DNA from: Lignipirellula cremea
GTDB taxonomy: Bacteria; Planctomycetota; Planctomycetia; Pirellulales; Pirellulaceae
Direction of reading: 5' to 3'
Length of the DNA: 64,000 nucleotides
Assembly (NCBI RefSeq): GCF_007751035.1
Contig: NZ_CP036433.1
Span: 7,111,001 to 7,175,000, forward strand
Shown here piece by piece: positions 1 through 64,000 of this stretch (positions are counted from its first letter, which is position 1; each line of letters starts with the position of its first letter). Under the pieces are notes generated by a model. The model made no database searches. It saw only the letters and a list, made by a program, of their open reading frames with translations, and was not told the origin of the DNA. A program made the position numbers and the translations under genes.

Positions 1-609
1 CTTCGCGCTGATGTCAGGCGTGAGTCCGACGCCCTGATCCGGGTGCCTGGTGCGACCGTCGCCTGACTGGAACATCCAGCCGCGATACCCGGTGACAGGC
101 ACGCCGCGGTCATCGGTCTGGTCGACCGGGTGCAGCTTCCCGTCGCCGTGATAATAGAAGCCAGCGACTCCGGTAAAGCCGCACTCCGCCGGCTTGGGCC
201 GCATATGCCATTTGCCCACGGTGTAGGTGGCGTAACCCGCCGCGGCGAAGGTAGCGGGCCAGAAGGAAACGCCGTCGGCAAAGTTCAGGTTGCCCAGCCC
301 CGTGACGCCGTTTTCCCAGCCATGCTGGCCGGTGAGAATCTCGGACCGACTGACCCAGCAGATGGGATAAGAGCAAGTCGCCCGGGTGAAGGACATCCCT
401 TCGCGGACCAGGCGATCCAGGCTGGGCGTGGAGATCTGCTGGTTGCCGAGCGCCGCGATCGTATCGCCGCGCTGATCATCCGCCAGCAGGAACAGGAAGT
501 TCGGTCGTTCGGCCCCCGCCGCTTGCGGTCCGGACCCGGCCAGCCGCAGTCCGCCCAGCAGCAAGAGGGCAGAGATCGCCAGGCAACGTCCTGCAGTTCC
601 GCGCGGCAT
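1..609 (-). CDS. Sulfatase, N-terminal 203 residues (runs off the left edge)
   Basis: Formylglycine-dependent sulfatases hydrolyse sulfate esters, often of polysaccharides, outside the cytoplasm. The protein starts at the ATG at 607-609 with a signal peptide, followed by the metal-site segment ERPNFLFLLADDQRGD and then TCSYPICWVSRSEILTG, the position of the active-site signature. The frame stays open to base 1, so the C-terminal part lies outside the window. The signature reads C-W-V-S-R, whereas the family consensus is C-x-P/A-S/T-R, so the proline position holds valine; whether a formylglycine-generating enzyme accepts this is not known from sequence. The gene lies 67 bp downstream of the PQQ-like gene on the same strand and may be cotranscribed with it. 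Confidence 0.88.
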   Translation of the reverse strand, partial: MPRGTAGRCLAISALLLLGGLRLAGSGPQAAGAERPNFLFLLADDQRGDTIAALGNQQISTPSLDRLVREGMSFTRATCSYPICWVSRSEILTGQHGWENGVTGLGNLNFADGVSFWPATFAAAGYATYTVGKWHMRPKPAECGFTGVAGFYYHGDGKLHPVDQTDDRGVPVTGYRGWMFQSGDGRTRHPDQGVGLTPDISAK

Positions 610-676
610 CGTTTTTCCTTTCGGCGCATGGCCGGCTCTGGCGACTCCAACTTCGACTTCGACTTCGAAAAATCGC

Positions 677-1900
677 TTACTGATTGATGCGGTACAGGTG
701 GGTATCGGTCCGCAGCAGCAGGGCGCCTTCGATCGGGGCGGGCGTGGCCAGAGTGCGGCCGGGCAGCGTGTTGACGGCCAACTCTTTGTACTCTTTGCCG
801 GCGGCGAAAACCGTCGTGACGCCTTCTTCGCTCAGGGCGTAGATGCGACCGGCGGCCAGCAAGGGCGAGGCCGAATAGTTGCCGCCGACCCGTTCCTGCC
901 AGACCTGCTCGCCCGTTTTCGCATCCAGACAGACGGCCACGCCGCGATCGCTGACCAGATACAACGCGTCGTCGACGACCAGCGGGGACGGACTGTGCGG
1001 GGCGCCACGGTCGGTCGTCCAGGCGACATGCGTCTCGCTGACATTGCCTCGTCCGGTCGGACGAATCGCATACAGCACCGGCCGGTTAAAGCCGGAAGAA
1101 ACAAACACCAGGCCGCTGCCATAAGCGGGCCGCGGGGTCACTGAATAGCCGCCCGGGTAATCGACCCGCCAGAGTTCTTCGCCTGTCAGCGGGTTATAGC
1201 TGGACACGCCGCCGGCGCCGGGGCAGACGGCCTGCGGGACGCCGTCGACTTCGATCAGCAGCGGAGTACTAAAGGCGAACTTCTTCCCGTCGTTTTCCGG
1301 CCGGGCGGTGCGCCACAACTCTTCGCCGGTGCGCTTGTCGAGACCCGTCACAAACGGTTCCGAACTGCCGTCGCAAATGATGATCAGCACGTCCTGGTAC
1401 ACCACGGGCGATCCGCCCGGGCCGTGGACATGGGGGTAATCAATTTTGGTGCGCCAGACGGGCTCTCCGGCGGTGGTCAGGCAGGCGGTGCCGTAGTTGC
1501 CGAAGTGCACATAGACGCGATCGTCTTCCAGGACAGGCGTCGGCGAGGCATGGCTGTTCTTGTTATGGATGCGGCCGACCGTCTCCAGGTGCAGCACCTC
1601 CACGTTCTGCAGTTCGCGGCCCGTTTCTAGATCCAGACTGATCAGCCGCAAGCTGGCGCCGTCTTCGCTGGCGGTCGTCAGCCAGATACGACCGTCGGCG
1701 ACAACGGGCGACGACCAGCCCAGACCGGCGATCGGAACTTTCCAGGCGATGTTGGCCGAATCTTCCGACCAGGTCAGCGGGGCCGCCTGCACTTGCGACA
1801 ACCCCTGGCCGCCGGGACCACGGAACTGGGGCCATTCCTGGGCCAGTGCCGGTAAAGGAAGGCAAAGCAGGGAAAGGAAGAAAACGCGAGAAACAGACAT
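677..1900 (-). CDS. Secreted PQQ-like beta-propeller protein (BamB-like)
   Basis: This 407-residue protein has a signal peptide (SVSRVFFLSLLCLPLPALAQ) followed by EWPQFRGPGGQGLS, the usual opening of planctomycete PQQ-like repeat proteins. Repeated blades of the type L-x-x-x-T-G-E-x-W run to the C terminus and predict an eight-bladed propeller in the periplasm or outer compartments. The catalytic residues of true quinoprotein dehydrogenases were not recognised, so a binding or scaffold role is more likely; this is inference. The ATG at 1900 was preferred over the longer reading frame (to 1936) because it starts directly at the signal peptide. A second protein of the same family is encoded at 10239-11540. 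The partial sulfatase follows on the same strand. Confidence 0.85.
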   Translation of the reverse strand: MSVSRVFFLSLLCLPLPALAQEWPQFRGPGGQGLSQVQAAPLTWSEDSANIAWKVPIAGLGWSSPVVADGRIWLTTASEDGASLRLISLDLETGRELQNVEVLHLETVGRIHNKNSHASPTPVLEDDRVYVHFGNYGTACLTTAGEPVWRTKIDYPHVHGPGGSPVVYQDVLIIICDGSSEPFVTGLDKRTGEELWRTARPENDGKKFAFSTPLLIEVDGVPQAVCPGAGGVSSYNPLTGEELWRVDYPGGYSVTPRPAYGSGLVFVSSGFNRPVLYAIRPTGRGNVSETHVAWTTDRGAPHSPSPLVVDDALYLVSDRGVAVCLDAKTGEQVWQERVGGNYSASPLLAAGRIYALSEEGVTTVFAAGKEYKELAVNTLPGRTLATPAPIEGALLLRTDTHLYRINQ

Positions 1901-2038
1901 GGGCGACGATCCCGTGGAAGGAAAACCGGTGGGCAAATGAATGGGGGAGGACGTCGCCAGGCGAACGTCGCCCTTATTGTGCCCCCGTCGCCGACCGGCG
2001 TCAATTTATTAACGGGCCGGTTTCGCCTGCAGAAAAGA

Positions 2039-2076
2039 AAGCCCGCCCTGGGGCCAGATAGCTCCAGGACGGGCTT
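2039..2076 (-). terminator. Rho-independent terminator of the peroxiredoxin gene
   Basis: Bases 2039-2054 and 2061-2076 form a long inverted repeat (AAGCCCG...CGGGCTT with two mismatches). Read on the minus strand the hairpin is followed by a T-rich run (TTTCTTTTCT). It lies 47 bp beyond the peroxiredoxin stop codon and upstream of the PQQ-like gene. Confidence 0.75.
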
Positions 2077-2122
2077 GCGCTTGTTCATCGGGGCGGCCGG
2101 CGGGCCGCTCACTGCGGCGGTG

Positions 2123-2722
2123 TTAGCCTTTTTCGGCGTATTCGGCGCCGAAGAATTCTTTGCTTTCGTTCGGGCTCGGCTTGATGGTTCGCGAGCCTTC
2201 CTGCCAGTTGGCGGGGCAAACTTCGCCGTTGGCTTCAAAGAACTGGAGCGCTTTGACCATGCGAAGCGCTTCGTCGACGCTGCGGCCCAGCGGCAGATCG
2301 TTGACGACCTGGTGGCGGACAACGCCGTTCTTGTCGATCAGGAACAGGCCGCGCAGGGCGATGCCGCCCGGCAGCAGCACGCCAAACGAACGGGCGATTT
2401 CTTTGTTGAGATCCGCGACCAGGGGGTAATCGATCTGGCCCAGGCCGCCTGCGGTCCGCGGCGTGTTCCGCCAGGCCAGGTGGCTGAAGTGGCTGTCGAC
2501 CGAAACGCCCAGCAGTTGCACGCCCAGAGCTTCAAACTCTTTGGCGCGATCCGAAAAAGCGATGATTTCCGTAGGACAAACAAACGTGAAATCGAGAGGA
2601 TAAAAGAACAGCATTACATACTGTCCGCGGTATTCCTCCAGCGAAATGCCTTTGAAGGATCCATCAGGCATTACCGCCTGCGCCTGGAAATTCGGCGCTT
2701 CTTGCTGCACCAATACGCTCAT
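2123..2722 (-). CDS. Typical 2-Cys peroxiredoxin (AhpC/Prx1 type)
   Basis: The enzyme reduces hydrogen peroxide, organic peroxides and peroxynitrite in the cytoplasm, using a thioredoxin-type or AhpF-type donor. The 199-residue protein has the peroxidatic motif FTFVCPTE with Cys49 and the resolving cysteine in GEVCPANW (Cys169), which is the typical two-cysteine arrangement; length is normal for the family. The start at 2722 ([10 protein letters not shown]) is chosen over the upstream in-frame ATG at 2743 because AGGGGC sits about 8 bases before it. It is a single-gene unit: divergent from the MocA-type gene and ended by a terminator at 2039-2076. No OxyR or PerR operator was recognised upstream. 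Confidence 0.93.
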
Positions 2723-3057
2723 GTCACGGGCCCCTAAAATCACGGGTAAAATTTAACCAAGAATCCCGATTTACCTTACCGCCTGGCCAGCCCATTTGAC
2801 AAGGGGCCGCGCGGCGGGGACGGGGCTGGCATGTCTCTGCTCGAACGCCAGAACAGGCCCCAGCGGAACGCCCCTGTCGGCCAGTCCGTTGAATTCTCTT
2901 GTCCGACAACTGATCGGAGTTTGGAGATGCGAGGTTCAATTCGCTCGCGGGGCGAAGTACACTGACCCTGCGGAACCGGTTCCGTCCCCCCACTCGACGC
3001 GATCGCCGCCTGCGCGGAAACGCATCTCCCTTGCCTGTTTTTTCTGGAGGTACCGAA
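2723..3057. other. Divergent intergenic region
   Basis: This 335-bp stretch separates the peroxiredoxin (minus) and MocA-type (plus) genes and must hold both promoters. I see no convincing small ORF, repeat or consensus promoter in it. The ribosome-binding site CTGGAGG of the plus-strand gene lies near 3043-3049. Confidence 0.5.
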
Positions 3058-4377
3058 ATGGATCGTCGCAAGTTTCTGCAGCAGTCTTCGACCGGCGTCA
3101 TTGCTGGTCTGGGCGCGGCAGCCCTCGCCAACCAGGCGAAAGCAGCTCCTAGCGAACGCGTGCGAGTCGGCATGATCGGTTCGGCCGGCAGGGCCTACAG
3201 CTTGTGCAGCACCTTCTCCGGCAACCCCAACGTGGAAATCGTGATGGTCGCGGACGTCGACCCTCGCCGCATGCCCAAGGCCCTGCAGAAGATTACCGAG
3301 AACCAGGGACAGGCCCCCAAAACGACCACCGATTTCCGTCATATCATCGACGACGACAGCATCGATGCGATCGTGGTCGGCACGCCCGACCACTGGCATG
3401 CGATCCCCACGATTCTCGGCTGTCTGGCCGGCAAAGACGTGTACGTCGAGAAGCCCGACGGACACAACATTGTCGAAGGCCAGCGGATGGTGGCCGCCGC
3501 CCGCAAGCACGGCCGCGTGGTGCAGATGGGTTCGCAGCACCGCTCGACCGACCGTCTGATCAGCGCGCTCGATTACATTCGCACCGGCGCGCTGGGGAAA
3601 GTGCTGTTCGCCAAAGCCTGGGAAAGCACCCGGCAACGCTCGATCGGCAACCCGCCCGACTCCCAGCCGCCGTCGGGCGTCGATTACGACATGTGGCTGG
3701 GCGCGGCGCCGAAGCGTCCGTTCAATCCGTGCCGCTTCCACGGAAACTGGCGCTGGTTCTTCGACACGGGCACCGGCGACCTGGGGAACGACGGCGTGCA
3801 CCGGCTGGACATGGCCTTCGCCGCCATGAATGCCGCCTGTGAAGCGCAGGGCGATGCGCCCTGCGTGCTGCCCCGGAAGATCTCCGCCATGGGCGGCAAG
3901 CGGTATTTCGACGACGCGCAGGAATTCGCCGATACCCTGCAGGTGGCCTATGAGTACGAATCGGCCACCCCCAAAATCCTCACCTATGAAATGCGGATCT
4001 GGGCTCCCTACGACATGGACGACGAATCCGAAGGCGCCGCCATTTACGGCGACCTGGGCTATATGATCATCGGCAACGAACGCTGGCGCGCCTACAGCAG
4101 CAAAGGCCTGGTGAAAGAAGTCCAAGGCGACTCCTTCGAAGGCCCGCACGTGCAGAACTTTATCGACTGCATCAAATCGCGGAACAAACCGGCCTGCGAT
4201 CTGGAAACGGTCGGGCACCCGGCGTCGCTGCTGTGCCATGCGGGCAATGTGGCCTGGCGCGTGGGACGCAGCTTGACTTTCGACGCCGCGACCGAAACGT
4301 TTGTCGGCGACGAAGAAGCGAACGCCCTTCGCGGTCGGCCCGAATGGCGCAAGCCCTGGGTCTTGCCGGAAGTGTAA
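3058..4377 (+). CDS. Tat-exported Gfo/Idh/MocA-family oxidoreductase
   Basis: NAD(P)-dependent oxidoreductase of the glucose-fructose oxidoreductase family, 439 residues. The start at 3058 has a good ribosome-binding site (GGAGG) and opens with a twin-arginine signal, MDRRKFLQQSS, followed by a hydrophobic stretch ending in AKA. The Rossmann fold begins at VGMIGSAGRAYS; the family signatures VYVEKPDG and DLGNDGVHRLDM (putative catalytic histidine) are present. Tat export with folded cofactor is the rule for many planctomycete members. The substrate cannot be read from sequence; a sugar or cyclitol derivative is typical for the family. No operon partner is visible: the next gene downstream is on the opposite strand. 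Confidence 0.92.
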   Translation: MDRRKFLQQSSTGVIAGLGAAALANQAKAAPSERVRVGMIGSAGRAYSLCSTFSGNPNVEIVMVADVDPRRMPKALQKITENQGQAPKTTTDFRHIIDDDSIDAIVVGTPDHWHAIPTILGCLAGKDVYVEKPDGHNIVEGQRMVAAARKHGRVVQMGSQHRSTDRLISALDYIRTGALGKVLFAKAWESTRQRSIGNPPDSQPPSGVDYDMWLGAAPKRPFNPCRFHGNWRWFFDTGTGDLGNDGVHRLDMAFAAMNAACEAQGDAPCVLPRKISAMGGKRYFDDAQEFADTLQVAYEYESATPKILTYEMRIWAPYDMDDESEGAAIYGDLGYMIIGNERWRAYSSKGLVKEVQGDSFEGPHVQNFIDCIKSRNKPACDLETVGHPASLLCHAGNVAWRVGRSLTFDAATETFVGDEEANALRGRPEWRKPWVLPEV

Positions 4378-4501
4378 ACCGCCCCGCGGCAAACGGATCA
4401 CTTCCGCGTTCGTCCCTCACAAGACGAACGCGGCCGGTCAGGAACGCGAGGGAATTTCCCTGGTGATTCTGGTTTCTTCAGTTTGCGGAATCACCGGCGC
4501 A

Positions 4502-4557
4502 GAAAGTCGACTGACTATCGACTTCCGTCAGTCATGGGTTTTGCGTTCCGAGTGAAA
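4502..4557. repeat. Dispersed repeat R1, divergent copy A
   Basis: GAAAGTCGACTGAC begins at 4502, and GACTGAC (4509-4515) pairs with GTCAGTC (4527-4533). A TTTTGCG...GAGTGAAAG block follows. It shares the GAAAGTCGAC core with the R1 copies at 11.6, 46.5, 51.2, 62.9 and 63.1 kb. It lies between two convergent genes. Confidence 0.5.
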
Positions 4558-4583
4558 GGCGACTAATCCGTCGATTCCGGCAG

Positions 4584-5774
4584 CTATTCACCCGGCGCCC
4601 AGAAGGCGGACTGGCGAACACGTCGCATGATATCGTAACAACAGCGGTAGTCATTAAACGCGTGCGACGTGCCGATCGAATTCGCCACATTCCATTGCTG
4701 CACCTTCACGGACTGGTCGCCCTGGCAATTCCAGGAGCCGACACCAACGCGTCCCATCGCCTCGGGATGGCTGTGGTCGATGAACTTGTAAAACTTCAAA
4801 GCGGAGTCGCTGGTGTTGTAAAAAACCAGCAGCTGGTCGGTATTCTGCAGGGCCTTCCCGTACGGCGCGTGGGGAGCCAGCCAGCCGCAATGACTGGCCG
4901 CCGCCATGAGCACCACGCGAGCCCGCAGCGGTGCGGCGGAAACGCCAGGCAGGGTATGACCGGCCAGGCAACCGCCAGCCGTCATGTGCAGAGCGCCCAG
5001 CACGGAACGGGCTCCAAAGCTATAACCGATCAGGCTGACCGGCGCGGCGGACGGCATCTGTCCCAGCAGCCAGCCCAGATAATACGCTTCGGCGTGAGCC
5101 CGTTCGGCCTTCACGCGATTGTCGCGGATCACGCCGCGGGTCTGGTCGCTGGGCCAGGACCAGATCACCTGCCGCACGGCGGGGCGAGGCTTGTCGGTCT
5201 GTCGCAGCGTCTGGAAGAAGGAGGCGCCCAGGCCGTAGACTTCGTTGCTCTCAATCCGGTTGCCGTGCACCAGAATGACGGTCGGCCGATCGGGACCGGC
5301 TCCCGCGAGAAACTCCTCAATGCTGGCCTGCTGCCAGCACTGGCCGTCATGCTTGCGGACGCTCAATTGCGGAGTGCAATGGCGAGCCGGATACCCCAGG
5401 CGTCGCGTGCTGATGATCCACAGTTCGTCTTCTACCGCAACAGGCGACATGACCAGCGGCATAACCGGCATGACCGGTTCCGCCGTGGCGATCGCGACAG
5501 GCAGCGCCACGGCGGCAACTTGCGATTCCTCGGCGGCCTTGGCGACGCGCTGGCCAGAGTCCGCCGGCTTCGCAGATTTCAGGACGGACGTCTCCGGCGC
5601 ATTTAAAGAGAGCGTCGGGTCCACCACCGGGGCGATCGTTTGGCCGCCGATCGAATTACTATTCGCATCGTTCGACGTTTCGCCGCCGACTGCCGGAGTC
5701 ATCCGGGCGGCACCGGCCGAGAGAACCAGAACAACCAGCAACAGCCGGGCATGCTTCAGGGAAGAAATCTTCAT
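4584..5774 (-). CDS. Exported alpha/beta-hydrolase-fold protein
   Basis: A 396-residue protein with a signal peptide (MKISSLKHARLLLVVLVLSAG) and a roughly 100-residue low-complexity region before the hydrolase domain. The domain contains TVILVHGNRIESNE, the oxyanion-hole HG segment, and the nucleophile elbow SLIGYSFGARS, which fits G-x-S-x-G with serine as nucleophile. A histidine near the C terminus (in IDHSHPEAMG or GTSHAF) could complete the triad. The fold resembles DUF900-type or lipase-like serine hydrolases; the substrate is unknown. The start at 5774 is preferred over 5789 because it opens the signal peptide directly. It is divergent from the lipoprotein gene. Confidence 0.8.
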   Translation of the reverse strand: MKISSLKHARLLLVVLVLSAGAARMTPAVGGETSNDANSNSIGGQTIAPVVDPTLSLNAPETSVLKSAKPADSGQRVAKAAEESQVAAVALPVAIATAEPVMPVMPLVMSPVAVEDELWIISTRRLGYPARHCTPQLSVRKHDGQCWQQASIEEFLAGAGPDRPTVILVHGNRIESNEVYGLGASFFQTLRQTDKPRPAVRQVIWSWPSDQTRGVIRDNRVKAERAHAEAYYLGWLLGQMPSAAPVSLIGYSFGARSVLGALHMTAGGCLAGHTLPGVSAAPLRARVVLMAAASHCGWLAPHAPYGKALQNTDQLLVFYNTSDSALKFYKFIDHSHPEAMGRVGVGSWNCQGDQSVKVQQWNVANSIGTSHAFNDYRCCYDIMRRVRQSAFWAPGE

Positions 5775-6036
5775 AGGTGTTTCGAGCAACGCACGCAGGG
5801 AAGGAGAGGACGATCAAACTTGGGCTCCTTCCTCAGCGGCGCGAAACAACGCCGGGCGTCTTCTGTGTCCGTACAACAGAAATGTAGCATGCAATAAACA
5901 GTGCGGGTTGCATTAAATCACCGGTCTGGTGAAAAAAGTCAACCGTTGCGTTTGCACATCGCGCAGAGCGATGTAGAGTTGTCCAGCCTTAAAATCAACA
6001 GGCTCGTTAAGCTCTCCCCAACGCGAGGTCATCGTT

Positions 6037-6447
6037 ATGAAGAAGTTACTAGTTTTGACGGCTGTGCTCGCCTTGTCGGTCGCAGGCTGCAATCGTGAAT
6101 GGAGCCGCAATATGCTCCGCGGCACTTGCCTGGGCGGCTCGGACAATTGCTGCGAAACCTGCTACGGCGGCTACGAAGGCGACGTCTACGGCGCCGGGTA
6201 CGACTCCGGTTACGGCGGCGAGTGCTGCTCCAGCTGCTCCGGCGGCGGATGCTCCAGCTGCGCCAGCGGCCAATGCATGGGCGGCGGAATGGACGGCCAG
6301 TACATGCAAGGCGGCGTTTATCCGGGTCAGATCATCGATGGAGGCGTCATCAACGGCGGCGTGATCGATAACACGCACCCCGACCTGCGTCCGACCCCGA
6401 CCCCGGCCCTCCCCGGTCCGGCCAACCGTACGCCGAACAACGGCTAA
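6037..6447 (+). CDS. Cys/Gly-rich lipoprotein
   Basis: A 136-residue protein with signal peptide MKKLLVLTAVLALSVAGC, ending in a lipobox (V-A-G-C), so lipid attachment at Cys18 is likely. The mature part is very rich in Gly, Cys and Tyr, with clusters CCETC, CCSSCSGGGCSSC and a GGVINGGVI stretch, and ends in a Pro-rich tail (PTPTPALPGP). A GAGGT ribosome-binding site precedes the ATG. No enzymatic domain is recognisable. The cysteine clusters suggest disulfide cross-linking or metal binding in the envelope; this is inference from composition. Planctomycete genomes carry many such small Cys-rich envelope proteins. A terminator follows at 6579-6620. Confidence 0.8.
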   Translation: MKKLLVLTAVLALSVAGCNREWSRNMLRGTCLGGSDNCCETCYGGYEGDVYGAGYDSGYGGECCSSCSGGGCSSCASGQCMGGGMDGQYMQGGVYPGQIIDGGVINGGVIDNTHPDLRPTPTPALPGPANRTPNNG

Positions 6448-6578
6448 GGGACTTCGCTCCCGCAAAAAGGTTCCCCCTGCGCTCCGCCTGCGTTCCCCTG
6501 CGCTTCCACGGCGCGCCGCCTGGCCCTTCCTTTAATCAGGCTGGTCAGGCCGCCAGAACCGCCACCCCACAACGCATC

Positions 6579-6620
6579 AAGCCCAGGACGTCGTCCAAAA
6601 GACGCCCTGGGCTTTGTTGT
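6579..6620. terminator. Bidirectional intrinsic terminator
   Basis: AAGCCCAGG...CGTC (6579-6592) pairs with GACG...CCTGGGCTT (6601-6614) with one mismatch, followed by TTGTTGTT on the plus strand. It separates the convergent lipoprotein and site-2 protease genes and could serve both. Confidence 0.65.
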
Positions 6621-6665
6621 TGGCGCCGGCTTCCCAGCGTCCTGCGGATCTTCGCTTGCGAATCT

Positions 6666-7787
6666 TTATCGCCAGGACACGGCGTCAATCACCGGACCAT
6701 TCCCGGCCGGAGCGACGGGCAGCGAGCTGACCAGCAATACGCCGACCAGTCGCCCGACGGAAACGACCGGCACGCCCAGGCAACGGGTGTGTTGCACGAT
6801 CTGTCCGGCATGCTGCAGCGAATCGGCCGCTGCCACAATGGGGAAATTCCGCTCCATCACATTGCTCACCAGCAGGCTGTCTCCATACTGCGCACCGGCG
6901 GATTCCGCATCAGCGCGGGACATCATCCCCACCAGGCGATTGCCGTCGATCACGGGGAATTCTGTCTGCCCGCTGGCATAGTACTGCGACACTTCGCGCA
7001 GGGTTGCGGCCGCGGGCAGCACGTTAAACTGCGTCAGCATCACATCGCCAACGCAGCGCTGGCCCGTTCCCATGCCAGGGCGCCAGCCGCCTGCCTGCCG
7101 ATCGTGGAGCTGGACATTGCGGGCTTCAGCCCTGCCGGCCAGCACGACAAACCCGGCAATCAGTACGAGCGTCCAGTTGTTGAGAAAAAACACTCCGGTC
7201 ACCGCCAACAGCACGGCCATTGCCTGGCCGACGCCGACAGCGATCTGCGTCGCCTGCCGGTACGACATGACGGCCGCCAGCGTCGCCCGCAGCACGCGAC
7301 CGCCGTCCATCGGGAAGGCAGGCAGCATGTTAAACACGACCAGCACCACGTTCGTCCACATCAGGTTATTCAGGAACGCATGCATCCCCAGATTCAGGCT
7401 CGGCAGACCCGGGCTGGATCCCAGCAGGAAGAAGCCGGCCGCCAGGGCGGCGGCGATGACCACGTTCACGGCCGGTCCCGCCACGGCAATCAAAAATTCA
7501 TGCAGCGGCCGGCGGGGCATGCTTTCCAGCGTGGCGACGCCGCCGATCGGATACAGGGTGATATCGCGCGTCCCTACGCCGAACTGCCGAGCTGTAAGCG
7601 CATGGCCAAACTCATGCAGCACCACGCAGCCAAACACGGCCAGGACCGAAAGCACCGCCCAGAATGCGGCCAGCAAGCCGCCGTCCGCCAGTTTGGAAAA
7701 ACCGATCAGAGCGGGGATGATCAAAAACGACCAGTGGACGAAAACTCCAATACCGGCGTATTCGCCGATTTTCCATTTGGTATTCAT
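6666..7787 (-). CDS. Site-2 protease family (M50) zinc metalloprotease with CBS pair
   Basis: A 373-residue intramembrane metalloprotease of the M50B (SpoIVFB-like) group. Several hydrophobic segments surround the zinc motif HEFGH (residues 58-62), and the second ligand motif NMLPAFPMDGG lies near residue 160. The C-terminal third carries a pair of CBS domains (from about residue 245: CVGDVMLTQFNVL... and SNVMERNFPIV...), which in this family bind adenine nucleotides and tune activity. The substrate is unknown; membrane-bound anti-sigma factors or signal peptides are typical. AGGAG precedes the ATG. A terminator-like hairpin with eight U sits only about 32 bases upstream of the start on the same strand. 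Confidence 0.92.
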   Translation of the reverse strand: MNTKWKIGEYAGIGVFVHWSFLIIPALIGFSKLADGGLLAAFWAVLSVLAVFGCVVLHEFGHALTARQFGVGTRDITLYPIGGVATLESMPRRPLHEFLIAVAGPAVNVVIAAALAAGFFLLGSSPGLPSLNLGMHAFLNNLMWTNVVLVVFNMLPAFPMDGGRVLRATLAAVMSYRQATQIAVGVGQAMAVLLAVTGVFFLNNWTLVLIAGFVVLAGRAEARNVQLHDRQAGGWRPGMGTGQRCVGDVMLTQFNVLPAAATLREVSQYYASGQTEFPVIDGNRLVGMMSRADAESAGAQYGDSLLVSNVMERNFPIVAAADSLQHAGQIVQHTRCLGVPVVSVGRLVGVLLVSSLPVAPAGNGPVIDAVSWR

Positions 7788-7822
7788 GGCGGATCTCCTG
7801 TTCCGAACGAATTATAGTAAAA

Positions 7823-7890
7823 AAAACTCGGCGACTACGACCCGACGGCGGGGTTGGGGGAACCGTCGAAGCGTGAGACGCCGAGCTTTG
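7823..7890 (-). promoter_or_regulatory. Terminator-like nested hairpin just upstream of the M50 protease gene
   Basis: CTCGGCG (7827-7833) pairs with CGCCGAG (7879-7885) and an inner stem CGACGG/CCGTCG (7843-7848 with 7863-7868) is enclosed. On the minus strand the outer stem is followed directly by eight T residues and then by TATAAT. It is therefore either an attenuator in the leader of the protease gene or the terminator of an unrecognised small RNA from 7890-8040. The TATAAT could also be a promoter -10 box for the protease. Confidence 0.5.
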
Positions 7891-8044
7891 TTGGGTTAAT
7901 CAGTTTTGAAATTCAGAGGTTGAGATTCCAAAATTTTGCGAGCCTTTCCCCGACAGCATTTCCTGCGGGTAATTCCTCGCATGCGGGTCCAACAGGTTAT
8001 TCGGCTGCGGCAGGCGGATCTTAACGACTGCCTGCCCGCTTCCG

Positions 8045-8090
8045 AAAAAAAGGCGGCGCCAGGTGGGAGACTTCCTGGACGCCGCCTTTC
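8045..8090 (-). terminator. Intrinsic terminator of the HtrA gene
   Basis: AAAGGCGGCGCCAGG and CCTGGACGCCGCCTTT (about 8049-8062 and 8074-8089) form a strong, nearly perfect stem. On the minus strand it is followed by a run of T. It lies about 120 bases beyond the HtrA stop codon. Confidence 0.8.
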
Positions 8091-8212
8091 GCCGGCCCAG
8101 AGAGATTCACTCCCTCTGGGGGCCCCTGACTCGTTGGCGTTGCACTCGGCGGAGCGAACGCCTCCTGTTAATTGAGATGCTCCCGCCGGAGCAAAGGTTA
8201 CAAAGATTCCCG

Positions 8213-9745
8213 TTACGATTGCGGATGCAGCACGAGAAACCGGGAACCGTTCCCCGACTTCACCAGCAGCAGCACCCGGTCGACCCCGTCGAGCGCTTTT
8301 TCAAACGCTTCAGGGCTGTTTACCGGCTGTCGTCCGGCCTCCAGGATGACATCGCCGCGGGCCAGGCCCGCTTTCGCCGCTGCGCCGCTGGTCGCCACAT
8401 CGGCAACCACCACGCCGGCAGTCGACTCCATGCCCAGCTCTTTCGCCACATCGGCGGTCAGCGGAGCAATCTGCAGGCCCCAGCGATTCAGCGGAGCCTG
8501 GGCCGACGACGCATCCTGCAGGGCGACGGGGCTGGCGGTTTCCGCCTGGCCGCCGCAAGTGGCGGTCAGCGTCATCGGCTTGCCGTCGCGGATGATCTCC
8601 ATCTTCTGCTGCGAACTGATCGGGCAGCGTTCGACCGCGTTCTGCAGTTCCCGCGGATGAGCAACCGAGTGGCCCGAGAACGACAGGATCACGTCGCCTT
8701 GCTGCAGGCCCGCGTGGGCCGCCGGGGAGTCCTCGACAACACTAGAGACCAGCACGCCCTGGCCCGTTTTCACGCCAAAACTGGAGGCCAGTTCGTGCGT
8801 CAACGGCTGGATGCCGACGCCCAGGAAGGCTCGCTGCACCACGCCCGAGGATTCCAGTTGCGAGGCGACCCACTTGGCGAGGTTGATCGGGGCGGCAAAA
8901 CCGACGCCCTGGTTACCGCCGCTGCTGGAGGAGATGGCCGTGTTGATGCCGACGACTTCGCCGTCGAGATTGACCAGCGGCCCGCCGCTGTTGCCAGGGT
9001 TAATGGCGGCGTCGGTCTGCAGCCAGTTCTCGCGGTCGGCGATGCCGATGCCGCGGCCCTTGGCGCTGATGATGCCGGCCGTCACGGTGCCTTCCAGGCC
9101 AAACGGCTGTCCCAGGGCCAGCACCCAGTCGCCCACTTCGACAATGTCGCTGTCGCCCAGCGGCGCGGCGACCAGGTCGTCGGCCTGGATCCGGATAATG
9201 GCCAGATCGGTCTTCGGGTCGGTCTTCACTTCCTGCGCGCGGAACTCGCGGCCATCGTGCAGGCGCACGGTAATCTCGCCCCCTCCGCGGACCACATGGT
9301 TATTGGTGAGAATCACGCCGGCCGAGTCGATAATCACGCCCGAGCCAATTCCGCCGCCGGTCGGCTGCGCATAAGCGGACGGACGGAAAAACCGTTTCAT
9401 TTCGGGATGGCTGCGGAAGAGTTCCTCTAACGATTCGCCGCCGAACGGGCTGCGGTCGGAAGGATCAATACCCGGGCCAAAGCGTTTTTCAAAACGCTGC
9501 ACCGACGGTTGCTCATCGGGAGTTTCTGTTTTGATCATCACAACCGAAGGCTGCACGTCCCGGGCGACCGTGCGAAAAGTGGCCGACAAACTCGAAGCGA
9601 AACTGGCTCCTTTCTCAGGCGTTGCCTTGACGGGGGAATCGCCGAACGCATGCGGCAGTTCTGCTGCTGCCCAGCCGAACCCAAGAAAGAGAGCACCGCA
9701 AAGGGACGCGGCGCCAAGGGTGCGTACATAAAAGTTGCGCAACAT
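8213..9745 (-). CDS. HtrA/Deg-type periplasmic serine protease with two PDZ domains
   Basis: A 510-residue Do/DegP-like protease that degrades or refolds damaged proteins outside the cytoplasm. A signal or anchor segment (residues about 7-28) is followed by a trypsin-like domain with the full triad: LTNNHVV (His150), DPKTDLAII (Asp180) and NPGNSGGPL (Ser253). Two PDZ domains follow (about 300-390 and 410-500). The start at 9745 has AAGGAG correctly spaced. A linker rich in Arg, Phe and Glu between signal and protease domain is usual for planctomycete homologues. It is transcribed alone, divergent from the second PQQ-like gene, and ended by a terminator at 8045-8090. Confidence 0.95.
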   Translation of the reverse strand: MLRNFYVRTLGAASLCGALFLGFGWAAAELPHAFGDSPVKATPEKGASFASSLSATFRTVARDVQPSVVMIKTETPDEQPSVQRFEKRFGPGIDPSDRSPFGGESLEELFRSHPEMKRFFRPSAYAQPTGGGIGSGVIIDSAGVILTNNHVVRGGGEITVRLHDGREFRAQEVKTDPKTDLAIIRIQADDLVAAPLGDSDIVEVGDWVLALGQPFGLEGTVTAGIISAKGRGIGIADRENWLQTDAAINPGNSGGPLVNLDGEVVGINTAISSSSGGNQGVGFAAPINLAKWVASQLESSGVVQRAFLGVGIQPLTHELASSFGVKTGQGVLVSSVVEDSPAAHAGLQQGDVILSFSGHSVAHPRELQNAVERCPISSQQKMEIIRDGKPMTLTATCGGQAETASPVALQDASSAQAPLNRWGLQIAPLTADVAKELGMESTAGVVVADVATSGAAAKAGLARGDVILEAGRQPVNSPEAFEKALDGVDRVLLLVKSGNGSRFLVLHPQS

Positions 9746-10238
9746 GGATACACTCCTTGATAAAGGATGTTAGACGGGGGGAGACGCCGCTGGGGTTGCC
9801 GCTAAGCAACAAATATCGGGGCGCTGGCGGCCGCCTGTTGGAGGGATCAGGCGACCGCAGCGCACCGCTCAGGGCCTCGTTCGGCGATACCTTTCGCCGG
9901 AACTCTTCTTTGTTCCTTGAGAAGGTTGCCGCCGGCCAGCGAATCTTGCGGAAAACTTTCCACTTTTTCTCCCCCGCCTGGCGCCCAGAAAACGGGGAGA
10001 ATCGCCGCGAACCATCCGCCGACTTCCTCCGTATGCGCGGGCGCCCGAATGCTGGCATGTGCCGCCGGCATGGAATACGATGGACGAGCAAGTAGCCAAA
10101 GTTGCCAGACTTTGGAAGAGACGCCGGAAACCGCGGCCAAACTCTGGCGAGTTCAGCTACATGCTGGCCCACGCCTGTTCCCCTTCCTGTTTGTTTACTC
10201 GTCTTCTATGTTCTTCCATGTCCTTCAAGGGAACCCGC
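9746..10238. other. Divergent intergenic region carrying repeat R2
   Basis: These 493 bases lie between the HtrA gene and the second PQQ-like gene. The only structure I can support is the R2 repeat at 10092-10160. In-frame upstream ATGs for the plus-strand gene exist (10059, 10218), but they lack a signal peptide and run through the repeat, so they were not used. Confidence 0.5.
10092..10160 (+). repeat. Dispersed bipartite palindromic repeat R2, copy 1
   Basis: GTAGCCAAAGTTGCCAGACTTTGG (left arm at 10092-10115) contains the palindrome CCAAAGT/ACTTTGG. The right arm ACTCTGGCGAGTTCAGCTAC (10141-10160) contains AACTC/GAGTT. The same two arms, inverted, occur at 19768-19844. Confidence 0.65.
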
Positions 10239-11540
10239 ATGCGTATCCACAAGACTTTGCCGAAACGCGGACCGTTCGCCGGCGCCAGTTTGCTGCGGGT
10301 CGCCTGCCTGGGCGTTGTTCTAAGCGTCTGGCCGATTGCCGACCTGGTCCAGGCCCAGGAGTGGACCCGTTTCCGCGGGCCAAACGGTTCAGGCGTCAGC
10401 ACGGCCAGCACGGTTCCGGTCGAATGGACGGCCGACGACTACAACTGGCGGGTCGAGCTGCCAGGCGTGGGACACTCATCGCCGGTGCTGTGGGGCGATC
10501 GGGTGTTTCTCACCTGCGCCGATCTGGCGGCCGGCCAGGGCTTTCTGGTCTGCCTGGATACGGCGACCGGCGAGGAACAATGGCGGCAGACATTCCCGCT
10601 GCAGAAGTACAAGAAGCATGCGCAAAACAGCTTTGCTACGCCGACGCCGGTGGTCGACGCGGAACGCGTTTATATGCTCTGGCAGTCGCCGCAGACGTCC
10701 CAGATTTGCGCCTTTACCCACCAGGGCGACGAAGTCTGGCGGAGCGACCTGGGCGAGTTCAAAGCGGGACACGGCAGCGCCGTTTCGCTGGTGGAATACG
10801 ACGGCATGATCTACTTCTGCAACGACCAGACCGGCCCCAGTTATCTGCTGGCCCTCGATGCGGCGACCGGCGCCGAGCGCTGGAAGCTGCCGCGGGAGAC
10901 GGACCGTGCGTGCTATTCGACGCCTTGCATTTATGCTCCCACGGGTCGTCCTGTGGAGCTGATTGTTTCGCATTCGTATGAAGGGATCACCAGCCATAAC
11001 CCGCAAACGGGCGAGCAGCTGTGGCGGATGACGCCGTTTGGCGACTTCCAGCAACGAGCCTGCGCCTCGCCGATTATCGCCGGCGAACTGGTCATTGCCT
11101 GCAGCGGTTTCGCCACCGCCGAGAAGAACGTGGTGGTGGTCAAGCCGCCGCACGCGGGCGGGCCCGAGAAGCCGGAAGAGGCGTACCGACTGACCAAAAC
11201 GGCGCCGCACGTTCCCACGCCGCTGGTGCATGGGGATCGCATTTACCTCTGGAACGACCGCGGCATCGCCACCTGCGCCGACCTGGCGACCGGCAAAACG
11301 ATCTGGGTGCAGCGGGTCGGCGGCAACTACTTCGGCTCGCCCGTGTGGATCGACGGCAAGCTGTATTGCATCGATACTGACGGCGTGGTCAGCGTCATTT
11401 CGGCCAGCGACGAATACGAACTGCTGGCTCGTAACCCCCTGGACGAAGGCAGCTGCGCTACGCCCGCCGTCGCCGGCGGCGTGCTTTACTTGCGCACCGA
11501 CAAGCACCTGGTTTCCCTCGGCGGCGAGAAGAGCAAGTAA
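10239..11540 (+). CDS. Secreted PQQ-like beta-propeller protein (BamB-like)
   Basis: A 433-residue paralogue of the protein at 677-1900. It has a long signal peptide (RGPFAGASLLRVACLGVVLS...) and then QEWTRFRGPNGSG, the same entry motif as its paralogue, followed by repeated propeller blades (TGEEQWRQ, TGAERWK, TGEQLWR, TGKTIWVQ). No catalytic site is apparent, so a binding, scaffold or electron-shuttle role in the periplasm is possible. The start at 10239 is supported by AAGGGA about ten bases upstream. It is monocistronic: the following gene is on the opposite strand. Confidence 0.85.
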   Translation: MRIHKTLPKRGPFAGASLLRVACLGVVLSVWPIADLVQAQEWTRFRGPNGSGVSTASTVPVEWTADDYNWRVELPGVGHSSPVLWGDRVFLTCADLAAGQGFLVCLDTATGEEQWRQTFPLQKYKKHAQNSFATPTPVVDAERVYMLWQSPQTSQICAFTHQGDEVWRSDLGEFKAGHGSAVSLVEYDGMIYFCNDQTGPSYLLALDAATGAERWKLPRETDRACYSTPCIYAPTGRPVELIVSHSYEGITSHNPQTGEQLWRMTPFGDFQQRACASPIIAGELVIACSGFATAEKNVVVVKPPHAGGPEKPEEAYRLTKTAPHVPTPLVHGDRIYLWNDRGIATCADLATGKTIWVQRVGGNYFGSPVWIDGKLYCIDTDGVVSVISASDEYELLARNPLDEGSCATPAVAGGVLYLRTDKHLVSLGGEKSK

Positions 11541-11624
11541 GGAACGCCAGCGGAATTTGAGTTCCTTTCGTTGAGTAAAAAAATAACTGCCGGATTCTAG
11601 TTCGTCGTTTTGAGCAAGAACAGA

Positions 11625-11705
11625 TGCCGGACAGTCGACTTGCACTCCGTGAAAGATCGCGTTCTTTTGCGGAGCAAAAGACGACTGACCGTCGACCTCC
11701 GTCCG
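11625..11705 (+). repeat. Dispersed repeat R1, copy B
   Basis: GCCGGACAGTCGACTT leads into the hairpin CTTTTGCGGAGCAAAAG (11664-11680) and a second GTCGAC block. It lies between convergent genes and matches the R1 copies at 46.5 and 62.9 kb in order and spacing. Confidence 0.65.
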
Positions 11706-11777
11706 TTAGAAAGTTTCTCGTTCCCAGTGATAGAAGACGGCCCTTCTGCTTCCCGCCAGAAGCCGTCGTCCGTCCCG

Positions 11778-13673
11778 TTAGCTCTTTCTTCCGCGGGGGG
11801 CGATGAAGTATAGCTGGGGCGTTTCCGCCTTGAGCTTTGCCTGCTGGGAGGAAGTCAGGCCGCGGCTTTCCAGCGAGATGCGCCGGAGTTTGGGGAAGCG
11901 TTCGGCCGACAGGCTGGCCAGCGCTTGTACGCCGGCAACGCCCAGCGGGTTGCCGACCAGGCTCAAGTGACGCAGCTCGCGAAAACGGGAGGAAGCCATC
12001 AGCGTTTTCACGCCGGTCGCCCCGACCTTGTTGTTGTCCAGCTGGAGCACGCTGACCCGTTCCATCGCCGGGGAGGCCACCAGCAATCCGGCCGCCCCGT
12101 TCGTCAGCAGGTTCGACGACAGATCCAGATGCTCAAACTGCGGCAGCACCGATCTGCCTAACAACAACCGCAAGGCGTCGTCCCGCAGTTGGTTCCCGGA
12201 CAGGTTGAGCAGGCTTAGTTGCGGCAGCTTCGACCAGCCGGCCAGGGCTTCAAAATCGCCCATCTCCAGACCCGCACGCTGCAGATGCAGTCGCCGGAGT
12301 TTGTCGGCCGCTGGAGAAGCGAGCAGTCGCGACAGCGAGCCCGCCTCCTGGCGGGCGCCCATCACAACCAGCGTTTCCAGCTGCATCCCGGCCGACTGCG
12401 ACAGCAGATCCAGGTCGTTGCGGACGCCGCCCGCATCGGGCCCGGCGAAAGCTTTCTCCGGCGCCGCGAGCAGCAGTTCCTGCATGCCGGCCAGGGCCGG
12501 ATTCTGGGCCACGGCCTCGGCGGCCAGTGGACTGGTCAGGGGAACATGCAGCGCCCGTACGCGGGCCCAGGGAGCTTCTTTCAGCAACGGCAACTGCAGC
12601 TCGGGCGAGGCGGGCAACCGCGCCTCGACCACCTGCGACCAGTAAGGACAGGCGACAATCGGCCCGACAGCGGCCTGGCTGGTTTGCGCCTGGAAGTGGT
12701 TCACGCGCAGATCGACCAGCACGGCTGACGGGAACCGGGCGAACAATGCGGCGGCCTGTTCGGTGAACAAAGCGGGCGGAGCGATGGCCGTTTCCAGCAG
12801 CCCGCCGCGATGGCCCGACCAGCGGATGTGCGGGGCGTGCTTGTTGTCCGGCAGGGTCGGGGCGTCGCGCAGGATGGTTTTCCAGCGTCGCACCCACTCG
12901 CTGCGGCGCCGATGGTATTCGGCGTCGGCCGGATGGAACGCTTCCATCTCGCACTCCAGGCGAACCAGTTCGCCCCGGGGATCGCCATGGTCGGCCAGCC
13001 AGTCGGCGTAAACCTGTCGCGGACCCAGCTCGCCGTGCTGGGCGATAATCGCATCAACCAGGGCCGCTTCTTCCGGGTTGGCGTCCAGCCCGGCGTTGGC
13101 GGGCGCGGACGGCTGGAGACCGGTCGGCGGCGATATTTTCTCCAGCAACGCATCGAGCCGACGCGTCCAGGACAGACCATCAGCGGCGACCACATGGAAG
13201 CTGGAATGGCCCCGCCAGTGATGCAAGGCGTCCCCCAGTTCCGGCGACAGCGGCTGTTTCTGCGCGTAACGTTCCAGCTGAATGACGAGAATCCGATACG
13301 GCATTTCATTGTCGGAAATGCTGGCAAGGCGCCAGGCGTCGACCGCCCGCAACAGGCTCTCCGCGGAATCCAGCAAATGGCGACGCGTGAGCCGCAGCAT
13401 CAGGGCGACCAGCGCCGGGTTCTCGCCCGCCAGCTGGGCGAACGCCTTGGATTCCTGCCCTTTGCGGTCGTCGCGCAGGGGACGCAGCTGAACCACATTC
13501 CGGGCCGTGTGTTCGATCGCCAGCAACAGCGTTTCCGCCTGCTGCGGCTTGGGTGCGACCAGGATCGCCTCTCCTTCTTCCCAGTTCCGCGGATCAATCG
13601 CTTCCCGGTGCGGCTTGAGGACGACCGTGGCGTTCAAGTATTCCTGCAGTAAATAGGCTGCGTCGGTCGTCAT
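11778..13673 (-). CDS. TIGR02996-domain leucine-rich-repeat protein
   Basis: A 631-residue cytoplasmic-looking protein without a signal peptide. Residues about 1-200 have no recognised fold. A TIGR02996 repeat-companion domain follows at about 215-265, with the signature ARQ/PRQVYADWLADHGDPRGELVRLE. The C-terminal half is made of leucine-rich repeats of the ribonuclease-inhibitor style (LSLLNLSGNQLRDDAL, VSVLQLDNNKVGATG, LRHLSLVGNPLGVAG). TIGR02996 proteins of this build are expanded in planctomycetes and their role is unknown; a protein-binding function is inferred from the repeats. The next gene upstream (13722-16106) ends 48 bp away on the same strand, so they may be cotranscribed. Confidence 0.85.
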   Translation of the reverse strand: MTTDAAYLLQEYLNATVVLKPHREAIDPRNWEEGEAILVAPKPQQAETLLLAIEHTARNVVQLRPLRDDRKGQESKAFAQLAGENPALVALMLRLTRRHLLDSAESLLRAVDAWRLASISDNEMPYRILVIQLERYAQKQPLSPELGDALHHWRGHSSFHVVAADGLSWTRRLDALLEKISPPTGLQPSAPANAGLDANPEEAALVDAIIAQHGELGPRQVYADWLADHGDPRGELVRLECEMEAFHPADAEYHRRRSEWVRRWKTILRDAPTLPDNKHAPHIRWSGHRGGLLETAIAPPALFTEQAAALFARFPSAVLVDLRVNHFQAQTSQAAVGPIVACPYWSQVVEARLPASPELQLPLLKEAPWARVRALHVPLTSPLAAEAVAQNPALAGMQELLLAAPEKAFAGPDAGGVRNDLDLLSQSAGMQLETLVVMGARQEAGSLSRLLASPAADKLRRLHLQRAGLEMGDFEALAGWSKLPQLSLLNLSGNQLRDDALRLLLGRSVLPQFEHLDLSSNLLTNGAAGLLVASPAMERVSVLQLDNNKVGATGVKTLMASSRFRELRHLSLVGNPLGVAGVQALASLSAERFPKLRRISLESRGLTSSQQAKLKAETPQLYFIAPRGRKS

Positions 13674-13721
13674 GGGAAAGGGATCCGGCAGATGAAAAGG
13701 AAAAGGAGAATCGCCGGTCGG

Positions 13722-16106
13722 TTAATCTTCCCCGTCGAGAAAGTCGGCCTTGAGATCCAGCTGCTTGAAGATTGGCAGATGACGGTAATAAACCTCAAGG
13801 GTGCATACCGCCAGGGCTGTAGTATACAGTCGTCCGCCGCTGGAGTGTCCGCTGCGATGGTCGCCAGAGGCAAAATGCCAGCTGCCGGCCGCATGGCCGC
13901 GGGTGTCCTGCGTGCTCACCAGCACGTCGCGCATGCGGCGGTTCCATTTTTCCCAGCTGGGGCCGCCGTAATGATGCATCGTCTGGGTGGCGTAATACCA
14001 GTAATAAATATTGGGCTGTTCGGCGTGCGGCAGGTTCTCTTCAGTCGCCAGCCAGCGCGTTCCCAGCCGCAGACCGGGGCGATCGTTTTTCCAGCCCAGG
14101 TACATGCGGCAGAGCAGACCTTCGGCCGTCATGGTCGGGGTCGGTTTCTGGCCGGCCGTGTAGCCGTACCGGGAGCCGTCGTCGCTGCCGACACGATCCA
14201 GGAACCGGTTCGCCATTTCAAACCGCTCCGGCGGAACGACCAGTCCGGCCGCCCGCGCGCTCTGCAGGGCCATTAGCTGCCAGCCGACCACGCTCGTATC
14301 GCTGGGGGTCGACATCGCCTGTCCGTAGTATCGCCAGCCGCCGTCCTGGTGCTGGGTATTGAGGATATGCTCGATCGCCTTTTCGGCCGCGTGCCGCAGC
14401 TTGTCGTCGCCCGTCATGGCGTATGCTTCGCAGAGCACGATCGTCGCCTGTCCGTGCGCGTACACGCCGGAGTTATCGCGGGACGGACCGCCCAGGTTTC
14501 CCGTGTTGGGATCCTGATGATCGACCAGCCAGCGCAATCCCTGGGAGACCGTATCCCGATAGTTGCCGACCAGATGCGACTGGCCAGCGCCCAGGAAGGG
14601 CAGCAGCACCAGCGACGTCGCGGCCGCATCGTTGTGCGTGGCGCCCGTCCCGCGGCAGTTACAGCCCGCCACATGACGAAAGTCGTGCAGGCTCCAGCGG
14701 CCGTCCTCCAGCTGATGCATGGCCATCCAGCGCAGGCCTCGGGCGACGGCCGCTTCGGTGAGCGTGGTGCCGCCTTCGTGCTTGACGATCTCGACCCGGA
14801 CCCGCGGATCACGGGCGGCGTAGGTGGACCCAACACCCGCATTGGCGGCGATGGCATTCTTGACGCGCTGCAGGGGCGGCAAAGTAGGATCGGTCGAGGC
14901 TGGATCGATCCGCAGTTCGCGCGCGTCCTGGTCGGCCCGGGCGATCACCGCTTTGGTGTCCGGGTTCTTCATGTCGATCTCCGGCGGCACGGGCAGATCG
15001 AAGCGCACCTCCTGATCCTTGTCGGGAAGAATCTCGGCGCCTTCTTCGCGCGGCATGGAGATCGAAGTCGATAGCACGATCGTGTTGTCGGGATCGCCGG
15101 CGTCGCGGAACACATACAGGGCCAGCAAAATCAACAGCACCGTATGGAACACCAGACTGACCAGCCAGGCCGGCGTGTTGCGGAAAAACTCCCGCACCAG
15201 CATCGGCAACACGCCGCCGCGAGCCATCCGCCGAATACGATTCCGGGCCGACATCGATGCGCCGGTTGCCGCCCGCCGCCTCTGCTCAGCCCGTCGCCGG
15301 GCCGCTTCGCCGCGCTGCGGATCAGCCACAGGCGGGGCCTGCGGAGAAGTGCGTTCGCCCGCAGGAGCGGCCCCGCCCTGCCGCGCGGTCGGCGGCGGGG
15401 GAGGCTGCGGGCGACGAGCGTCAGTACGTGCGGAGGCCGGCTGGCGGGTGGGAGAAGCGGTCCGGTCGGGCGGTGCTTTCTCGCGCGATCGGGCAGGCGG
15501 CTCGGCCGTTTTGCCCGATGCTTTTGACGATGTCGGAGCCGATGCTTTCGGCGGCGTGGGGGACGGCGTTCCGGTCGCCGCCCTGGCTGCGGCGGGAGTG
15601 GCAGGCGCTTGACCCGCCCGGTGTGCGGCCCGTTTTCTTTCCCGTTCCTGCAGCAGTCGCTGGACTTCGCGTTCCTGTTCTTCGCTGAGTTCAATACTCG
15701 CGCCGCAGTGCCAGCAATCGGCGATCATCAGCCACATGCGCACCGACATCGGCGACCGGCAGTCAGGGCAGGCGCACATGATGACGTCGCCTTCGACCCA
15801 GAAATCCGCATCGCCGCGAGCCGTTTTTCCCGGCGAAGCGTCGAGACTTTCCCCCCAACCCTGCGTGGAAGCCGGCAGCGGAGCAGCCGCCTGCCGGGCG
15901 GCGGGAGCGGAGCCTTCTTTCCAGGCCGGCAGCGGCGGCAAAGGGCCGTCCGACATCAGGTCGAAGGTCGCCAGCGGCGGCAAAGGGCCTTGCCCCATCG
16001 GCACGCCCCAGTCCGGCAAGGAATCACTCGGCGCAGGCTCATTCAGGCCCGCCATCGGCGAGAGAACGAGGTCCGGCGTGGAGTCAGCAGGTACTGAGAC
16101 AGACAT
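13722..16106 (-). CDS. Zinc-ribbon, transmembrane, cyclase/prenyltransferase-repeat protein
   Basis: A 794-residue multidomain protein. The N terminus is Pro-rich; near residues 110-135 lies a C4 zinc-ribbon-like motif (CACPDC ... DCWHCGAS). A long Pro/Ala/Arg-rich linker leads to a single membrane segment at about 310-330 (WLVSLVFHTVLLILLALYVF). The C-terminal half holds alpha/alpha-barrel repeats of the squalene cyclase / prenyltransferase type (ARGLRWMAMHQLEDGRW, QGLRWLVDHQDPNTG, LNTQHQDGGWRYYGQ). The DxDD motif of squalene-hopene cyclases was not seen, so catalysis is doubtful. The start at 16106 is the first ATG; a GTG lies two codons upstream. The topology predicts a cytoplasmic zinc ribbon and an extracytoplasmic barrel. 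Confidence 0.8.
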   Translation of the reverse strand: MSVSVPADSTPDLVLSPMAGLNEPAPSDSLPDWGVPMGQGPLPPLATFDLMSDGPLPPLPAWKEGSAPAARQAAAPLPASTQGWGESLDASPGKTARGDADFWVEGDVIMCACPDCRSPMSVRMWLMIADCWHCGASIELSEEQEREVQRLLQERERKRAAHRAGQAPATPAAARAATGTPSPTPPKASAPTSSKASGKTAEPPARSREKAPPDRTASPTRQPASARTDARRPQPPPPPTARQGGAAPAGERTSPQAPPVADPQRGEAARRRAEQRRRAATGASMSARNRIRRMARGGVLPMLVREFFRNTPAWLVSLVFHTVLLILLALYVFRDAGDPDNTIVLSTSISMPREEGAEILPDKDQEVRFDLPVPPEIDMKNPDTKAVIARADQDARELRIDPASTDPTLPPLQRVKNAIAANAGVGSTYAARDPRVRVEIVKHEGGTTLTEAAVARGLRWMAMHQLEDGRWSLHDFRHVAGCNCRGTGATHNDAAATSLVLLPFLGAGQSHLVGNYRDTVSQGLRWLVDHQDPNTGNLGGPSRDNSGVYAHGQATIVLCEAYAMTGDDKLRHAAEKAIEHILNTQHQDGGWRYYGQAMSTPSDTSVVGWQLMALQSARAAGLVVPPERFEMANRFLDRVGSDDGSRYGYTAGQKPTPTMTAEGLLCRMYLGWKNDRPGLRLGTRWLATEENLPHAEQPNIYYWYYATQTMHHYGGPSWEKWNRRMRDVLVSTQDTRGHAAGSWHFASGDHRSGHSSGGRLYTTALAVCTLEVYYRHLPIFKQLDLKADFLDGED

Positions 16107-16349
16107 TCGCACCGACAGGTAAAAAGATGTAGGCCGCGTTTTTAGAATTGAGGGAATCCCGAATTCCGCAGTTCCTCTTCTCAGTTTAACTGACCGACGA
16201 TCGATTCGACAAGCGCGCAGGACCGGATCCCCCCGATTTGCCCGGAAGCGGCGGGGGAGATGCGCGACCTTTCAAGCGTCGCCGCCAGCTGCACCCGCCG
16301 TTCGATCGCCGGCCGTTTCGACGCCAGGGTTGGTTACGCGGAGGGACGG

Positions 16350-17360
16350 CTATCGGTTCGCACGCGTTTCCCAGTCGCCAAAGTCGGGCGTGGCGGCGGT
16401 CCGCACCTTTCCCTGCTCCAGATAAACGACCATCGCTGCCGTGTCCTTTTGCTGCGTCGCAAAGGCAATGCCGTCGACCGGACCATACACGCTGACGATC
16501 GAAGCCAGCGCGTCGGCGTCGGCCCCGTTGGGCGCGACGACCGTCACCGAGCTATGCGTCGTCAGCCCTTTGCCGGTCTGCGGATCCAGGATGTGCGAGT
16601 ACCGCACGCCGTCGATTTCAACGTACTGCCAGGCATCGCCCGAGGTGGCTACCCCGCAGTTCTTCACGCTCAGATACCGACTGGGCGGATCGTTCGGCTG
16701 CAGCGGAGCGACGCCGATGCGCCAACCTTCTTTCCCCGGCGGCGGATCGCCCACCGCCAGATCCCCCGAGCCGTCGACCAGGGCATGTGTCAGGCCGCGT
16801 TCCCGCAGCACCGCCAAAGCGGCGTCAGCCGCGTAACCTTTGGCGATGCCGCCCAGGTCCAGCTGCATGTCCGCCTGCAGTAGTTCGATCGACCGCGGCT
16901 CGGCATGCAAGCGAACATGCCGATAACCGACCGCCTGCCGGGCGGCCGTGAGCACCTGGGGATCGGGCAGCGTTTTCGTTTTGCGGATCTGGCGCCAGAG
17001 CTTGCTGAGCGGGCCGATCGTGGCGTCGAAGCGTCCTTCGGTCTGGCGACTCCAGGCTTCGCTCCGCCGCAGTACTTCGTACAGGTCTTCGCTAGCCGGC
17101 TGCGGCTTTGTCGTGGGGGCAAGCTGGCACAGGCGATTCAACTCGCTCTCAGGATCGTAATCACTCAGCCGCTTGTTCAGTTCGCGAATCCGTTCAAAGG
17201 CCGCCCCAAACGCCGGCAACGCGGCCCGCTCGTCGGGCGCAAACAGCACGATATGAAACATCACCCCCATATGCGGCTGCGACTGTTCAAACCGCTGCAA
17301 CGGCGCGGCGGGATCGGCGCCAGCGCAATGTACGGCCAGCAGCAGGGCGGGAATCCACAT
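16350..17360 (-). CDS. apbE: FAD:protein FMN transferase (ApbE family)
   Basis: ApbE attaches FMN covalently to a Thr/Ser of target proteins such as NqrB/NqrC or RnfG, using FAD and magnesium, on the outer face of the cytoplasmic membrane. This 336-residue protein has a signal peptide (MWIPALLLAVHCAGA) and the family landmarks: LSDYDPESELNRL, LDLGGIAKGYAAD, LVDGSGDLAVG and VTVVAPNGADADAL. Length is normal. The usual GGN in the third motif reads GSGD here. No Nqr or Rnf gene is in the window, so the target is unknown. The upstream gene on the same strand ends 267 bp away with a hairpin between, so it is probably its own unit. Confidence 0.92.
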   Translation of the reverse strand: MWIPALLLAVHCAGADPAAPLQRFEQSQPHMGVMFHIVLFAPDERAALPAFGAAFERIRELNKRLSDYDPESELNRLCQLAPTTKPQPASEDLYEVLRRSEAWSRQTEGRFDATIGPLSKLWRQIRKTKTLPDPQVLTAARQAVGYRHVRLHAEPRSIELLQADMQLDLGGIAKGYAADAALAVLRERGLTHALVDGSGDLAVGDPPPGKEGWRIGVAPLQPNDPPSRYLSVKNCGVATSGDAWQYVEIDGVRYSHILDPQTGKGLTTHSSVTVVAPNGADADALASIVSVYGPVDGIAFATQQKDTAAMVVYLEQGKVRTAATPDFGDWETRANR

Positions 17361-17425
17361 GCAATCAATTCCTGTGTTCCAAGAGAACGTGAAGCGTTTC
17401 TACTACGCGGTCAATACAAACTGCA

Positions 17426-17447
17426 GGTCGGGCACTCCTGCCCGACC
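17426..17447. repeat. Perfect 9-bp hairpin, GGTCGGGCA/TGCCCGACC
   Basis: GGTCGGGCA (17426-17434) and TGCCCGACC (17439-17447) pair perfectly around a 4-base loop. A related GGGCAGGAGCGCCC sequence follows at about 17547-17560. It lies between the beta-helix gene and apbE. No U-run follows on either strand, so it is recorded as a palindromic repeat rather than a terminator. Confidence 0.5.
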
Positions 17448-17627
17448 CTTTCGACGGTAGCAGCGTTAAAACGGCACGACGAGGGGGTTCGCCGTTCCTT
17501 TTCCTGCGACGCCAGTTCCGTTTCAATTCCGTAATCGTCAACGGGCAGGAGCGCCCATTCTACGGGAAAAAACGACGATCCTGCACGACGCCAGCCTTCG
17601 CGTCATCACGGGACGTCCGACCAGACC

Positions 17628-19649
17628 TCACGGAGCAAACAGCGGGATGCGGCCGTCGATGCCGATCCGCCAGGGCTTCAGCCCCACGGGCAGAGCGCCA
17701 ATATCAGGCGCGTTCTTGTCCTCCGCACGCAAGGGATCCAGCCACTCGGCCGGCACGTCGATGCCGGCATTGATGGCGGGGCTATCCGGCTGCAGACGCA
17801 GGTCGAACAAAGCCCGAGGATCCTCCGTCAAACGCACAAACTTCGGATTGGCGAACTGGTCGTGCTCCATCCAGGAAGCCGGCCGCGGCGTGGAGCGGAA
17901 GGCGTACGCCCCTTTCCGATTCAAAAAGTCGCCCGCGAACTTGGGCCCGTCGACCAGCCCCCAGTGCAGGTTGCCATCGATCAGAAAGTCGTCCATGCCG
18001 GGAGCAAAGTTGATGCCCGGCACGCCGGCGATCTGGATGAAAATGTTGTTATATACCCGTCGCTGCGTGCCGCGTACGCCCTGGCCGCCGATGCCAAAAC
18101 CGTAGTACCCCCGCCAGGCACTGTCGCTGCGAACGACCGTGTTCTGATAGAAGTAATAGTTGGGCCAGATCGGGCCGCCGTGATCGCTGCTGAGCATGCC
18201 CGGGTTCTGCAGGTACGTCCCCTGGGGATCCTGTGCCGCCGGCGGCTTTTTGAACACGCCCTGCCGCAGGTCAAAAATGTTCCGGGCGATATACACGCCG
18301 CTTCCCGCGTTCGCCTGGGGCGGGCTTTCGTCCGGCTCCATTTCATGCAGGGTCAGCGGAATCAGGCAGCGGGACAGATAATTCTGATAGACATAGATGA
18401 GCTGGTCGCGTCGTCGGGCGCCAAACTCCAGGCCATCGTCGTTAAAGTTGTCCAGGTAGTTATGGTGGAACTTCAGGTCGCGCACATAACGAACCCACAA
18501 CCCATCGTGCGTGTCGGTGAACTCGCTGCGAGAAATCTCCCAGGTGTGATTCTCGGGCTTCTGGCGGTCGGTAATGATCAGGTACGAAGGCGTGCCGCGG
18601 TACTTCATGCTGGCCCGCGACGACCAGGGCGCCGCCAGGCCGCGGAAGGCCGAGTCGATGATCTTCACGTTCGAACTGGCCTGCGCCAGCAAGCCGGGCG
18701 ATCCGCCGAACACGGTCACGCCGTCGAAGGTGATGTCGTCGGAACCATACAGATGAAGGAGCGCGCTGCCGGAACCGCCGCGCAGCACCAGATCCTGCAG
18801 ACGCCAGTGGTTGACCCCGTTAATGCGGAACACCTCGTGTCCGTACGGGCCGGAAATACTCAGCGGCAGACGGCGGGGGTCGGTCTCGCCGCGGTAGGCC
18901 AGGTCGCCCAGTCCGGCCAGATCGGTAGGGGCCAGTCGCACATGAATCCGCAAGGTGTCGCGATTGAACCAGACGCCCGGCCCGCAATAGACGCTGGCCT
19001 GCTGGTCGGTCTTGTTGTCGACGTCCCATAACATGCTCGTATCGCGCAGATCGCCGAGCGTGCGATAAGGATGCAGCGGAACCATCGAATCGGCCATATG
19101 GCCGTGCACCAGGGGACGTTGGTCTTCTACCCCATAAAACGGTTCCCATCCGGCAGCGGGAAAGGCCGACACGATCTCCCGCGAGGCGAACTGCGGATAC
19201 GTTTTCGTCGACACGTACTCTCCCGGGGCGCCGTCTTTTAGCGGTTCCCAGGCGTCTGCCGGCTGTTCGAAGAATTCTCGCAGACCGCCGTCGATCACGG
19301 CCAACTCGCCTGGGTAGCTGCTGAGCGTGATGGGCTGATCCGGCAGGCCCGACTTCGGCAGGATGACCTGTTCGTAATAGATCCCGCCGCGCAGATAAAG
19401 CGTGTCGCCCGGCGCCAGGCGTCTGACGGCATGAGCGATGCTTTGCCAGGGTTCTTCCTGCGTGCCGGGGTGCGCATCGTCGCCCCGCTGGGCGTCGACA
19501 AAGTACTTCGGCCCCGGAGCCAACGGGCGATCTCTGGGCGTGGGCAACGGCCGCATCGGCGGATGCGAAACCTGGGCGAACGCGGGTGCGCCGCTGTTCA
19601 GGAACGCCAGGCAGGCAATCGCCCCCAGCAGGAATCGGAGAAGCAGCAT
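17628..19649 (-). CDS. Secreted right-handed parallel beta-helix protein
   Basis: A 673-residue protein with signal peptide (MLLLRFLLGAIACLAFLNSG...AFAQ), then the DUF1565-type entry KYFVDAQRGDDAHPGT and GDTLYLRGGIYYEQV. Parallel beta-helix rungs follow (GVTVFGGSPGLLAQ, SEFTDTHDGLWVRY, NYLDNFNDDGLEF). This fold is typical of polysaccharide lyases, sulfated-glycan-active proteins and some adhesins. Catalytic residues cannot be assigned, so polysaccharide binding or cleavage is only suggested. The start at 19649 is preferred over 19739: it opens the signal peptide and GGAG lies upstream. An R2 repeat separates it from the upstream ion-channel gene. Confidence 0.85.
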   Translation of the reverse strand: MLLLRFLLGAIACLAFLNSGAPAFAQVSHPPMRPLPTPRDRPLAPGPKYFVDAQRGDDAHPGTQEEPWQSIAHAVRRLAPGDTLYLRGGIYYEQVILPKSGLPDQPITLSSYPGELAVIDGGLREFFEQPADAWEPLKDGAPGEYVSTKTYPQFASREIVSAFPAAGWEPFYGVEDQRPLVHGHMADSMVPLHPYRTLGDLRDTSMLWDVDNKTDQQASVYCGPGVWFNRDTLRIHVRLAPTDLAGLGDLAYRGETDPRRLPLSISGPYGHEVFRINGVNHWRLQDLVLRGGSGSALLHLYGSDDITFDGVTVFGGSPGLLAQASSNVKIIDSAFRGLAAPWSSRASMKYRGTPSYLIITDRQKPENHTWEISRSEFTDTHDGLWVRYVRDLKFHHNYLDNFNDDGLEFGARRRDQLIYVYQNYLSRCLIPLTLHEMEPDESPPQANAGSGVYIARNIFDLRQGVFKKPPAAQDPQGTYLQNPGMLSSDHGGPIWPNYYFYQNTVVRSDSAWRGYYGFGIGGQGVRGTQRRVYNNIFIQIAGVPGINFAPGMDDFLIDGNLHWGLVDGPKFAGDFLNRKGAYAFRSTPRPASWMEHDQFANPKFVRLTEDPRALFDLRLQPDSPAINAGIDVPAEWLDPLRAEDKNAPDIGALPVGLKPWRIGIDGRIPLFAP

Positions 19650-19767
19650 CGGGACAACTCCACAAAGGCAAGAAAGGACAGAGGGAAGCAGGCGGCGGGA
19701 AGACCTCGCCAATCTAGCATCCCCGGCCGCATGCGCCAAAACAGAACCTCGTCCTCGCCAGCACCCT

Positions 19768-19844
19768 TAGCCGAACTCGCCAGAGGCTGGTTGCCGTTTC
19801 TATCGCCCGGAAGCCTCCGTCCAAAGTCTGGCGACTTGGGCTAC
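19768..19844 (-). repeat. Dispersed bipartite palindromic repeat R2, copy 2
   Basis: TAGCCGAACTCGCCAGAG (19768-19785) and CCAAAGTCTGGCGACTTGGG (19821-19840, then CTAC) are the reverse complement, with few changes, of the two arms at 10092-10160. The middle differs in sequence and length. It lies just after the ion-channel stop codon on the minus strand. Confidence 0.65.
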
Positions 19845-19860
19845 CGGTGGGACGGGGCGT

Positions 19861-21285
19861 TCAGCGCAAGCGGAGCTTTTGCGCGGCGATCACCACGATC
19901 TCATCGCCTGGCTCGACCACGCCTTCGCGCGGGTTGACTTCGACCTGGCCGTCGGCCCGGTGGATGGCGACCAGGATGGCGTTTTCTTTTTCTTTCAGCT
20001 CGTGGAACAGGTCGGCGTAGGTGCGTCCCTGGTATTTTTCGGGCAGGGAGACACGATAGAACTGGTTCCCGCGCTGGTTGGTCATTAGTTCGTTAATCAC
20101 CCCCATCATGCCGCGGTTCATGGTTGACTGGGCCATCAGATAGGCGCTGTATTCACTGCTTACCACGTAATCGTTCACGCCGCCCATGACCAGGTGCGTG
20201 GCGTAGTCGCCGTTGTAGATTTCGGCGCACGTGTAGACCTGGGGGTTGAGTTTTTCGACCGTAAGCGCCGCCAGGATGGAGCGGGCGTCGGCGTCCTGTT
20301 CGGACCGGCCGCCGCTGGTGTCGGTGACGATGATACAGGTCACGGCCCGATCGATGCCGGCCTGTTTCAGGGTCGACACCCGGGTGAAGTCGCCCCGCAG
20401 AAAGCAGACGTACGGCTGCAGTTCGGGCGGCACAAAGGGCGGTTCGGAGTCCCATTCCGTGATCACGACCATCGTCATGGAGCCTTGCGGCCGGGCGGCC
20501 CGGTGCTCGGCGACGATGATTTCCACCTTTCGGTTCCAGCCGCAAATAATGGTGTGGTTTTCTAACTGGTCAAAATCCACAGAACGCCCTTTCGTGCGAA
20601 GCCGCTCGACCATAAAGGCCGAAACCGTACCGGTCAGCATGGCGAAAATGGTCATGCCCATAAACAGGATAAACACCGAAACAATCCGGCCCGCCACTGT
20701 TTGCGGGGCGCCGGGGATCGGCTCGCCGGCAAACATGGAGTACACGCTGAACCAGAACGCGTCCTGGACGGAGATTCCGGCGTGGTCGGCTGCCTTTCCT
20801 TCAAAGGCCAGCATGGCGCCCGTGCCGACCAGCACCATCATCAGCCACAGGGCGCACACGGTCAGATACTCGACCATCCCCCGTCGCACGATATAAGGGA
20901 AGTTGCTGTGCACCCGGGACACCAGGCCAAACAGCCGCAAGATGCGCAGCAGACGCACCACCCGCATGACGCGCACGGCATGGAACGCCGGCAACAGCGA
21001 GGGCGCCACGGCCAGAATGTCGATCCAGTACTCGCGAAAGAACCGCCGGGGCGAGGGCTGCGCCGCAAACCGCAACAGCAGCTCCACAATGAACACGCAG
21101 CTCACCAGGTGATTGGCCAGTTGCAGCGCCGGCAACAACTGCTGCTGCGGACTGCCATCCTCGTACGTGGAAAACACAAACTCGGCCAGCGTCAGTCCAA
21201 CCGACAACAGGATCAGCACGCCGATCGATAACTCGACCCACGTCTTGTTGAAAAAGCGTGCGAGAACCCGCTGCCACTGCCGCAT
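19861..21285 (-). CDS. Voltage-sensor ion channel with C-terminal RCK (TrkA-N/TrkA-C) domains
   Basis: A 474-residue Kv/KCNQ-like channel. Six membrane segments are visible; S4 (residues about 105-118, RVMRVVRLLRILRLF) has arginine at every third position, as in voltage sensors. The pore loop reads AFWFSVYSMFAGEP, so the TVGYG potassium filter is absent and ion selectivity is uncertain. A RCK-N domain (HTIICGWNRK, from about 245) and a RCK-C domain (to VVIAAQKLRLR) form the ligand-gating part. The start at 21285 has GAGGA upstream; an earlier ATG at 21387 would add 34 residues and lacks such a site. It is divergent from a permease gene, so a shared role in ion balance is possible but unproven. 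Confidence 0.85.
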   Translation of the reverse strand: MRQWQRVLARFFNKTWVELSIGVLILLSVGLTLAEFVFSTYEDGSPQQQLLPALQLANHLVSCVFIVELLLRFAAQPSPRRFFREYWIDILAVAPSLLPAFHAVRVMRVVRLLRILRLFGLVSRVHSNFPYIVRRGMVEYLTVCALWLMMVLVGTGAMLAFEGKAADHAGISVQDAFWFSVYSMFAGEPIPGAPQTVAGRIVSVFILFMGMTIFAMLTGTVSAFMVERLRTKGRSVDFDQLENHTIICGWNRKVEIIVAEHRAARPQGSMTMVVITEWDSEPPFVPPELQPYVCFLRGDFTRVSTLKQAGIDRAVTCIIVTDTSGGRSEQDADARSILAALTVEKLNPQVYTCAEIYNGDYATHLVMGGVNDYVVSSEYSAYLMAQSTMNRGMMGVINELMTNQRGNQFYRVSLPEKYQGRTYADLFHELKEKENAILVAIHRADGQVEVNPREGVVEPGDEIVVIAAQKLRLR

Positions 21286-21557
21286 TGTTGACGAATCCTC
21301 GAGGTGGGCGAAGGAGTCGTCAAAATACGGATCTTCCGGCCACGACACAACGGGACGCCGGCAAAAGTCGCCGTCCGAGTTTAGCATCGCGGAAACGAGA
21401 AACGGTCTGAAACCCGCCGCGTTCCCTGCGGATAGCGTGAATCTTCCTGCGGCGGCCTGCGGTTTGCGCCCGTCGGGCCAGCCCTTATGATAAGCGGGAC
21501 GAAACAACCCGTTACGGAATGCGGGCGTTCACACTCACAACCTGCAGGGGGACGAAG

Positions 21558-22943
21558 ATGGGAGCTATCTTCGCCAAAATACATGCGACGGCGCCACAGC
21601 AACAGCCGCTCTGGGTGATGCTGCTGTTTGTCGGCGTGATGATGCTGACGTATGTGGGCGTAGCGGTTGACGGGTTTCATAAAACGGTCGCCGCCCTGTC
21701 CGGCGCCGCCGTGCTGGTCGTGCTCTCGCTTTGGCTGGGAGTTTTTAAAGAGTACGATCAAATCCATACGGCGCTGGCCCACGACCTGGGCATCTTCGGC
21801 GTGATCATCGGCACAGGCGTGCTGGTGGGCGTTACGGGCAAATCGGGTCTGTTTCATTTCCTGAGTATCCTGATCGTCAAAGCGACCGGGGGCCGGGCCG
21901 CCCTGCTGTATACGGCGATTTGCGGCTTGACCTTTCTGTTTGTCGCCTTGCTGACCATTGTCCCGGCGATGCTGATTCTGTGCTCGCTGGTGCTGGTGAT
22001 CTGCCGCACGCTGGAATACAACCCGAAGCCGTTTCTGGTGTCGGTCGCAATTTGCGCTAACAGCGGCGCCATTGTGACGTTCGCCAGCGGTCTGCCGAAC
22101 ATTATGATCGGCACCGCGGCCAGCCTGCCGTACATGCACTTTATTCTGGTCTCGGCTCCATACGCCCTGATCAGTCTGCTGATTGCCATGGCGATGCTGC
22201 GGATCCTGTACCGCGGGGAATTACCCTGGCGCCAGGACGCGGCCGAAACGGCCCGACTGAAAACGCGCATCGACGCGTTTGATCCCTGGGCTTTGGTTGA
22301 GAATCGCGGCGTGCTGATCCGCAGCGCGGTGATTTTAATGCTGACGGTTGTCGGCTTTGCGATGGCGCAACCGCTGGGCGTGGGGATGGACTTCATCGCC
22401 ATGGTCGGTGGAACGGCCGCCCTCGTGTTCGCCGGGAAAACCGTGGAGGACGCCATCGGCAAGGTGAACTGGACGGTCATCCTGTTCTTCACCGGCCTGT
22501 TTGTGATCATCGCCTGCGTCAAAGAGACCGGCGCGCTGGAAGCCCTGGCGACGATGATTAAAGATTCCAGCGAGTCCCGCGAGGTGCTGATCCCCCTGCT
22601 GACGATGGCCTGCGCCTTTGCCAGTGCGATCGTCGATAACATTCCGGTCGCCGCCACGCTGATCCCGGTGGTCAAAGATCTGGGCGCCCCGGCAGAACCC
22701 CTGTGGTGGTCGCTGGTCCTGGGTTGCAACCTGGGCGGCAACGGCACGCCGATCGGCTCGATCTCTTGCGTGATCGCCCTGCATACGCTGCATAAAGAAG
22801 CCCATATTACGGTCGGCTGGGGCGAGTTCCTCAAAGTCGGCGGCTCCATTATGGTGGTGCAGTCCCTTGGCGCCGTGGTTTACCTGTTAGCCTTTTACTG
22901 GCTGGATCTGTTTCCGACTATTGCGTCGCTACCGGCGCCGTGA
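21558..22943 (+). CDS. SLC13/ArsB/NhaD-type (ion transporter superfamily) permease
   Basis: A 461-residue polytopic membrane protein with about 11-12 hydrophobic segments. The two-fold pattern of the ion-transporter superfamily is seen: FASGLPNIMIGTAASLPY in the first half and ASAIVDNIPVAATLIPV followed by CNLGGNGTPIGS in the second, the hairpin motifs (NxP/T, GxxxN) of SLC13, ArsB and NhaD carriers. The substrate could be sodium/proton, a dicarboxylate, sulfate or arsenite; sequence alone does not decide. The start at 21558 has GGGGGACGAAG upstream and replaces a longer frame from 21519. The stress-protein gene begins 60 bp downstream and is probably in the same operon. Confidence 0.88.
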   Translation: MGAIFAKIHATAPQQQPLWVMLLFVGVMMLTYVGVAVDGFHKTVAALSGAAVLVVLSLWLGVFKEYDQIHTALAHDLGIFGVIIGTGVLVGVTGKSGLFHFLSILIVKATGGRAALLYTAICGLTFLFVALLTIVPAMLILCSLVLVICRTLEYNPKPFLVSVAICANSGAIVTFASGLPNIMIGTAASLPYMHFILVSAPYALISLLIAMAMLRILYRGELPWRQDAAETARLKTRIDAFDPWALVENRGVLIRSAVILMLTVVGFAMAQPLGVGMDFIAMVGGTAALVFAGKTVEDAIGKVNWTVILFFTGLFVIIACVKETGALEALATMIKDSSESREVLIPLLTMACAFASAIVDNIPVAATLIPVVKDLGAPAEPLWWSLVLGCNLGGNGTPIGSISCVIALHTLHKEAHITVGWGEFLKVGGSIMVVQSLGAVVYLLAFYWLDLFPTIASLPAP

Positions 22944-23003
22944 CCTCGTTTCGCCGGCCGGCCTGCGTCGCCTGGCGGACGCTGCCTGCTGCAAGGGAAA
23001 GCC

Positions 23004-23936
23004 ATGTTTGAGCCTACAGAAAACGAATTCGATCAGGCTGTTTCGGAATCGATGAAAATGTTCGAAAGGGCGCAAATCGGCCCGGTCGAACCGCTGGAAC
23101 CCCATCGCCCGGGCCGTCTGCTGCTGGTGCTGGACGGCTCCGAACAGGACGCCCTGAGCGTGGCGCTGTGCGCCCGCTTCCAGGCGCGCTTCTCCTGTAC
23201 GACAACGGTGCTTGACGCCCGGGAGAACAAAACCGACGATCTGGCGCCGGCGATCGCCCGTTCGATCTCCGCGCAGCCGCTGGCCCCTTTGCCAGGCGAC
23301 GCTTATGAGCAGATCCTGGCGGCCGTCGCCGCGGCTTCGCCGGACCTGGTGGTGTTGCCCTGTCCGTTTGGCCGGAACCTGGAAACGGTCGGCGCCGACA
23401 GCATCGGCACTGTGATCGATGTGATGCTGTCCAAATCGCCGGTTCCGCTGCTGGTCGTCCGCAAGCCGTACGAAATCCAGTCAGAACCGTTCAGCCGCAC
23501 CATGTTGATCGTGGTTGGCGAGAACGAAGGGCTGACCGAAGCGGCCCGCTGGGCGATCGGCCTCACGGCCCCCGGCGGCGAAGCCGACCTGCTGCTGGTG
23601 CTGGAACAGGAGATGGTCGAGAACGTGCGCGACCTGCTCCGCACGCTGGAGCCCGACCGGGAGTTCTCCGACGAGCAGCTTTCCCACGCCCTGCAGCAGG
23701 CCCATGTGCGCTTGCATCGAGCGTTACAAAACGGTGCTGGCGACCAGTACCGTTACGAACTGCACGTCCATAAAGAAGGCGAAGCGCCGCTGGAACGTCT
23801 GCTCGGCGAAGGCCGCCACCCGTTGATCGCCGTCGCCCTGGAACGGGCCGACCACGCCAGCTACGGCCATGTGCATAGCTGCATCCGCCAGTCCACGCAT
23901 CCAGTCCTGGTCACGTTCCACGATCCAACGCCGTAG
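23004..23936 (+). CDS. Tandem universal-stress-protein (UspA-like) domain protein
   Basis: A 310-residue cytoplasmic protein with two Usp-like alpha/beta halves. The first (residues about 30-155) runs from RLLLVLDGSEQDALSVAL to MLSKSPVPLLVVRKP; the second starts at TMLIVVGENEGLTEAA and ends HSCIRQSTHPVLVTF. The G-x2-G-x9-G(S/T) ATP-binding loop of ATP-type Usps is only partly preserved, so nucleotide binding is uncertain. AAGGGA precedes the ATG. Its position 60 bp behind the permease, with no terminator between, suggests it regulates or senses that transporter, as some Usps do; this is inference. Confidence 0.75.
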   Translation: MFEPTENEFDQAVSESMKMFERAQIGPVEPLEPHRPGRLLLVLDGSEQDALSVALCARFQARFSCTTTVLDARENKTDDLAPAIARSISAQPLAPLPGDAYEQILAAVAAASPDLVVLPCPFGRNLETVGADSIGTVIDVMLSKSPVPLLVVRKPYEIQSEPFSRTMLIVVGENEGLTEAARWAIGLTAPGGEADLLLVLEQEMVENVRDLLRTLEPDREFSDEQLSHALQQAHVRLHRALQNGAGDQYRYELHVHKEGEAPLERLLGEGRHPLIAVALERADHASYGHVHSCIRQSTHPVLVTFHDPTP

Positions 23937-23957
23937 GCCGCTCTTCGCGCGTCCCAC

Positions 23958-25136
23958 TTACCAGTCGCCCGCGCTGCCGTCGGGGTAGAAGACTTGCTGG
24001 GCGATCTCCTGCTTGAACGGATGTTTGGCGACCGCTTTTTCGTTGATCGAAATGCCCAGGCCGGGCCGCGTGTTGGGACGCACCAGGCGGCCGGCCGGTT
24101 CCACCGTGAAGCCTTCTTCCACCACATCGCTTCGCCAGGGGACGTCGGCGTGGACCGTTTCGCAAATGATGTAGCCGGGCTGCGAAAAGCCAAACTCCAG
24201 CGAGGCGGCCGTGCTGACCGGTCCTTGCGGATTGTGGGGCGCCAGGGCGATCCGCCAGGCGTCGGCCAGCGCCGCGATGCGGCGGGCGGCGGTAAAACCG
24301 CCGCAATGCGTGATATCAAGCTGGCAGACATCACACGCCTGCTGGGCGAACAGCTGGCGAAACGCCATCAGGTCGGTGACCCGTTCGCCCGTGGCGACTG
24401 GCGTCCGGATCGCGGCGTTGATCGCCGCCAGTCCCTCCACGCACTCGGGCCAGCATGGCTCTTCAAAAAAGTACAGTCCATAGGGATCCAGAGCTTCGCC
24501 AAACTTCAGTCCCATCGCGGGCGACGGCCGGGCGTGGCAGTCGACCATAATATCAATCTCGTCCCCCACGGCGTCCCGCATGGCGGCCACCGCCATTTCG
24601 GCCCGGTGAATGGGCCGCAGCCCTTCCAGCGGCATGGTGGGCGGCACGGCCATCGACTTGAAGGCGGTAAAGCCGTCCTCGACCGCGGCCTGGGCCAACT
24701 CAGCAAAACGCTGGGCGTCGTCGGCCGCCGTTTCGTAGAAGTCTTCCATTTTGCCGCCGCCCAGGTGGCAGTAGGTTCGCACATAATCGCGGACCGGCCC
24801 GCCCCAGAGCTGCGAGCACGGCATGTTGGCGACCTTCCCGGCGATATCCCACAGGGCGATATCAATGGCCGAGATCGCCGTGGAGCGGACCACGCCGTTC
24901 CCGTGCCAGAAGTGCTGGCGGAACATCATCTGCCACAGGTGTTCGATCCGTCGCGGATCTTCCCCCACGACCAGCTCCGCCAGGTCCTCGACCGCCCCGA
25001 CGACTGACCGGGTATGCCACTCCAGGGTCGCTTCCCCCCAGCCGAACAGGCCCGGCTGGTCGGTGACCACTTTCACAAACACCCAGTTTCGCATCCGGGC
25101 GTGACAAACGTGCGTTTCAATGGCGGTGATTTTCAT
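23958..25136 (-). CDS. Enolase-superfamily sugar-acid dehydratase (galactonate dehydratase-like)
   Basis: A 392-residue member of the mandelate racemase / muconate lactonising subgroup. These enzymes remove an alpha proton from an acid sugar with magnesium bound by three acidic residues and here probably dehydrate an aldonic acid such as D-galactonate. Landmarks include the N-terminal capping segment ([19 protein letters not shown]), [13 protein letters not shown], the metal-ligand region [11 protein letters not shown] with [10 protein letters not shown], and the C-terminal [18 protein letters not shown]. The order resembles DgoD, but substrate specificity cannot be fixed from sequence. The start at 25136 ([10 protein letters not shown]) fits the family; an ATG three codons upstream is possible. 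It converges with the Usp gene, 21 bp apart. Confidence 0.88.
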
Positions 25137-25505
25137 AAGCAGCATAATATCCGGGGCCTGGGGGCGGCGCCAACAACCCCTGGTACAGCAGCCGGACCAT
25201 CGGATTTTTCACCACAATCGTTCTAATCGGCACAAAATACCTGAAAAGTTTTACCCTGACTCACGCAACATCCGATGGAAAAGAGCAGCCCTGTTTCTGG
25301 CCGTGTGGCGTGAGGGGCGACACGGCTGCGGGTTTTTCAGAGGGACGTCCTTGCTTCGGAGACGTCCCGGCGAAGTACAAACCCGCAGGAACAAAACCAA
25401 ACGCAGAGCCTACGCGAAACGCCTTTGATAGCGTTGCAGGCGCAGGACATCATTTCGCTTGGGCGCTGCCTGAAGCGAGTTCGACATTTCACGGAGGTTA
25501 GTCAG
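25137..25505. other. Divergent intergenic region with a nested hairpin
   Basis: These 369 bases separate the dehydratase and DUF11 genes. The clear structure is the nested hairpin at 25326-25388. No small ORF with a ribosome-binding site is convincing. Confidence 0.5.
25326..25388. promoter_or_regulatory. Nested double hairpin (candidate structured RNA leader)
   Basis: CTGCGGGTTT (25326-25335) pairs perfectly with AAACCCGCAG (25379-25388). An inner GGGACGTC (25342-25349) pairs perfectly with GACGTCCC (25361-25368). There is no U-run, so it is not a simple terminator. It lies about 120 bases upstream of the DUF11 gene. Confidence 0.5.
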
Positions 25506-27446
25506 ATGCGTGCGTTCATCACCGCGTCGGTGTGTGCTTTTGGCCTGTGGGCCAGTTCACTCCCGGCCCAGGAATTTGAGATGCCCCCCAGTCCGCAGAC
25601 GACCGAGTCGGCGGACCCCAATGCGGCAGTCGCCGAAACGACAACCGCTGTCCCTGCGACCGACACGGCGATCGAAGCCAAACCCTTACCCGTAGCAGTC
25701 GCCCCGGCCCAGACCGACGCTCCCGTCGTCCAGCCGATTGAAACTACCGCTCCCCGCGCCATTCCCCCGACGCCGGAAACGATCCCGTTCGAACAGCAGG
25801 CCCAGCCGCTGCCCGCCAATGTGGAGACGGCCCCGGCCGCCACGGAGCAGCAGGCTCCGGCGCCGATCGTCTCCAAGGCCCCGGCCGTCACGGTGCAGCA
25901 GGCTCCGGCCGTAACGGTGCAGCAGGCTCCGGCCGTAACGGTGCAGCAGGCTCCGGCCGTAACGGTGCAGCAGGCTCCGGCCGCGATGGCGGCTCCGCCG
26001 GCCAACGCCCAGCGTTTACCGGCCTCTCCGCAACTGCGAGTGCAGTCAGGCGTTGCGGCTTCGTTGCCGATCGTGTCGGCGGAAACCGTCGGCCCGCCGA
26101 ACATGCTGGTAGGCACGCCCGCTATGTTCCGCGTCAAAGTGACGAACCTGGGCGACGATGTCGCTCGCGATGTGGCTCTGGAAGTCCTGCTTCCGGTTGG
26201 CGCGAAGGATGTCAAAACGGCCCCGCAATGCGTGGAAATCGGCCCCGGCCGACTGCGTTTCGCTCTGGGCGCCCTGGATGTTAAAGCGACCCGCACGCTG
26301 AGCATTCATTTGACGCCCGGCGCCCGCGGCGCCGCCCAGCTGGAAACCCGCGTGGTCTACTCGAGCGCCTCGGCCCTCGGCATGAACGTGCAGCAGCCGC
26401 AACTGAAAATTGAAGCGACCGGCGCCGCCGACGGCGTTTATTCGCAGCAGCTGGAATTCAAAGTCGTGGTGACCAACACGGGCGATGCTCCCTGCCGGAA
26501 CATCCGCGTGCGACAGATTGTTCCCGCCGGCCTGGAAAGCCTGACCGGCGCCAACGACGCCATCCCGCAGCTCAATGCGGGCGAACGCCGCGAACTGACC
26601 TTTGCCGCCCTGCCCAAAGGCGTCGGCGAAGCCAGCGTTCGCTTTGAAGCCACCGCCGACGGCGACCTGCGGGTGTCGACGGTGAAAACGATCAACATCA
26701 CCCGGCCGATGATTGAAGTCTCCACCGAGGGACCTTCGGTCAACTATCTGCAGCGAGAAGGCGTCTATGCGATTGTCGTTGCCAACACGGGAGACGGCCC
26801 GGCCGTGAACGTGCAGGTGATTTCGTCCATCCCGGCTGGCCTGAAAGTCCTGGCGATTGATCGCCCGGCCAAATTCGACCAGGCCAAACAGCAGCTCACC
26901 TGGACACTGGCTTCGATCCCCGTCGGCGGCCAGGAAGTGATGCGGTTCAAGGCCGTCACCACCGCCGAAGGCCAGCTGGTGCATGAAGTCCAGGTGCAAA
27001 CGGCCAGCGGCATGCGGGCCAAAACGCGGCACCTGACCGACGTCATCAGTCGGGCCGATGTCAACATGCAGATCGCCGATTCCCCGGGCCCGATCCAGGT
27101 TGGCGAAGCCGCCATCTTCGAAGTCCAGGTGCGGAACCGCGGCACCAGCGAAGCCCGGAACGTGGAACTGCGGGCCGAACTGCCCTCGGGGATGGGCGCC
27201 GTCCGCTCGTCGGATTATGAAACCCACGCCAGCGAAGTGCGCTTCCCCGTCACCAGCATCGCTCCCGGCGGCAAGCAGATCTTCCGCTTTGAAGCGGTCA
27301 GCAGCGTGCCGGGCGATCAGATCGTGAAGTTCAAACTTTCGGCCGACAGCCTCAGCCGCGAAGTGACCTCGGAAGAAAGCGTTTACTTCTACAAAACGGG
27401 TCGCGAACGCGTCGCCACCCGACCGTTGGAAAAAGCGGCTGAGTAA
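25506..27446 (+). CDS. Secreted DUF11 / conserved-repeat envelope protein
   Basis: A 646-residue exported protein with signal peptide (MRAFITASVCAFGLWASSLPAQ), a Pro/Ala/Gln/Thr-rich stalk (residues about 20-180) and four or five tandem Ig-like DUF11 (TIGR01451) domains, each with the hallmark VxVTNxGDxxxxNVxVxxxxPxG (for example FRVKVTNLGDDVARDV, FKVVVTNTGDAPCRNI, YAIVVANTGDGPAVNV, FEVQVRNRGTSEARNV). Such domains are structural modules of bacterial surface proteins. The stalk contains four tandem copies of a 24-bp unit coding APAVTVQQ. The start at 25506 has GGAGG upstream. A terminator at 27521-27560 follows, so it is probably monocistronic. Confidence 0.88.
   Translation: MRAFITASVCAFGLWASSLPAQEFEMPPSPQTTESADPNAAVAETTTAVPATDTAIEAKPLPVAVAPAQTDAPVVQPIETTAPRAIPPTPETIPFEQQAQPLPANVETAPAATEQQAPAPIVSKAPAVTVQQAPAVTVQQAPAVTVQQAPAVTVQQAPAAMAAPPANAQRLPASPQLRVQSGVAASLPIVSAETVGPPNMLVGTPAMFRVKVTNLGDDVARDVALEVLLPVGAKDVKTAPQCVEIGPGRLRFALGALDVKATRTLSIHLTPGARGAAQLETRVVYSSASALGMNVQQPQLKIEATGAADGVYSQQLEFKVVVTNTGDAPCRNIRVRQIVPAGLESLTGANDAIPQLNAGERRELTFAALPKGVGEASVRFEATADGDLRVSTVKTINITRPMIEVSTEGPSVNYLQREGVYAIVVANTGDGPAVNVQVISSIPAGLKVLAIDRPAKFDQAKQQLTWTLASIPVGGQEVMRFKAVTTAEGQLVHEVQVQTASGMRAKTRHLTDVISRADVNMQIADSPGPIQVGEAAIFEVQVRNRGTSEARNVELRAELPSGMGAVRSSDYETHASEVRFPVTSIAPGGKQIFRFEAVSSVPGDQIVKFKLSADSLSREVTSEESVYFYKTGRERVATRPLEKAAE
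25881..25976 (+). repeat. Four tandem 24-bp coding repeats
   Basis: Four adjacent units (25881-25904, 25905-25928, 25929-25952, 25953-25976) encode PAVTVQQA. The last three are identical, and the first differs by one base (GTCACG instead of GTAACG). They sit in the Pro-rich stalk of the DUF11 protein and mark a site of recent slippage or unequal exchange. Confidence 0.9.
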
Positions 27447-27520
27447 GCCGCCAGAGTAGATTGCCTGGCGCGGTTTCACGCCAGGTAATCGCCCCCAAGA
27501 AATGCGAACGAACCTCCGCC

Positions 27521-27560
27521 TCCGGCCAGCAGCCCCACGCGTCTGGCCGGGGGCTTTTTT
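27521..27560 (+). terminator. Intrinsic terminator of the DUF11 gene
   Basis: CCGGCCAG (27522-27529) pairs with CTGGCCGG (27543-27550), followed by GGGCTTTTTT on the plus strand. A smaller hairpin (CCTGGCG/CGCCAGG) lies at about 27467-27485. Confidence 0.75.
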
Positions 27561-27686
27561 GCGCTAGCCGGCAAGGGGTGGTCAGAAAAGATCGGAAAAA
27601 AGAGATGCGGCCAAAGCCATCCCGCAAACTTTCCTCCGTCCGCGGGGCGCCTGCCGGCTGTCGACGGCGGCAGGGCGACCATTTCT

Positions 27687-28478
27687 CTACGTCCCCCGGC
27701 CATAGCGTTCGGTGAATGCATCGCACAGGACGCGCAGGCTCGGATCCAGCAACCGGCGGGCGGCTCCCCGCAGTTCGGCCGGCGGCGTGCCAAAAAACGC
27801 TTCGGCCAGGGCGCCTGCCATGCAGGCCAGCGTATCGGCGTCGCCTCCCAGGGAGATGGCCAGACGCAGGGCGTGTTCAAAATCGTCCGCCTCCAGGAAC
27901 GCCCTGATTGCCTGGGGCACGGTGCCCTGGCAGGAGGAATCAAAAACATATTCGGCCCGCTGGTCGTCGATTGAGCGTTCCAGCTCGTAGCCGAATTCCT
28001 GCGTCAGGTACGCGGCAATCTGGGGACGATCCATGCCGGTCCGGGCCAGGAACACTCCGGCGGCGATTGCTTGCGCCCCTTTGACGCCTTCGGGATGGTT
28101 ATGGGTGACCATCGCCGTGCGTCGGGCGTGCAGCAGCACCTGGTCAAGCGTGGAATACCGCCAGCCGACCGGGCTGACCCGCATGGCGGAGCCATTGCCG
28201 TAACTGTTATACGGTTCCTCCCGTTCACTGAAGGCCCATTCGCGATACGCCTTGCCGTAGCCGGCCAGCGGATAAGCCACGGTGTACGCTTTCAGCCGTT
28301 CGATCAGATCGTGGTCATACAGCAGGCTGTCGGCCACGGCGATCGTCAGCACGGTGTCGTCGGTAAATCGGGCGTCTTCGGCGACCAGCGGCTGGAAATC
28401 GACGCGCCGCACCGGCATCCAGTCACGTCGTCCCTCATAGACCGAGCCGACAATGTCGCCAATAATCGCACCCCACAT
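27687..28478 (-). CDS. ADP-ribosylglycohydrolase family protein
   Basis: A 263-residue enzyme of the ARH / crystallin J1 / DraG family, which removes ADP-ribose from proteins or nucleic acids using two magnesium ions. Metal-binding signatures are complete: GAIIGDIVGSVYEG at the N terminus, FTDDTVLTIAVADSLL with the TDDT ligands, and GGDADTLACMAGALAEA near the C terminus. The frame extends upstream, but the family start is the ATG at 28478 (MWGAIIGD), which has AGGCGAG before it. The gene is divergent from a caspase-fold protein with a 345-bp shared upstream region. No ADP-ribosyltransferase gene is visible in the window, so the target is unknown. Confidence 0.92.
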   Translation of the reverse strand: MWGAIIGDIVGSVYEGRRDWMPVRRVDFQPLVAEDARFTDDTVLTIAVADSLLYDHDLIERLKAYTVAYPLAGYGKAYREWAFSEREEPYNSYGNGSAMRVSPVGWRYSTLDQVLLHARRTAMVTHNHPEGVKGAQAIAAGVFLARTGMDRPQIAAYLTQEFGYELERSIDDQRAEYVFDSSCQGTVPQAIRAFLEADDFEHALRLAISLGGDADTLACMAGALAEAFFGTPPAELRGAARRLLDPSLRVLCDAFTERYGRGT

Positions 28479-28823
28479 GGTTGGCTCGCCTGGAAAAATT
28501 GAGAGAAGGTCGCTCACCGCCGGACTACCGGCCAGGATGCTGCGCGCGACTCGCGGACATACGTATCGTTGGGCGGCTGGTCGGCCAATTGCATCGCAAA
28601 CTTCCTGCGATTCTAAACCTTTCGCCAGGCTGTGCGAATGCCGGGCGGCAGGTTGCTTGCGGCGCAGCCCCAGGCAGCGACAATAGGAAAGTCCCATCCC
28701 AGGCAGACCGCCCCAGGCAGGCTAACGGGCAAGACACGACGCCGGCCTGGAAGCGTCCTGGCGGATCTTCTCTGTGGGATGGCGGCATGTATCCAGGCGA
28801 CACGTTTTTTCGGAGTGAACGGA
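28479..28823. other. Divergent upstream region of ADP-ribosylglycohydrolase and caspase-like genes
   Basis: These 345 bases must hold both promoters. Open frames run through it in several phases, but none has a start with a ribosome-binding site and a recognisable product. No repeat is seen. Confidence 0.4.
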
Positions 28824-30305
28824 GTGAAAGTATCGCTGTTGATTGCCGTCGAAGAGTACGCCGATGCGCAACTACCCCCCGTCAAGTTCGCCGCGGCTGA
28901 CGCCGAAGCGATGGCCAAGGCGCTAGAACCGCACGGGTTTGAAGCGGCCGACCGCATGCTCCTGCTGCAGGGCCAGGCGACCCGCACCACCGTGGAGTCC
29001 CGACTCCGCCGCGCGCTGCGGGCCGCGGCCGACGACGATGTTGTCTGCTTGTATTTTGCTGGTGTCGGATTCTCCCTTAACGGCCGCAACTTCCTCGCCT
29101 GCCATGATACGCAAAGCGGCGACCTGGAGGCGACCAGTATTGCGCTGGACTGGCTGCTGGACCTGCTGGCCGACTGCGAAGCAGAAAGCGTGGTGCTGCT
29201 GCTGGATGCGACTCCGCTGGTTCCACCGGACGCAGCCCCGGACCAGGCCGGGACCGACGATCTGCTCGACGAAGAACTGGCCGCTTTCTTCGAGCAGCAG
29301 CAACGCTGCGTTTGCCTGGCCGCCCGGCAAACGGGCGAGGTCTCCTGGCCTAATCGCCAGCAGAAGCACGGCGCCTGGGCGAACCACCTGCTAGAAGCCT
29401 GGTCCGGCACGGCGACCGGGGCGCTGGCCGGCGGCGCCCTGCTCACAGCCGCTTCCCTGCAGCGTTACCTGGAAGGGGCCGTTCCGCGGAGCCTACGGGC
29501 CGCCTTTACCGATCGGAAGCAGCAAACGCCCACACTGTACGCCAAGGCGGGGGTTGATTTCCCGCTGGCCGACTTTCGCGATATTCCGCCCGACGCAGCC
29601 GCCAGCAGTCGCCCCAGCGCCCAGCAGATGCTGCGCGTGCGGCTGGTGCGGCAGAAGTCGCATCCTGTCAAAGAGCTGGCCGGTTTTCGATCCCATCACC
29701 GTGTTCCCGATAGTGCGGGCCACTTCGCCGATTCGTTTGTCTCCAGTCTGGCGGAAGAGCAGATCCGCGCCGACCTGGAGCAAATCCACCTGCAGTTGCG
29801 CACAGCGTTTCGCTTCAAACGTCTCGATGTGCAGATGAATGGACCGGTCGATGGGGGCGGGTCTCTGATTACGCCGTTCTTTACCTATGCAGTCAGTGTC
29901 ATCTCGGATCCCGACGACCCGGGCTCCGTCATCTGGCAATGGGAAGTGATGGACATGAAAGAGTCCGAGCCAATCTTCTCAGACGCTTTCGCCCAGGTGT
30001 TTGGCGATCTGTTTGATACGATCGAATTCACGCCGTCCCAGTCCGTCGAGCTGACTGACTTTATCGACCGTGTAGAACAGCTTGACGAAGAGCGAATTCA
30101 GATCAACTATGATCCGGCCGCTACCTGGTGTGAACTGGAAATCATTAATATCGCCGGCCTGGTGCATATCACTCCGTCGATCGTGCAGATCGTCCAGCGG
30201 CATCCCCAACCGCCGCGTCTGCTGCTGCAGTCGTTTCTCGACATTCAGCACATACTCATCGACGCAAACGCTCACAGCCTGCTCCCGTTTCACGGCAAAC
30301 AGTAA
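28824..30305 (+). CDS. Caspase-fold pseudoenzyme with a C-terminal domain of unknown function
   Basis: A 493-residue protein; the N-terminal 230 residues fit the bacterial caspase (peptidase C14-like) fold: KVSLLIAVEEYADAQLPPVKFAAADAEAMAKAL, then a DDVVCLYFAGVGF strand and a VVLLLDATPLV strand. In active members these strands read YFSGHG and LLDAC. Here the histidine position holds Val81 and the cysteine position Thr130, so proteolysis is not expected. The remaining ~230 residues (from about 270) match no family I recognise. The GTG at 28824 has GGAG at the right distance; in-frame starts upstream (ATG 28779, frame open to 28632) add sequence that does not look like this fold. Divergent from the ADP-ribosylglycohydrolase gene. 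Confidence 0.7.
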   Translation: MKVSLLIAVEEYADAQLPPVKFAAADAEAMAKALEPHGFEAADRMLLLQGQATRTTVESRLRRALRAAADDDVVCLYFAGVGFSLNGRNFLACHDTQSGDLEATSIALDWLLDLLADCEAESVVLLLDATPLVPPDAAPDQAGTDDLLDEELAAFFEQQQRCVCLAARQTGEVSWPNRQQKHGAWANHLLEAWSGTATGALAGGALLTAASLQRYLEGAVPRSLRAAFTDRKQQTPTLYAKAGVDFPLADFRDIPPDAAASSRPSAQQMLRVRLVRQKSHPVKELAGFRSHHRVPDSAGHFADSFVSSLAEEQIRADLEQIHLQLRTAFRFKRLDVQMNGPVDGGGSLITPFFTYAVSVISDPDDPGSVIWQWEVMDMKESEPIFSDAFAQVFGDLFDTIEFTPSQSVELTDFIDRVEQLDEERIQINYDPAATWCELEIINIAGLVHITPSIVQIVQRHPQPPRLLLQSFLDIQHILIDANAHSLLPFHGKQ

Positions 30306-30839
30306 TCACCAAGTGGCCAGAACCTGGGGCTTCCCGTGTGCGGAACCTAAGTTAACAGGAGAGTTAACACAGGGGCCTGTTCGTGCTCTTTTTTTCTGCT
30401 GGCTCCGGCGGTTTGGAAGCGGCCGGATAAAGCGTCTGGACAGCCAGTTGCGTGTAACGCGCGGACCAGAATGGTTTTCGTTCTGCTATGATACCCATGC
30501 TGGCAGGCGATTCCTGGGCGGACCCGTGACGGCTTCACCCAGGATCTCACAGGCCGAAGCTGGAGCTGTGCGGTTTCCCGTAGCAGCAAACAGTCTTTTG
30601 CCACACCTGCGATTGCAAATTCGAAGAGTCGAAACCTGAAAGACCAGCGCGGAGTGTTCCGAAAAGTGTCGCAAAAACAAGGGGGAAACGACGCCAGGGC
30701 AACGCTTTCGGGGCGTTAACTCATTCCTCCTCTATCGGCCTTGTGATACGACTTTGAGCGGGTAAGTTAAGCGGCTGGTCATCTCGCGGCTTAGGGTTGG
30801 CTTTCGTACAATAGGCGTTTTGCCCTGAGGAGCAGCAGA
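30306..30839. other. Intergenic region upstream of the DtxR-type regulator
   Basis: This 534-bp region has CCTAAGTTAAC at 30346-30356 (which also occurs as GTTAACTTAGG at about 62991) but no ORF or RNA that I can support. A TACAAT near 30807 could be the -10 box of the regulator gene, without a good -35. GAGGAG just before 30840 is its ribosome-binding site. Confidence 0.4.
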
Positions 30840-31508
30840 GTGGCAAGCTTGACCGTCGAGAACTATATAAAAACGATCTATCAAATTTGCATTGACCAGA
30901 ACGATACGCCGGCAGGGACAGGAAAAATCGCTGATATCCTTGGGGTTTCGCCTGGCACGGTCACCAGCATGCTCAAGGGGCTTTCCGAATCGGGGATGGT
31001 GACTTACACCCCTTATACGGGCGTGATCTTAACCGAGTCGGGCCGAAGTCTTGCGCTCCGCGTACTGCGACGCCATCGTTTGATTGAGCTGTTTCTCACG
31101 CGGACCTTGGCGCTTTCCTGGGACGAGGTGCACGCCGAAGCGGAGAATATGGAGCACTCCGTCAGTGACTTCCTGATCGACCGGATCGATGCGTATCTGG
31201 GTTATCCGGAAAACGATCCGCACGGAGATCCCATCCCGCGCGCCGACGGCACCGTTCCCCTGTCCAACGGGGAAAGCCTGGCCGACCTGAAAATCAATGA
31301 TCATTTCTATCTGCTCCGCGTGCTCGATCAATCGCAAAGTTTTCTGCGCTTCCTGAGCGAAGCAGGGTTGGAATTGAATTCCCAGGGCCGCGTCGTTTCC
31401 AACAGTCCCGAAGGCGGCGTGATCTCCATCGAAGTCGACGGACGCCCCACCACGCTTTCGCATGAAGCGGCCAAAAAACTGTTCGTGGCCATGACCGAAA
31501 GCCCTTAG
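30840..31508 (+). CDS. DtxR/MntR-family metal-dependent transcriptional regulator
   Basis: A 222-residue repressor-type regulator that senses Fe(II) or Mn(II). The N-terminal winged helix-turn-helix is typical (TVENYIKTIYQI ... TGKIADILGVSPGTVTSMLKGLSESGMVTYTPYTGVILTESG). It is followed by the dimerisation/metal domain (HRLIELFLTRTLALSWDEVHAEAENMEHSVSD, with the Glu and His ligands expected in H-x-x-x-E and E-x-x-H-x-S) and an SH3-like FeoA-type C-terminal domain. The start is GTG at 30840 with GAGGAG upstream. No metal transporter gene is adjacent, so its regulon lies elsewhere. Confidence 0.92.
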   Translation: MASLTVENYIKTIYQICIDQNDTPAGTGKIADILGVSPGTVTSMLKGLSESGMVTYTPYTGVILTESGRSLALRVLRRHRLIELFLTRTLALSWDEVHAEAENMEHSVSDFLIDRIDAYLGYPENDPHGDPIPRADGTVPLSNGESLADLKINDHFYLLRVLDQSQSFLRFLSEAGLELNSQGRVVSNSPEGGVISIEVDGRPTTLSHEAAKKLFVAMTESP

Positions 31509-32049
31509 CTGCCGCCTCCCTTGGAAGCGATGCGAAGATTGGCCCTTTGCTCCGCCGGCTTCCCTCACCAGGCGAACGACTTTGCGCCGGTCAGGGTGTA
31601 GTCGTCCCGCGGCTGGCGATCTTCATGCGACGCCTGGGGTCGCCTTCTTTCTCTGGTTTTCTCCTGTCTGGCAACGCACAGAATTCTGTCTGTCGCCGCG
31701 GAGGTGTTGGGCCCACGCCATGCGAGGGCCTCTTTGAACCGTCAAGGCGAGAATCGCCCAGATGACGGCCATGCCGGTTGCGCGGCGACCAGGTTTTTCC
31801 CGCGATCGGTCATAAGCTGCGGCTCTTCAGGCCGCCCAGACCAGTAAATCCAGGCGGATTTGCCGAACTTTCACTTTTTTGTCGGGTTGGCGCACCCTTT
31901 GCAACTCTTTGGAACTGTCGTCGTGTACGGCAAACATAATCGCCCAGGCATCACCATGCTGGGTGTTCAACATCGCCCAGGCATCACCATGCTGGGTGTT
32001 CAACATAGAAGCTCGATAATCAGAATGCCTTGTTAAAAGGAGAATTACG
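31509..32049. other. Intergenic region with tandem hairpin repeats
   Basis: Of these 541 bases only 31941-32006 shows clear structure (two tandem 33-bp repeats). The rest holds short open frames without ribosome-binding sites, and I see nothing else in it. Confidence 0.4.
31941..32006. repeat. Two identical tandem 33-bp hairpin units
   Basis: The units at 31941-31973 and 31974-32006 are identical. Each contains CCCAGGCAT and ATGCTGGG, which pair with one bulged base around a CACC loop. The array ends 43 bases before the start codon of the DUF2383 gene, so it could be a protein-binding site or a leader structure for that gene. Confidence 0.7.
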
Positions 32050-32505
32050 ATGGAAACCAAATTTCATCTCGACGAAGCCACGATCGACGAACTTCAGACC
32101 CTGATCCAGATCAACCTGGATAGCCAGGAAGCGTTCACGGAGCTAGCTGAGAACGTCAAGGGCGATCCGCTCGCCAGCTATTTCACGAAGCTATCGCAGG
32201 ATCGCGCCACGCAGGCCGCTGAACTGCAGTCGCTGGTGGCCGACAACGCCGAAGAGCCGTCGAAAGACGGCACGATGACTGGCGCCGCCAAACGCGCCTG
32301 GACCAATCTTCGCGCCGCCCTGGGCGGAGGTCGCCACACGATGTTGTGCGAGGCCGAGAGCGAAGAAGACAGGATCAAACACGCGTACGAAGACGCCCTC
32401 AAGCGTGAGCCCGGCACTGCCGTCAGCGACGTGCTGCACCGGCATATGGCGAACGTGAAAGCAGCGCACGATCGAGTCCGCGAACTGCGGGACCGTGAGA
32501 AATAA
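32050..32505 (+). CDS. PA2169-type four-helix-bundle protein (DUF2383)
   Basis: A 151-residue, all-helical, soluble protein. It opens with the family pattern IDELQTLIQINLDSQEAFTELAENV and ends with a helical AHDRVRELRDRE. DUF2383 proteins have a ferritin-like four-helix fold but usually lack a proven di-iron site, and their role is mostly linked to stress or stationary phase; none is established here. AAAAGGAG precedes the ATG. A strong terminator at 32565-32617 ends the unit, so it is monocistronic. The two tandem hairpins upstream are a possible control site. Confidence 0.85.
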   Translation: METKFHLDEATIDELQTLIQINLDSQEAFTELAENVKGDPLASYFTKLSQDRATQAAELQSLVADNAEEPSKDGTMTGAAKRAWTNLRAALGGGRHTMLCEAESEEDRIKHAYEDALKREPGTAVSDVLHRHMANVKAAHDRVRELRDREK

Positions 32506-32564
32506 GCGGCGCCGCGGCCAGCGGCCCACGGTTGCTGGTCCGCCGCCCATGATACCCACCCCAG

Positions 32565-32617
32565 GCCGCCTGGTTTTTGTCGACTGTCCCTTTCGACAAT
32601 GCTAGGCGGCTTTTTTT
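32565..32617 (+). terminator. Two-level intrinsic terminator of the DUF2383 gene
   Basis: GCCGCCT (32565-32571) pairs with AGGCGGC (32604-32610), enclosing TTGTCGA/TCGACAA. A run of seven T follows on the plus strand. Confidence 0.85.
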
Positions 32618-32663
32618 ATTTCTTGCCTCGGGGGGGTTTGTCCGCTATCCTTTAGCTGTGAAC

Positions 32664-32681
32664 ACCCGTATATTAACGGGT
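32664..32681. promoter_or_regulatory. Candidate LexA operator: ACCCGT-n6-ACGGGT
   Basis: A perfect 6-bp inverted repeat with a 6-bp AT spacer lies about 95 bases upstream of lexA. LexA usually represses its own gene through such a palindrome, and LexA boxes differ between phyla. The assignment rests on position and symmetry only. Confidence 0.4.
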
Positions 32682-32775
32682 CAGGTTGTTTTCTCACTCA
32701 CCGAGCAAGGAGGTCGCTGGGTGCGGAACTTCGGTCTGATCTTTTCGTTCTTTGGGCCCACAGGACTCTGGATCT

Positions 32776-33378
32776 ATGTCGCTCGACCAACTCACGCGGA
32801 AACAGCTGGCCGTTTATAACTTTGTCCGCGACCTGATCGTGAATCGAGGTTATGGCCCCACCGTGCGGGAGATTGGAACCCAGTTCGATATCAGCTCGCC
32901 CAACGGCGTGGTGTGCCATCTGAAAGCGCTGGAGAAAAAAGGGCTCATCAGGCGCGACCCCCGCAAATCGCGAGCGATCGAACTGACCGAGGATCCTTAC
33001 GATGACAGCGGCCTGCCGCTGCGAGGGATGGTCGCCGCCGGCGTCATGCGGGAAGCGATCGAAGACGATCAGCGCATTAACTTTGCCGACATGTTCAAAG
33101 AAGAGCGAAACCACTTTGTGCTGAAAGTCTCGGGCGACTCCATGATTGAGGCCCACATCGACGACGGCGACTACGTGGTGGTGCGCAAGCAGAACACGGC
33201 CAATAAAGGCCAGATGGTCGTGGCGCAAACTTCCGACGGCGAGGCCACACTCAAGTACTGGTTCCCGGAAGCGACCCGCATCCGCCTGCAGCCCGCCAAT
33301 TCTGAGATGGAGCCGATCTACGTCAAAGACGCCAGCGTACTCGGCGTGGTCGTCGGCGTCGTCCGCAACTACGGCTAA
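32776..33378 (+). CDS. lexA: LexA repressor
   Basis: A 200-residue SOS repressor that self-cleaves when stimulated by RecA filaments. The N-terminal winged helix (LTRKQLAVYNFVRDLIVNRGYGPTVREIGTQF, SSPNGVVCHLKALEKKGLI) is the LexA DNA-binding domain. The cleavage site lies in MVAAGVM (Ala88-Gly89), and the catalytic dyad is Ser122 in SGDSMIE and Lys160 in ATLKYW. The ATG at 32776 is preferred over a TTG at 32752. It is monocistronic here, with a palindrome at 32664-32681 as a possible autoregulatory operator. No other SOS gene is near. Confidence 0.95.
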   Translation: MSLDQLTRKQLAVYNFVRDLIVNRGYGPTVREIGTQFDISSPNGVVCHLKALEKKGLIRRDPRKSRAIELTEDPYDDSGLPLRGMVAAGVMREAIEDDQRINFADMFKEERNHFVLKVSGDSMIEAHIDDGDYVVVRKQNTANKGQMVVAQTSDGEATLKYWFPEATRIRLQPANSEMEPIYVKDASVLGVVVGVVRNYG

Positions 33379-33456
33379 TACGCCCTTGCTACAGTCCGTC
33401 GGCGAAAGGGTTGCCTGCCCAAGGGCGGAGCGTTGTTTCACGGACCGCTCCTCTCG

Positions 33457-33489
33457 CAATCAGCCGCCGGGCGGTAGCCCACGCTTCTC
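33457..33489 (-). repeat. Dispersed repeat R3, left inverted copy
   Basis: CAATCAGCCGCCGGGCGGTAGCCCACG is the reverse complement of the block at 42905-42937 (CCGTGGGCTAGCGCCCGGCGGCTGATTG) with two changes. A more diverged plus-strand copy lies at 33601-33630, so the two form an inverted pair about 110 bases apart between lexA and the SDR gene. Confidence 0.6.
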
Positions 33490-33600
33490 CGGCATTCCGC
33501 GCTACCTCAACTATCCGCGGCCTTCACCAAACCGCAGGAACATCGACGGTCTTCCTGCGTATTTCCCACCCGGAATCGCTCCGCAATGCGATTTCCGAGG

Positions 33601-33630
33601 AAACCGTGGGCAAGCGTCCTGCGGCTGACT
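33601..33630 (+). repeat. Dispersed repeat R3, right copy
   Basis: AAACCGTGGGCAAGCGTCCTGCGGCTGACT matches the R3 block at 42905 with several substitutions and faces the copy at 33457-33489. It lies just beyond the stop codon of the minus-strand SDR gene. Confidence 0.55.
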
Positions 33631-33650
33631 TTGGCTGGAGACGATGATCT

Positions 33651-34430
33651 TTACAAAGTCGCCGTCAGCTTGCGATCCAGGTGCGTATAGCCCCCGTCGA
33701 CGAACAGGATCTGCCCGGTCGTGTGGCTGGATCTTTCTGAGGCCAGAAACAGCACCGTATCGGCCAGTTCCTGGACCGAAGTAAAACGGCCCCCCAGCGG
33801 AATCAGGTTGCTGATGGCCGCTTTGGCGGCCGCCGGATCGGCTTCCGACGCCAGGCATTTCTCATACAGGGGCGTCCAGGATTCGGCCGGCAGCACGGCA
33901 TTCACCCGCACGCCATGCGGGGCCAGTTCGGCCGCCCATTCTCGGGTCAGACTGTTCACTCCGCCTTTCGCTGCCGCATAGCCCGAGGTTCCTCCCTGGC
34001 CTGTCACGCTGACCTTGGAGCCGATGTTGATAATGGCTCCCCGGCGACGCTTCAGTTCCTCCAGGGCGAAGTGGGCCATGGCGTACACATGCACCAGGTT
34101 TTTCGCCAGGGAATCGCAGAAGGCCCCCACGCCGGCCGACAGGCTCACGCTGTCGTTGACGCCGGCGTTGTTGATCAGAATATCGAGACCGCCAAAGTGC
34201 GCGACGGCCGTTTGCACGGCGGCCTGGCAGGCGTCGATGTCGACCAGATCGGCCGGTACAAACAGGCAGGCCCCGCCGGACTGTTCCGCCAGTTCGCGTC
34301 CTTCCGGCCCCTCCCGGTTGACGTTCACCACCTGCGCGCCCTCGGCCAGCAGACCTTCGACAATCGCCCGGCCGATCCCTTTGGAGCCGCCCGTCACGAG
34401 CGCCGTTTTTCCCTGCAGATGAAGATCCAT
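33651..34430 (-). CDS. SDR-family NAD(P)-dependent oxidoreductase
   Basis: A 259-residue classical short-chain dehydrogenase. The cofactor site TGGSKGIG, the structural NNAG, the active-site IGSKVS serine with Y-A-A-A-K, and the C-terminal GQILFVDGGY segment are all present. Arg in NVNREG after the second strand suggests a preference for NADP(H), by analogy. The substrate is unknown; sequences like this act on sugars, polyols or 3-oxoacyl groups. The nitrilase gene lies 88 bp upstream on the same strand, so both may be cotranscribed. Confidence 0.93.
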   Translation of the reverse strand: MDLHLQGKTALVTGGSKGIGRAIVEGLLAEGAQVVNVNREGPEGRELAEQSGGACLFVPADLVDIDACQAAVQTAVAHFGGLDILINNAGVNDSVSLSAGVGAFCDSLAKNLVHVYAMAHFALEELKRRRGAIINIGSKVSVTGQGGTSGYAAAKGGVNSLTREWAAELAPHGVRVNAVLPAESWTPLYEKCLASEADPAAAKAAISNLIPLGGRFTSVQELADTVLFLASERSSHTTGQILFVDGGYTHLDRKLTATL

Positions 34431-34518
34431 GGTCTCGGTTATCCTTCCCGGGCGAGAGGAGAATGGCGCCAGTCGACGCGAGCAGAGCCTGCCGGTCTAC
34501 TCTGCAGAGCCTGCCGGT

Positions 34519-35553
34519 CTACTCTTCGGTTTCTTCCTGGCTGAACAGTTCGCCTTCCTGCGGCCTGCTGTCGAGGTCGCGGTTGACGAACGCAATCGGC
34601 CGGTTGGCCGAGCGGTCGACGGTCAGTTGAAAAACGTCGAAGCGATTATACCCGCCGGAAATGTCATGGAACTGCTTCGGCTCGACACACTGCGAAACAT
34701 CGACATCGACATACAGCAGGCCTTCGTTGTCCTGTAAGGGTTCGCCCAGCGTCTGGCCGCTGGGACCGGTCGCCAGGGAGACGCTGCGGGGGCTGGCTTC
34801 CAGGATCTTGGCCGCGTCGGGGTGTAACTTGCAAAGCAGCTGGTGCATCGGCTCGTCCATAAAACCGGAAGCGACGAGGTTGAATGCCTTGGCTTCAAAC
34901 GAATGGGCGGCGGTGCGGATGCGAATCGCCTGGGCCAGATCGTAGTTGCCGGCCTGCGCCGGGTCATGGCTCGGCCAGATCGGCGGGTAGCTGGCCAGGT
35001 GCACCTGCTCTCCCTGGGCGATCATGGTGTAGCGAGCCAGCGGGTTGGTGTTCTCGCCGCAAATCAACATACCAACGCGACCGCACGGCGTATCGCACAC
35101 CCGCAGACCGGCGCCATCGCCAGGCGCCCAGCTGAGCTTTTCGTAAAAAGTCGGCGCCAGCTTGCGATGATGGTTCAGTACGTCGCCTTCGGGGCCGATG
35201 AGGACGTTGCTATTATAGATGCAGCCCAGGCTGGCGGGACTGCGTTCATTAAACCCCAGCGACACGACCATGCCGCTGCGGCGGGCCGTCTGGCAAACCT
35301 GCTCCAGCTCGGGTCCGCCTGCCAGCAACGAACTGGCCGCCAGCTGGCGAAACAGGTCGTGGTTATAGATCGGCGAACGGAGCGCGCTCCAGACCGGAAA
35401 CGCCGACACGTACGTTTCCGGAAACACGATCAGCTGGGCCCCGTTTTTCGCCGCCTCGGCGATCAGGCTGCACGCCTTGGCGATGGTCGGCTGGGTCTGC
35501 AGGAAGACGGGCGCCACATGCGCCAAGGCGGCTTTAAAAACAGGTAAACTCAT
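34519..35553 (-). CDS. Nitrilase-type carbon-nitrogen hydrolase
   Basis: A 344-residue enzyme of the nitrilase superfamily, which hydrolyses nitriles or amides. The Glu-Lys-Cys triad is present: VFPETYVSAFP, NHHRKLAPTFYEKL and LICGENTNPLARY. The CGEN sequence around the nucleophile and a length of about 340 favour a true nitrilase rather than an amidase, but the substrate is not determined. The start at 35553 (MSLPVFKAALAHVAP) has GGGA upstream; the frame extends to 35649 without a ribosome-binding site. It precedes the SDR gene on the same strand, possibly forming a small catabolic unit. Confidence 0.88.
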   Translation of the reverse strand: MSLPVFKAALAHVAPVFLQTQPTIAKACSLIAEAAKNGAQLIVFPETYVSAFPVWSALRSPIYNHDLFRQLAASSLLAGGPELEQVCQTARRSGMVVSLGFNERSPASLGCIYNSNVLIGPEGDVLNHHRKLAPTFYEKLSWAPGDGAGLRVCDTPCGRVGMLICGENTNPLARYTMIAQGEQVHLASYPPIWPSHDPAQAGNYDLAQAIRIRTAAHSFEAKAFNLVASGFMDEPMHQLLCKLHPDAAKILEASPRSVSLATGPSGQTLGEPLQDNEGLLYVDVDVSQCVEPKQFHDISGGYNRFDVFQLTVDRSANRPIAFVNRDLDSRPQEGELFSQEETEE

Positions 35554-35787
35554 GACAATCCCGTCAGGGGAAGCGGGCACAGGAAAAAAAAACGGACGTC
35601 CCGATCCGACTTGCGCCAAGCAGAACGTTCCCGCGGGACACGATAGCATTCGTCCCCGGGCAACGGGAGGGGCGGATCTGTCTTGACCAGGGCGACGATC
35701 CCTCTATACTCCGCGCGTCGCAGCGCCGGGCTGCGTGCTGGCCAGGCGGCAAAACACGCTGAAAAACTACTCGCTGCTGGAATTTCT

Positions 35788-36618
35788 ATGTCGACACTTG
35801 CACTGCCGCTGCGCGGCTGGATCGACAATTCGCCCTGGCGACATTCCCACGGCGTCGCGACATGCTTGCTGGCGTTGCTGGCGATGCTGCTACCTGCGGC
35901 TGCGTTCGCCCAGGGCTGGCCGGCTGAACGGCAAACGGGCATTTTTATCTGCCACGCCAATTTCTCCCTGCTCGACTATGAACCGCTGCTAAACCAGCTG
36001 GGACAGCATGAACGGGAGATTACCGCCGCCTTGCATCTGCCGCGGGCGGACGAGCCGATCCACCTGTTTCTGTTTGATTCCAGCCGCACCTATCGCGGCT
36101 ACATGGCCAAACATTTCCCGGAACTGCCGGCCCGGCGGGCCATGTATATCAAGAATGGCGGCCCGGGCATGGTGTTTGCCTATCTGGATAACGCCTTTGA
36201 AACCGACGTCCGGCATGAGAGCACGCACGCGGTGCTGCACTCGGTCCTGCCGGTGGTGCCGCTCTGGCTGGACGAAGGCCTGGCGGAGTATTTCGAAGCG
36301 GCGCCGGCCGATCGCTTGCATCAAAATCCCCACATGACGCCCGTCAAATGGGAGGTCCGATTGACGGGCGTCACTTCCGTCGCCCGGCTGGATACGCTGC
36401 AGGAGCTGACCGACCTGGGAACCGACGAATACCGCCATGCCTGGGCCTGGGTGCACTTTATGCTGCACGGCCCGCGAGAAGCCAGGGAGGAACTGCTGGC
36501 CTATCTGGCGGACCTGGAATCGCATACGCCGACGCCCCCGCTGAGCGTCCGATTGGCCCGTCGTCTGCCGAATCTCGACCGGCGCCTTGCCGAACATTTC
36601 AAGAGCTGGAAGAATTAA
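35788..36618 (+). CDS. Exported DUF1570-type gluzincin-like metallopeptidase
   Basis: A 276-residue secreted protein. After a basic start a hydrophobic signal segment (ATCLLALLAMLLPAAAFAQ) is seen. The mature part has VRHESTHAVLH, an H-E-x-x-H zinc motif, and WLDEGLAEYFE about 20 residues later, which supplies the third ligand glutamate; this is the layout of DUF1570 and related gluzincins. The substrate is unknown. The ATG at 35788 is chosen because it begins just before the signal peptide; the open frame continues to 35683. The coaX start follows 131 bp downstream on the same strand. Confidence 0.82.
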   Translation: MSTLALPLRGWIDNSPWRHSHGVATCLLALLAMLLPAAAFAQGWPAERQTGIFICHANFSLLDYEPLLNQLGQHEREITAALHLPRADEPIHLFLFDSSRTYRGYMAKHFPELPARRAMYIKNGGPGMVFAYLDNAFETDVRHESTHAVLHSVLPVVPLWLDEGLAEYFEAAPADRLHQNPHMTPVKWEVRLTGVTSVARLDTLQELTDLGTDEYRHAWAWVHFMLHGPREAREELLAYLADLESHTPTPPLSVRLARRLPNLDRRLAEHFKSWKN

Positions 36619-36749
36619 GGCCAGGGCGACGCACGGTTCGCCTCCTGTTTTCTGGCCCGGCGACCTGCCTTTGGCGTCGTCGGCCGCTTCCTTCTGAACG
36701 CTTGATCCGCGACTATCGTCGCGCGGCGCTCCCCTTTTTTCGGCCGCCC

Positions 36750-37544
36750 ATGTCCCTGCTTGAACCTCAAAAGATCCTCGCGGTCGATGTTGGAAATTCG
36801 TTCATCAAAGCGGGGCTCTTTGCCCGCGGCCAGGGAGAGCTGATCCCGGAACAAACGCTGCGGACCACGCACGCCGACGCAGAAGGCGCCTTTGCCGAAC
36901 TGCTGGCTCCCGACGACCAGGGTCGCAGCGGCCCTTATTACTGGGCGGTCGCGGCCGTCCATCGCGGAGCCGAACAGCGTCTGGCTGAATGGGCGAAGCA
37001 GCGACGGGGCGACTACTATCGCCTCCTGGACGGGAAAGAATTCGCCCTGCCGATCGAGGTGAAGCATCCGGAAAAAGTCGGCGTGGATCGCATTGCCGCC
37101 GCGGCCGCCGCCTTGCGGTTGCGTCGGTCGACCACCACGATTGTGGTCGACGCCGGTTCCGCCATCACGGTCGACTGGGTCTCAGAACAGGGCGCATTTT
37201 CCGGAGGAGCCATTCTGCCGGGCATGCGCACGCAGATGGCCAGCCTGGTCAAAGCGACCGATCAGTTGCCGCCGGTGGCCGCTCCCGAGGAGGCTCCGCC
37301 CTTGCTGGGTAAAGACACCGAAGAAGCGATCCGCTCCGGCGTATACTGGGGCGTGATTGGAGCCGTGCGCGAACTCACCGACCGACTGGCGGCCGAGTTC
37401 GGCGGCGAGCCTGAGTTGTTCTTTACCGGCGGCGACGGCCAGTTTCTGGCCGAGTATTTTCCCCAGGCCCGCTGGGAACCGAACCTGGTGCTGATCGGCG
37501 CGGCCCAGACGGCCCGTCGACGGCTGCGGGACGAAACGCCGTGA
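36750..37544 (+). CDS. coaX: Type III pantothenate kinase
   Basis: CoaX phosphorylates pantothenate with ATP in the first step of coenzyme A synthesis; it is not inhibited by CoA and needs a monovalent cation. The 264-residue protein has ILAVDVGNSFIKAG (phosphate loop of the ASKHA fold), KVGVDRIAAA, DAGSAITVDWV and FSGGAILPGMRTQMASL, the family signatures. Aspartate of DVGNS is the predicted catalytic base. The open frame runs upstream to 36348, over the end of the DUF1570 gene, but the family start is at 36750. No clear ribosome-binding site is seen. It overlaps the next gene by 4 bases, so the two are translationally coupled. Confidence 0.93.
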   Translation: MSLLEPQKILAVDVGNSFIKAGLFARGQGELIPEQTLRTTHADAEGAFAELLAPDDQGRSGPYYWAVAAVHRGAEQRLAEWAKQRRGDYYRLLDGKEFALPIEVKHPEKVGVDRIAAAAAALRLRRSTTTIVVDAGSAITVDWVSEQGAFSGGAILPGMRTQMASLVKATDQLPPVAAPEEAPPLLGKDTEEAIRSGVYWGVIGAVRELTDRLAAEFGGEPELFFTGGDGQFLAEYFPQARWEPNLVLIGAAQTARRRLRDETP

Positions 37545-38758
37545 TTCTTCCGCCGCCCGGCATTGCCGAACTGACGCCGGCCGGCAGGGGAGCCGTCGCC
37601 GTGATCGCCGTGACTGGCCCCCAGGCGGCGACCGCCGTGGCCGCCTGCTTCCGCTCCGCCACCGGCAGATCGCTGGAAAACGCCTTGCCCGGCCAGATGC
37701 TGTTCGGCCGCTGGCAGCCGGTAAAAGCCAGCCGCGAAGCGACCGAGCTGGACGCCGGCGAAGAGGTCATTGTCGCCCGCTTCCCGCAACGCATCGAAGT
37801 CCACTGCCACGGCGGCAGGGCAGCCGTCCAGGCGATCCTGGCTTCTCTACGCCAGCAGGGCGGCGTCGACCAGACAGCCGCCGCAGCGATGGCCCAGGAC
37901 GCGCCTAACCCGTTCGCCGCCGATAGTCTCCAGGCGTTGTCGCAGGCCCGCACCGAACGAACGGCCGCCATTCTGTTAGACCAGCATCGCGGAGCGTTGC
38001 ACGCCGCCCTGTTGGAGCTGGGACGCGTACTGCCGCGGTCGCCCGAGTTGGCCTTAGAGCAACTCGACCGCCTGCTGGACCAGCGCGGCGCGGGCTTGCA
38101 TTTGACGACGCCCTGGCAGGTGGTGCTGGCGGGAGCGCCGAATGTGGGGAAGAGCAGCCTGATCAACGCCATCCTGGGTTACGACAGGGCGATCGTTTTC
38201 GATCAGCCCGGCACCACGCGGGATGTGCTGACAGGCCATACGGCCATCGATGGCTGGCCGGTGGAACTGGCCGACACGGCCGGCATTCGATGGGCGGCCG
38301 ACGACGACATTGAACAGCAAGGCGTCGGCCGCGCGATGGCCCGGGTCGAACAGGCTGATCTGCTCATTCACGTCATTGACGCAACCGACCCCGCGGCGTC
38401 GACCGCGGCTGCTCTAACGCATCCGCACCGCCTGACGGTTTACAACAAGGCCGATCTGATCGCAAGCGATTTGAGCAACGCCGAAGCGCCCAACGACAAG
38501 CAGCGTCAGCCGATCGCTCCCGGCGGGGCAGGGCGCCTGGTCTCCGCCAAAACGGGCGCCGGCTTGCCGGAGCTGCTGGCGACGATCGCGACGATGCTTG
38601 TCCCAAAACCGCCTCCGCCGGGAAGCGCGGTTCCGTTTCTCGCAGCCCACTTCACCGTACTGACCGAAGCCCGCCAGCTCGCTGCGGCCGGCAACGGAAC
38701 GACCGCAGCCGAGCAGATTGAACGACTGCTGTCGGGCGATAAGAATCCGGGCGACTAA
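37541..38758 (+). CDS. MnmE/TrmE-like GTPase lacking the C-terminal Cys motif
   Basis: A 405-residue GTPase with the MnmE architecture: N-terminal tetrahydrofolate-binding-like domain (PAGRGAVAVIAVTGP, EVHCHGG), helical domain, and an inserted G domain with GAPNVGKSS, TTRDV, DTAG and NKAD. MnmE normally works with MnmG to modify U34 of tRNAs, and ends with a C-x-G-K motif carrying the essential cysteine. This protein ends IERLLSGDKNPGD with no such motif and is about 45 residues shorter than usual, so it may be a paralogue with another role. The start is GTG at 37541, overlapping coaX by 4 bases. The stop overlaps the convergent DUF1552 gene by 4 bases. Confidence 0.88.
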   Translation: MILPPPGIAELTPAGRGAVAVIAVTGPQAATAVAACFRSATGRSLENALPGQMLFGRWQPVKASREATELDAGEEVIVARFPQRIEVHCHGGRAAVQAILASLRQQGGVDQTAAAAMAQDAPNPFAADSLQALSQARTERTAAILLDQHRGALHAALLELGRVLPRSPELALEQLDRLLDQRGAGLHLTTPWQVVLAGAPNVGKSSLINAILGYDRAIVFDQPGTTRDVLTGHTAIDGWPVELADTAGIRWAADDDIEQQGVGRAMARVEQADLLIHVIDATDPAASTAAALTHPHRLTVYNKADLIASDLSNAEAPNDKQRQPIAPGGAGRLVSAKTGAGLPELLATIATMLVPKPPPPGSAVPFLAAHFTVLTEARQLAAAGNGTTAAEQIERLLSGDKNPGD

Positions 38759-40026
38759 ATGTCGCTCAGGGTGCGGGTGCTGGCGCCAAAGGCGTCGCTT
38801 TCGATGTCCATCTGCTGCAGCATACGGACGAACAGGTTGGCGATCAGCTCGTTGTTTTTGAGATCATACGCCACGTGGCCCGCGTGCCGAAAACCGCCGC
38901 CGGCCAGCATCACCGGCAGGTTGGTGGTGGTGTGGGCCGAGGCATTCCCCAGATCGCTGGAAAAGAAAATCTGCGTCTGGTCGAGCAGGTTATCGCCCTG
39001 TTCGTTCGTGTTTTTGAGCTTCGTGAGGAAACGTCCGAAAGCACGGATTTCGGCCTCTTCGATGATAGCCAGCTGCTCAATCGTCTCTTCTTTTTTCCCG
39101 TGATGCGACATTTCATGATGGCCCAACTGCTTGCCATCGATGGAAACGTTCCCGTGCGAATACAGGTTCAAGGTGATCACCCGGGTGCTGTCGGTCTGCA
39201 GGGCCAGCCGCACCAGATCGTACCACTGGTCTTCGCGTTCGATCAGCGTCAAACCCGCGTAGTCGTTCTTGAAGGGCGCCGTGTCGACTTTCGGCTTCGG
39301 TTTGAGGACCCAGTCTTCCGATTGCTGCAGGCGTTGCTCGGCCTCGCGAATGGAGTTCAGCAGCAGGTCGACCCGCTGGCGATCGCCGCCGCCCAGGCGA
39401 CGGGCCAGGGTTTTCGCCTGCTCGCGCACGCCGTCGAGGATGCTGCGTCCGTTCTTGATCCGCTCGATCTCCTGGGCGACTTCCGCGGGCGTGCCATCCA
39501 CGAACAGGTCTTTAAAGACCTGGGTCGCTCGGTTCACCGCCGGGATCATGACGCCCTGGCTGTTCCAGGACAGACCGGCCGCCCCCAGCGTCAGACTGGA
39601 AAAGCGTGTTGGCGCCTGGAGCTTGAGGGCCATTTCCTGATCAAGCGAAATGCCGTTGCGAATATCGCCTTGCCGCATGCGGTGCGGTTCCACCGCGGTC
39701 AGCATGCCGGCCATGGTGCCGTGCCCGGCGCCATAATGGTGCGACATGCCGGAGAACACGGTGAAGTCCTGGCGATTATCTTCCAGCAGTTTCAAATAGC
39801 GGCTGGGCTGGTAGTTCTTCCCGGTCCCGGTCGGAAAGAAAAACGGCGCATGCATCCCAAGCGGCCGCGTCACAAACACCGCGCGTTTCGGCGGCGTGGG
39901 ATCGCTGGCGGCGGCGCCGAACGCCCGCTGGGGCAACATGGCCTCCAGCAGGGGCAGGGCAATGGCAACGCCTGAGGCTCGCAAAAACGTTCGGCGGGGC
40001 AAAGGATTCAAAGGCATGGGACGCAT
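38755..40026 (-). CDS. Tat-exported DUF1552 protein
   Basis: A 423-residue planctomycete protein with a twin-arginine signal (LPRRTFLRASGVAIALPLLEAML) near the N terminus. DUF1552 signatures include RAVFVTRPLGMHAPFFFP, FTVFSGMSHH, and the C-terminal MLAGGGFRHAGHVAYDLKNNELIANLFVRMLQQMDIESDAFG. The fold resembles alkaline-phosphatase-like or DUF1501 proteins, but the function is unknown. The gene begins 49 bp after the DUF1592 gene on the same strand, a pairing common in planctomycetes, so the two are probably partners at the cell envelope. A second ATG lies three codons downstream (40017). Confidence 0.9.
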   Translation of the reverse strand: MRPMPLNPLPRRTFLRASGVAIALPLLEAMLPQRAFGAAASDPTPPKRAVFVTRPLGMHAPFFFPTGTGKNYQPSRYLKLLEDNRQDFTVFSGMSHHYGAGHGTMAGMLTAVEPHRMRQGDIRNGISLDQEMALKLQAPTRFSSLTLGAAGLSWNSQGVMIPAVNRATQVFKDLFVDGTPAEVAQEIERIKNGRSILDGVREQAKTLARRLGGGDRQRVDLLLNSIREAEQRLQQSEDWVLKPKPKVDTAPFKNDYAGLTLIEREDQWYDLVRLALQTDSTRVITLNLYSHGNVSIDGKQLGHHEMSHHGKKEETIEQLAIIEEAEIRAFGRFLTKLKNTNEQGDNLLDQTQIFFSSDLGNASAHTTTNLPVMLAGGGFRHAGHVAYDLKNNELIANLFVRMLQQMDIESDAFGASTRTLSDI

Positions 40027-40075
40027 CGCCAGGGGATAGAAGGAAAGAGGCTGCCAGCGGGACCGGCCGCCTTGA

Positions 40076-42520
40076 CTATTTATTCAGGAACAATCGACTT
40101 TGCACGACGGAGTGTAGCAGCGAGCGAAAGCGATAACTGTCTTTTCGCGACTGGGCCGTCAGCTGCTCCAGCACCTCGCGGTCGGCAAACTGCAGTTCGG
40201 CGCCGGTCGCATAGGTAATCAGTTTGGTCGCCAGATTACGGGCCAGCTGATCTTCGTCCGCCAGCAGCAACTGCTTGTAATCATCCACGTTCACAAACGG
40301 CCGGCCGTCGGGCGTCTCCCCGTGGCACTCCACCTCAAGACCACGCGACACAATGCGCTTCGGATAGTTGGCCAGGGCGACCCGGTCCCTGCCGACGCCC
40401 CGGTAAAAATCCCGCCAGCCGCCGATCGGATCGAACGACTCCAGCGCGAAGCCCGGCGGGTCGATATGCTTGTGGCAGGACGCACAGGCGGCGATGTTGC
40501 GGTGCAGATCCAGTTGCTGGCGAATGGTGGTGGCGCCGCGGACATCGGGCTCAATGCCGGGGGTGCCCGGCGGCGGAGGCGACGGCGGCTGGCCCAGTAT
40601 CCGTTCCAGCACCCACTTGCCCCGCAGCACAGGCGACGTTTTCGAGCCGTCGGCGGTTACTTTCAAAATGGCCGTCTGCGTAAGCACTCCGCCGCGGTGC
40701 GAACCGGGCGGCACGGGCGACCTGCGCAATTCGCCGCCGACGATTCCGTCAATGCCATAGTGCTGCGCCAGACGCTGGTTGAGGAAGCTCCAGTCGGAAT
40801 CCACAAACTCCGTCAGCGGCAGATTCTTCTGCAGCACTTCGTCGAAGAACATGCGGGTTTCCCGCGGAGCCGACCAGTACAGGTAATCATCAAACTCGGC
40901 GTACATGGTCGGGTCGGGCGAGGTCGCATTGATCTCCCGCAGGTCCAGCCACTGGCCGGCAAAGTTCTCGCTGAAACGCTCCCCTTTGGGGTCATTCAGC
41001 ATCCGTTCCACCTGCTCGTGCAGCACGTTCGGCTGCCGCAGCTTGCCCGCCGCCGCCAGGTCGCGCAGATCTTTGTCGGGCATCGACGACCAGAGAAAAT
41101 ACGACAGTCGCGAAGCCAGTGCGTAGTCGTCCAGCTGGGTCGGCTTGTCGGAGTCGAGCGCCAGCGTTTCATTCAGATACAGGAAGTGCGGCGAACAGAG
41201 CGCGGCCGTACACGCGGCGACCATCGCCTCGGCGAAAGGCTTCTCGCTTTTCAGTTGGTCGTGCGCGATCTGCACGTAGTACTGCACCAGCGACTCCTCC
41301 ACCGGACGGCGGAACGCGACCGGTAAAAAATGCCGCAGCGCCCGTTCCGCATCCGCTGGCGGATCTGTCGTCACCGGGGCCAGGGAAAGCGGGTTCCACG
41401 CCACGCTCTGCGCCAGCGGGATGTCGTGGAACAGCTGGCGGTAACCGGCCGGCGGGAACGGGTCGAGCGGGCCCTCGATCTCGATCCAGTCGATTTTCAA
41501 ACCGGGGCCTTGGTACGAAGCCAGCGGAGCGCCGTCCAGCATGGCGGGTAGCTCGCGCGGGCTCGGCAGATCCCAGGCGTTTACGAACACCACTTCGGCG
41601 GCTTCCAGATCAAACTCTTCGACAACTACCGTCTGCTTTCCCGGCGGCAAGTCATGGGTGCGACGTTTTTCCGGTTGTTCGGTCGTGCGGTATCCGCCGT
41701 GCGAGATCATGACCGGCAGGACGCGGCCCTCGGTTCCCACTGAAGTGAGCGAAAAGCTCACCCTGTAGCGGCCCGCCTCTTTGACCCGCTCCGACATCGC
41801 GCGCCCCGAGTCGTACATCCGAACATAGCTGATCAACGCATCGCCGTCGTAACGCACCGACTTGTCCACCAGGGACCGCAAAACGCTGCCCGCTTCGGTG
41901 ATCTGCCGGCCCGTCAACCGCGATTTCATCGGCGTCGGCGCCCGCTTGGGAATGGCGGAGCGGATGGCTCTTTCGGCCGCTTCCTGGTAACGCAACAGAT
42001 GGACCGACGACACGTCCAGCGCTTCGCTGACGTTGTCAAAACCGCCCGCCATGTTCTCTTCCGGCAACAGATCCATCACCTCGACCTGGGATCCCAGCAG
42101 ATCGCGCAAAGTGGTCTGGTATTCGGTGCGGTTCAATCGACGCAGGGCGACCCGCCCTTCCGCCTGCTGCAACAGCAGGGAGGCCGCATGCAGGCGCCCC
42201 CGCAGGGATTCCGTAAAGGCGTTCCGCTCTGCCGTCGTCGGCGCCGGTTCGCCGGCCGGGGGCATCTCCTGTTTAACGAGCTTGTCGAGCACCTTGATCC
42301 AGATCCGGGCCGCATCGGGATTGTGGAAATCGGTCGACAGCGTATCCAGCCGCAAACCGGCTTCCTGCAGGTCGGCCCCATGGCAGCCCGCGCAGTGCTG
42401 CCGCACCAACGGAATCTGGACCGCAGTCGTCACCGGCTCCGCGGCCTGAACAGGCAGGATCGCCCCGCAGAACAACGCCGCGGCGACAGGGAGAAAGTAA
42501 GCAAAGAATATTCGAGCCAC
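40076..42520 (-). CDS. Planctomycete cytochrome c with DUF1587/1595/1592/1588/1585 modules
   Basis: An 814-residue secreted multidomain protein. After a signal peptide (VARIFFAYFLPVAAALFCGA) comes a cytochrome c domain with CAGCH, which would bind haem c covalently. The following segments match the DUF series: RLNRTEYQTTLRDLLG (DUF1587), PFPPAGYRQLFHDIPLAQSV and the DUF1592 region, ERILGQPPSPPPPGTPGIEPDVRGATTIRQQLDLHR (DUF1588), then CASCHKHIDPPGFALESFDPIGGWR with a second CxxCH-like motif (CASCH). The function is unknown; redox work in the periplasm with the DUF1552 partner is inferred. The GTG at 42520 was chosen because it opens the signal peptide; the frame is open to 42679 with other starts. 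Confidence 0.88.
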   Translation of the reverse strand: MARIFFAYFLPVAAALFCGAILPVQAAEPVTTAVQIPLVRQHCAGCHGADLQEAGLRLDTLSTDFHNPDAARIWIKVLDKLVKQEMPPAGEPAPTTAERNAFTESLRGRLHAASLLLQQAEGRVALRRLNRTEYQTTLRDLLGSQVEVMDLLPEENMAGGFDNVSEALDVSSVHLLRYQEAAERAIRSAIPKRAPTPMKSRLTGRQITEAGSVLRSLVDKSVRYDGDALISYVRMYDSGRAMSERVKEAGRYRVSFSLTSVGTEGRVLPVMISHGGYRTTEQPEKRRTHDLPPGKQTVVVEEFDLEAAEVVFVNAWDLPSPRELPAMLDGAPLASYQGPGLKIDWIEIEGPLDPFPPAGYRQLFHDIPLAQSVAWNPLSLAPVTTDPPADAERALRHFLPVAFRRPVEESLVQYYVQIAHDQLKSEKPFAEAMVAACTAALCSPHFLYLNETLALDSDKPTQLDDYALASRLSYFLWSSMPDKDLRDLAAAGKLRQPNVLHEQVERMLNDPKGERFSENFAGQWLDLREINATSPDPTMYAEFDDYLYWSAPRETRMFFDEVLQKNLPLTEFVDSDWSFLNQRLAQHYGIDGIVGGELRRSPVPPGSHRGGVLTQTAILKVTADGSKTSPVLRGKWVLERILGQPPSPPPPGTPGIEPDVRGATTIRQQLDLHRNIAACASCHKHIDPPGFALESFDPIGGWRDFYRGVGRDRVALANYPKRIVSRGLEVECHGETPDGRPFVNVDDYKQLLLADEDQLARNLATKLITYATGAELQFADREVLEQLTAQSRKDSYRFRSLLHSVVQSRLFLNK

Positions 42521-42967
42521 AGGATATCCAGCGATATTCAAGTTGTAAGTTTCAAGGCAGGAAAGGCGAGTCGCCCCAAGGCAGGACATCCCGCAGTCAG
42601 GAGGGAAAATCCGGTCGATCCCCGATCCGGACGAAGGAGCCGCTGCAGGCGGTGGCCGTGTGCGGTTTCCCGTCGCCAAGATTCAGGTGTACTCCATCCC
42701 CAGTGTTACGTCAAACGGCGTTGATGGGTTTCCATTGCCCACGCTTCTTCGCGGGAAGAAACGGGCGGTCCACGACCCTGGAACCAGCCGAGCGACCTGT
42801 GGCCAGGTCCGCTGCGCTGATCATGCCAGGGGAGTCAAGCTAGTGCTGCGTCAATCTTGAATCTTCGATTGAGCGATTTCGGCCGTGCTGCTTTGCCTCC
42901 AAAAAAACCGTGGGCTAGCGCCCGGCGGCTGATTGAGAGAAACCTGATTTTATGGTTTGACGCACCA
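42521..42967. other. Intergenic region between the DUF1592 and sulfatase genes
   Basis: The 447 bases upstream of the DUF1592 gene contain the MITE-like element at 42840-42971 with an internal R3 block. The part from 42521 to 42839 shows open frames but no supported gene. Confidence 0.4.
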
Positions 42968-42971
42968 CTAG
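42840..42971. mobile_element. 132-bp MITE-like element with 15-bp terminal inverted repeats
   Basis: CTAGTGCTGCGTCAA (42840-42854) and TTGACGCACCACTAG (42957-42971) are inverted repeats with one mismatch. Inside lies the R3 block at 42905-42937. The right end overlaps the stop codon of the downstream-lying sulfatase gene on the minus strand. There is no transposase, so it would be a non-autonomous element or a remnant. Confidence 0.5.
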
Positions 42972-44353
42972 TCGAACAGCGGGAACGTTTCCGACTCCAC
43001 GTGCGCGGCTTGCATTAACTGCAGCAACGCCGCGGCGATCTCCGGGTGTTTGTCGGCGACGTCGGTCGTTTCGCCAATGTCGCTGGCCAGGTTGTACAGC
43101 TCCAGGGGAGCCTTGGGGTTTGCTTTCAGGTTGCGGCGGACCCCTTTCCAGTTCCCCTGGCGCACGGCCTGGCTGCGGCCTCGTTCGCCAAATTCCCAGT
43201 ACAGGTAGTCATGCTGCGGCTGCTGGTCGGCATTGCCGAGCAGCGTGGGAACCAGGCTCAAACCGTCGGTGTCGGCCGGGATGGTCGCACCGGCCAGCTC
43301 GCAGAACGTCGGCAGGATATCCCAGTGGGCGGAGATCAAAGCGGACGTACTTCCGGCGGCGATCTTGCCGGGCCAGCGGGCCAACAGCGGGGCGCGGATG
43401 CCGCCTTCGTACAGGTCCCGTTTGTGGCCGCGGAACGGACCGTTGGAGTTGAAGAATTCCGGATCATGGCCGCCTTCCTGGTGCGGGCCGTTGTCGGAAC
43501 TGAGCATGACGAGCGTCTTGTCGTCGATCTTCAGCTTCTCCAGCAGGGCCAGCAGCTCGCCGATCTGGGTGTCAAGATGTGTCATCATGCCGGCGAAAGC
43601 GGCGACCGGATTCTGCACTTGCGGTCCCGAGTAACGGCCAATGACATCTTCAAACTGCGGCCACTTTTTCCGGAAAGGAGCAGCGGCCGATTCGGGCGAG
43701 TGCATCGCCGCATGCGGTACGGTGACCGGCAGGTAGCAGAAGAAAGGGCGGTCGGCGTTGTCGCGAATGAACTGCAGGGCGGCCGCCATGATCAGATCCT
43801 GCGAGTACGTTTTGCCGTCGAGTTCGACCCGCTCCCGGTTGCTCCACAAATGCGTCGGATAGTAGCTGTGCGCCTGCCGCTGGCAGTTGTACCCGTAGAA
43901 CACGTCGAAGTGCTCGGCCGGATCCGACGGCGAGCCTGGCGCCCCCAGCCCCCATTTGCCGAACATGCCGGTCGTATAGCCGGCCTGGTGCAGCAGGCGG
44001 GGCAGGGTGACCGTGTCGGCCGGCATCGGCGCCTGGCCTTCGGGTTTGACTTCGCGGTTACCGCGGACGATCGTATGGCCCGTATGCTTGCCCGTCATCA
44101 GACTGCAGCGGGTCGGGGCGCAGACGGTGCTGCCGGAGTAATGGTCGGTAAAGCGCATCCCTTCTTTGGCCAGGCGGTCCATCTGCGGCGTCTGGAATTT
44201 CTCCTGACCGTAGCAGCTGAGGTCGCCATAGCCGGCGTCATCCAGCAGGATATAAACCAGGTTAGGACGCTCCTCGGCCGACGCGGAAACTCCCAGCATT
44301 ACAACCGTCGCCGCCAGCAGCCAGGCGCGCGCTGCGGTAAACCAGACTCGCAT
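42968..44353 (-). CDS. Sulfatase (arylsulfatase family)
   Basis: A 461-residue secreted sulfatase with signal peptide (MRVWFTAARAWLLAATVVMLGVSASA). The metal-binding NLVYILLDDAGYGDLSCYG and the catalytic signature VCAPTRCSLMTGKH are present; the key residue Cys is followed by A-P-T-R, the threonine variant of C-x-P-S-R, which is common in planctomycetes. MFGKWGLG and SSDNGPHQEGG also match the fold. The substrate is probably a sulfated polysaccharide or aromatic sulfate; specificity cannot be read from sequence. The start at 44353 is chosen over a TTG at 44401 because it opens the signal peptide. Its stop codon lies inside the right end of a MITE-like element. Confidence 0.92.
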   Translation of the reverse strand: MRVWFTAARAWLLAATVVMLGVSASAEERPNLVYILLDDAGYGDLSCYGQEKFQTPQMDRLAKEGMRFTDHYSGSTVCAPTRCSLMTGKHTGHTIVRGNREVKPEGQAPMPADTVTLPRLLHQAGYTTGMFGKWGLGAPGSPSDPAEHFDVFYGYNCQRQAHSYYPTHLWSNRERVELDGKTYSQDLIMAAALQFIRDNADRPFFCYLPVTVPHAAMHSPESAAAPFRKKWPQFEDVIGRYSGPQVQNPVAAFAGMMTHLDTQIGELLALLEKLKIDDKTLVMLSSDNGPHQEGGHDPEFFNSNGPFRGHKRDLYEGGIRAPLLARWPGKIAAGSTSALISAHWDILPTFCELAGATIPADTDGLSLVPTLLGNADQQPQHDYLYWEFGERGRSQAVRQGNWKGVRRNLKANPKAPLELYNLASDIGETTDVADKHPEIAAALLQLMQAAHVESETFPLFD

Positions 44354-44638
44354 ACAATCACTCACGTTCTTCAGCAGGAAACAACTCGCAGCACAGGGCA
44401 AGCCAGCGCCCTCGCCGACCAGCAGGCTTATTCACTCGGCAGGGCGACCAGCTCCTATCTTACCAAGCGGGCCGCCAGGATACCGCTCGAAAACTGAGCG
44501 AACCGGCAGAGCCCAGATAGCCGGGAAGGAACGGAGTCGCCTGCATCGGCGTTGCTCCCAAAAAGCATTGAAGGGCGCCATCCATTGCTTGGCCCACACT
44601 AGCAAAGTTTGGGTGGGCCCATTTTCACCGGTTACGTT

Positions 44639-45157
44639 CTAGTCTGATGGCCGAAAGACATAGGGGACCGAAAGGATTTCATCACCGATAACTGATTTCG
44701 GGAGAGGCGATCTGCCATTCAAGACGGAAAGCAGGAACTGCAAAAACCCCATCTCGACAGGGAAGCAGCCTTCTTCCCGATCATGGTACACGATTGACCA
44801 TGAATCAGGTTCTCCCTTGGTATACCAGGCAATCATATCCACGTCACCATATGAGCAAAACGGGAATAGTCCTGGCGACTCCGGAAATAAGGAATACGGG
44901 ACCTCTCTTCCCATCTCGGCCCAGCTCTCATAGTAACGAACCAAAATGCGCAAGCGTGATCGAGGGGATTCAAACGCAAATGGGCTTTCAAAATCGAAAT
45001 ACGAGCAAAGTACACCTTCCCCATAGCGCTCGATGAATTGTTTGTAGTCGGAGGGAAGGTCGATTCCCAAGTCAGACACAATAGCCGCCCAATCTCCCGT
45101 TGAATGCACCGGGTTCCTAGGTGGAGGCACCAAATTGAGCAATTCGTCTATAAGCAT
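44639..45157 (-). CDS. SMI1/KNR4 (SUKH) family protein
   Basis: A 172-residue cytoplasmic protein with the SMI1/KNR4 signatures: LPSDYKQFIERYGEG (family pattern LPxxYxxFLxxxxGG) and CSYGDVDMIAWYTKG, followed by WSIVYHDREEGCF. In bacteria this superfamily often supplies immunity proteins against polymorphic or contact-dependent toxins. No toxin gene is adjacent, so an immunity role is only possible. The DNA is clearly lower in GC than its neighbours, which suggests separate acquisition. It starts 6 bp downstream of the BioF-type gene stop on the same strand, so it may be read from that transcript. Confidence 0.88.
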   Translation of the reverse strand: MLIDELLNLVPPPRNPVHSTGDWAAIVSDLGIDLPSDYKQFIERYGEGVLCSYFDFESPFAFESPRSRLRILVRYYESWAEMGREVPYSLFPESPGLFPFCSYGDVDMIAWYTKGEPDSWSIVYHDREEGCFPVEMGFLQFLLSVLNGRSPLPKSVIGDEILSVPYVFRPSD

Positions 45158-45163
45158 GGTTAG

Positions 45164-46363
45164 CTATCGGGGGCGCAGCGGCTTGAGGACGTCGACCAGC
45201 TGCGCTAGCGATTCGGCCGAGTGGCCATAGCTAAGGCTGATACGCAGCAACGATTCGCCGGCGGGGACGGTCGGGGGACGGATGCCGGGCACGAACAGCC
45301 CGGCGTCGGCTAGTTGCTGGTGCAGTTGCATGGTGGTGTTCGGATCGCCGACGATCAGCGGCAGAATCTGGCTGGTCGAGCCGCCCGTATTCCAGCCTTC
45401 GGCCTGCAGCGTTTGCCGTAGCGTGTCCGCCCGTTCCAGCAGCAGCTGGCGTCTTTGCGGTTCGTCGCGAACAATATCCAGGGCCGCCAGGGAGGCGGCG
45501 GCCGTAGCTTCCGGCGCCGCGGTGGAGAAGACGAAGGTGCGGGCCCGATTGGCGAGCCAGTCGATCAGCCGCTGTTCGCCCGCGACAAAGCCGCCCACCG
45601 AACCGAGCGCTTTGCTGAGCGTGCCGACGCGAATGTGGGCCGGGTGCTCGGCCTGGAGAAATTCGGCGACGCCGCGTCCCTCGGCTCCGAACACGCCGGT
45701 CGCATGGGCTTCATCCAGCAGCAGCATGGCGCCGTACCGCTCCGCCAGCTCCGCAATCGCCGGCAGCGGAGCCAGATCGCCATCCATACTGAACAGGGAA
45801 TCGGTCGCGATCAGCAGCCGGGGGCGAGTCGGAGAACCCGGAAGAGCCAGACCGGCGGACGCCGCCTGCAGGCGTCTGGCCAGATCGTCGGCGTCGGCGT
45901 GATGATAGATTTCGATCCGGGCGCCCGAGAGACGGCAGCCATCGATGATGCTGGCGTGATTTTTGGCGTCGCTGAAGATCAGATCGCCGCGACCGACGAG
46001 CGCGGTAATGGCGCCCACATTGGCGGCAAAGCCGGACGGGAACAGCAGCGCCGCCTCAGTTTTTTCGAGGGCGGCCAGTCGCTTTTCCAGCAGCGCATGC
46101 AGGGCGGCTCGTCCCGTGACAAGCGGGCTGGCCCCGGCTCCCCAGCCTTGGTTCTGGCAAACGTCTTGCACGGCCTGGGCCAAACGCGGATCGTTCGCCA
46201 GGGCCAGATAGTCGTTGGCGCCAAAGTTGATGCAGGTACGGCCGGCGACCTGGACGCGGTCCGCCGTTTGCGGAGTCGTACGCTCCACCAGCCGCCGTTG
46301 CAGGTTTTGGGCTGCAAGGTTCGCAAGCGCAGGATCGATCCAGTCCAGCGGGTCGTACGGCAC
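45164..46363 (-). CDS. BioF/Kbl-type PLP-dependent acyl-CoA transferase (8-amino-7-oxononanoate synthase-like)
   Basis: A 399-residue alpha-oxoamine synthase. It uses PLP to join an amino acid with an acyl-CoA; BioF itself makes 8-amino-7-oxononanoate from L-alanine and pimeloyl-CoA (or ACP) for biotin. Motifs: CINFGANDYLALANDPRL near the N terminus, DSLFSMDGDLAPL, LLLDEAHATGVFG (binds the ring and phosphate) and GTLSKALGSVGGFVAG, where the lysine forms the Schiff base. Length and order fit BioF best, but Kbl and serine palmitoyltransferase look alike, and no other biotin gene is in the window. It may form an operon with the SMI1/KNR4 gene 6 bp downstream. Confidence 0.88.
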   Translation of the reverse strand: MPYDPLDWIDPALANLAAQNLQRRLVERTTPQTADRVQVAGRTCINFGANDYLALANDPRLAQAVQDVCQNQGWGAGASPLVTGRAALHALLEKRLAALEKTEAALLFPSGFAANVGAITALVGRGDLIFSDAKNHASIIDGCRLSGARIEIYHHADADDLARRLQAASAGLALPGSPTRPRLLIATDSLFSMDGDLAPLPAIAELAERYGAMLLLDEAHATGVFGAEGRGVAEFLQAEHPAHIRVGTLSKALGSVGGFVAGEQRLIDWLANRARTFVFSTAAPEATAAASLAALDIVRDEPQRRQLLLERADTLRQTLQAEGWNTGGSTSQILPLIVGDPNTTMQLHQQLADAGLFVPGIRPPTVPAGESLLRISLSYGHSAESLAQLVDVLKPLRPR

Positions 46364-46466
46364 AGGCGTCTACCCGGATTTCTATCCTGGGGAGGGAAGG
46401 GAAAACACGGCGAACGGAACGCCAGTGTACCCAGGCGCCAGGAGGAATCCCACCAGCCGTCGAGCA

Positions 46467-46646
46467 ACGCCGGACAGTCGACTTTCACTAGTTGAAAGAA
46501 CGCGATCTTTCGCGGAGCGAAAGTCGACTTTCTGCGCCTGCTTTTTCGCAAAACGATCAAACCAAAATCGACGGCAATTACCCTGTCGCTTTGCCTGCTA
46601 ATGACCGCTCGCCCCGGTCGACCGTCTTTCGCGAGGCGAAAGACGG
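46467..46646. repeat. Dispersed repeat R1, copy C with an added hairpin
   Basis: ACGCCGGACAGTCGACTTTCACTAG opens the copy. The hairpin CTTTCGCGGAGCGAAAG (46508-46524) overlaps the core GAAAGTCGACTTTC (46520-46533). At 46622-46646 a perfect 11-bp hairpin CCGTCTTTCGC/GCGAAAGACGG follows. It occupies most of the gap between the BioF-type gene and a small lipoprotein gene. Confidence 0.65.
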
Positions 46647-46705
46647 AGCATCCTGGGGCATGGAACAACAGGTACGATGGCAAGCAGTCGCTGTGGCGAG
46701 CCGGC

Positions 46706-46924
46706 TTAGATCACGCCGCCATGGACGCGGAAGGGCGTCATGTGGTCAGGCTGATCGAGGAACCAGATGCGTTCCCATTCGTTCAGGAAGCTGCGCAGAT
46801 CTTCCGAGGTGAAGATCAACTGGCGGGTACGGCGAACCGGATCGCCCGAGTAAATCGGCAGGAAGCACCCCGTATTCGTCGTCAAGACGATACCCAGCAG
46901 CAGGGCGATTAGCATTCGACGCAT
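46706..46924 (-). CDS. Small lipoprotein
   Basis: A 72-residue protein with signal peptide MRRMLIALLLGIVLTTNTGC, whose T-N-T-G-C end acts as a lipobox. The short mature part (FLPIYSGDPVRRTRQLIFTSEDLRSFLNEWERIWFLDQPDHMTP) has no recognised domain. The start at 46924 is strongly supported by GGAGGAG; an earlier in-frame start at 46969 has none. It lies 109 bp downstream of the HU gene on the same strand. Function unknown; an envelope role follows only from the lipobox. Confidence 0.8.
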   Translation of the reverse strand: MRRMLIALLLGIVLTTNTGCFLPIYSGDPVRRTRQLIFTSEDLRSFLNEWERIWFLDQPDHMTPFRVHGGVI

Positions 46925-47033
46925 GATACTCCTCCGTGAGTTTCGTCGAGGCTGCAGAAAAGCGGCCATTTCTACGACGAATTGATGAGTGCAATCCTTG
47001 GGGTAGCTTCAGCTTGCAAGCCCTGGCGACCGT

Positions 47034-47588
47034 TCAGGCGCCCGGACTAGGTTCGTTCTCTTCAAAGGTTCGCGGTCCTTCGTTTCCTTCCGAAGTCGGG
47101 GGCAAGCCCGATAAACCGCTACCTGGTTGATTTGGATGGTGGTTGGCGTCGCCGCTGGGAGGCGATGCCGGCGGAACCTGGGGCCCCGGGTTTTCGGCCG
47201 CGCGGGCTGCGTCGGTCGATCCTGCCGGGGAGCTGGTCGGTTCCGTTTTCGGTGGTTCTCGTTGTTCTTCCTGGGTGCGTCGTTCGGCCGCCTGGGCGGC
47301 TTCGGACTCTTCAAGTTGCCGCACGCGTTCTTCCATCGTTTTGCCCGGCTTGAAGGTTACGACGTACTTTTCAGCCACGTCGACACGTTCACCGGTGCGA
47401 GGATTTCGCGCTTTACGGGCGGCTCGCTTTTTGACTTCAAACACCCCGAAATTTCGTAACTCAATGCGACGCTCTTCTACCAAGGCTTCGATAATCGCGT
47501 CGAACGTCAGCTGAACGATCTCTTTCGTTTTCAGTTGCGTTAAACCGATTTCCTCTGAAATCGTTTTGACGATCTCTTTTTTGGTCAC
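47034..47588 (-). CDS. HU/IHF-family DNA-binding protein with a long Pro/Glu-rich tail
   Basis: A 184-residue nucleoid protein. The first 95 residues are a complete HU/IHF domain ([64 protein letters not shown]), including the NPRTG tip of the DNA-binding arm. The remaining 90 residues are a Pro/Glu/Ser/Ala-rich, probably disordered tail that is absent from typical 90-residue HU proteins. HU dimers bend and compact DNA; the tail may mediate protein contacts (inference). A near-consensus promoter lies at 47652-47680. This is close to ftsK, and both act on the nucleoid, but they are not obviously in one operon. Confidence 0.92.
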
Positions 47589-47651
47589 GACTTGAATTCC
47601 TGTGGCTAAGGGGCGAACGAAGGGTCGTCACCGAGCTCCGACATCGTTCCA

Positions 47652-47680
47652 AGTGTAAATACCACAAGCATTAAAGTCAA
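47652..47680 (-). promoter_or_regulatory. Near-consensus sigma-70-type promoter for the HU gene
   Basis: On the minus strand TTGACT (47675-47680) is followed after 17 bases by TACACT (47652-47657). The first HU codon lies 63 bases downstream. It is one of only two convincing consensus-like promoters seen in the window. Confidence 0.6.
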
Positions 47681-47889
47681 GCAAACTGAGTCGCAAGGAC
47701 GTTGGGTCCTCAGGGCAAATGCCCCCTGGTCGCAGGGAACGCTGCGGCCAGTTGATTCCCCTAAACTTCTACCAGAAAGGAACTTACAGTGATTTTCACC
47801 CGCACGATCCGGGCTGCAAGCCGTAACTCCAGGAATCTCAAGGAGTAACGTCTAGACAGCCAACAGCCGAACCCAAGTCCAGCCGCCTG

Positions 47890-48010
47890 TTAGTAAGTGA
47901 TATCGTCGTTGTAATCGCTAGACTTCAACTGAAACAGAAAATCGTCAAAGTTTTCCACCCCTCGTGCTGCGTCAAAACGAGGAATCAGGGCGGGGCCGCA
48001 GTGGATTTGG
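47890..48010 (-). pseudogene. Short coding-like remnant
   Basis: The minus-strand frame reads GQIHCGPALIPRFDAARGVE then NFDDFLFQLKSSDYNDDITY and a stop at 47890-47892. It is bounded upstream by a TGA, and a possible GTG start precedes ENFDDF. The amino acid composition looks coding, but the frame is too short to be a known gene and could be a remnant of a disrupted one. Confidence 0.25.
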
Positions 48011-48116
48011 CCTCAGATCCGTTCGGCATCGCTAAAGAAAAGCACTTGTGGCCAGGTCCACTTCCCTTGAAGGAACTAGTGACGTACCCCTTGGACCTGT
48101 CGGCAGCCCCCCCCGA

Positions 48117-50720
48117 TCAGGAGACGGCTTTGGAGTTGCGACGGCGGCTGGGGGCTTCGTCGGCGCCGAAATCGTCGTCGTCCTCGTGGTCCTCATTCTC
48201 TAATTCCTCGTCCGCGCTGGAGGCCGGATCGTCGCCGCTGGGCTCCATGCCTTGCATCCGTTCCCAGTCGGCAATGCTGATGATGACTTCGCGGGCCTGG
48301 GAGCCGTTGTATTCGCCCACGATCCGGTCTTCGGCCATGAAGTCGATCAGCCGGGCGGCCCGACCGTAGCCGATCGCCAGGTTCCGCTGCAGCAGGGAGA
48401 CGCTGCCGCGGCCCTCGCGGACGACGATATCGACGGCCGCTTCGTACAGATCATCACGATTCTTCAAGGCGCCCGGTTCGACTTCGTCTCCTTCTTCGAC
48501 CTTCAGGTTGACCAGTTCCTTCACAAAGTTCTGCTCGCCCGTGCTGACAAAGGCGGTAACCTTGTTGATTTCTTCGTCGCTCAGGTAGGTTCCCTGTCCG
48601 CGGAGCAGGGTGCTGGTGCCTGGGCCGAGGAAGAGCATATCGCCGTTGCCCAGCAGCTTGTCGGCTCCGTTTTCATCCAGCACCACGCGGCTATCGGTCC
48701 GGCTGGCCACCTGGAAGGAAAGGCGGGCCGGCAAGTTGGATTTGATCAAACCGGTGATAACATCGACGGTCGGTTTCTGGGTGGCGAGGATCAGGTGGAT
48801 GCCCACCGCCCGGCTCTTCTGGGCGAGGCGGATAATATGCTGCTCCACCTCTTTACCGCATTGCATCATCAGGTCGGCCATTTCGTCGGCGACAATCACA
48901 ATGTAGGGCAAATGGGTCGGGATGTTCTTTTTCTGCTCTTCATCCTCGGGCTGCAGGCGATCCATGAGTTCTTCGTCGCCCAGCTGGTTGTAGCCGGCGA
49001 TATGGCGCACGCCGGCCTTGGCCAGCAGCGAGTAGCGTTCCTCCATTTTATCGACCGCCCAGGCCAGAATCGCTTCGGCCTTTTTCATATCGGTCACCAC
49101 CGGATGCATCAGGTGGGGGAGCCGGCCGTAGCCGCTGAGTTCCACCATTTTGGGGTCGATCATCAGCATCCGCACTTCGTCGGGCCGGCGAGTCATCAGG
49201 ATGGAAGTAATGATCGCGTTCAAGCAGACGCTTTTACCCGTACCGGTACGACCGGCGATCAGCAGGTGGGGCAGCGTCGACAGGTCGGCGACCAGCGAGT
49301 TGCCGGAGACGTCTTTCCCCAGGAACAGCGGGATCCGCATTTTCTGCAGCTGGTTCGACGATTCTTCCATCACCTCCCGTAAACGGACCGCCACGCGGGT
49401 TTCGTTCGGCACTTCAATGCCGACGGTGTTCTTGCCGGGGATCGGCGCCACAATACGCACGCTGGGCACGCGGAGGGCGATCGCCAGATCATCGGCCAGG
49501 CCGGTGATCTTCGAAAGCCGCAGCCCCGCCTCCAGCGAGACTTCGTACTGGGCGATCACGGGACCCGTTTCAATTTCAACCACTTTCACGCTAAAGCCGA
49601 ATTCAGCGAACGTCTTTTCCAGGATCTTTGCCTTGGCCAGCACTTCGATTTCCTGCGTGGCAAAGTCCACGTCTTCGCTTTCTTCCAGCAGGTTGAGCGA
49701 AGGCAACTGATAGTTGGCGGCCGTATTCACTTTGTCGGCGTCGTCCATGTTGTCGAGCACCTGCTCAAACGCCGACTGCTGCTTCTTCTTGATTTTGAAG
49801 TGCGGACCGCCGGTGATCTCTTGCGCGGCGGTCGCTTTTTGCTTCTTCGACGGCTTGGCCTTCATCACGACCAGCGGTTCGTCGATTTCGTCTTCGAACT
49901 CCTCCTGCAGTTCCGGTTCTGCCGGCAAGACTTCCGCCACAGGCACGACGGCCGCTTTCTTGGCGGGCAGGGTCACGTGCGGCGGCGAGGCGATCGGATG
50001 CGAGAAGGCCGGAGCAGCCAGGTCGTCGCTGCCGCGCTTGCCGCCCATTCTGACGGCCGGTTCGTTCGGATCGCGAACGCGGCGACTGCCAATCAGTTTC
50101 CAGCCGCGAGCCTTCACCTGCTTCGAGGCCGACAACCCCACCAGCACGGCGATGCGTCCACAGTAATGGGCCATGCGGATCATGGCGTAATCGGTCGCCA
50201 GGAACAGCCCCGCCACCGTCACTCCCAGGGCCAGGATCACGGCGCCCGCCGTAGCGAACTGCGTTTCCAGCAGGGCCCGTCCAATTGCACCCAGATAACC
50301 GCCGCCGCCAATCACCGGACCAGGCGACACGCCGGCCAGCAGCAACCCGGCCAGCGTGGCCATGCCAAAGAGCGAGGCCGTCCAGCCAAACAGACGCAGC
50401 GTCGGCGCTCCGATATCCTGGCGTCGCAGCAACAGAAAATCGACCGCCGCCAGCGAAGCGACCAGATAATAAGCTCCCAGGCCAAAACCCGAGAACATCA
50501 GATCGGCAGCCAAGGCGCCCCAGGGACCGCAGGCGTTGACCGCGCGCTCGGCCGCCGGATAAACGAGCGTGTCGGGCTGATAGACCATCGACAACGGAGC
50601 GGGCAGCGGCCCGACCGGATCGGCCGGATTATAGGTCGCCAGCGCGGCGCCCAGGAACACGGTCAGGGCCAACAGCGCGATCGCGAACAGATCGTGGGTG
50701 AGGTTTCGGTTTTCAAGCAT
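48117..50720 (-). CDS. ftsK: FtsK/SpoIIIE-family DNA translocase
   Basis: An 867-residue membrane-anchored DNA motor that clears the chromosome terminus at the division septum. Four hydrophobic segments occupy residues about 10-190, then a basic linker, the alpha/beta motor domain and a C-terminal winged-helix gamma domain (about 770-830: DDLYEAAVDIVVREGRGSVSLLQRNL). The Walker A is GRTGTGKS near residue 490 and the Walker B IVIVADEMADL near 610. An acidic tail (DEELENEDHEDDDDF) ends the protein. Planctomycetes lack FtsZ, so the partner of this translocase at division is unclear. Confidence 0.95.
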   Translation of the reverse strand: MLENRNLTHDLFAIALLALTVFLGAALATYNPADPVGPLPAPLSMVYQPDTLVYPAAERAVNACGPWGALAADLMFSGFGLGAYYLVASLAAVDFLLLRRQDIGAPTLRLFGWTASLFGMATLAGLLLAGVSPGPVIGGGGYLGAIGRALLETQFATAGAVILALGVTVAGLFLATDYAMIRMAHYCGRIAVLVGLSASKQVKARGWKLIGSRRVRDPNEPAVRMGGKRGSDDLAAPAFSHPIASPPHVTLPAKKAAVVPVAEVLPAEPELQEEFEDEIDEPLVVMKAKPSKKQKATAAQEITGGPHFKIKKKQQSAFEQVLDNMDDADKVNTAANYQLPSLNLLEESEDVDFATQEIEVLAKAKILEKTFAEFGFSVKVVEIETGPVIAQYEVSLEAGLRLSKITGLADDLAIALRVPSVRIVAPIPGKNTVGIEVPNETRVAVRLREVMEESSNQLQKMRIPLFLGKDVSGNSLVADLSTLPHLLIAGRTGTGKSVCLNAIITSILMTRRPDEVRMLMIDPKMVELSGYGRLPHLMHPVVTDMKKAEAILAWAVDKMEERYSLLAKAGVRHIAGYNQLGDEELMDRLQPEDEEQKKNIPTHLPYIVIVADEMADLMMQCGKEVEQHIIRLAQKSRAVGIHLILATQKPTVDVITGLIKSNLPARLSFQVASRTDSRVVLDENGADKLLGNGDMLFLGPGTSTLLRGQGTYLSDEEINKVTAFVSTGEQNFVKELVNLKVEEGDEVEPGALKNRDDLYEAAVDIVVREGRGSVSLLQRNLAIGYGRAARLIDFMAEDRIVGEYNGSQAREVIISIADWERMQGMEPSGDDPASSADEELENEDHEDDDDFGADEAPSRRRNSKAVS

Positions 50721-51393
50721 GTGACGCGCAGCATCTGCAGAAATGTTCCGGCGGTAAACCTCGGGCGCCGGAAAGCCGTGGGCGCGTCCATGCCCAACCC
50801 AATCCCTAATCCAATGTTTCGTGAGCGGAGTGCTCAGTATGGTCTTCGGCGATTGTCGTTCGCCGTCGCCAGTTTCCTGCAGGGCGCCGGCGTGGTTTGC
50901 GCCGCCCTGAGATCAGGTGCGTTCGTCGCGGTGGGAATAATCGGAAGGACGAAACGGCAAGCGAGAGCATCGACCGTGAACCGTAGCCTGCAGCTAACCG
51001 GCCGGTCGGAAAATTTTCCGCTCCCGCCTGAATTACGGACCCCAGCGGCAAACGGTTCTAACGATCCTTCCCGCTGTATCGCGTCCGCCCTCACAGCCGG
51101 CAATTCCCGCAGTGTTCCGGCGTGCCAGAGAAAAACAGCATGAGCGCAGAAAAAGTCGTGTGTGACGCCAGGGAACGCGCGGTGAAAGACGGTCGCAGCC
51201 GAGCGACGGCGGTCGTTGAATGCGTCGTTGTGCGAGAAAGCAGACGCCGGAAAGTCGACTTTCACGCCGTGAACGGTCGCCTGCTTCTGTGGAGGAAAAA
51301 CCACTGTCCGGGGCGTGCGACGAAAGCATCGCGTAACACAGGACGACGATATGGGTGCGTCCTCATCCCTGGGCGAGAAGCCTGCCGGCACTC
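50721..51393. other. Long intergenic region carrying repeat R1, copy D
   Basis: These 673 bases lie between the zinc-ribbon membrane gene and ftsK, both on the minus strand, so the ftsK promoter should be here. Overlapping short ORFs exist on both strands, but none has a ribosome-binding site and a recognisable product. The R1 repeat is at about 51230-51300. Confidence 0.4.
51230..51300. repeat. Dispersed repeat R1, copy D
   Basis: The palindromic core GAAAGTCGACTTTC (51250-51263) lies in GCAGACGCCGGAAAGTCGAC and is followed by ACGCCGTGAACGGTCGCCTGC. The left flank (GCAGACGCCGG) is the reverse complement of the right flank of copy F at 63138-63148. Confidence 0.65.
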
Positions 51394-51852
51394 CTACTGC
51401 GGCCGCAGATGCTCAAACGCCTGCAGCAGCGGGCGGACGCCGATGTCGACGAAGTACCAGGTGATGACCAGCGGCAGAATCGCCGTCAGGGCAAAGTAAA
51501 GGCCCGTGATGATGTACTTGGCCGTCGACGAGAACGCCGGACTGAACCAGAGCAGCGGCAAGCCCAGCGGCCCCACGCACAGCAGCATTCCCAACACGGC
51601 CGGCCGGTTTTTGGCCAGCGCCAGCAGCGGTCCGTTCAATGCCAACGGCCGCGGCGGCAACGCCGGAGTCGGCGCCGGCGGCGGGACCAGCCCGGTAAAG
51701 GGAGCCCGCTCTGTCAGCGCCCCCGCAGCACGCAAAGAGGGCAGATCGCTGGCGGGAACCGGAGCCTCCGCGCCGCACTGGCTGCAGTAACGATCGCCGG
51801 GGCGCATGCCGGGGCAGCCACAGGAAGGCGAAGTGATGAGCGTTTGATTCAT
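51394..51852 (-). CDS. Zinc-ribbon protein with two membrane segments
   Basis: A 152-residue membrane protein. The N terminus has a C4 zinc-ribbon-like motif (SPSCGCPGMRPGDRYCSQCGAE), then a Pro-rich linker (LVPPPAPTPALPPRPLAL) and two hydrophobic segments (VLGMLLCVGPLGLPLLWF and KYIITGLYFALTAILPLVITWYF). This small zinc ribbon plus membrane hairpin build is frequent in planctomycetes, and the function is unknown. The start at 51852 opens the zinc-ribbon; the frame is open to 51966. It is divergent from the metallophosphoesterase gene. Confidence 0.75.
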   Translation of the reverse strand: MNQTLITSPSCGCPGMRPGDRYCSQCGAEAPVPASDLPSLRAAGALTERAPFTGLVPPPAPTPALPPRPLALNGPLLALAKNRPAVLGMLLCVGPLGLPLLWFSPAFSSTAKYIITGLYFALTAILPLVITWYFVDIGVRPLLQAFEHLRPQ

Positions 51853-51980
51853 GCGACCGGGTGGTATACTGGGCGAAAAATTTGTACGGGGGTCCCTCGC
51901 AAGGATAGCTTGCAATTGGGAGGGACGTCGCCGCTTTTTCTCACGGTCGCTCTGCCGGCCATCCACCCTGGGAGACTTCC

Positions 51981-52892
51981 ATGTCTGGCCGACCCTCAGT
52001 TACGCGTCGCTCTTTCCTGTCCGCCACGCTGGCGACCGGAGCCGCCCTGTCGCTTCGCCCGCGCTGCCTGCAGGCGGCCGGTCGCGACCTGAAACCGCTG
52101 ACTTTTGCGATCGTAACGGATACGCATGTCGGCTACCGCATGCAGGAAAGCGCGGCAAAGCAGTGGGAAAAAACGGCGGCCGAACTGCGCGAGGCGCCCG
52201 GCGAGCTGGTGCTGCACCTGGGCGACCTGGTCGATCAGGGGCAGGAGTCGCAATACCCGATCTACCTGGCGGCCCGTGAGAAAATCGGCAAGCCCGTTCA
52301 CGAGATTCCCGGCAATCACGACCCGGCCGCGCTGTTTACGAAATTCATCCGGCCGCAGATCGACACGACCGTCGACCTGGACTGGCTGCGGTTCGTGCTG
52401 ATCGGCAACGCCCATACCGATTCGCATGACGGCTTTCTGACCGCAGAGCAAAACGCCTGGATCGCGGACCAGTGCCGTCTGGCGGCGGAGCAGCAAAAGT
52501 ACGTCGTGCTATGCATGCACGTGCCGGCCCACACCAACCGGAACCCGGACCGGGGCTGGTACGTCAAACCCGACAACGGCCAGACGGCCCTGTATGAAAC
52601 AGTGCAAAAATTCGAAGACCGCATCCTGGGCCTGCTGCATGGACACTTTCATAACGGGCTGCGGGGATGGGACGACCATGGTCCCGTCCAGGAAATCTGC
52701 TTCCCCTCGGCTTTGTATAACCTGGACCGCAAGTTAGAAGAGCGGGAAGCTCCCGGCTATAACCCGCTGGAATTCCGCCCGGGCTATACGCTGGCGGAAA
52801 TCAAGAACGGCGTGCTGACGTTGACCTATAAACCGCTGGCCGAGGAGCCTTCGATCGCGCGTCCCTGCAAGCTCCAGCAACTGGCTGAGTAG
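51981..52892 (+). CDS. Tat-exported metallophosphoesterase
   Basis: A 303-residue calcineurin-like phosphoesterase with a twin-arginine signal (VTRRSFLSATLATGAALSLR). The metal-ligand motifs are complete and in order: VTDTHVG (D-x-H), LGDLVDQG (GD), IPGNHD (GNH), CMHVPAH and LHGHFHNG (GHxH). These bind two metals and hydrolyse phosphomono- or diesters; the substrate is unknown. The ATG at 51981 follows a weak GGGAG. It is a single gene: the following sulfatase is convergent. Export suggests it works on extracellular phosphorylated compounds. Confidence 0.92.
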   Translation: MSGRPSVTRRSFLSATLATGAALSLRPRCLQAAGRDLKPLTFAIVTDTHVGYRMQESAAKQWEKTAAELREAPGELVLHLGDLVDQGQESQYPIYLAAREKIGKPVHEIPGNHDPAALFTKFIRPQIDTTVDLDWLRFVLIGNAHTDSHDGFLTAEQNAWIADQCRLAAEQQKYVVLCMHVPAHTNRNPDRGWYVKPDNGQTALYETVQKFEDRILGLLHGHFHNGLRGWDDHGPVQEICFPSALYNLDRKLEEREAPGYNPLEFRPGYTLAEIKNGVLTLTYKPLAEEPSIARPCKLQQLAE

Positions 52893-52946
52893 CAGCCCCG
52901 CCAGCCGCCTTTTGGTTTTTTGTCACGACGCTTGCAAGCACAGCGT

Positions 52947-54593
52947 TTATTGGCCCGACGCCTGCTTTTCGGGAAGCGGCGCCACTTCCGGCAGGCTGTT
53001 CACCATGCCAGCGTCCCGCTGGGTGAGTTCCGCCACCAGACGCTTGCGGAACTGCAGTACCTGCTCACGATGTTTGGGCCGCCTCGCCAGGTTGACCAGT
53101 TCGTCGGGGTCGGCCTGCAGGTCGTACAGTTCTTCGGGCTCGTTTTCGACCAGCGTGCGGATGTACTTGTAGCGACCTGCCACCAGCATCGCCCACCAGG
53201 GGACGCTGTTAGGGCTGAGTTTGGCCGGGTCGGAAGGAACCTTGTCGGTCTCCTTGCCGTAGGACTGGCCCGTATACGCCATGACGGCGGGCTCGCTCCA
53301 GGGGCCGTCCGGTTTCTTCAGCAACGGCGTCAAATCCGAGCCGTGCATCTTCCAGGGCAGTTCAATCCCGGCGGCCGCAAAAAAGGTCGGCGGCAGGCTC
53401 GGACCGTCGATCGGATAGTCGCACACGGCTCCCTGGGCGAACTGTTGCGGGTAGCTTACCAGCATCGGCGAGCGGATCGTGGCGTCGTACGGCGCCAGCT
53501 TCAGACGGAAGCCATGTTCGCCCCAGGCAAAGCCCTGGTCGGCCGTGTAGACAATCAACGTGTTGTCGCGCTGGCCCGAGTCGTCAAGCGCCTGGAGCAG
53601 CCGGCCGACGCCTTCATCGATCGCCAGCACGCCCTGGTTATATTGCCGGACCCAGCCCGTCAGCGTATTGCCGTGCAGCATTTTCTCGGTGACAGTTGCC
53701 TGCTGGGAATTGCGGCCCAGGACGGGCTCCCCGCCGGGACCGGGAATCCATTCCTGGCGATCGCGGGAATATGTCGGCTTGCCCGCCCGCGGCGGGTAAA
53801 TGTCGGCCGGCGTCGGCACATGGGGATCGGGGTAAGCGTCCCGATGCCGCACGTCCGGCAGAAACGGGCCATGCACGGCGCCGTAACAGACCCAGAGGAA
53901 CCACGGCTTCTTCTCGGGCCGATGGGCTCCTTTAATAAAGTCGACCGCCCAGTCGGTGTAGTTGTCAGTCGAGTAGCCTTCGGCCATCTCCGCCTTGCCG
54001 CCGTTGGTCTCGATCAGCTGGTCGTAATAGTAGTTGCCGGCATTCTCTATATGTCGCGGGCGATTCCAGACCTTCTGATAATCCCAGTCGCGGTTGTAAC
54101 CCGTATCGGTCCCCGTGTGCCATTTGCCGATGTGGGCCGTAACGTAACCGTTCTTTCGAAAGACCGCAGGCCAGAACGGGCAGGCGGCCGGGTCGTACTG
54201 GCTGCCGGGATACTTGCCTTCCATCCGCATCGAATTCACGCCGAACTGCAGATGGCCGGTCAGCATGGTCGCGCGGGACGGCATGCACCAGGTGCCGATA
54301 TACGCCCTGGTGAAACGCACGCCTGAGCGGGCCAGCGAATCGATATTGGGAGTGCGGACCCAGTCGTAACTTTCGGGATAGCAGCTGACCGTTTTATACG
54401 ACTGATCATCGGCGTAAATGAACAGGATGTTCGGCCGGTCGGCCGCCGCTTCGGCCGCCGTCGCTGATCGAGAGTTGATCCCACTGTACATCGCACCCAG
54501 CAGCAGCAGGGCGGTAAAGGCCCGGCGACCCCAGCGTGGCGCCGCCCGGAACCGGCGGGAGGAACAAGAAGCAGCCGACAGAAAACCGTTCAT
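52947..54593 (-). CDS. Sulfatase (arylsulfatase family)
   Basis: A 548-residue exported sulfatase. The N-terminal region is basic (SSRRFRAAPRWGRRAFTALLLLGAM), resembling a signal peptide with a long n-region. The metal site NILFIYADDQSYKTVSCY and the formylglycine signature TWCMPSRATMLTGH with the canonical C-x-P-S-R follow; VTAHIGKWHTGT and YTADQGFAWGEHG also fit. Of the three sulfatases in the window this is the only one with the exact canonical signature. The start at 54593 is an ATG; the upstream frame begins with a TTG and is less likely. Substrate unknown. Confidence 0.93.
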   Translation of the reverse strand: MNGFLSAASCSSRRFRAAPRWGRRAFTALLLLGAMYSGINSRSATAAEAAADRPNILFIYADDQSYKTVSCYPESYDWVRTPNIDSLARSGVRFTRAYIGTWCMPSRATMLTGHLQFGVNSMRMEGKYPGSQYDPAACPFWPAVFRKNGYVTAHIGKWHTGTDTGYNRDWDYQKVWNRPRHIENAGNYYYDQLIETNGGKAEMAEGYSTDNYTDWAVDFIKGAHRPEKKPWFLWVCYGAVHGPFLPDVRHRDAYPDPHVPTPADIYPPRAGKPTYSRDRQEWIPGPGGEPVLGRNSQQATVTEKMLHGNTLTGWVRQYNQGVLAIDEGVGRLLQALDDSGQRDNTLIVYTADQGFAWGEHGFRLKLAPYDATIRSPMLVSYPQQFAQGAVCDYPIDGPSLPPTFFAAAGIELPWKMHGSDLTPLLKKPDGPWSEPAVMAYTGQSYGKETDKVPSDPAKLSPNSVPWWAMLVAGRYKYIRTLVENEPEELYDLQADPDELVNLARRPKHREQVLQFRKRLVAELTQRDAGMVNSLPEVAPLPEKQASGQ

Positions 54594-54793
54594 GGGAGTC
54601 GTCTCAAAGAGGAGCAGGAAAAGAAGGGCAAGGGCGACCCGCAACGGGCCATATCAAGCCAGCCGCTCGAGTCGCACGCCGCCGCCATCTGCCCACACGT
54701 TAACGTCTGCCCCGCCCGATTGCACGCCACACCCCGAGAAACAACAGCGACGGGTCCCGCAGGAGTGAACGCCCAGGAAATCCCGACCGACAA

Positions 54794-54823
54794 TTGATTG
54801 TCGACAATATCATCGACAATCAA
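54794..54823. terminator. Perfect 11-bp hairpin at the left border of the phage-like island
   Basis: TTGATTGTCGA (54794-54804) pairs perfectly with TCGACAATCAA (54813-54823) around an 8-base loop. It overlaps the stop codon of the minus-strand gene 54820-55158. There is no U-run, so it may be a terminator-like structure or an integration/processing site. Confidence 0.4.
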
Positions 54824-55158
54824 TCGTCCCTGGCCGCCAGATCCAGCCGATCCTGCTCGCGCATCAATTTCCGCAAACGCTGTTCAAATTCGACTTCCAC
54901 CCGGTCGTTCAGCAGATCGCGGGCCGATTCCAATCCCTGGGGAATTAGCTTCAGCGACTCGACGCCGGCCCGCTCCATCTGATCGGCTACCGCATGCAGG
55001 CGTCGGGCAATTTTGTCGATTTCCAACGCATAAGTCCGCACTTCGCGAAGCGACCGCGGCAGCATTTTCTTGTGCCGACGCGTGCGACGCTCCCGTTTTT
55101 TCGGCGCGGATTCCTGGCCGGCGGCGGCTGGCAACGGGCGTTTCTCTGTGTTCGACAT
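54820..55158 (-). CDS. Small highly charged helical protein
   Basis: A 112-residue protein. The N-terminal third is very basic (KKRERRTRRHKKMLPRSLRE), the rest predicted helical and possibly coiled coil (YALEIDKIARRLHAVADQMERAG, DRVEVEFEQRLRKLMREQDRLD). AGGGA precedes the ATG at 55158. It is divergent from the phage-like genes starting at 55377 and shares their AT-rich upstream region, so it could be a nucleic-acid-binding regulator of that module (inference). I do not recognise the family. Confidence 0.55.
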   Translation of the reverse strand: MSNTEKRPLPAAAGQESAPKKRERRTRRHKKMLPRSLREVRTYALEIDKIARRLHAVADQMERAGVESLKLIPQGLESARDLLNDRVEVEFEQRLRKLMREQDRLDLAARDD

Positions 55159-55266
55159 GGCCGATTTTCCCTGGCGCCAAATGTCTCCCCGCCGCGGCGG
55201 GCGACGAGATTCGCAGTAAGTCTCAATGCTGCACAATATTGTAGCCAATGTGCTAGCAAAAGTTAG

Positions 55267-55294
55267 TTGACAAACGTTCACTAATCGGCATAAT
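55267..55294 (+). promoter_or_regulatory. Near-consensus promoter with a TTAGT/ACTAA operator-like repeat
   Basis: TTGACA (55267-55272) and CATAAT (55289-55294) are separated by 16 bases. The inverted repeat TTAGT (55263-55267) and ACTAA (55280-55284) overlaps it. The local DNA is AT-rich in a GC-rich genome. It would drive the plus-strand run of phage-like genes starting at 55377. Confidence 0.6.
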
Positions 55295-55376
55295 GCTCCT
55301 GTCGCGGAAAACAAGCCGCCGGTTGTACCTTGCCAGGGCGGGCGTTTCTCCCCTCTCTTTTTTCTGACTGCTTTCT

Positions 55377-55622
55377 ATGACGACACGTATGCTGACCTGT
55401 GATCGCGGTGTGTTTCCCCAGCAGAAAACCTGGTGGCGACGCCTGTTTGAAGAGGCCGATTACTTGCGTTCCGTGCCCGAGCCGACCGTCGCCGAGAGCG
55501 TCTTGCTGCTGCGGGTCGATCACGAGCCTCGCCTGGAGCAGGACGCTTCCGCCGTGATTGAAAAGTACAAGCGGCTGATTCGCCGCGCTCGGGAACAGAG
55601 CCTGCAGCGCGCCGCCAATTAG
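55377..55622 (+). CDS. Small protein, first gene of the phage-like island
   Basis: An 81-residue soluble protein (TWWRRLFEEADYLRSVPEPTVAES, then ARTIE-like charged helix EKYKRLIRRAREQSLQRAAN). I recognise no family. It is the first plus-strand gene behind the promoter at 55267-55294. Position and size suggest a phage accessory gene. Confidence 0.55.
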   Translation: MTTRMLTCDRGVFPQQKTWWRRLFEEADYLRSVPEPTVAESVLLLRVDHEPRLEQDASAVIEKYKRLIRRAREQSLQRAAN

Positions 55623-55708
55623 GACCGGCGCCGCAGGAAAGAGGCCAAGGAAGGGACGGCAGATTCAGCTTCATCTTGTTTGGCTTCAGCGCCGCCAGGG
55701 CAGTCGCA

Positions 55709-55996
55709 ATGCGATACGATCTCCGATACATGCAGGAAGTGGGCGCCGTCGCGCTCATGCAAATGGGCTACCGCGATTATCAGGAAATCGCGGATTTAGT
55801 CGGCCTCCAGCCGGACGAGGTGGCGGAGATCGATCTCTCCAGCCGCCCCCGCATCCGGGCCTGGGCCATCACGGGCGTTCCCCTCGGAGAGTTTGCCGAA
55901 CTCCGCCGCGCCATTCGCTGTCGCGGCTGCGGCGTCCTTCTCAATAAAGCGCCCTGCTTGCGCTGCCAGTTACAGTCACGACGACATCCGCGTTAA
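55709..55996 (+). CDS. Small helix-turn-helix / zinc-ribbon protein
   Basis: A 95-residue protein. A helix-turn-helix-like segment (YRDYQEIADLVGLQPDEVAEID) is followed by a C4 cluster (CRGCGVLLNKAPCLRC) that fits a zinc ribbon. That combination suggests a small DNA-binding protein, perhaps a phage regulator. The ATG at 55709 was preferred over 55676. The next gene begins 55 bp downstream; a longer frame of it overlaps this gene but is a shadow. Confidence 0.6.
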   Translation: MRYDLRYMQEVGAVALMQMGYRDYQEIADLVGLQPDEVAEIDLSSRPRIRAWAITGVPLGEFAELRRAIRCRGCGVLLNKAPCLRCQLQSRRHPR

Positions 55997-56051
55997 AACG
56001 ATTTTTCGTCTGCCTTTCTCCTCTCGCCTGCCTTTGTTCCCGGGCATTGCT

Positions 56052-57161
56052 ATGTCTTACCTGTTCAACCTGCTGCCCGACTCCACGACCGGCGTGAAAC
56101 TTCCGCCCGGCCGGAAATCGCTCGGCTTGTGGGATACGGACGCTTCGCATCTGCTCAGGATTACCCCCGGCAGCAACCTCACGGCCCACCGTTCGCTGAC
56201 CTGGACCACAGGCGACGCTGACCGGAACGTGACGATCAGCGGCGATGCTGTGATCAGCCAGGATTATTCGACGACCGGCACGCCGCGGTTCGGGGCCGTT
56301 GGAGTCGGGACCGTCCCCACCGGGGCCGCGTTCCACGGATACGACGCGGCCGGGACGGTTAGCGTTTATCTGGACGCATCCACGGGGAACAACAGCGCGG
56401 GTTTTCAGTTAAGAAACGCCGCCAGCACGGCTAATGATCGCACGCTGTTTTCCCGCCTGTTCTCGACACACGGATCGCTGCCGGACGCGTTCCTGCAGGA
56501 TCATCGCGTCGGCGGGTCGCTGGTTTCGCGCACGGCGTTTCTGGCGAACGGCAACGGCTATTTCGACGGGCTGAACTGGGGACTCGGGCAAACGACGTTC
56601 GACGCCACGGGGACCAAGGTTTTCGTGATCGGCAACGGCACGGCGCCAGCGGCGGGACTGGCCAATGCATCGCAGTTTTACTCCAAGGACTTCGGCAGCA
56701 TCGCCTGCCCGACGTTCAAAATGGAGGACGGGACGGAAATCATCCTCAATCAGAATCTCAGCACGGCATCGAGTCCCGCATTTGCAGCGGTCACCGGACG
56801 TGACGCCAGCGGGACAAACACCGCCGGCGCAAACCTGACGATTCAGCCGGGCCAATCGACCGGCAACGCGACGCCGGCCTCCATTCAGCTGCAGTACACG
56901 GCGGCCGGGTCCAGCGGATCAACCGCCCAATCGCTCGTTACCGGCCTCACTTTTTCCAACGCCCTGCTGACGTTTGCGGACGCGGTGAACGTTGCTTTCA
57001 ACACCACGACGGGCACGAACTTCGGCACGGCGACGGGACAGAAACTCGGCTTCTGGAACGCTACGCCCGTGGTGCAGCAGGTGCTGGCGACCGGCGCCGG
57101 CGCGACTGTCGATAACGTCATTTCGCTGCTGCAGACGCTCGGCCTCTGCCGACAATCCTAA
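56052..57161 (+). CDS. Phage-type structural protein, fibre-like
   Basis: A 369-residue protein of low charge, rich in Gly, Ala, Thr, Asn and Ser, with repeating beta-type segments (TWTTGDADRNVTISGDAVISQDYS, STASSPAFAAVTGRDASGTN, LTIQPGQSTGNATPASIQLQYT). Such composition and the phrase NQNLSTASSPxFAAVT are common in phage tail fibre or baseplate-associated proteins. No catalytic domain is visible. The start at 56052 (MSYLFNLLPDS) is the family-like one; the frame is open to 55893. It belongs to a plus-strand run with small ORFs behind it. Confidence 0.65.
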   Translation: MSYLFNLLPDSTTGVKLPPGRKSLGLWDTDASHLLRITPGSNLTAHRSLTWTTGDADRNVTISGDAVISQDYSTTGTPRFGAVGVGTVPTGAAFHGYDAAGTVSVYLDASTGNNSAGFQLRNAASTANDRTLFSRLFSTHGSLPDAFLQDHRVGGSLVSRTAFLANGNGYFDGLNWGLGQTTFDATGTKVFVIGNGTAPAAGLANASQFYSKDFGSIACPTFKMEDGTEIILNQNLSTASSPAFAAVTGRDASGTNTAGANLTIQPGQSTGNATPASIQLQYTAAGSSGSTAQSLVTGLTFSNALLTFADAVNVAFNTTTGTNFGTATGQKLGFWNATPVVQQVLATGAGATVDNVISLLQTLGLCRQS

Positions 57162-57179
57162 CTTCAAGGAGTATTTCTC

Positions 57180-57467
57180 ATGGCAACCAGTGCTGAAATC
57201 GTCGCTATCGGTCAGGCCGTCGCCGCCTGCGCCAGGGCCGCCAAAAGCCTGAACGCGATTACGGATCAAACGCTTTCGCGCAACACGGTCGAATCTTTCG
57301 ACTGGGCCGCCGCGGATGCCGACGAGGCGAACGCGGCGTTGTCGGCCGCTGGCGTCAGCTATTCCTCGGCGGAAGTATCGAACGCGATCGGCAGCCTGGC
57401 GGCGTTCCAGACGTATTGGGGCACGCACGGCGGCAACTTTGAAAAGCTCACCGATCCGATTGTGTAA
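57180..57467 (+). CDS. Small phage-island protein
   Basis: A 95-residue, Ala-rich helical protein (IVAIGQAVAACARAAKSLNAITDQ, DEANAALSAAGVSYSSAEVSNAIGSLAAFQTYWGTHGG). It starts 18 bp after the fibre-like gene with AAGGAG before the ATG. No family is recognised. Its place inside the structural block suggests a virion accessory protein. Confidence 0.6.
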   Translation: MATSAEIVAIGQAVAACARAAKSLNAITDQTLSRNTVESFDWAAADADEANAALSAAGVSYSSAEVSNAIGSLAAFQTYWGTHGGNFEKLTDPIV

Positions 57468-57501
57468 TCGGCAGATCACCTTCACCAGAACGGATTAACC
57501 G

Positions 57502-57666
57502 ATGGCCGCCAAGAAACCGCCGCTCATTACGCTCAAACTGCCGCTCGACGACGTGCTGAAAATCACGGCCAGCCTGTCGGAGCATCCTTACAAAATGGTG
57601 GCCGACACGCTGGAGCGGATGGACGCGCAGGCGAAACCGCAGATCGAAAAACTCGAAGGCAAATAA
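57502..57666 (+). CDS. Very small phage-island protein
   Basis: A 54-residue protein starting at the ATG at 57502 (MAAKKPPLITLKLPLDDVLK) and ending in a short helix (KPQIEKLEGK). It lies between genes spaced 34 bp and 3 bp away and fills the gap in the co-directional run, which supports it. Function unknown. Confidence 0.6.
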   Translation: MAAKKPPLITLKLPLDDVLKITASLSEHPYKMVADTLERMDAQAKPQIEKLEGK

Positions 57667-57669
57667 CCA

Positions 57670-58932
57670 ATGGCATCCACCACGATCACCTGCAACCTGC
57701 CCAGCGGCCTGTCGTCGCCCGTCCTCAAGCTGGCAGCCGTCGGCGCTCCTGATACGCTCGTCAACGGCGTCGGCGATACGCTGACCGAACAGACGAACCT
57801 CAAAGGCTGGTACGCAGCGACGGTTACCGAAGCGCTCGCCGATCTGCATCTGGCCACACTGGAGGATTCGGCCAGCAACGTCCTGGCGACCGGCTACGTC
57901 AGCCTGGCCGACGACACGGGCAACTACCTGGTGGTCGAACAGTGTCTGCTTTCGGTCGGCGCCAAACCGGGCGAACTGTCGATCAGTTCGGGCAAGGTGC
58001 CAGCCACGATCGCCGCGGGCGACCTCGCAACCGATTCGATCACGGCCGACGTTCTCCAAGCCGACGCGGTTGCGGAGTTGCAGAACGGCCTCGCGACGGC
58101 GTCCGCCTTGGCAACCGTGGATGGCAATGTGGATGCGATCAGGGCCGTCACGGACGAGATCCCCGATGCCGGAGCGATGACCAGCCTCGCGATGGCGCTC
58201 GCCACGGTCGACGGGAACGTCAACTCCATCCTGGAAGACACAGCCGAGATCGGGCCCGCCGGCGCCGGGCTGACGAACATCCACCTGCCCGACCAGGAGA
58301 TGAACATCACCGGCAATCTGTCGGGATCGGTGGGCAGCGTTACCGGCGGCATCAACACGGCGGCCGGCGAGATCACCACGCTCGACGGCCTCGATACGGC
58401 CCAGGACGCCGAACACGACGCGACGCAGGCCCTGCTTGCCACGATCGCCGCTTATATCGACACCGAAGTGGCCGCCATCAAAGCGGTGACGGACGCGATA
58501 CCCGACTCGGGAGCAATGAGCAGCATCGCCACGGCGGCCGCGCTCGCGACGGTTGATGCGAACGTCGATTCCGTCCTGGAGGATACGGCCGAACTGCAGG
58601 CGGCCTGGACGGATGGCGGTCGTCTGGACCTGCTGGTCGATGCGATCCAGGAGGCGATCCAGGCAACGGGCGTCGCACTGTCGGCGGCGACCATCAACAC
58701 GATCGCGGACGGACTGCTGGACCGGACCGATGGCGTGGAGCCAGCCAGCAGCGGCACGTCCCGCACTCTGCGGCAGGCGTTGCGGCTGATCCTGGCTGCC
58801 AGCGTCGGCAAGCTCAGCGGAGCCGCCGGCGCCCAGGTCATGATCCGCGACCCCAACGACACAAAGAACCGGATCGTCGCCGCCGTCGACAGCAGCGGCA
58901 ACCGCACCAGCGTGACGCTCAACGACAGTTAA
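57670..58932 (+). CDS. Phage-type tail/fibre protein with internal repeats
   Basis: A 420-residue protein. The N-terminal ~100 residues look like a beta-type attachment domain (TITCNLPSGLSSPVLKLAA, TLTEQTNLKGWYAATV). The rest contains repeated helical units of the type IxAVTDxIPDxGAM and ALATVDGNVDxIxEDTAEL, occurring at about residues 150-200 and 275-320. This is typical of phage tail fibres or tape-like appendages, so a virion role is inferred. It starts three bases after the stop of the 54-residue gene. Host range or function cannot be assigned. Confidence 0.68.
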   Translation: MASTTITCNLPSGLSSPVLKLAAVGAPDTLVNGVGDTLTEQTNLKGWYAATVTEALADLHLATLEDSASNVLATGYVSLADDTGNYLVVEQCLLSVGAKPGELSISSGKVPATIAAGDLATDSITADVLQADAVAELQNGLATASALATVDGNVDAIRAVTDEIPDAGAMTSLAMALATVDGNVNSILEDTAEIGPAGAGLTNIHLPDQEMNITGNLSGSVGSVTGGINTAAGEITTLDGLDTAQDAEHDATQALLATIAAYIDTEVAAIKAVTDAIPDSGAMSSIATAAALATVDANVDSVLEDTAELQAAWTDGGRLDLLVDAIQEAIQATGVALSAATINTIADGLLDRTDGVEPASSGTSRTLRQALRLILAASVGKLSGAAGAQVMIRDPNDTKNRIVAAVDSSGNRTSVTLNDS

Positions 58933-58983
58933 GCGGTCGCCGCCCACGTTGCCTCCGCCCGGTTCTTTTTGCGAGAGTCCCGA

Positions 58984-59184
58984 ATGTTCGCCGCCCGCTA
59001 TTTTTCCCCGCGTTTCTTTACCCCCAAGTACTGGCCGCCGACCCTTGTCCGCCGGGGGGCCGCCGTGCAGATCGAGGCGCGCGATTTCCTGGCCGGCCCT
59101 TCGGCCGCCGCCTCGCACCGGGCGGGAGCGGCCGCAGCTTCAGAACAAACGGCCGGAGCCGCCGCGGTCGCCTGTCCTCGCTGA
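58984..59184 (+). CDS. Small phage-island protein (MFAARYFSPRFF-type)
   Basis: A 66-residue protein beginning MFAARYFSPRFFTPKYWPPT, an aromatic/Arg-rich opening that I associate with small proteins in phage structural blocks, followed by an Ala-rich tail. A longer frame from 58969 is possible. Function unknown. Confidence 0.5.
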   Translation: MFAARYFSPRFFTPKYWPPTLVRRGAAVQIEARDFLAGPSAAASHRAGAAAASEQTAGAAAVACPR

Positions 59185-59287
59185 CAGGTTCTGCCACTCT
59201 AGCATTTCATGTCACGCTGACATGCACTGGCGCCGGTTCCTGGCGGCAGCCTCTTCTTCCTTCTTTTCTATGGAGTCCATGCCGGCG

Positions 59288-59839
59288 ATGAAAATACGGG
59301 ACCGCATTATTGATTTTCGCCGCGTGCCGGCGGACCAGTTGCTGCCGAATCCGAAAAACTGGCGGACCCATCCGGTCGCCCAGCAGGACGCCCTCCGCGG
59401 CATCCTGGCCGAAGTCGGCATCGCCGACGCGGTGCTCGCCCGGGAAACGCCGGCGGGACTGATGCTGATCGATGGCCACCTGCGGGCGGACGTATCGGCC
59501 GACGCCGTCTGGCCGGTGCTGGTGCTGGATGTCGACGATGACGAAGCCGACAAGCTGCTGGCCTCCCATGATCCGCTGGCCGCGATGGCGGTCGCCGACC
59601 AGCAAAAGCTGGACGAACTGCTGGCCGGCCTGGTGGTGGAAAGCGCCGCCCTGCAGGCGATGTTCGACGACCTGCAGCCCGATTCCGGGCAGCCGGACGA
59701 ACCGGAGGAGGAATCGCCGGAAGTCGAAATCCCCGAGATGTTCCAGGTCGTGGTCGCCTGCGTTTCAGAAGCAGACCAGGCCGACGTTTACAGCCGGCTC
59801 ACAGAGGAAGGATATCGATGCCGCGTTTTGACCTTGTAG
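59288..59839 (+). CDS. ParB-fold (ParB/Srx) protein
   Basis: A 183-residue protein with an N-terminal ParB/sulfiredoxin-fold domain (RRVPADQLLPNPKNWRTHPVAQQDALRGIL, then LIDGHLRADV as the conserved GHLRAD nucleotide-binding motif). In free-standing form this domain often occurs in phages and DNA-modification clusters, rather than as the full chromosome-partition ParB; no helix-turn-helix domain follows here. Its C-terminal half (ESAALQAMFDDLQPDSGQP... acidic) is unrecognised. The start at 59288 (MKIRDRII) is the family-like one; ATGs at 59270 and 59279 are also possible. Its stop overlaps the next gene by 22 bases, indicating translational coupling. Confidence 0.82.
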   Translation: MKIRDRIIDFRRVPADQLLPNPKNWRTHPVAQQDALRGILAEVGIADAVLARETPAGLMLIDGHLRADVSADAVWPVLVLDVDDDEADKLLASHDPLAAMAVADQQKLDELLAGLVVESAALQAMFDDLQPDSGQPDEPEEESPEVEIPEMFQVVVACVSEADQADVYSRLTEEGYRCRVLTL

Positions 59840-60957
59840 TGGAATGCCCCTTGTTCAACTCCTTTCGCGTGCAACAGGCGGCCGGCATGTTCGACATGGC
59901 GCCGGCCGAAAAACTGCGCGAAGAGTTCCATGTGGAAACGCCCGAACTGGACGAACCCTGGACGATCGGCGCCATTGTGGGACCGTCGGGCAGCGGCAAA
60001 ACGACCGTCGCCCGGGCCGCGTATGGCGAGCGCGTTTACGCCGGCGGGAACTGGCCGGCCGACGCCGCCGTGGTGGATCAGTTTGGAGATCTGCCGATGA
60101 CGGCGATCACCCAGGCGCTGACCGCGGTTGGTTTCAGCAGCCCGCCCAGCTGGATCAAGCCGTACGCCGCGCTGAGTAACGGCGAGCAATTTCGCTGCGA
60201 TCTGGCCCGGGCGCTCCTGTGCGGCGCCCAGGGGCCGGGCGAAGCGATGCCGGGGGACGACCTGGTCGTGTTCGACGAATTCACCAGCGTCGTGGATCGG
60301 GCGGCGGCCCGGATTGGCTCGGCGGCGGTCAGCAAGGCGATTCGCTCCGGCCGCATCGATCGGCGGATGGTGACCGTAACCTGTCACTACGACGTGCTGG
60401 AATGGCTTGAGCCCGACTGGGTGCTCGACATGGCCGACGGTCGTCTGCAGCGGAGGCGTCTTCGGCGACCCCGCCTGGAAATGCAGGTCCGCCGCTGCAC
60501 CCATGCTGCGTGGTCCCTGTTTAAGCGTTATCACTATTTAAGCGGCGCGCTGAGCCCTTACGCGGAGTGCTTTCTGGCCGTCTGGGAGGAAGAGCCGGTC
60601 GCGTTTTGCGCCGTGCTGAACATCCCCGGCCGTCGCGGGCGAAAGCGGATCTCGCGGATTGTGGTTCGTCCCGACTATCAGGGGATCGGCGTCGGCGGCC
60701 GCATGCTCGATGCGGTGGCGGAGATGTACCGGCGGCAGCAAAAACGGATGAACATCACCACCAGCCATCCGGCCATGATCGCTAGTCTGCGTCGCAGCCC
60801 GCGCTGGAAGGCCGTGGGCTTCAAACCGCTGGGGAACCGCCGCACGCGCGGAACCCGCCGGCCCGACGTCGGCTCTCTGGGGCGGTCGATCGCTTCGTTT
60901 GAGTACCACCATCGCCCCGATGCGGTCGCTGATGATCCGCCCGGGAGCCTGCCATGA
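59818..60957 (+). CDS. ABC-type ATPase fused to a GNAT acetyltransferase
   Basis: A 379-residue fusion. Residues about 45-210 form an ABC-type ATPase: Walker A GPSGSGKT (55-62), signature LSNGEQ (119-124), Walker B LVVFDE (149-154) and switch histidine His190. No membrane domain is present, so this is a soluble ABC ATPase. Residues about 220-345 form a GNAT domain with SLFKRYHYL and the acetyl-CoA loop RPDYQGIGVGGRM (284-296). A GNAT fold is also used by the Mom-type DNA modification proteins of phages; similarity to those is possible but unproven. Strong GAGGAAGG ribosome-binding site; 22-base overlap with the ParB gene and a 4-base ATGA overlap with the small terminase gene. Confidence 0.85.
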   Translation: MPRFDLVVECPLFNSFRVQQAAGMFDMAPAEKLREEFHVETPELDEPWTIGAIVGPSGSGKTTVARAAYGERVYAGGNWPADAAVVDQFGDLPMTAITQALTAVGFSSPPSWIKPYAALSNGEQFRCDLARALLCGAQGPGEAMPGDDLVVFDEFTSVVDRAAARIGSAAVSKAIRSGRIDRRMVTVTCHYDVLEWLEPDWVLDMADGRLQRRRLRRPRLEMQVRRCTHAAWSLFKRYHYLSGALSPYAECFLAVWEEEPVAFCAVLNIPGRRGRKRISRIVVRPDYQGIGVGGRMLDAVAEMYRRQQKRMNITTSHPAMIASLRRSPRWKAVGFKPLGNRRTRGTRRPDVGSLGRSIASFEYHHRPDAVADDPPGSLP

Positions 60958-61487
60958 CGAGCCCCCGAACTGCCGGCCGGCAAGAGCGAAAGGAACGCCG
61001 CCGCCAGGTGGCCGACCTGTATGTGCAGGCCGTATCGCTGGTGGAAATGGCCGAATCGCTGGGAGTCGATGCGGCCGCCGTGAAGCGTGATCTGAAAGCA
61101 GTCCACGCCGCCTGGCGACGCGAACGTCCTGACGATCTGGATACGCTCCGCGAACGGGAGCTGCAGAAAATCGACCGCGTGGAACGGGAAGCCTGGCGCG
61201 CCTGGGAACGCTCGCAACGGGACGTTGTCGCCACCAAACTGAGCCACGACGAGAAGAGCCGCAAGGCCGAACGCACCTCGAAAGAACAGTTCGGCGATCC
61301 CCGTTACCTGACGATGATCAAGGACTGCATCGACCGCCGCTGCCGACTGCTGGGGCTGGGAACGGAAACTTCCAGCGACCAGCCGCCTGCGCCGGTCTGC
61401 GAAGTGGTCGTCGCCACCCATCAACAGGCGGCCGCGATGCTGACCTTCGAGCAGTTCCAGCAAGCCCAGGAACCGGCCGGCGAGTAA
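60954..61487 (+). CDS. Putative small terminase subunit (DNA-recognition)
   Basis: A 177-residue charged helical protein with an N-terminal helix-turn-helix (QVADLYVQAVSLVEMAESLGVDAAAVKRDLKAV), as in small terminase subunits that recognise packaging sites. A helical oligomerisation region (RERELQKIDRVEREAWRAWERSQR) follows. The ATG overlaps the stop of the ABC/GNAT gene (ATGA), so translation is coupled. The assignment rests on the helix-turn-helix and on its position directly before the large subunit gene; a recombination or regulator role is the alternative. Confidence 0.65.
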   Translation: MTSPRTAGRQERKERRRQVADLYVQAVSLVEMAESLGVDAAAVKRDLKAVHAAWRRERPDDLDTLRERELQKIDRVEREAWRAWERSQRDVVATKLSHDEKSRKAERTSKEQFGDPRYLTMIKDCIDRRCRLLGLGTETSSDQPPAPVCEVVVATHQQAAAMLTFEQFQQAQEPAGE

Positions 61488-61549
61488 CGTCCGTCGTTGT
61501 GCCCGTCGTGCTTCCTTACCGACTTGCCTTTCTCTCTGCTGTTTACCTT

Positions 61550-62869
61550 ATGTCAACTTCTGTCACTCCGCTGGCCATCTATGAGAAGCAGGCCGAATTT
61601 CGCCAGTCGAGCGCCTGGATTCGTGGTTTTTGCGCCGGTCGCGGAGCGGGGAAAACCCGGATCGGCGCCGTGGATATCATGCTGCGGGCCCGTTCCGGCG
61701 AGCCGTTTATGGTCGTGAGTCCCAATTACATCATGCTGGATGAAACCACCTGGCCGACCTTTCGCGAAGCGGCCGAGCAGCTGGGCGTATGGCGCGGCGG
61801 CGTTCGCTCGCCGACGCGCCGGGCCGTGATCCGCACGCAGGACGGCGGCCAGGCGGAGGTTGTGTTCCGCTCGGGCGAAAATCCGGAAAGTTTGCGCGGT
61901 CCCAGCAAAGCGGGGCTCTGGATTGATGAGGCCAGTCTGATGAGCCAGGAGGTGTTCCACTGGGCGACGCCTGTGCTGCGGCATCGCGGCAAGATGGGAT
62001 TCCTGACGCTGACCTTCACGCCCAAAGGACGCCGCCACTGGACCTACGACCTGTTCTTTGACGAGGCCGGCCGCCCCAAACCGGACACGCACCTGGTGCA
62101 TGCCCACACCCGGGAGAACCCGTTTCTGCCGCCCCAGTACCACGGCAATATCGAATCACAGTACACGCAAACGCTGGCCAGCCAGGAGCTGGGCGGCGAG
62201 TTTATCGAGCTGGCCGGCGAGATGTTTCGCCGCGAGTGGTTCCCGGTGCTGCCCGCCGCGCCGGCGACGATCGCCCGGGTGCGATACTGGGACAAGGCCG
62301 CCACGCACGGGTCGGGCGCGTTCACCGCCGGCGTGCGGATGGCGCGGACCGACGACGGGCTGTTTGTGGTGGAAGACGTCGTCCGTGGGCAATGGTCGTC
62401 GCTAGAACGGGACCGCGTGATGCTGCAGACGGCCCATACCGACGCGAACCTGTCCGGGACGCCGGTGCGGATCTTCTTTGAACAGGAAGGCGGCAGCGGC
62501 GGCAAGGAATCGGCCGAGCAGACCCTGCGGCTGCTGGCCGGCTTCTCGGTGCAGCGCGATCTGGTTTCCGGGCGACGAGATCGCTTGCGGGCCGGTCAGC
62601 GTCTGCCAGGCGACGCCAAGATTTCCCGCGCCGGACCGCTGGCGGCGCAGGCCGAAGCGGGGAACGTCCGGCTGTTACGCGGCCGCTGGATCGACGACTA
62701 CCTGGCTGAGATTTGCGCCTTTCCCGAATACCCTTACGCCGACCAGGTCGACGCCAGCTCCGGCGCGTTCAACAAGCTGATCGCCTTGACGGCGACGAGC
62801 GACCAGCCGCAGCGGATCGCCGCGCCGCGTCCGCAGCCCAGCCGGCACGGCGTGCAGTTCCGGCGGTGA
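61550..62869 (+). CDS. Large terminase subunit
   Basis: A 439-residue ATP-driven DNA-packaging motor with nuclease. The ATPase half has Walker A GRGAGKT (30-36) and Walker B GLWIDEASL (Asp126, Glu127). The C-terminal nuclease domain (RNase H-like) shows VRYWDKAAT and FEQEGGSGGKESAEQ. The typical end DQVDASSGAFNKL is present, so the protein looks complete. The start at 61550 (MSTSVTPLAI) is preferred; the frame opens at 61499. It is the last gene of the packaging cassette: the portal gene usually found next is not there. Confidence 0.92.
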   Translation: MSTSVTPLAIYEKQAEFRQSSAWIRGFCAGRGAGKTRIGAVDIMLRARSGEPFMVVSPNYIMLDETTWPTFREAAEQLGVWRGGVRSPTRRAVIRTQDGGQAEVVFRSGENPESLRGPSKAGLWIDEASLMSQEVFHWATPVLRHRGKMGFLTLTFTPKGRRHWTYDLFFDEAGRPKPDTHLVHAHTRENPFLPPQYHGNIESQYTQTLASQELGGEFIELAGEMFRREWFPVLPAAPATIARVRYWDKAATHGSGAFTAGVRMARTDDGLFVVEDVVRGQWSSLERDRVMLQTAHTDANLSGTPVRIFFEQEGGSGGKESAEQTLRLLAGFSVQRDLVSGRRDRLRAGQRLPGDAKISRAGPLAAQAEAGNVRLLRGRWIDDYLAEICAFPEYPYADQVDASSGAFNKLIALTATSDQPQRIAAPRPQPSRHGVQFRR

Positions 62870-62895
62870 CGCGCGGGTTTGGTCAACTTAGGAAT

Positions 62896-62957
62896 GTGCG
62901 ACGAAAGTCGACAGTCAGTCGCCTTTTGCTCCGCAAAAGGACGCGTACTTTCACGGA
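62896..62957 (-). repeat. Dispersed repeat R1, copy E (inverted)
   Basis: CGAAAGTCGACAGTCAGTCG precedes the hairpin CCTTTTGCTCCGCAAAAGG (62922-62940), which is the inverted form of the hairpin in copy B. It directly abuts the MITE-like element at 62958. Confidence 0.65.
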
Positions 62958-63118
62958 GAGGCTGTGAATTTATTCCGAAATTCAGGGGATGTTAACTTAG
63001 GATGCTTCAAAAACGAGCCATTTTCATCTCAGAGGCGAGGTTTGAGATCAAAACAGGGTCGTTTTTGAGTGCCATTTGCTAGCAGAACCCCTCCTCTGGT
63101 TAATAAATTCACAGCCTC
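62958..63118. mobile_element. 161-bp MITE-like element with perfect 17-bp terminal inverted repeats
   Basis: GAGGCTGTGAATTTATT (62958-62974) and AATAAATTCACAGCCTC (63102-63118) are perfect inverted repeats. Inside, CAAAAACGA (63008-63016) pairs with TCGTTTTTG (63059-63067) and TTTTCATCTCA (63021-63031) with TGAGATCAAAA (63043-63053), making a long hairpin. The element splits an R1 repeat (copies E and F on each side). There is no transposase, and the DNA is AT-rich compared with its surroundings. It lies 88 bp after the large terminase gene. Confidence 0.65.
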
Positions 63119-63167
63119 GGAGTGAAAGTCGACTTTCCGGCGTCTGCTCTTTCTCGGAACGACGAAT
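63118..63167 (+). repeat. Dispersed repeat R1, copy F
   Basis: CGGAGTGAAAGTCGACTTTC contains the full palindromic core GAAAGTCGACTTTC (63124-63137). It is followed by CGGCGTCTGCTCTTTCTCGG. It abuts the right end of the MITE-like element and faces copy E. Confidence 0.65.
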
Positions 63168-63231
63168 CAATACCTGGCAGTAATGTTCGTCGTCCTCTTA
63201 TCCAATCCTTTCTTTTGCGGATCTGATCGTT

Positions 63232-63609
63232 ATGCCGAAAGCTCGAATCTTCCCGTTCCTGGCGATGAAAGATTGCGGCTGGACCGCTTTGGCCCGCGTG
63301 CAGAATCCGGACGGGGCAAACATCACCCAGGCGACCGTGGCGAGCATCGCCTGCCGGGTGACGGGGGCCGACGGGACGGCCACGCATACGGCCGATTTGA
63401 CGGTCAGCGCCGCCGTATCCGACGCCTTGCTGGGGAATTCGCTCAACCTTGACGCCCGCTGGACAGAAGACGACATCGGCTTCAACTTCGCCTGGGAGAC
63501 ACCCGCCGCCGCCTTCCCGGCCGCCGGTTACTACCGGGTGGAATTCACCTTTGTTCCGACGACCGGCGAGCCGTACAAGCTGGTGTATGAAGGGGCCGCG
63601 CTGGGTTAG
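63232..63609 (+). CDS. Phage-island protein, probable beta-sandwich
   Basis: A 125-residue protein predicted mostly beta (FPFLAMKDCGWTALARVQNP, ATVASIACRVTGADGTATHT, YYRVEFTFVPTTGEPYKLVYEG). It resembles small phage structural or baseplate-associated proteins in length and type, but I cannot name a family. The GAAAGCTC... region upstream has no strong ribosome-binding site. It is separated from the terminase gene by the repeats and MITE-like element, and may be the last gene of the phage-like island. Its stop overlaps the convergent gene at 63606. Confidence 0.6.
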   Translation: MPKARIFPFLAMKDCGWTALARVQNPDGANITQATVASIACRVTGADGTATHTADLTVSAAVSDALLGNSLNLDARWTEDDIGFNFAWETPAAAFPAAGYYRVEFTFVPTTGEPYKLVYEGAALG

Positions 63610-64000
63610 TCGTTCCGTGGGGCACCTGGATCGACTTTCAGGTATCGAATCGGTTGCTCCTTGGCAGGCTCATCGATCTGGGCGCCAGGCGCCAGGCGGA
63701 GCAGCAGGGTCGTTTGATCGGCCCGGCATTTCTCGAACTGAATGTCGATGGAGTCTACCGCTTCGAACGCGGCGATGTTTTCAAAGGTGCAGGCGTAAAA
63801 CTCGACCGACTTCAGGTTGAGCTCCCCTGTCAGCCGACGCCACAAGTGCGGGTCAATTGTCTGGCGGGTCAGGCTTACCTCGCGCAGCCCGTTGAATCGC
63901 AGGAGGTCCTGCAGGAGAGGGCCTGATTCGGGCGATCCGACGAGCGTGAGTTTTTCGACGGAGCCCAGCTGCAAAAAACTGGATTCGGCTTCGGCAGGAG
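63606..64000 (-). CDS. Leucine-rich-repeat-like protein, C-terminal part (runs off the right edge)
   Basis: The minus-strand frame is open from the TAA at 63606-63608 to the end of the window, so only the C-terminal 130 residues are visible. They contain irregular LRR-like units (VEKLTLVGSPESGPLLQDLLRFNGLREVSLTRQ, LNLKSVEFYACTFENIAAFEAVDSIDIQFEKC). Similar LRR-type domains are common in planctomycetes. The gene is convergent with the phage-island gene and overlaps it by 4 bases, so the island probably ends here. The N terminus and localisation cannot be judged. Confidence 0.65.
   Translation of the reverse strand, partial: PAEAESSFLQLGSVEKLTLVGSPESGPLLQDLLRFNGLREVSLTRQTIDPHLWRRLTGELNLKSVEFYACTFENIAAFEAVDSIDIQFEKCRADQTTLLLRLAPGAQIDEPAKEQPIRYLKVDPGAPRND

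Follow-up and report, generated by a model that had tools for sequence, protein, structure and literature searches.

The gene at positions 28824 to 30305 of the window (the whole analysed stretch of 64,000 nucleotides from the 9.57 Mb, single-contig genome of Lignipirellula cremea) encodes a caspase-fold protein without the catalytic His-Cys dyad, followed by a C-terminal domain (CTD) of an unnamed family. Comparison of sequences revealed this architecture in further planctomycetes, together with a recurrent loss of the dyad, forms without any caspase part, the lack of a conserved neighbouring gene and, in three alphaproteobacterial relatives, a pairing with a pP_pnuc nuclease. The explanation we tentatively prefer is that the CTD, predicted to form two tandem lobes like those of the TATA-binding protein (TBP), is the constant binding part of the family and most likely recognises a ligand or partner, and that the caspase module fused N-terminally in many members would act as its effector. 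In the lineage of the window, and repeatedly elsewhere, the dyad was lost with the fold and the acidic pocket kept, and the dyad-less caspase probably now works as a binding or regulatory module. A use of the family as effector in immunity or cell death is suggested because the alphaproteobacterial relative is paired with pP_pnuc and once lies among defence genes, while the planctomycetes seem to run the family as a single-gene, partly domesticated function. Ligand binding, regulation and domestication are thereby what we infer. The features of the locus are as follows.

27687..28478, minus strand: ADP-ribosylglycohydrolase, divergent neighbour, not a conserved pair (PF03747, 6.2e-36; not found in the 31 other neighbourhoods fetched)
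28479..28823, no strand: intergenic region of 345 bp between the divergent genes (gene coordinates)
28824..30305, plus strand: caspase-fold pseudoprotease with CTD, 493 aa, GTG start (open reading frame calls, PF00656, AlphaFold, starts of relatives)
28824..29609, plus strand: caspase-like domain, residues 1-262 (PF00656, 1.2e-10; Z of 24.0 to metacaspase-4)
29064..29066, plus strand: codon of Val81 at the position of the catalytic His (alignment of 59 proteins)
29211..29213, plus strand: codon of Thr130 at the position of the catalytic Cys (alignment of 59 proteins)
29616..30302, plus strand: CTD, residues 265-493, unnamed family with a predicted two-lobe TBP-like fold (AlphaFold pLDDT 94.0, pTM 0.89; VIA-align)
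29637..30005, plus strand: lobe 1 of the CTD, residues 272-394, in the order strand, two helices, four strands, helices (model secondary structure; boundaries set by the authors)
30012..30263, plus strand: lobe 2 of the CTD, residues 397-480, in the order strand, helix, four strands, helix (model secondary structure; boundaries set by the authors)

Based on the alignment with relatives, the gene starts at the GTG at 28824 and not at the start of the longer open reading frame at 28632. Residues 2-240 of the protein match PF00656 in Pfam (1.2e-10), and the AlphaFold model of the full-length protein (pLDDT 93.2, pTM 0.69, alignment of 89 rows) showed the best agreement among the solved caspases with Arabidopsis metacaspase-4 (Z of 24.0, rmsd of 2.2 over 215 residues). 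Both results confirm the caspase-like fold proposed in the initial annotation. The Pfam match reaches position 225 of the 233 in the profile, and residues 1-254 of the model could be aligned with whole caspases, so the protein may also contain a p10-like part. In the alignment of 59 proteins, the columns comprising His and Cys in the intact relatives are occupied by Val81 and Thr130, just as had been annotated, and the window protein comprises no Cys or His at either position or shifted beside them. A further protein of the same genome (L002, G000:C1:7836606-7840190) appears caspase-like by eye, with GHG but LLDASHHG at the expected Cys, and is maybe a second pseudo-caspase.

A search with the full-length window protein in 296 genomes of the order gave matches in 54 at 1e-8, mostly to other caspases. 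The last 148 residues were searched in 397 genomes of the class, 88 of which matched, and the CTD in 343 genomes of the phylum with 7 matches, 4 of them outside the class. After removal of identical rows the family set comprised 91 CTD-bearing rows including one for the window. A caspase shares the frame of the CTD in 60 of them, truncated by the contig end in one case, and is missing from the frame in the other 31. Among the latter, L103 is located at the end of a contig and probably represents one half of a fused protein, leaving 30 standalone rows. That the standalone CTDs are in general halves of split genes was considered and rejected, as the fetched stretches contain no caspase; only for L103 is it probable that one half was cut off by contig ends. 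In 30 of the 91 rows the CTD stands without a caspase, so it is the CTD and not proteolysis that defines the family, as judged from sequence. In the taxonomic family of the window 18 of 119 genomes contained the CTD; of the 19 places concerned, 14 lack a caspase in frame. In the families f22 and f23 it was found in 19 of 120 and 46 of 95 genomes, respectively, and in two genera (g125 and g141) every sampled genome carried the gene (19 of 19 and 6 of 6). This represents an unannotated bacterial domain in three planctomycete families with a share of 15-48% of the sampled genomes. One genome (G484) contains two members, L087 and L088, only one of which has kept the dyad (the protein of L087 stands in the alignment as L062). 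The search of genome contigs with the window protein yielded no relative, phage records gave no match, and viral contigs searched with the Agrobacterium protein described below likewise gave no relative; the spread outside the planctomycetes is under-sampled.

The question whether the loss of His and Cys is conserved among homologues can be answered in the sense that the loss recurs. The alignment of the caspase-CTD proteins, except for L133 with its caspase cut by the contig end, showed the complete His-Cys dyad in 7 of 59, only His in 9, only Cys in 2 and neither residue in 41, in an uneven sample to which one genus code contributes 18 of the 59 rows. On the CTD tree, a quick one with several long branches, the His column must have changed at least 8 times and the Cys column at least 7 times, besides at least 7 changes between fused and standalone forms, 3 of which are forced by well supported branches. 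The reading of an inactive caspase fold attached to a CTD of an unrecognised family is supported. A dyad at a shifted position, considered from the beginning as an objection, is absent in the window protein; for three of the His-only proteins (L041, L096 and L136), in which a Cys immediately precedes the aligned column, a shift by one residue is possible. In g125 and g141 all 23 aligned proteins are dyad-less with Arg/Asp (21) or Arg/Glu (2) at the two columns, the remaining two of the 25 being fragments. Altogether, caspase activity appears as a dispensable part in this family, which is kept, lost on one or both sides or removed, with the tail staying in place. Among the dyad-less pairs, the 8 of smallest dS (0.16-0.50) gave a dN/dS of 0.05-0.33 for the caspase part. 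Over 689 pairs with a dS below 1.6 the median was 0.56, which we think reflects saturation of the simple method; the window itself has no close relative for this comparison.

Among the 41 dyad-less proteins, D128 is kept in 37 (with Glu in 2 more) and D26 in 31 (with Glu in 3 more), and D95 is kept in 59 of 59. This retention of D128 leaves room for the role of a sensor or scaffold that had been proposed for the pseudo-caspase. Two conserved Asp residues of the pocket are described in a study on other pseudo-orthocaspases (Klemencic et al. 2019, PMC6426788), and in our reading D26 and D128 are their equivalents. The pseudo-orthocaspases of that study share with the window protein the caspase fold without the dyad, the acidic pocket residues and an extra C-terminal region. 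They come mostly from cyanobacteria and alphaproteobacteria and carry Tyr-Ser or similar pairs, whereas the window has Val/Thr and one clade Arg/Asp, and the word 'planctomycetes' is absent from the main text of the study; moreover, in the family of the window the CTD is the defining part and is also found alone. The nearest named caspase family is that of the EACC1-associated caspases (NF047832), to which the window protein scores 79.4 bits and thus below the cutoff of 140, and which is matched at E 0.01 by 55 of 89 family members, 59 of the 89 having a caspase. Compared to the EACC1-associated caspases with their many different C-termini, as described by Kaur et al. (2020, PMC7159879), the family of the window has one fixed CTD, and no conserved partner gene was seen for it in planctomycetes. 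According to the same study, approximately 70% of the caspase domains in effector position are inactive in one class of bacterial conflict systems; a dead caspase is therefore not new in itself.

The expectation of an unrecognised C-terminal domain of about 230 residues proved correct, since the CTD comprises about 229 residues and its sequence matched no family of Pfam, NCBIfam or PADLOC and no PDB entry. Among 31 scanned members no Pfam match exceeded the threshold (only a sub-threshold GapR was noted), the NCBIfam and PADLOC families listed for 89 members include none for the CTD except for one chance-like NCBIfam match in one member, and the best match to sequences of solved structures reached only E 1.5. 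The near-invariant residues of the family alignment include Arg326, Arg333, Pro351, Asp415, Glu418 and Leu467. The domain is acidic, with a net charge of -14 in the window, the means being -4.5 for the 59 fused and -9.2 for the 30 standalone proteins. The structure prediction called for in the initial annotation gave an AlphaFold model of the CTD alone (pLDDT 94.0, pTM 0.89) with two predicted beta-alpha-beta4-alpha repeats, which run as strand, two helices, four strands and helices, followed by strand, helix, four strands and helix; by profile comparison the two halves show no match to each other (E 0.19). The strand and helix order of both repeats is what we take to be that of TBP, and based on the models the CTD is predicted to fold as two TBP-like lobes. 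Earlier work on TBP-like domains in bacteria is reportedly due to Brindefalk et al.

In the structure comparison of the CTD model by VIA-align, the first 18 rows were TBPs with Z of 8.0-6.6, which is borderline, as the tool itself warns that a best Z of 7-8 is common without kinship; the next row had a Z of 5.8, and the rows from there downward include single-lobe folds such as a Bet v1-like protein, KA1 and phosphoglucomutase. The best fits to TBPs comprise either 86 of the 229 residues at 2.8 Å (4roc_B) or 127-137 residues at 6.0-6.3 Å (7o4i_O with 137 at 6.3 Å). Foldseek against the PDB gave a best E of 1.7e-3 to proteins other than TBP. In the viral set the best E, 7.2e-5, belonged to an unnamed protein, and an entry with the name TATA box binding protein had an E of 0.017. 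The structure lists for the CTD model thus contain nothing far above background, and families missing from them are not thereby excluded. A sequence homology of CTD and TBP was tried and rejected as unsupported: the best P in hhalign was 0.089, the score was reached by 29 of 150 column shuffles for lobe 2 and by 95 of 150 for lobe 1, and for both lobes the reversed profile outscored the real one. In the genome of the window, PF00352 gave no match at E 1. The likeness to TBP (PF00352) lies in the predicted strand and helix order in two repeats, whereas the CTD has no sequence match to it, is acidic, occurs fused to a caspase or alone, and is bacterial.

A tblastn search of plasmids returned two Agrobacterium records of the same length. 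The encoded protein of 521 aa shows an intact dyad (YYAGHGF and FIDAC) and matches the CTD profile with 56.6 bits over positions 15-156 of 227. Searching plasmids with the Agrobacterium CTD returned the same two records only, and a search with the CTD of L062 returned none. Together with the relatives from Woodsholea maritima and Pacificimonas pallii, the profile matches amount to 56-58 bits over about the first two thirds of the profile, and the match stops short of the end of lobe 2. All three relatives adjoin a pP_pnuc nuclease (PF18165, 5.8e-42; PF18166, 7.8e-40; Aga_Nuclease in PADLOC), forming the same nuclease-caspase pair, and in two of the three loci, among them the Agrobacterium plasmid, the two genes overlap by 4 nt. 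According to the annotation the pair on the Agrobacterium plasmid is flanked by AbiE genes and a restriction enzyme, and according to PADLOC also by GajA/GajB-like (Gabija-like) genes; a scan of the Woodsholea locus found AbiEi near the pair. Two of the three relatives have an intact dyad. In Pacificimonas the Cys position reads Arg and therefore a loss of the dyad happens there too. Near the planctomycete genes no pP_pnuc was detected among 3896 six-frame open reading frames.

In the window, the ADP-ribosylglycohydrolase (PF03747, 6.2e-36) and the shared upstream region of 345 bp (28479-28823) are present as initially annotated. The functional link drawn from this arrangement is not supported, as the enzyme was found by tblastn in 0 of the 31 other family neighbourhoods fetched. 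One promoter-like site with 9 of 12 positions lies on the minus strand at 28638-28610, with 3 such sites in 27400-30900 compared to 0.7 expected, and Rfam found nothing in 27000-31000. Throughout the 29 of 31 regions examined, neighbour families recur in at most 5 loci, either in few close relatives or in scattered places, and in the 12 regions of g125 and g141 no family besides the gene itself occurs in more than 3. With no generally conserved neighbour family, the planctomycete gene behaves as a single-gene unit. The neighbours in the window look like housekeeping genes by eye. A LexA-like SOS repressor is located about 2.4 kb downstream (32752-33378), identified by eye from the translation.

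Several other explanations have to be weighed against the proposed one. The idea that the gene forms a working pair with the ADP-ribosylglycohydrolase, in which the pseudo-caspase senses or scaffolds ADP-ribosylation under a common control region, draws on the divergent orientation over 345 bp; with the enzyme missing from all other neighbourhoods fetched and no generally conserved neighbour, we regard it as very improbable. A decaying relic, whose caspase domain drifts after the loss of activity, would fit the many losses of the dyad, the many members without a caspase part and the median dN/dS of 0.56. It is nevertheless improbable, as the frames are open and full-length, all 25 sampled genomes of two genera contain the gene, which is dyad-less in the 23 aligned, dN/dS is as low as 0.05-0.33 in the closest dyad-less pairs, and the pocket residues are kept. 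A further explanation, which we consider rather unlikely, would be that the protein as it stands is antiphage in planctomycetes, with the dead caspase as bait or adaptor for another protease. The relative among defence genes on the Agrobacterium plasmid and near AbiEi in Woodsholea, the patchy occurrence within the taxonomic family of the window (18 of 119) and the inactive caspases reported in effector position of bacterial conflict systems in PMC7159879 point in this direction, but the neighbours in the window look like housekeeping genes and are not conserved, and in two genera the gene is not patchy at all, being present in every sampled genome.

It is also conceivable, if unlikely, that the CTD is a true two-lobe saddle of the TBP type that binds nucleic acid, which would make the caspase-CTD protein a nucleic-acid sensor with a protease effector in the intact members and a dead regulator in the window. 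The predicted double beta-alpha-beta4-alpha topology, the TBPs in the first 18 rows ahead of the next Z of 5.8, the viral TATA box binding protein among the weak Foldseek matches and the nuclease partner at three loci are consistent with such a saddle. On the other hand, the Z values lie at the stated background of the tool, the best fits cover either 86 of 229 residues or fit at no better than 6.0-6.3 Å, the best Foldseek values belong to other or unnamed proteins, PF00352, hhalign, shuffles and the reversed profile give no sequence support, and the charge of -14 in the window speaks against a generally basic surface. Quite unlikely is the further-reaching proposal that a TBP-type saddle with two lobes exists in bacteria, where it would serve a caspase/nuclease immune module as its constant sensor for nucleic acids or ligands, and that the planctomycetes have taken it over as a regulator, often with a dead caspase or none. 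If true, this would go against the literature, in which TBP homologues of bacteria are described as one-lobed, and bear on the origin of TBP. Because PMC7221094 (2020) describes bacterial TBP homologues as lacking the two-lobe form, the predicted fold of the CTD deserves an experimental structure. The tentatively preferred explanation, a constant binding CTD with a caspase effector that became a binding or regulatory module in the window lineage, has its own difficulties. With neither a conserved neighbour nor pP_pnuc in planctomycetes, a defence role is drawn by analogy with three loci; the occurrence in the window's own family is patchy, unlike that of a domesticated core gene; the median dN/dS is 0.56; the alphaproteobacterial match ends before the end of lobe 2; and the tree is quick with long branches and an uneven sample.

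In the literature searched, which mostly leaves subscription journals outside its coverage, no recognised description of this CTD or of a combination of caspase with pP_pnuc or with TBP was found. A 2012 survey of prokaryotic caspase homologues (PMC3501461) may touch on planctomycetes. As far as the searched literature reaches, what is new comprises the domain with its predicted fold, the dyad loss that recurs in one fixed architecture and the exchange with Lit beside the nuclease. This exchange was observed in homologues of the nuclease, which are present in 57 plasmid records: 3 of the 12 neighbourhoods fetched (L147-L149) comprise an adjacent Lit-family gene, confirmed by PADLOC for L147 and annotated as two pieces in L148, and none of the 12 contains a caspase of this kind or the CTD. 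The pair of pP_pnuc and Lit-family protease on rhizobial plasmids resembles the three alphaproteobacterial relatives in its two-gene layout, with a protease-family gene in the slot of the caspase-CTD gene, whereas Lit is no caspase and has no CTD, and the pair was not found near the planctomycete genes. The observations link caspase-fold proteins with a pP_pnuc nuclease and with phage defence in a way that can be tested. Two additional genes (4439-5011 and 3390-4403) lie upstream of the nuclease-caspase pair of L144 and maybe belong to the same module. They encode a 190-aa protein, for which Pfam and PADLOC gave no match, and a protein resembling restriction endonucleases, with a sub-threshold match to Hjc, and are 97% and 94% identical in Woodsholea.
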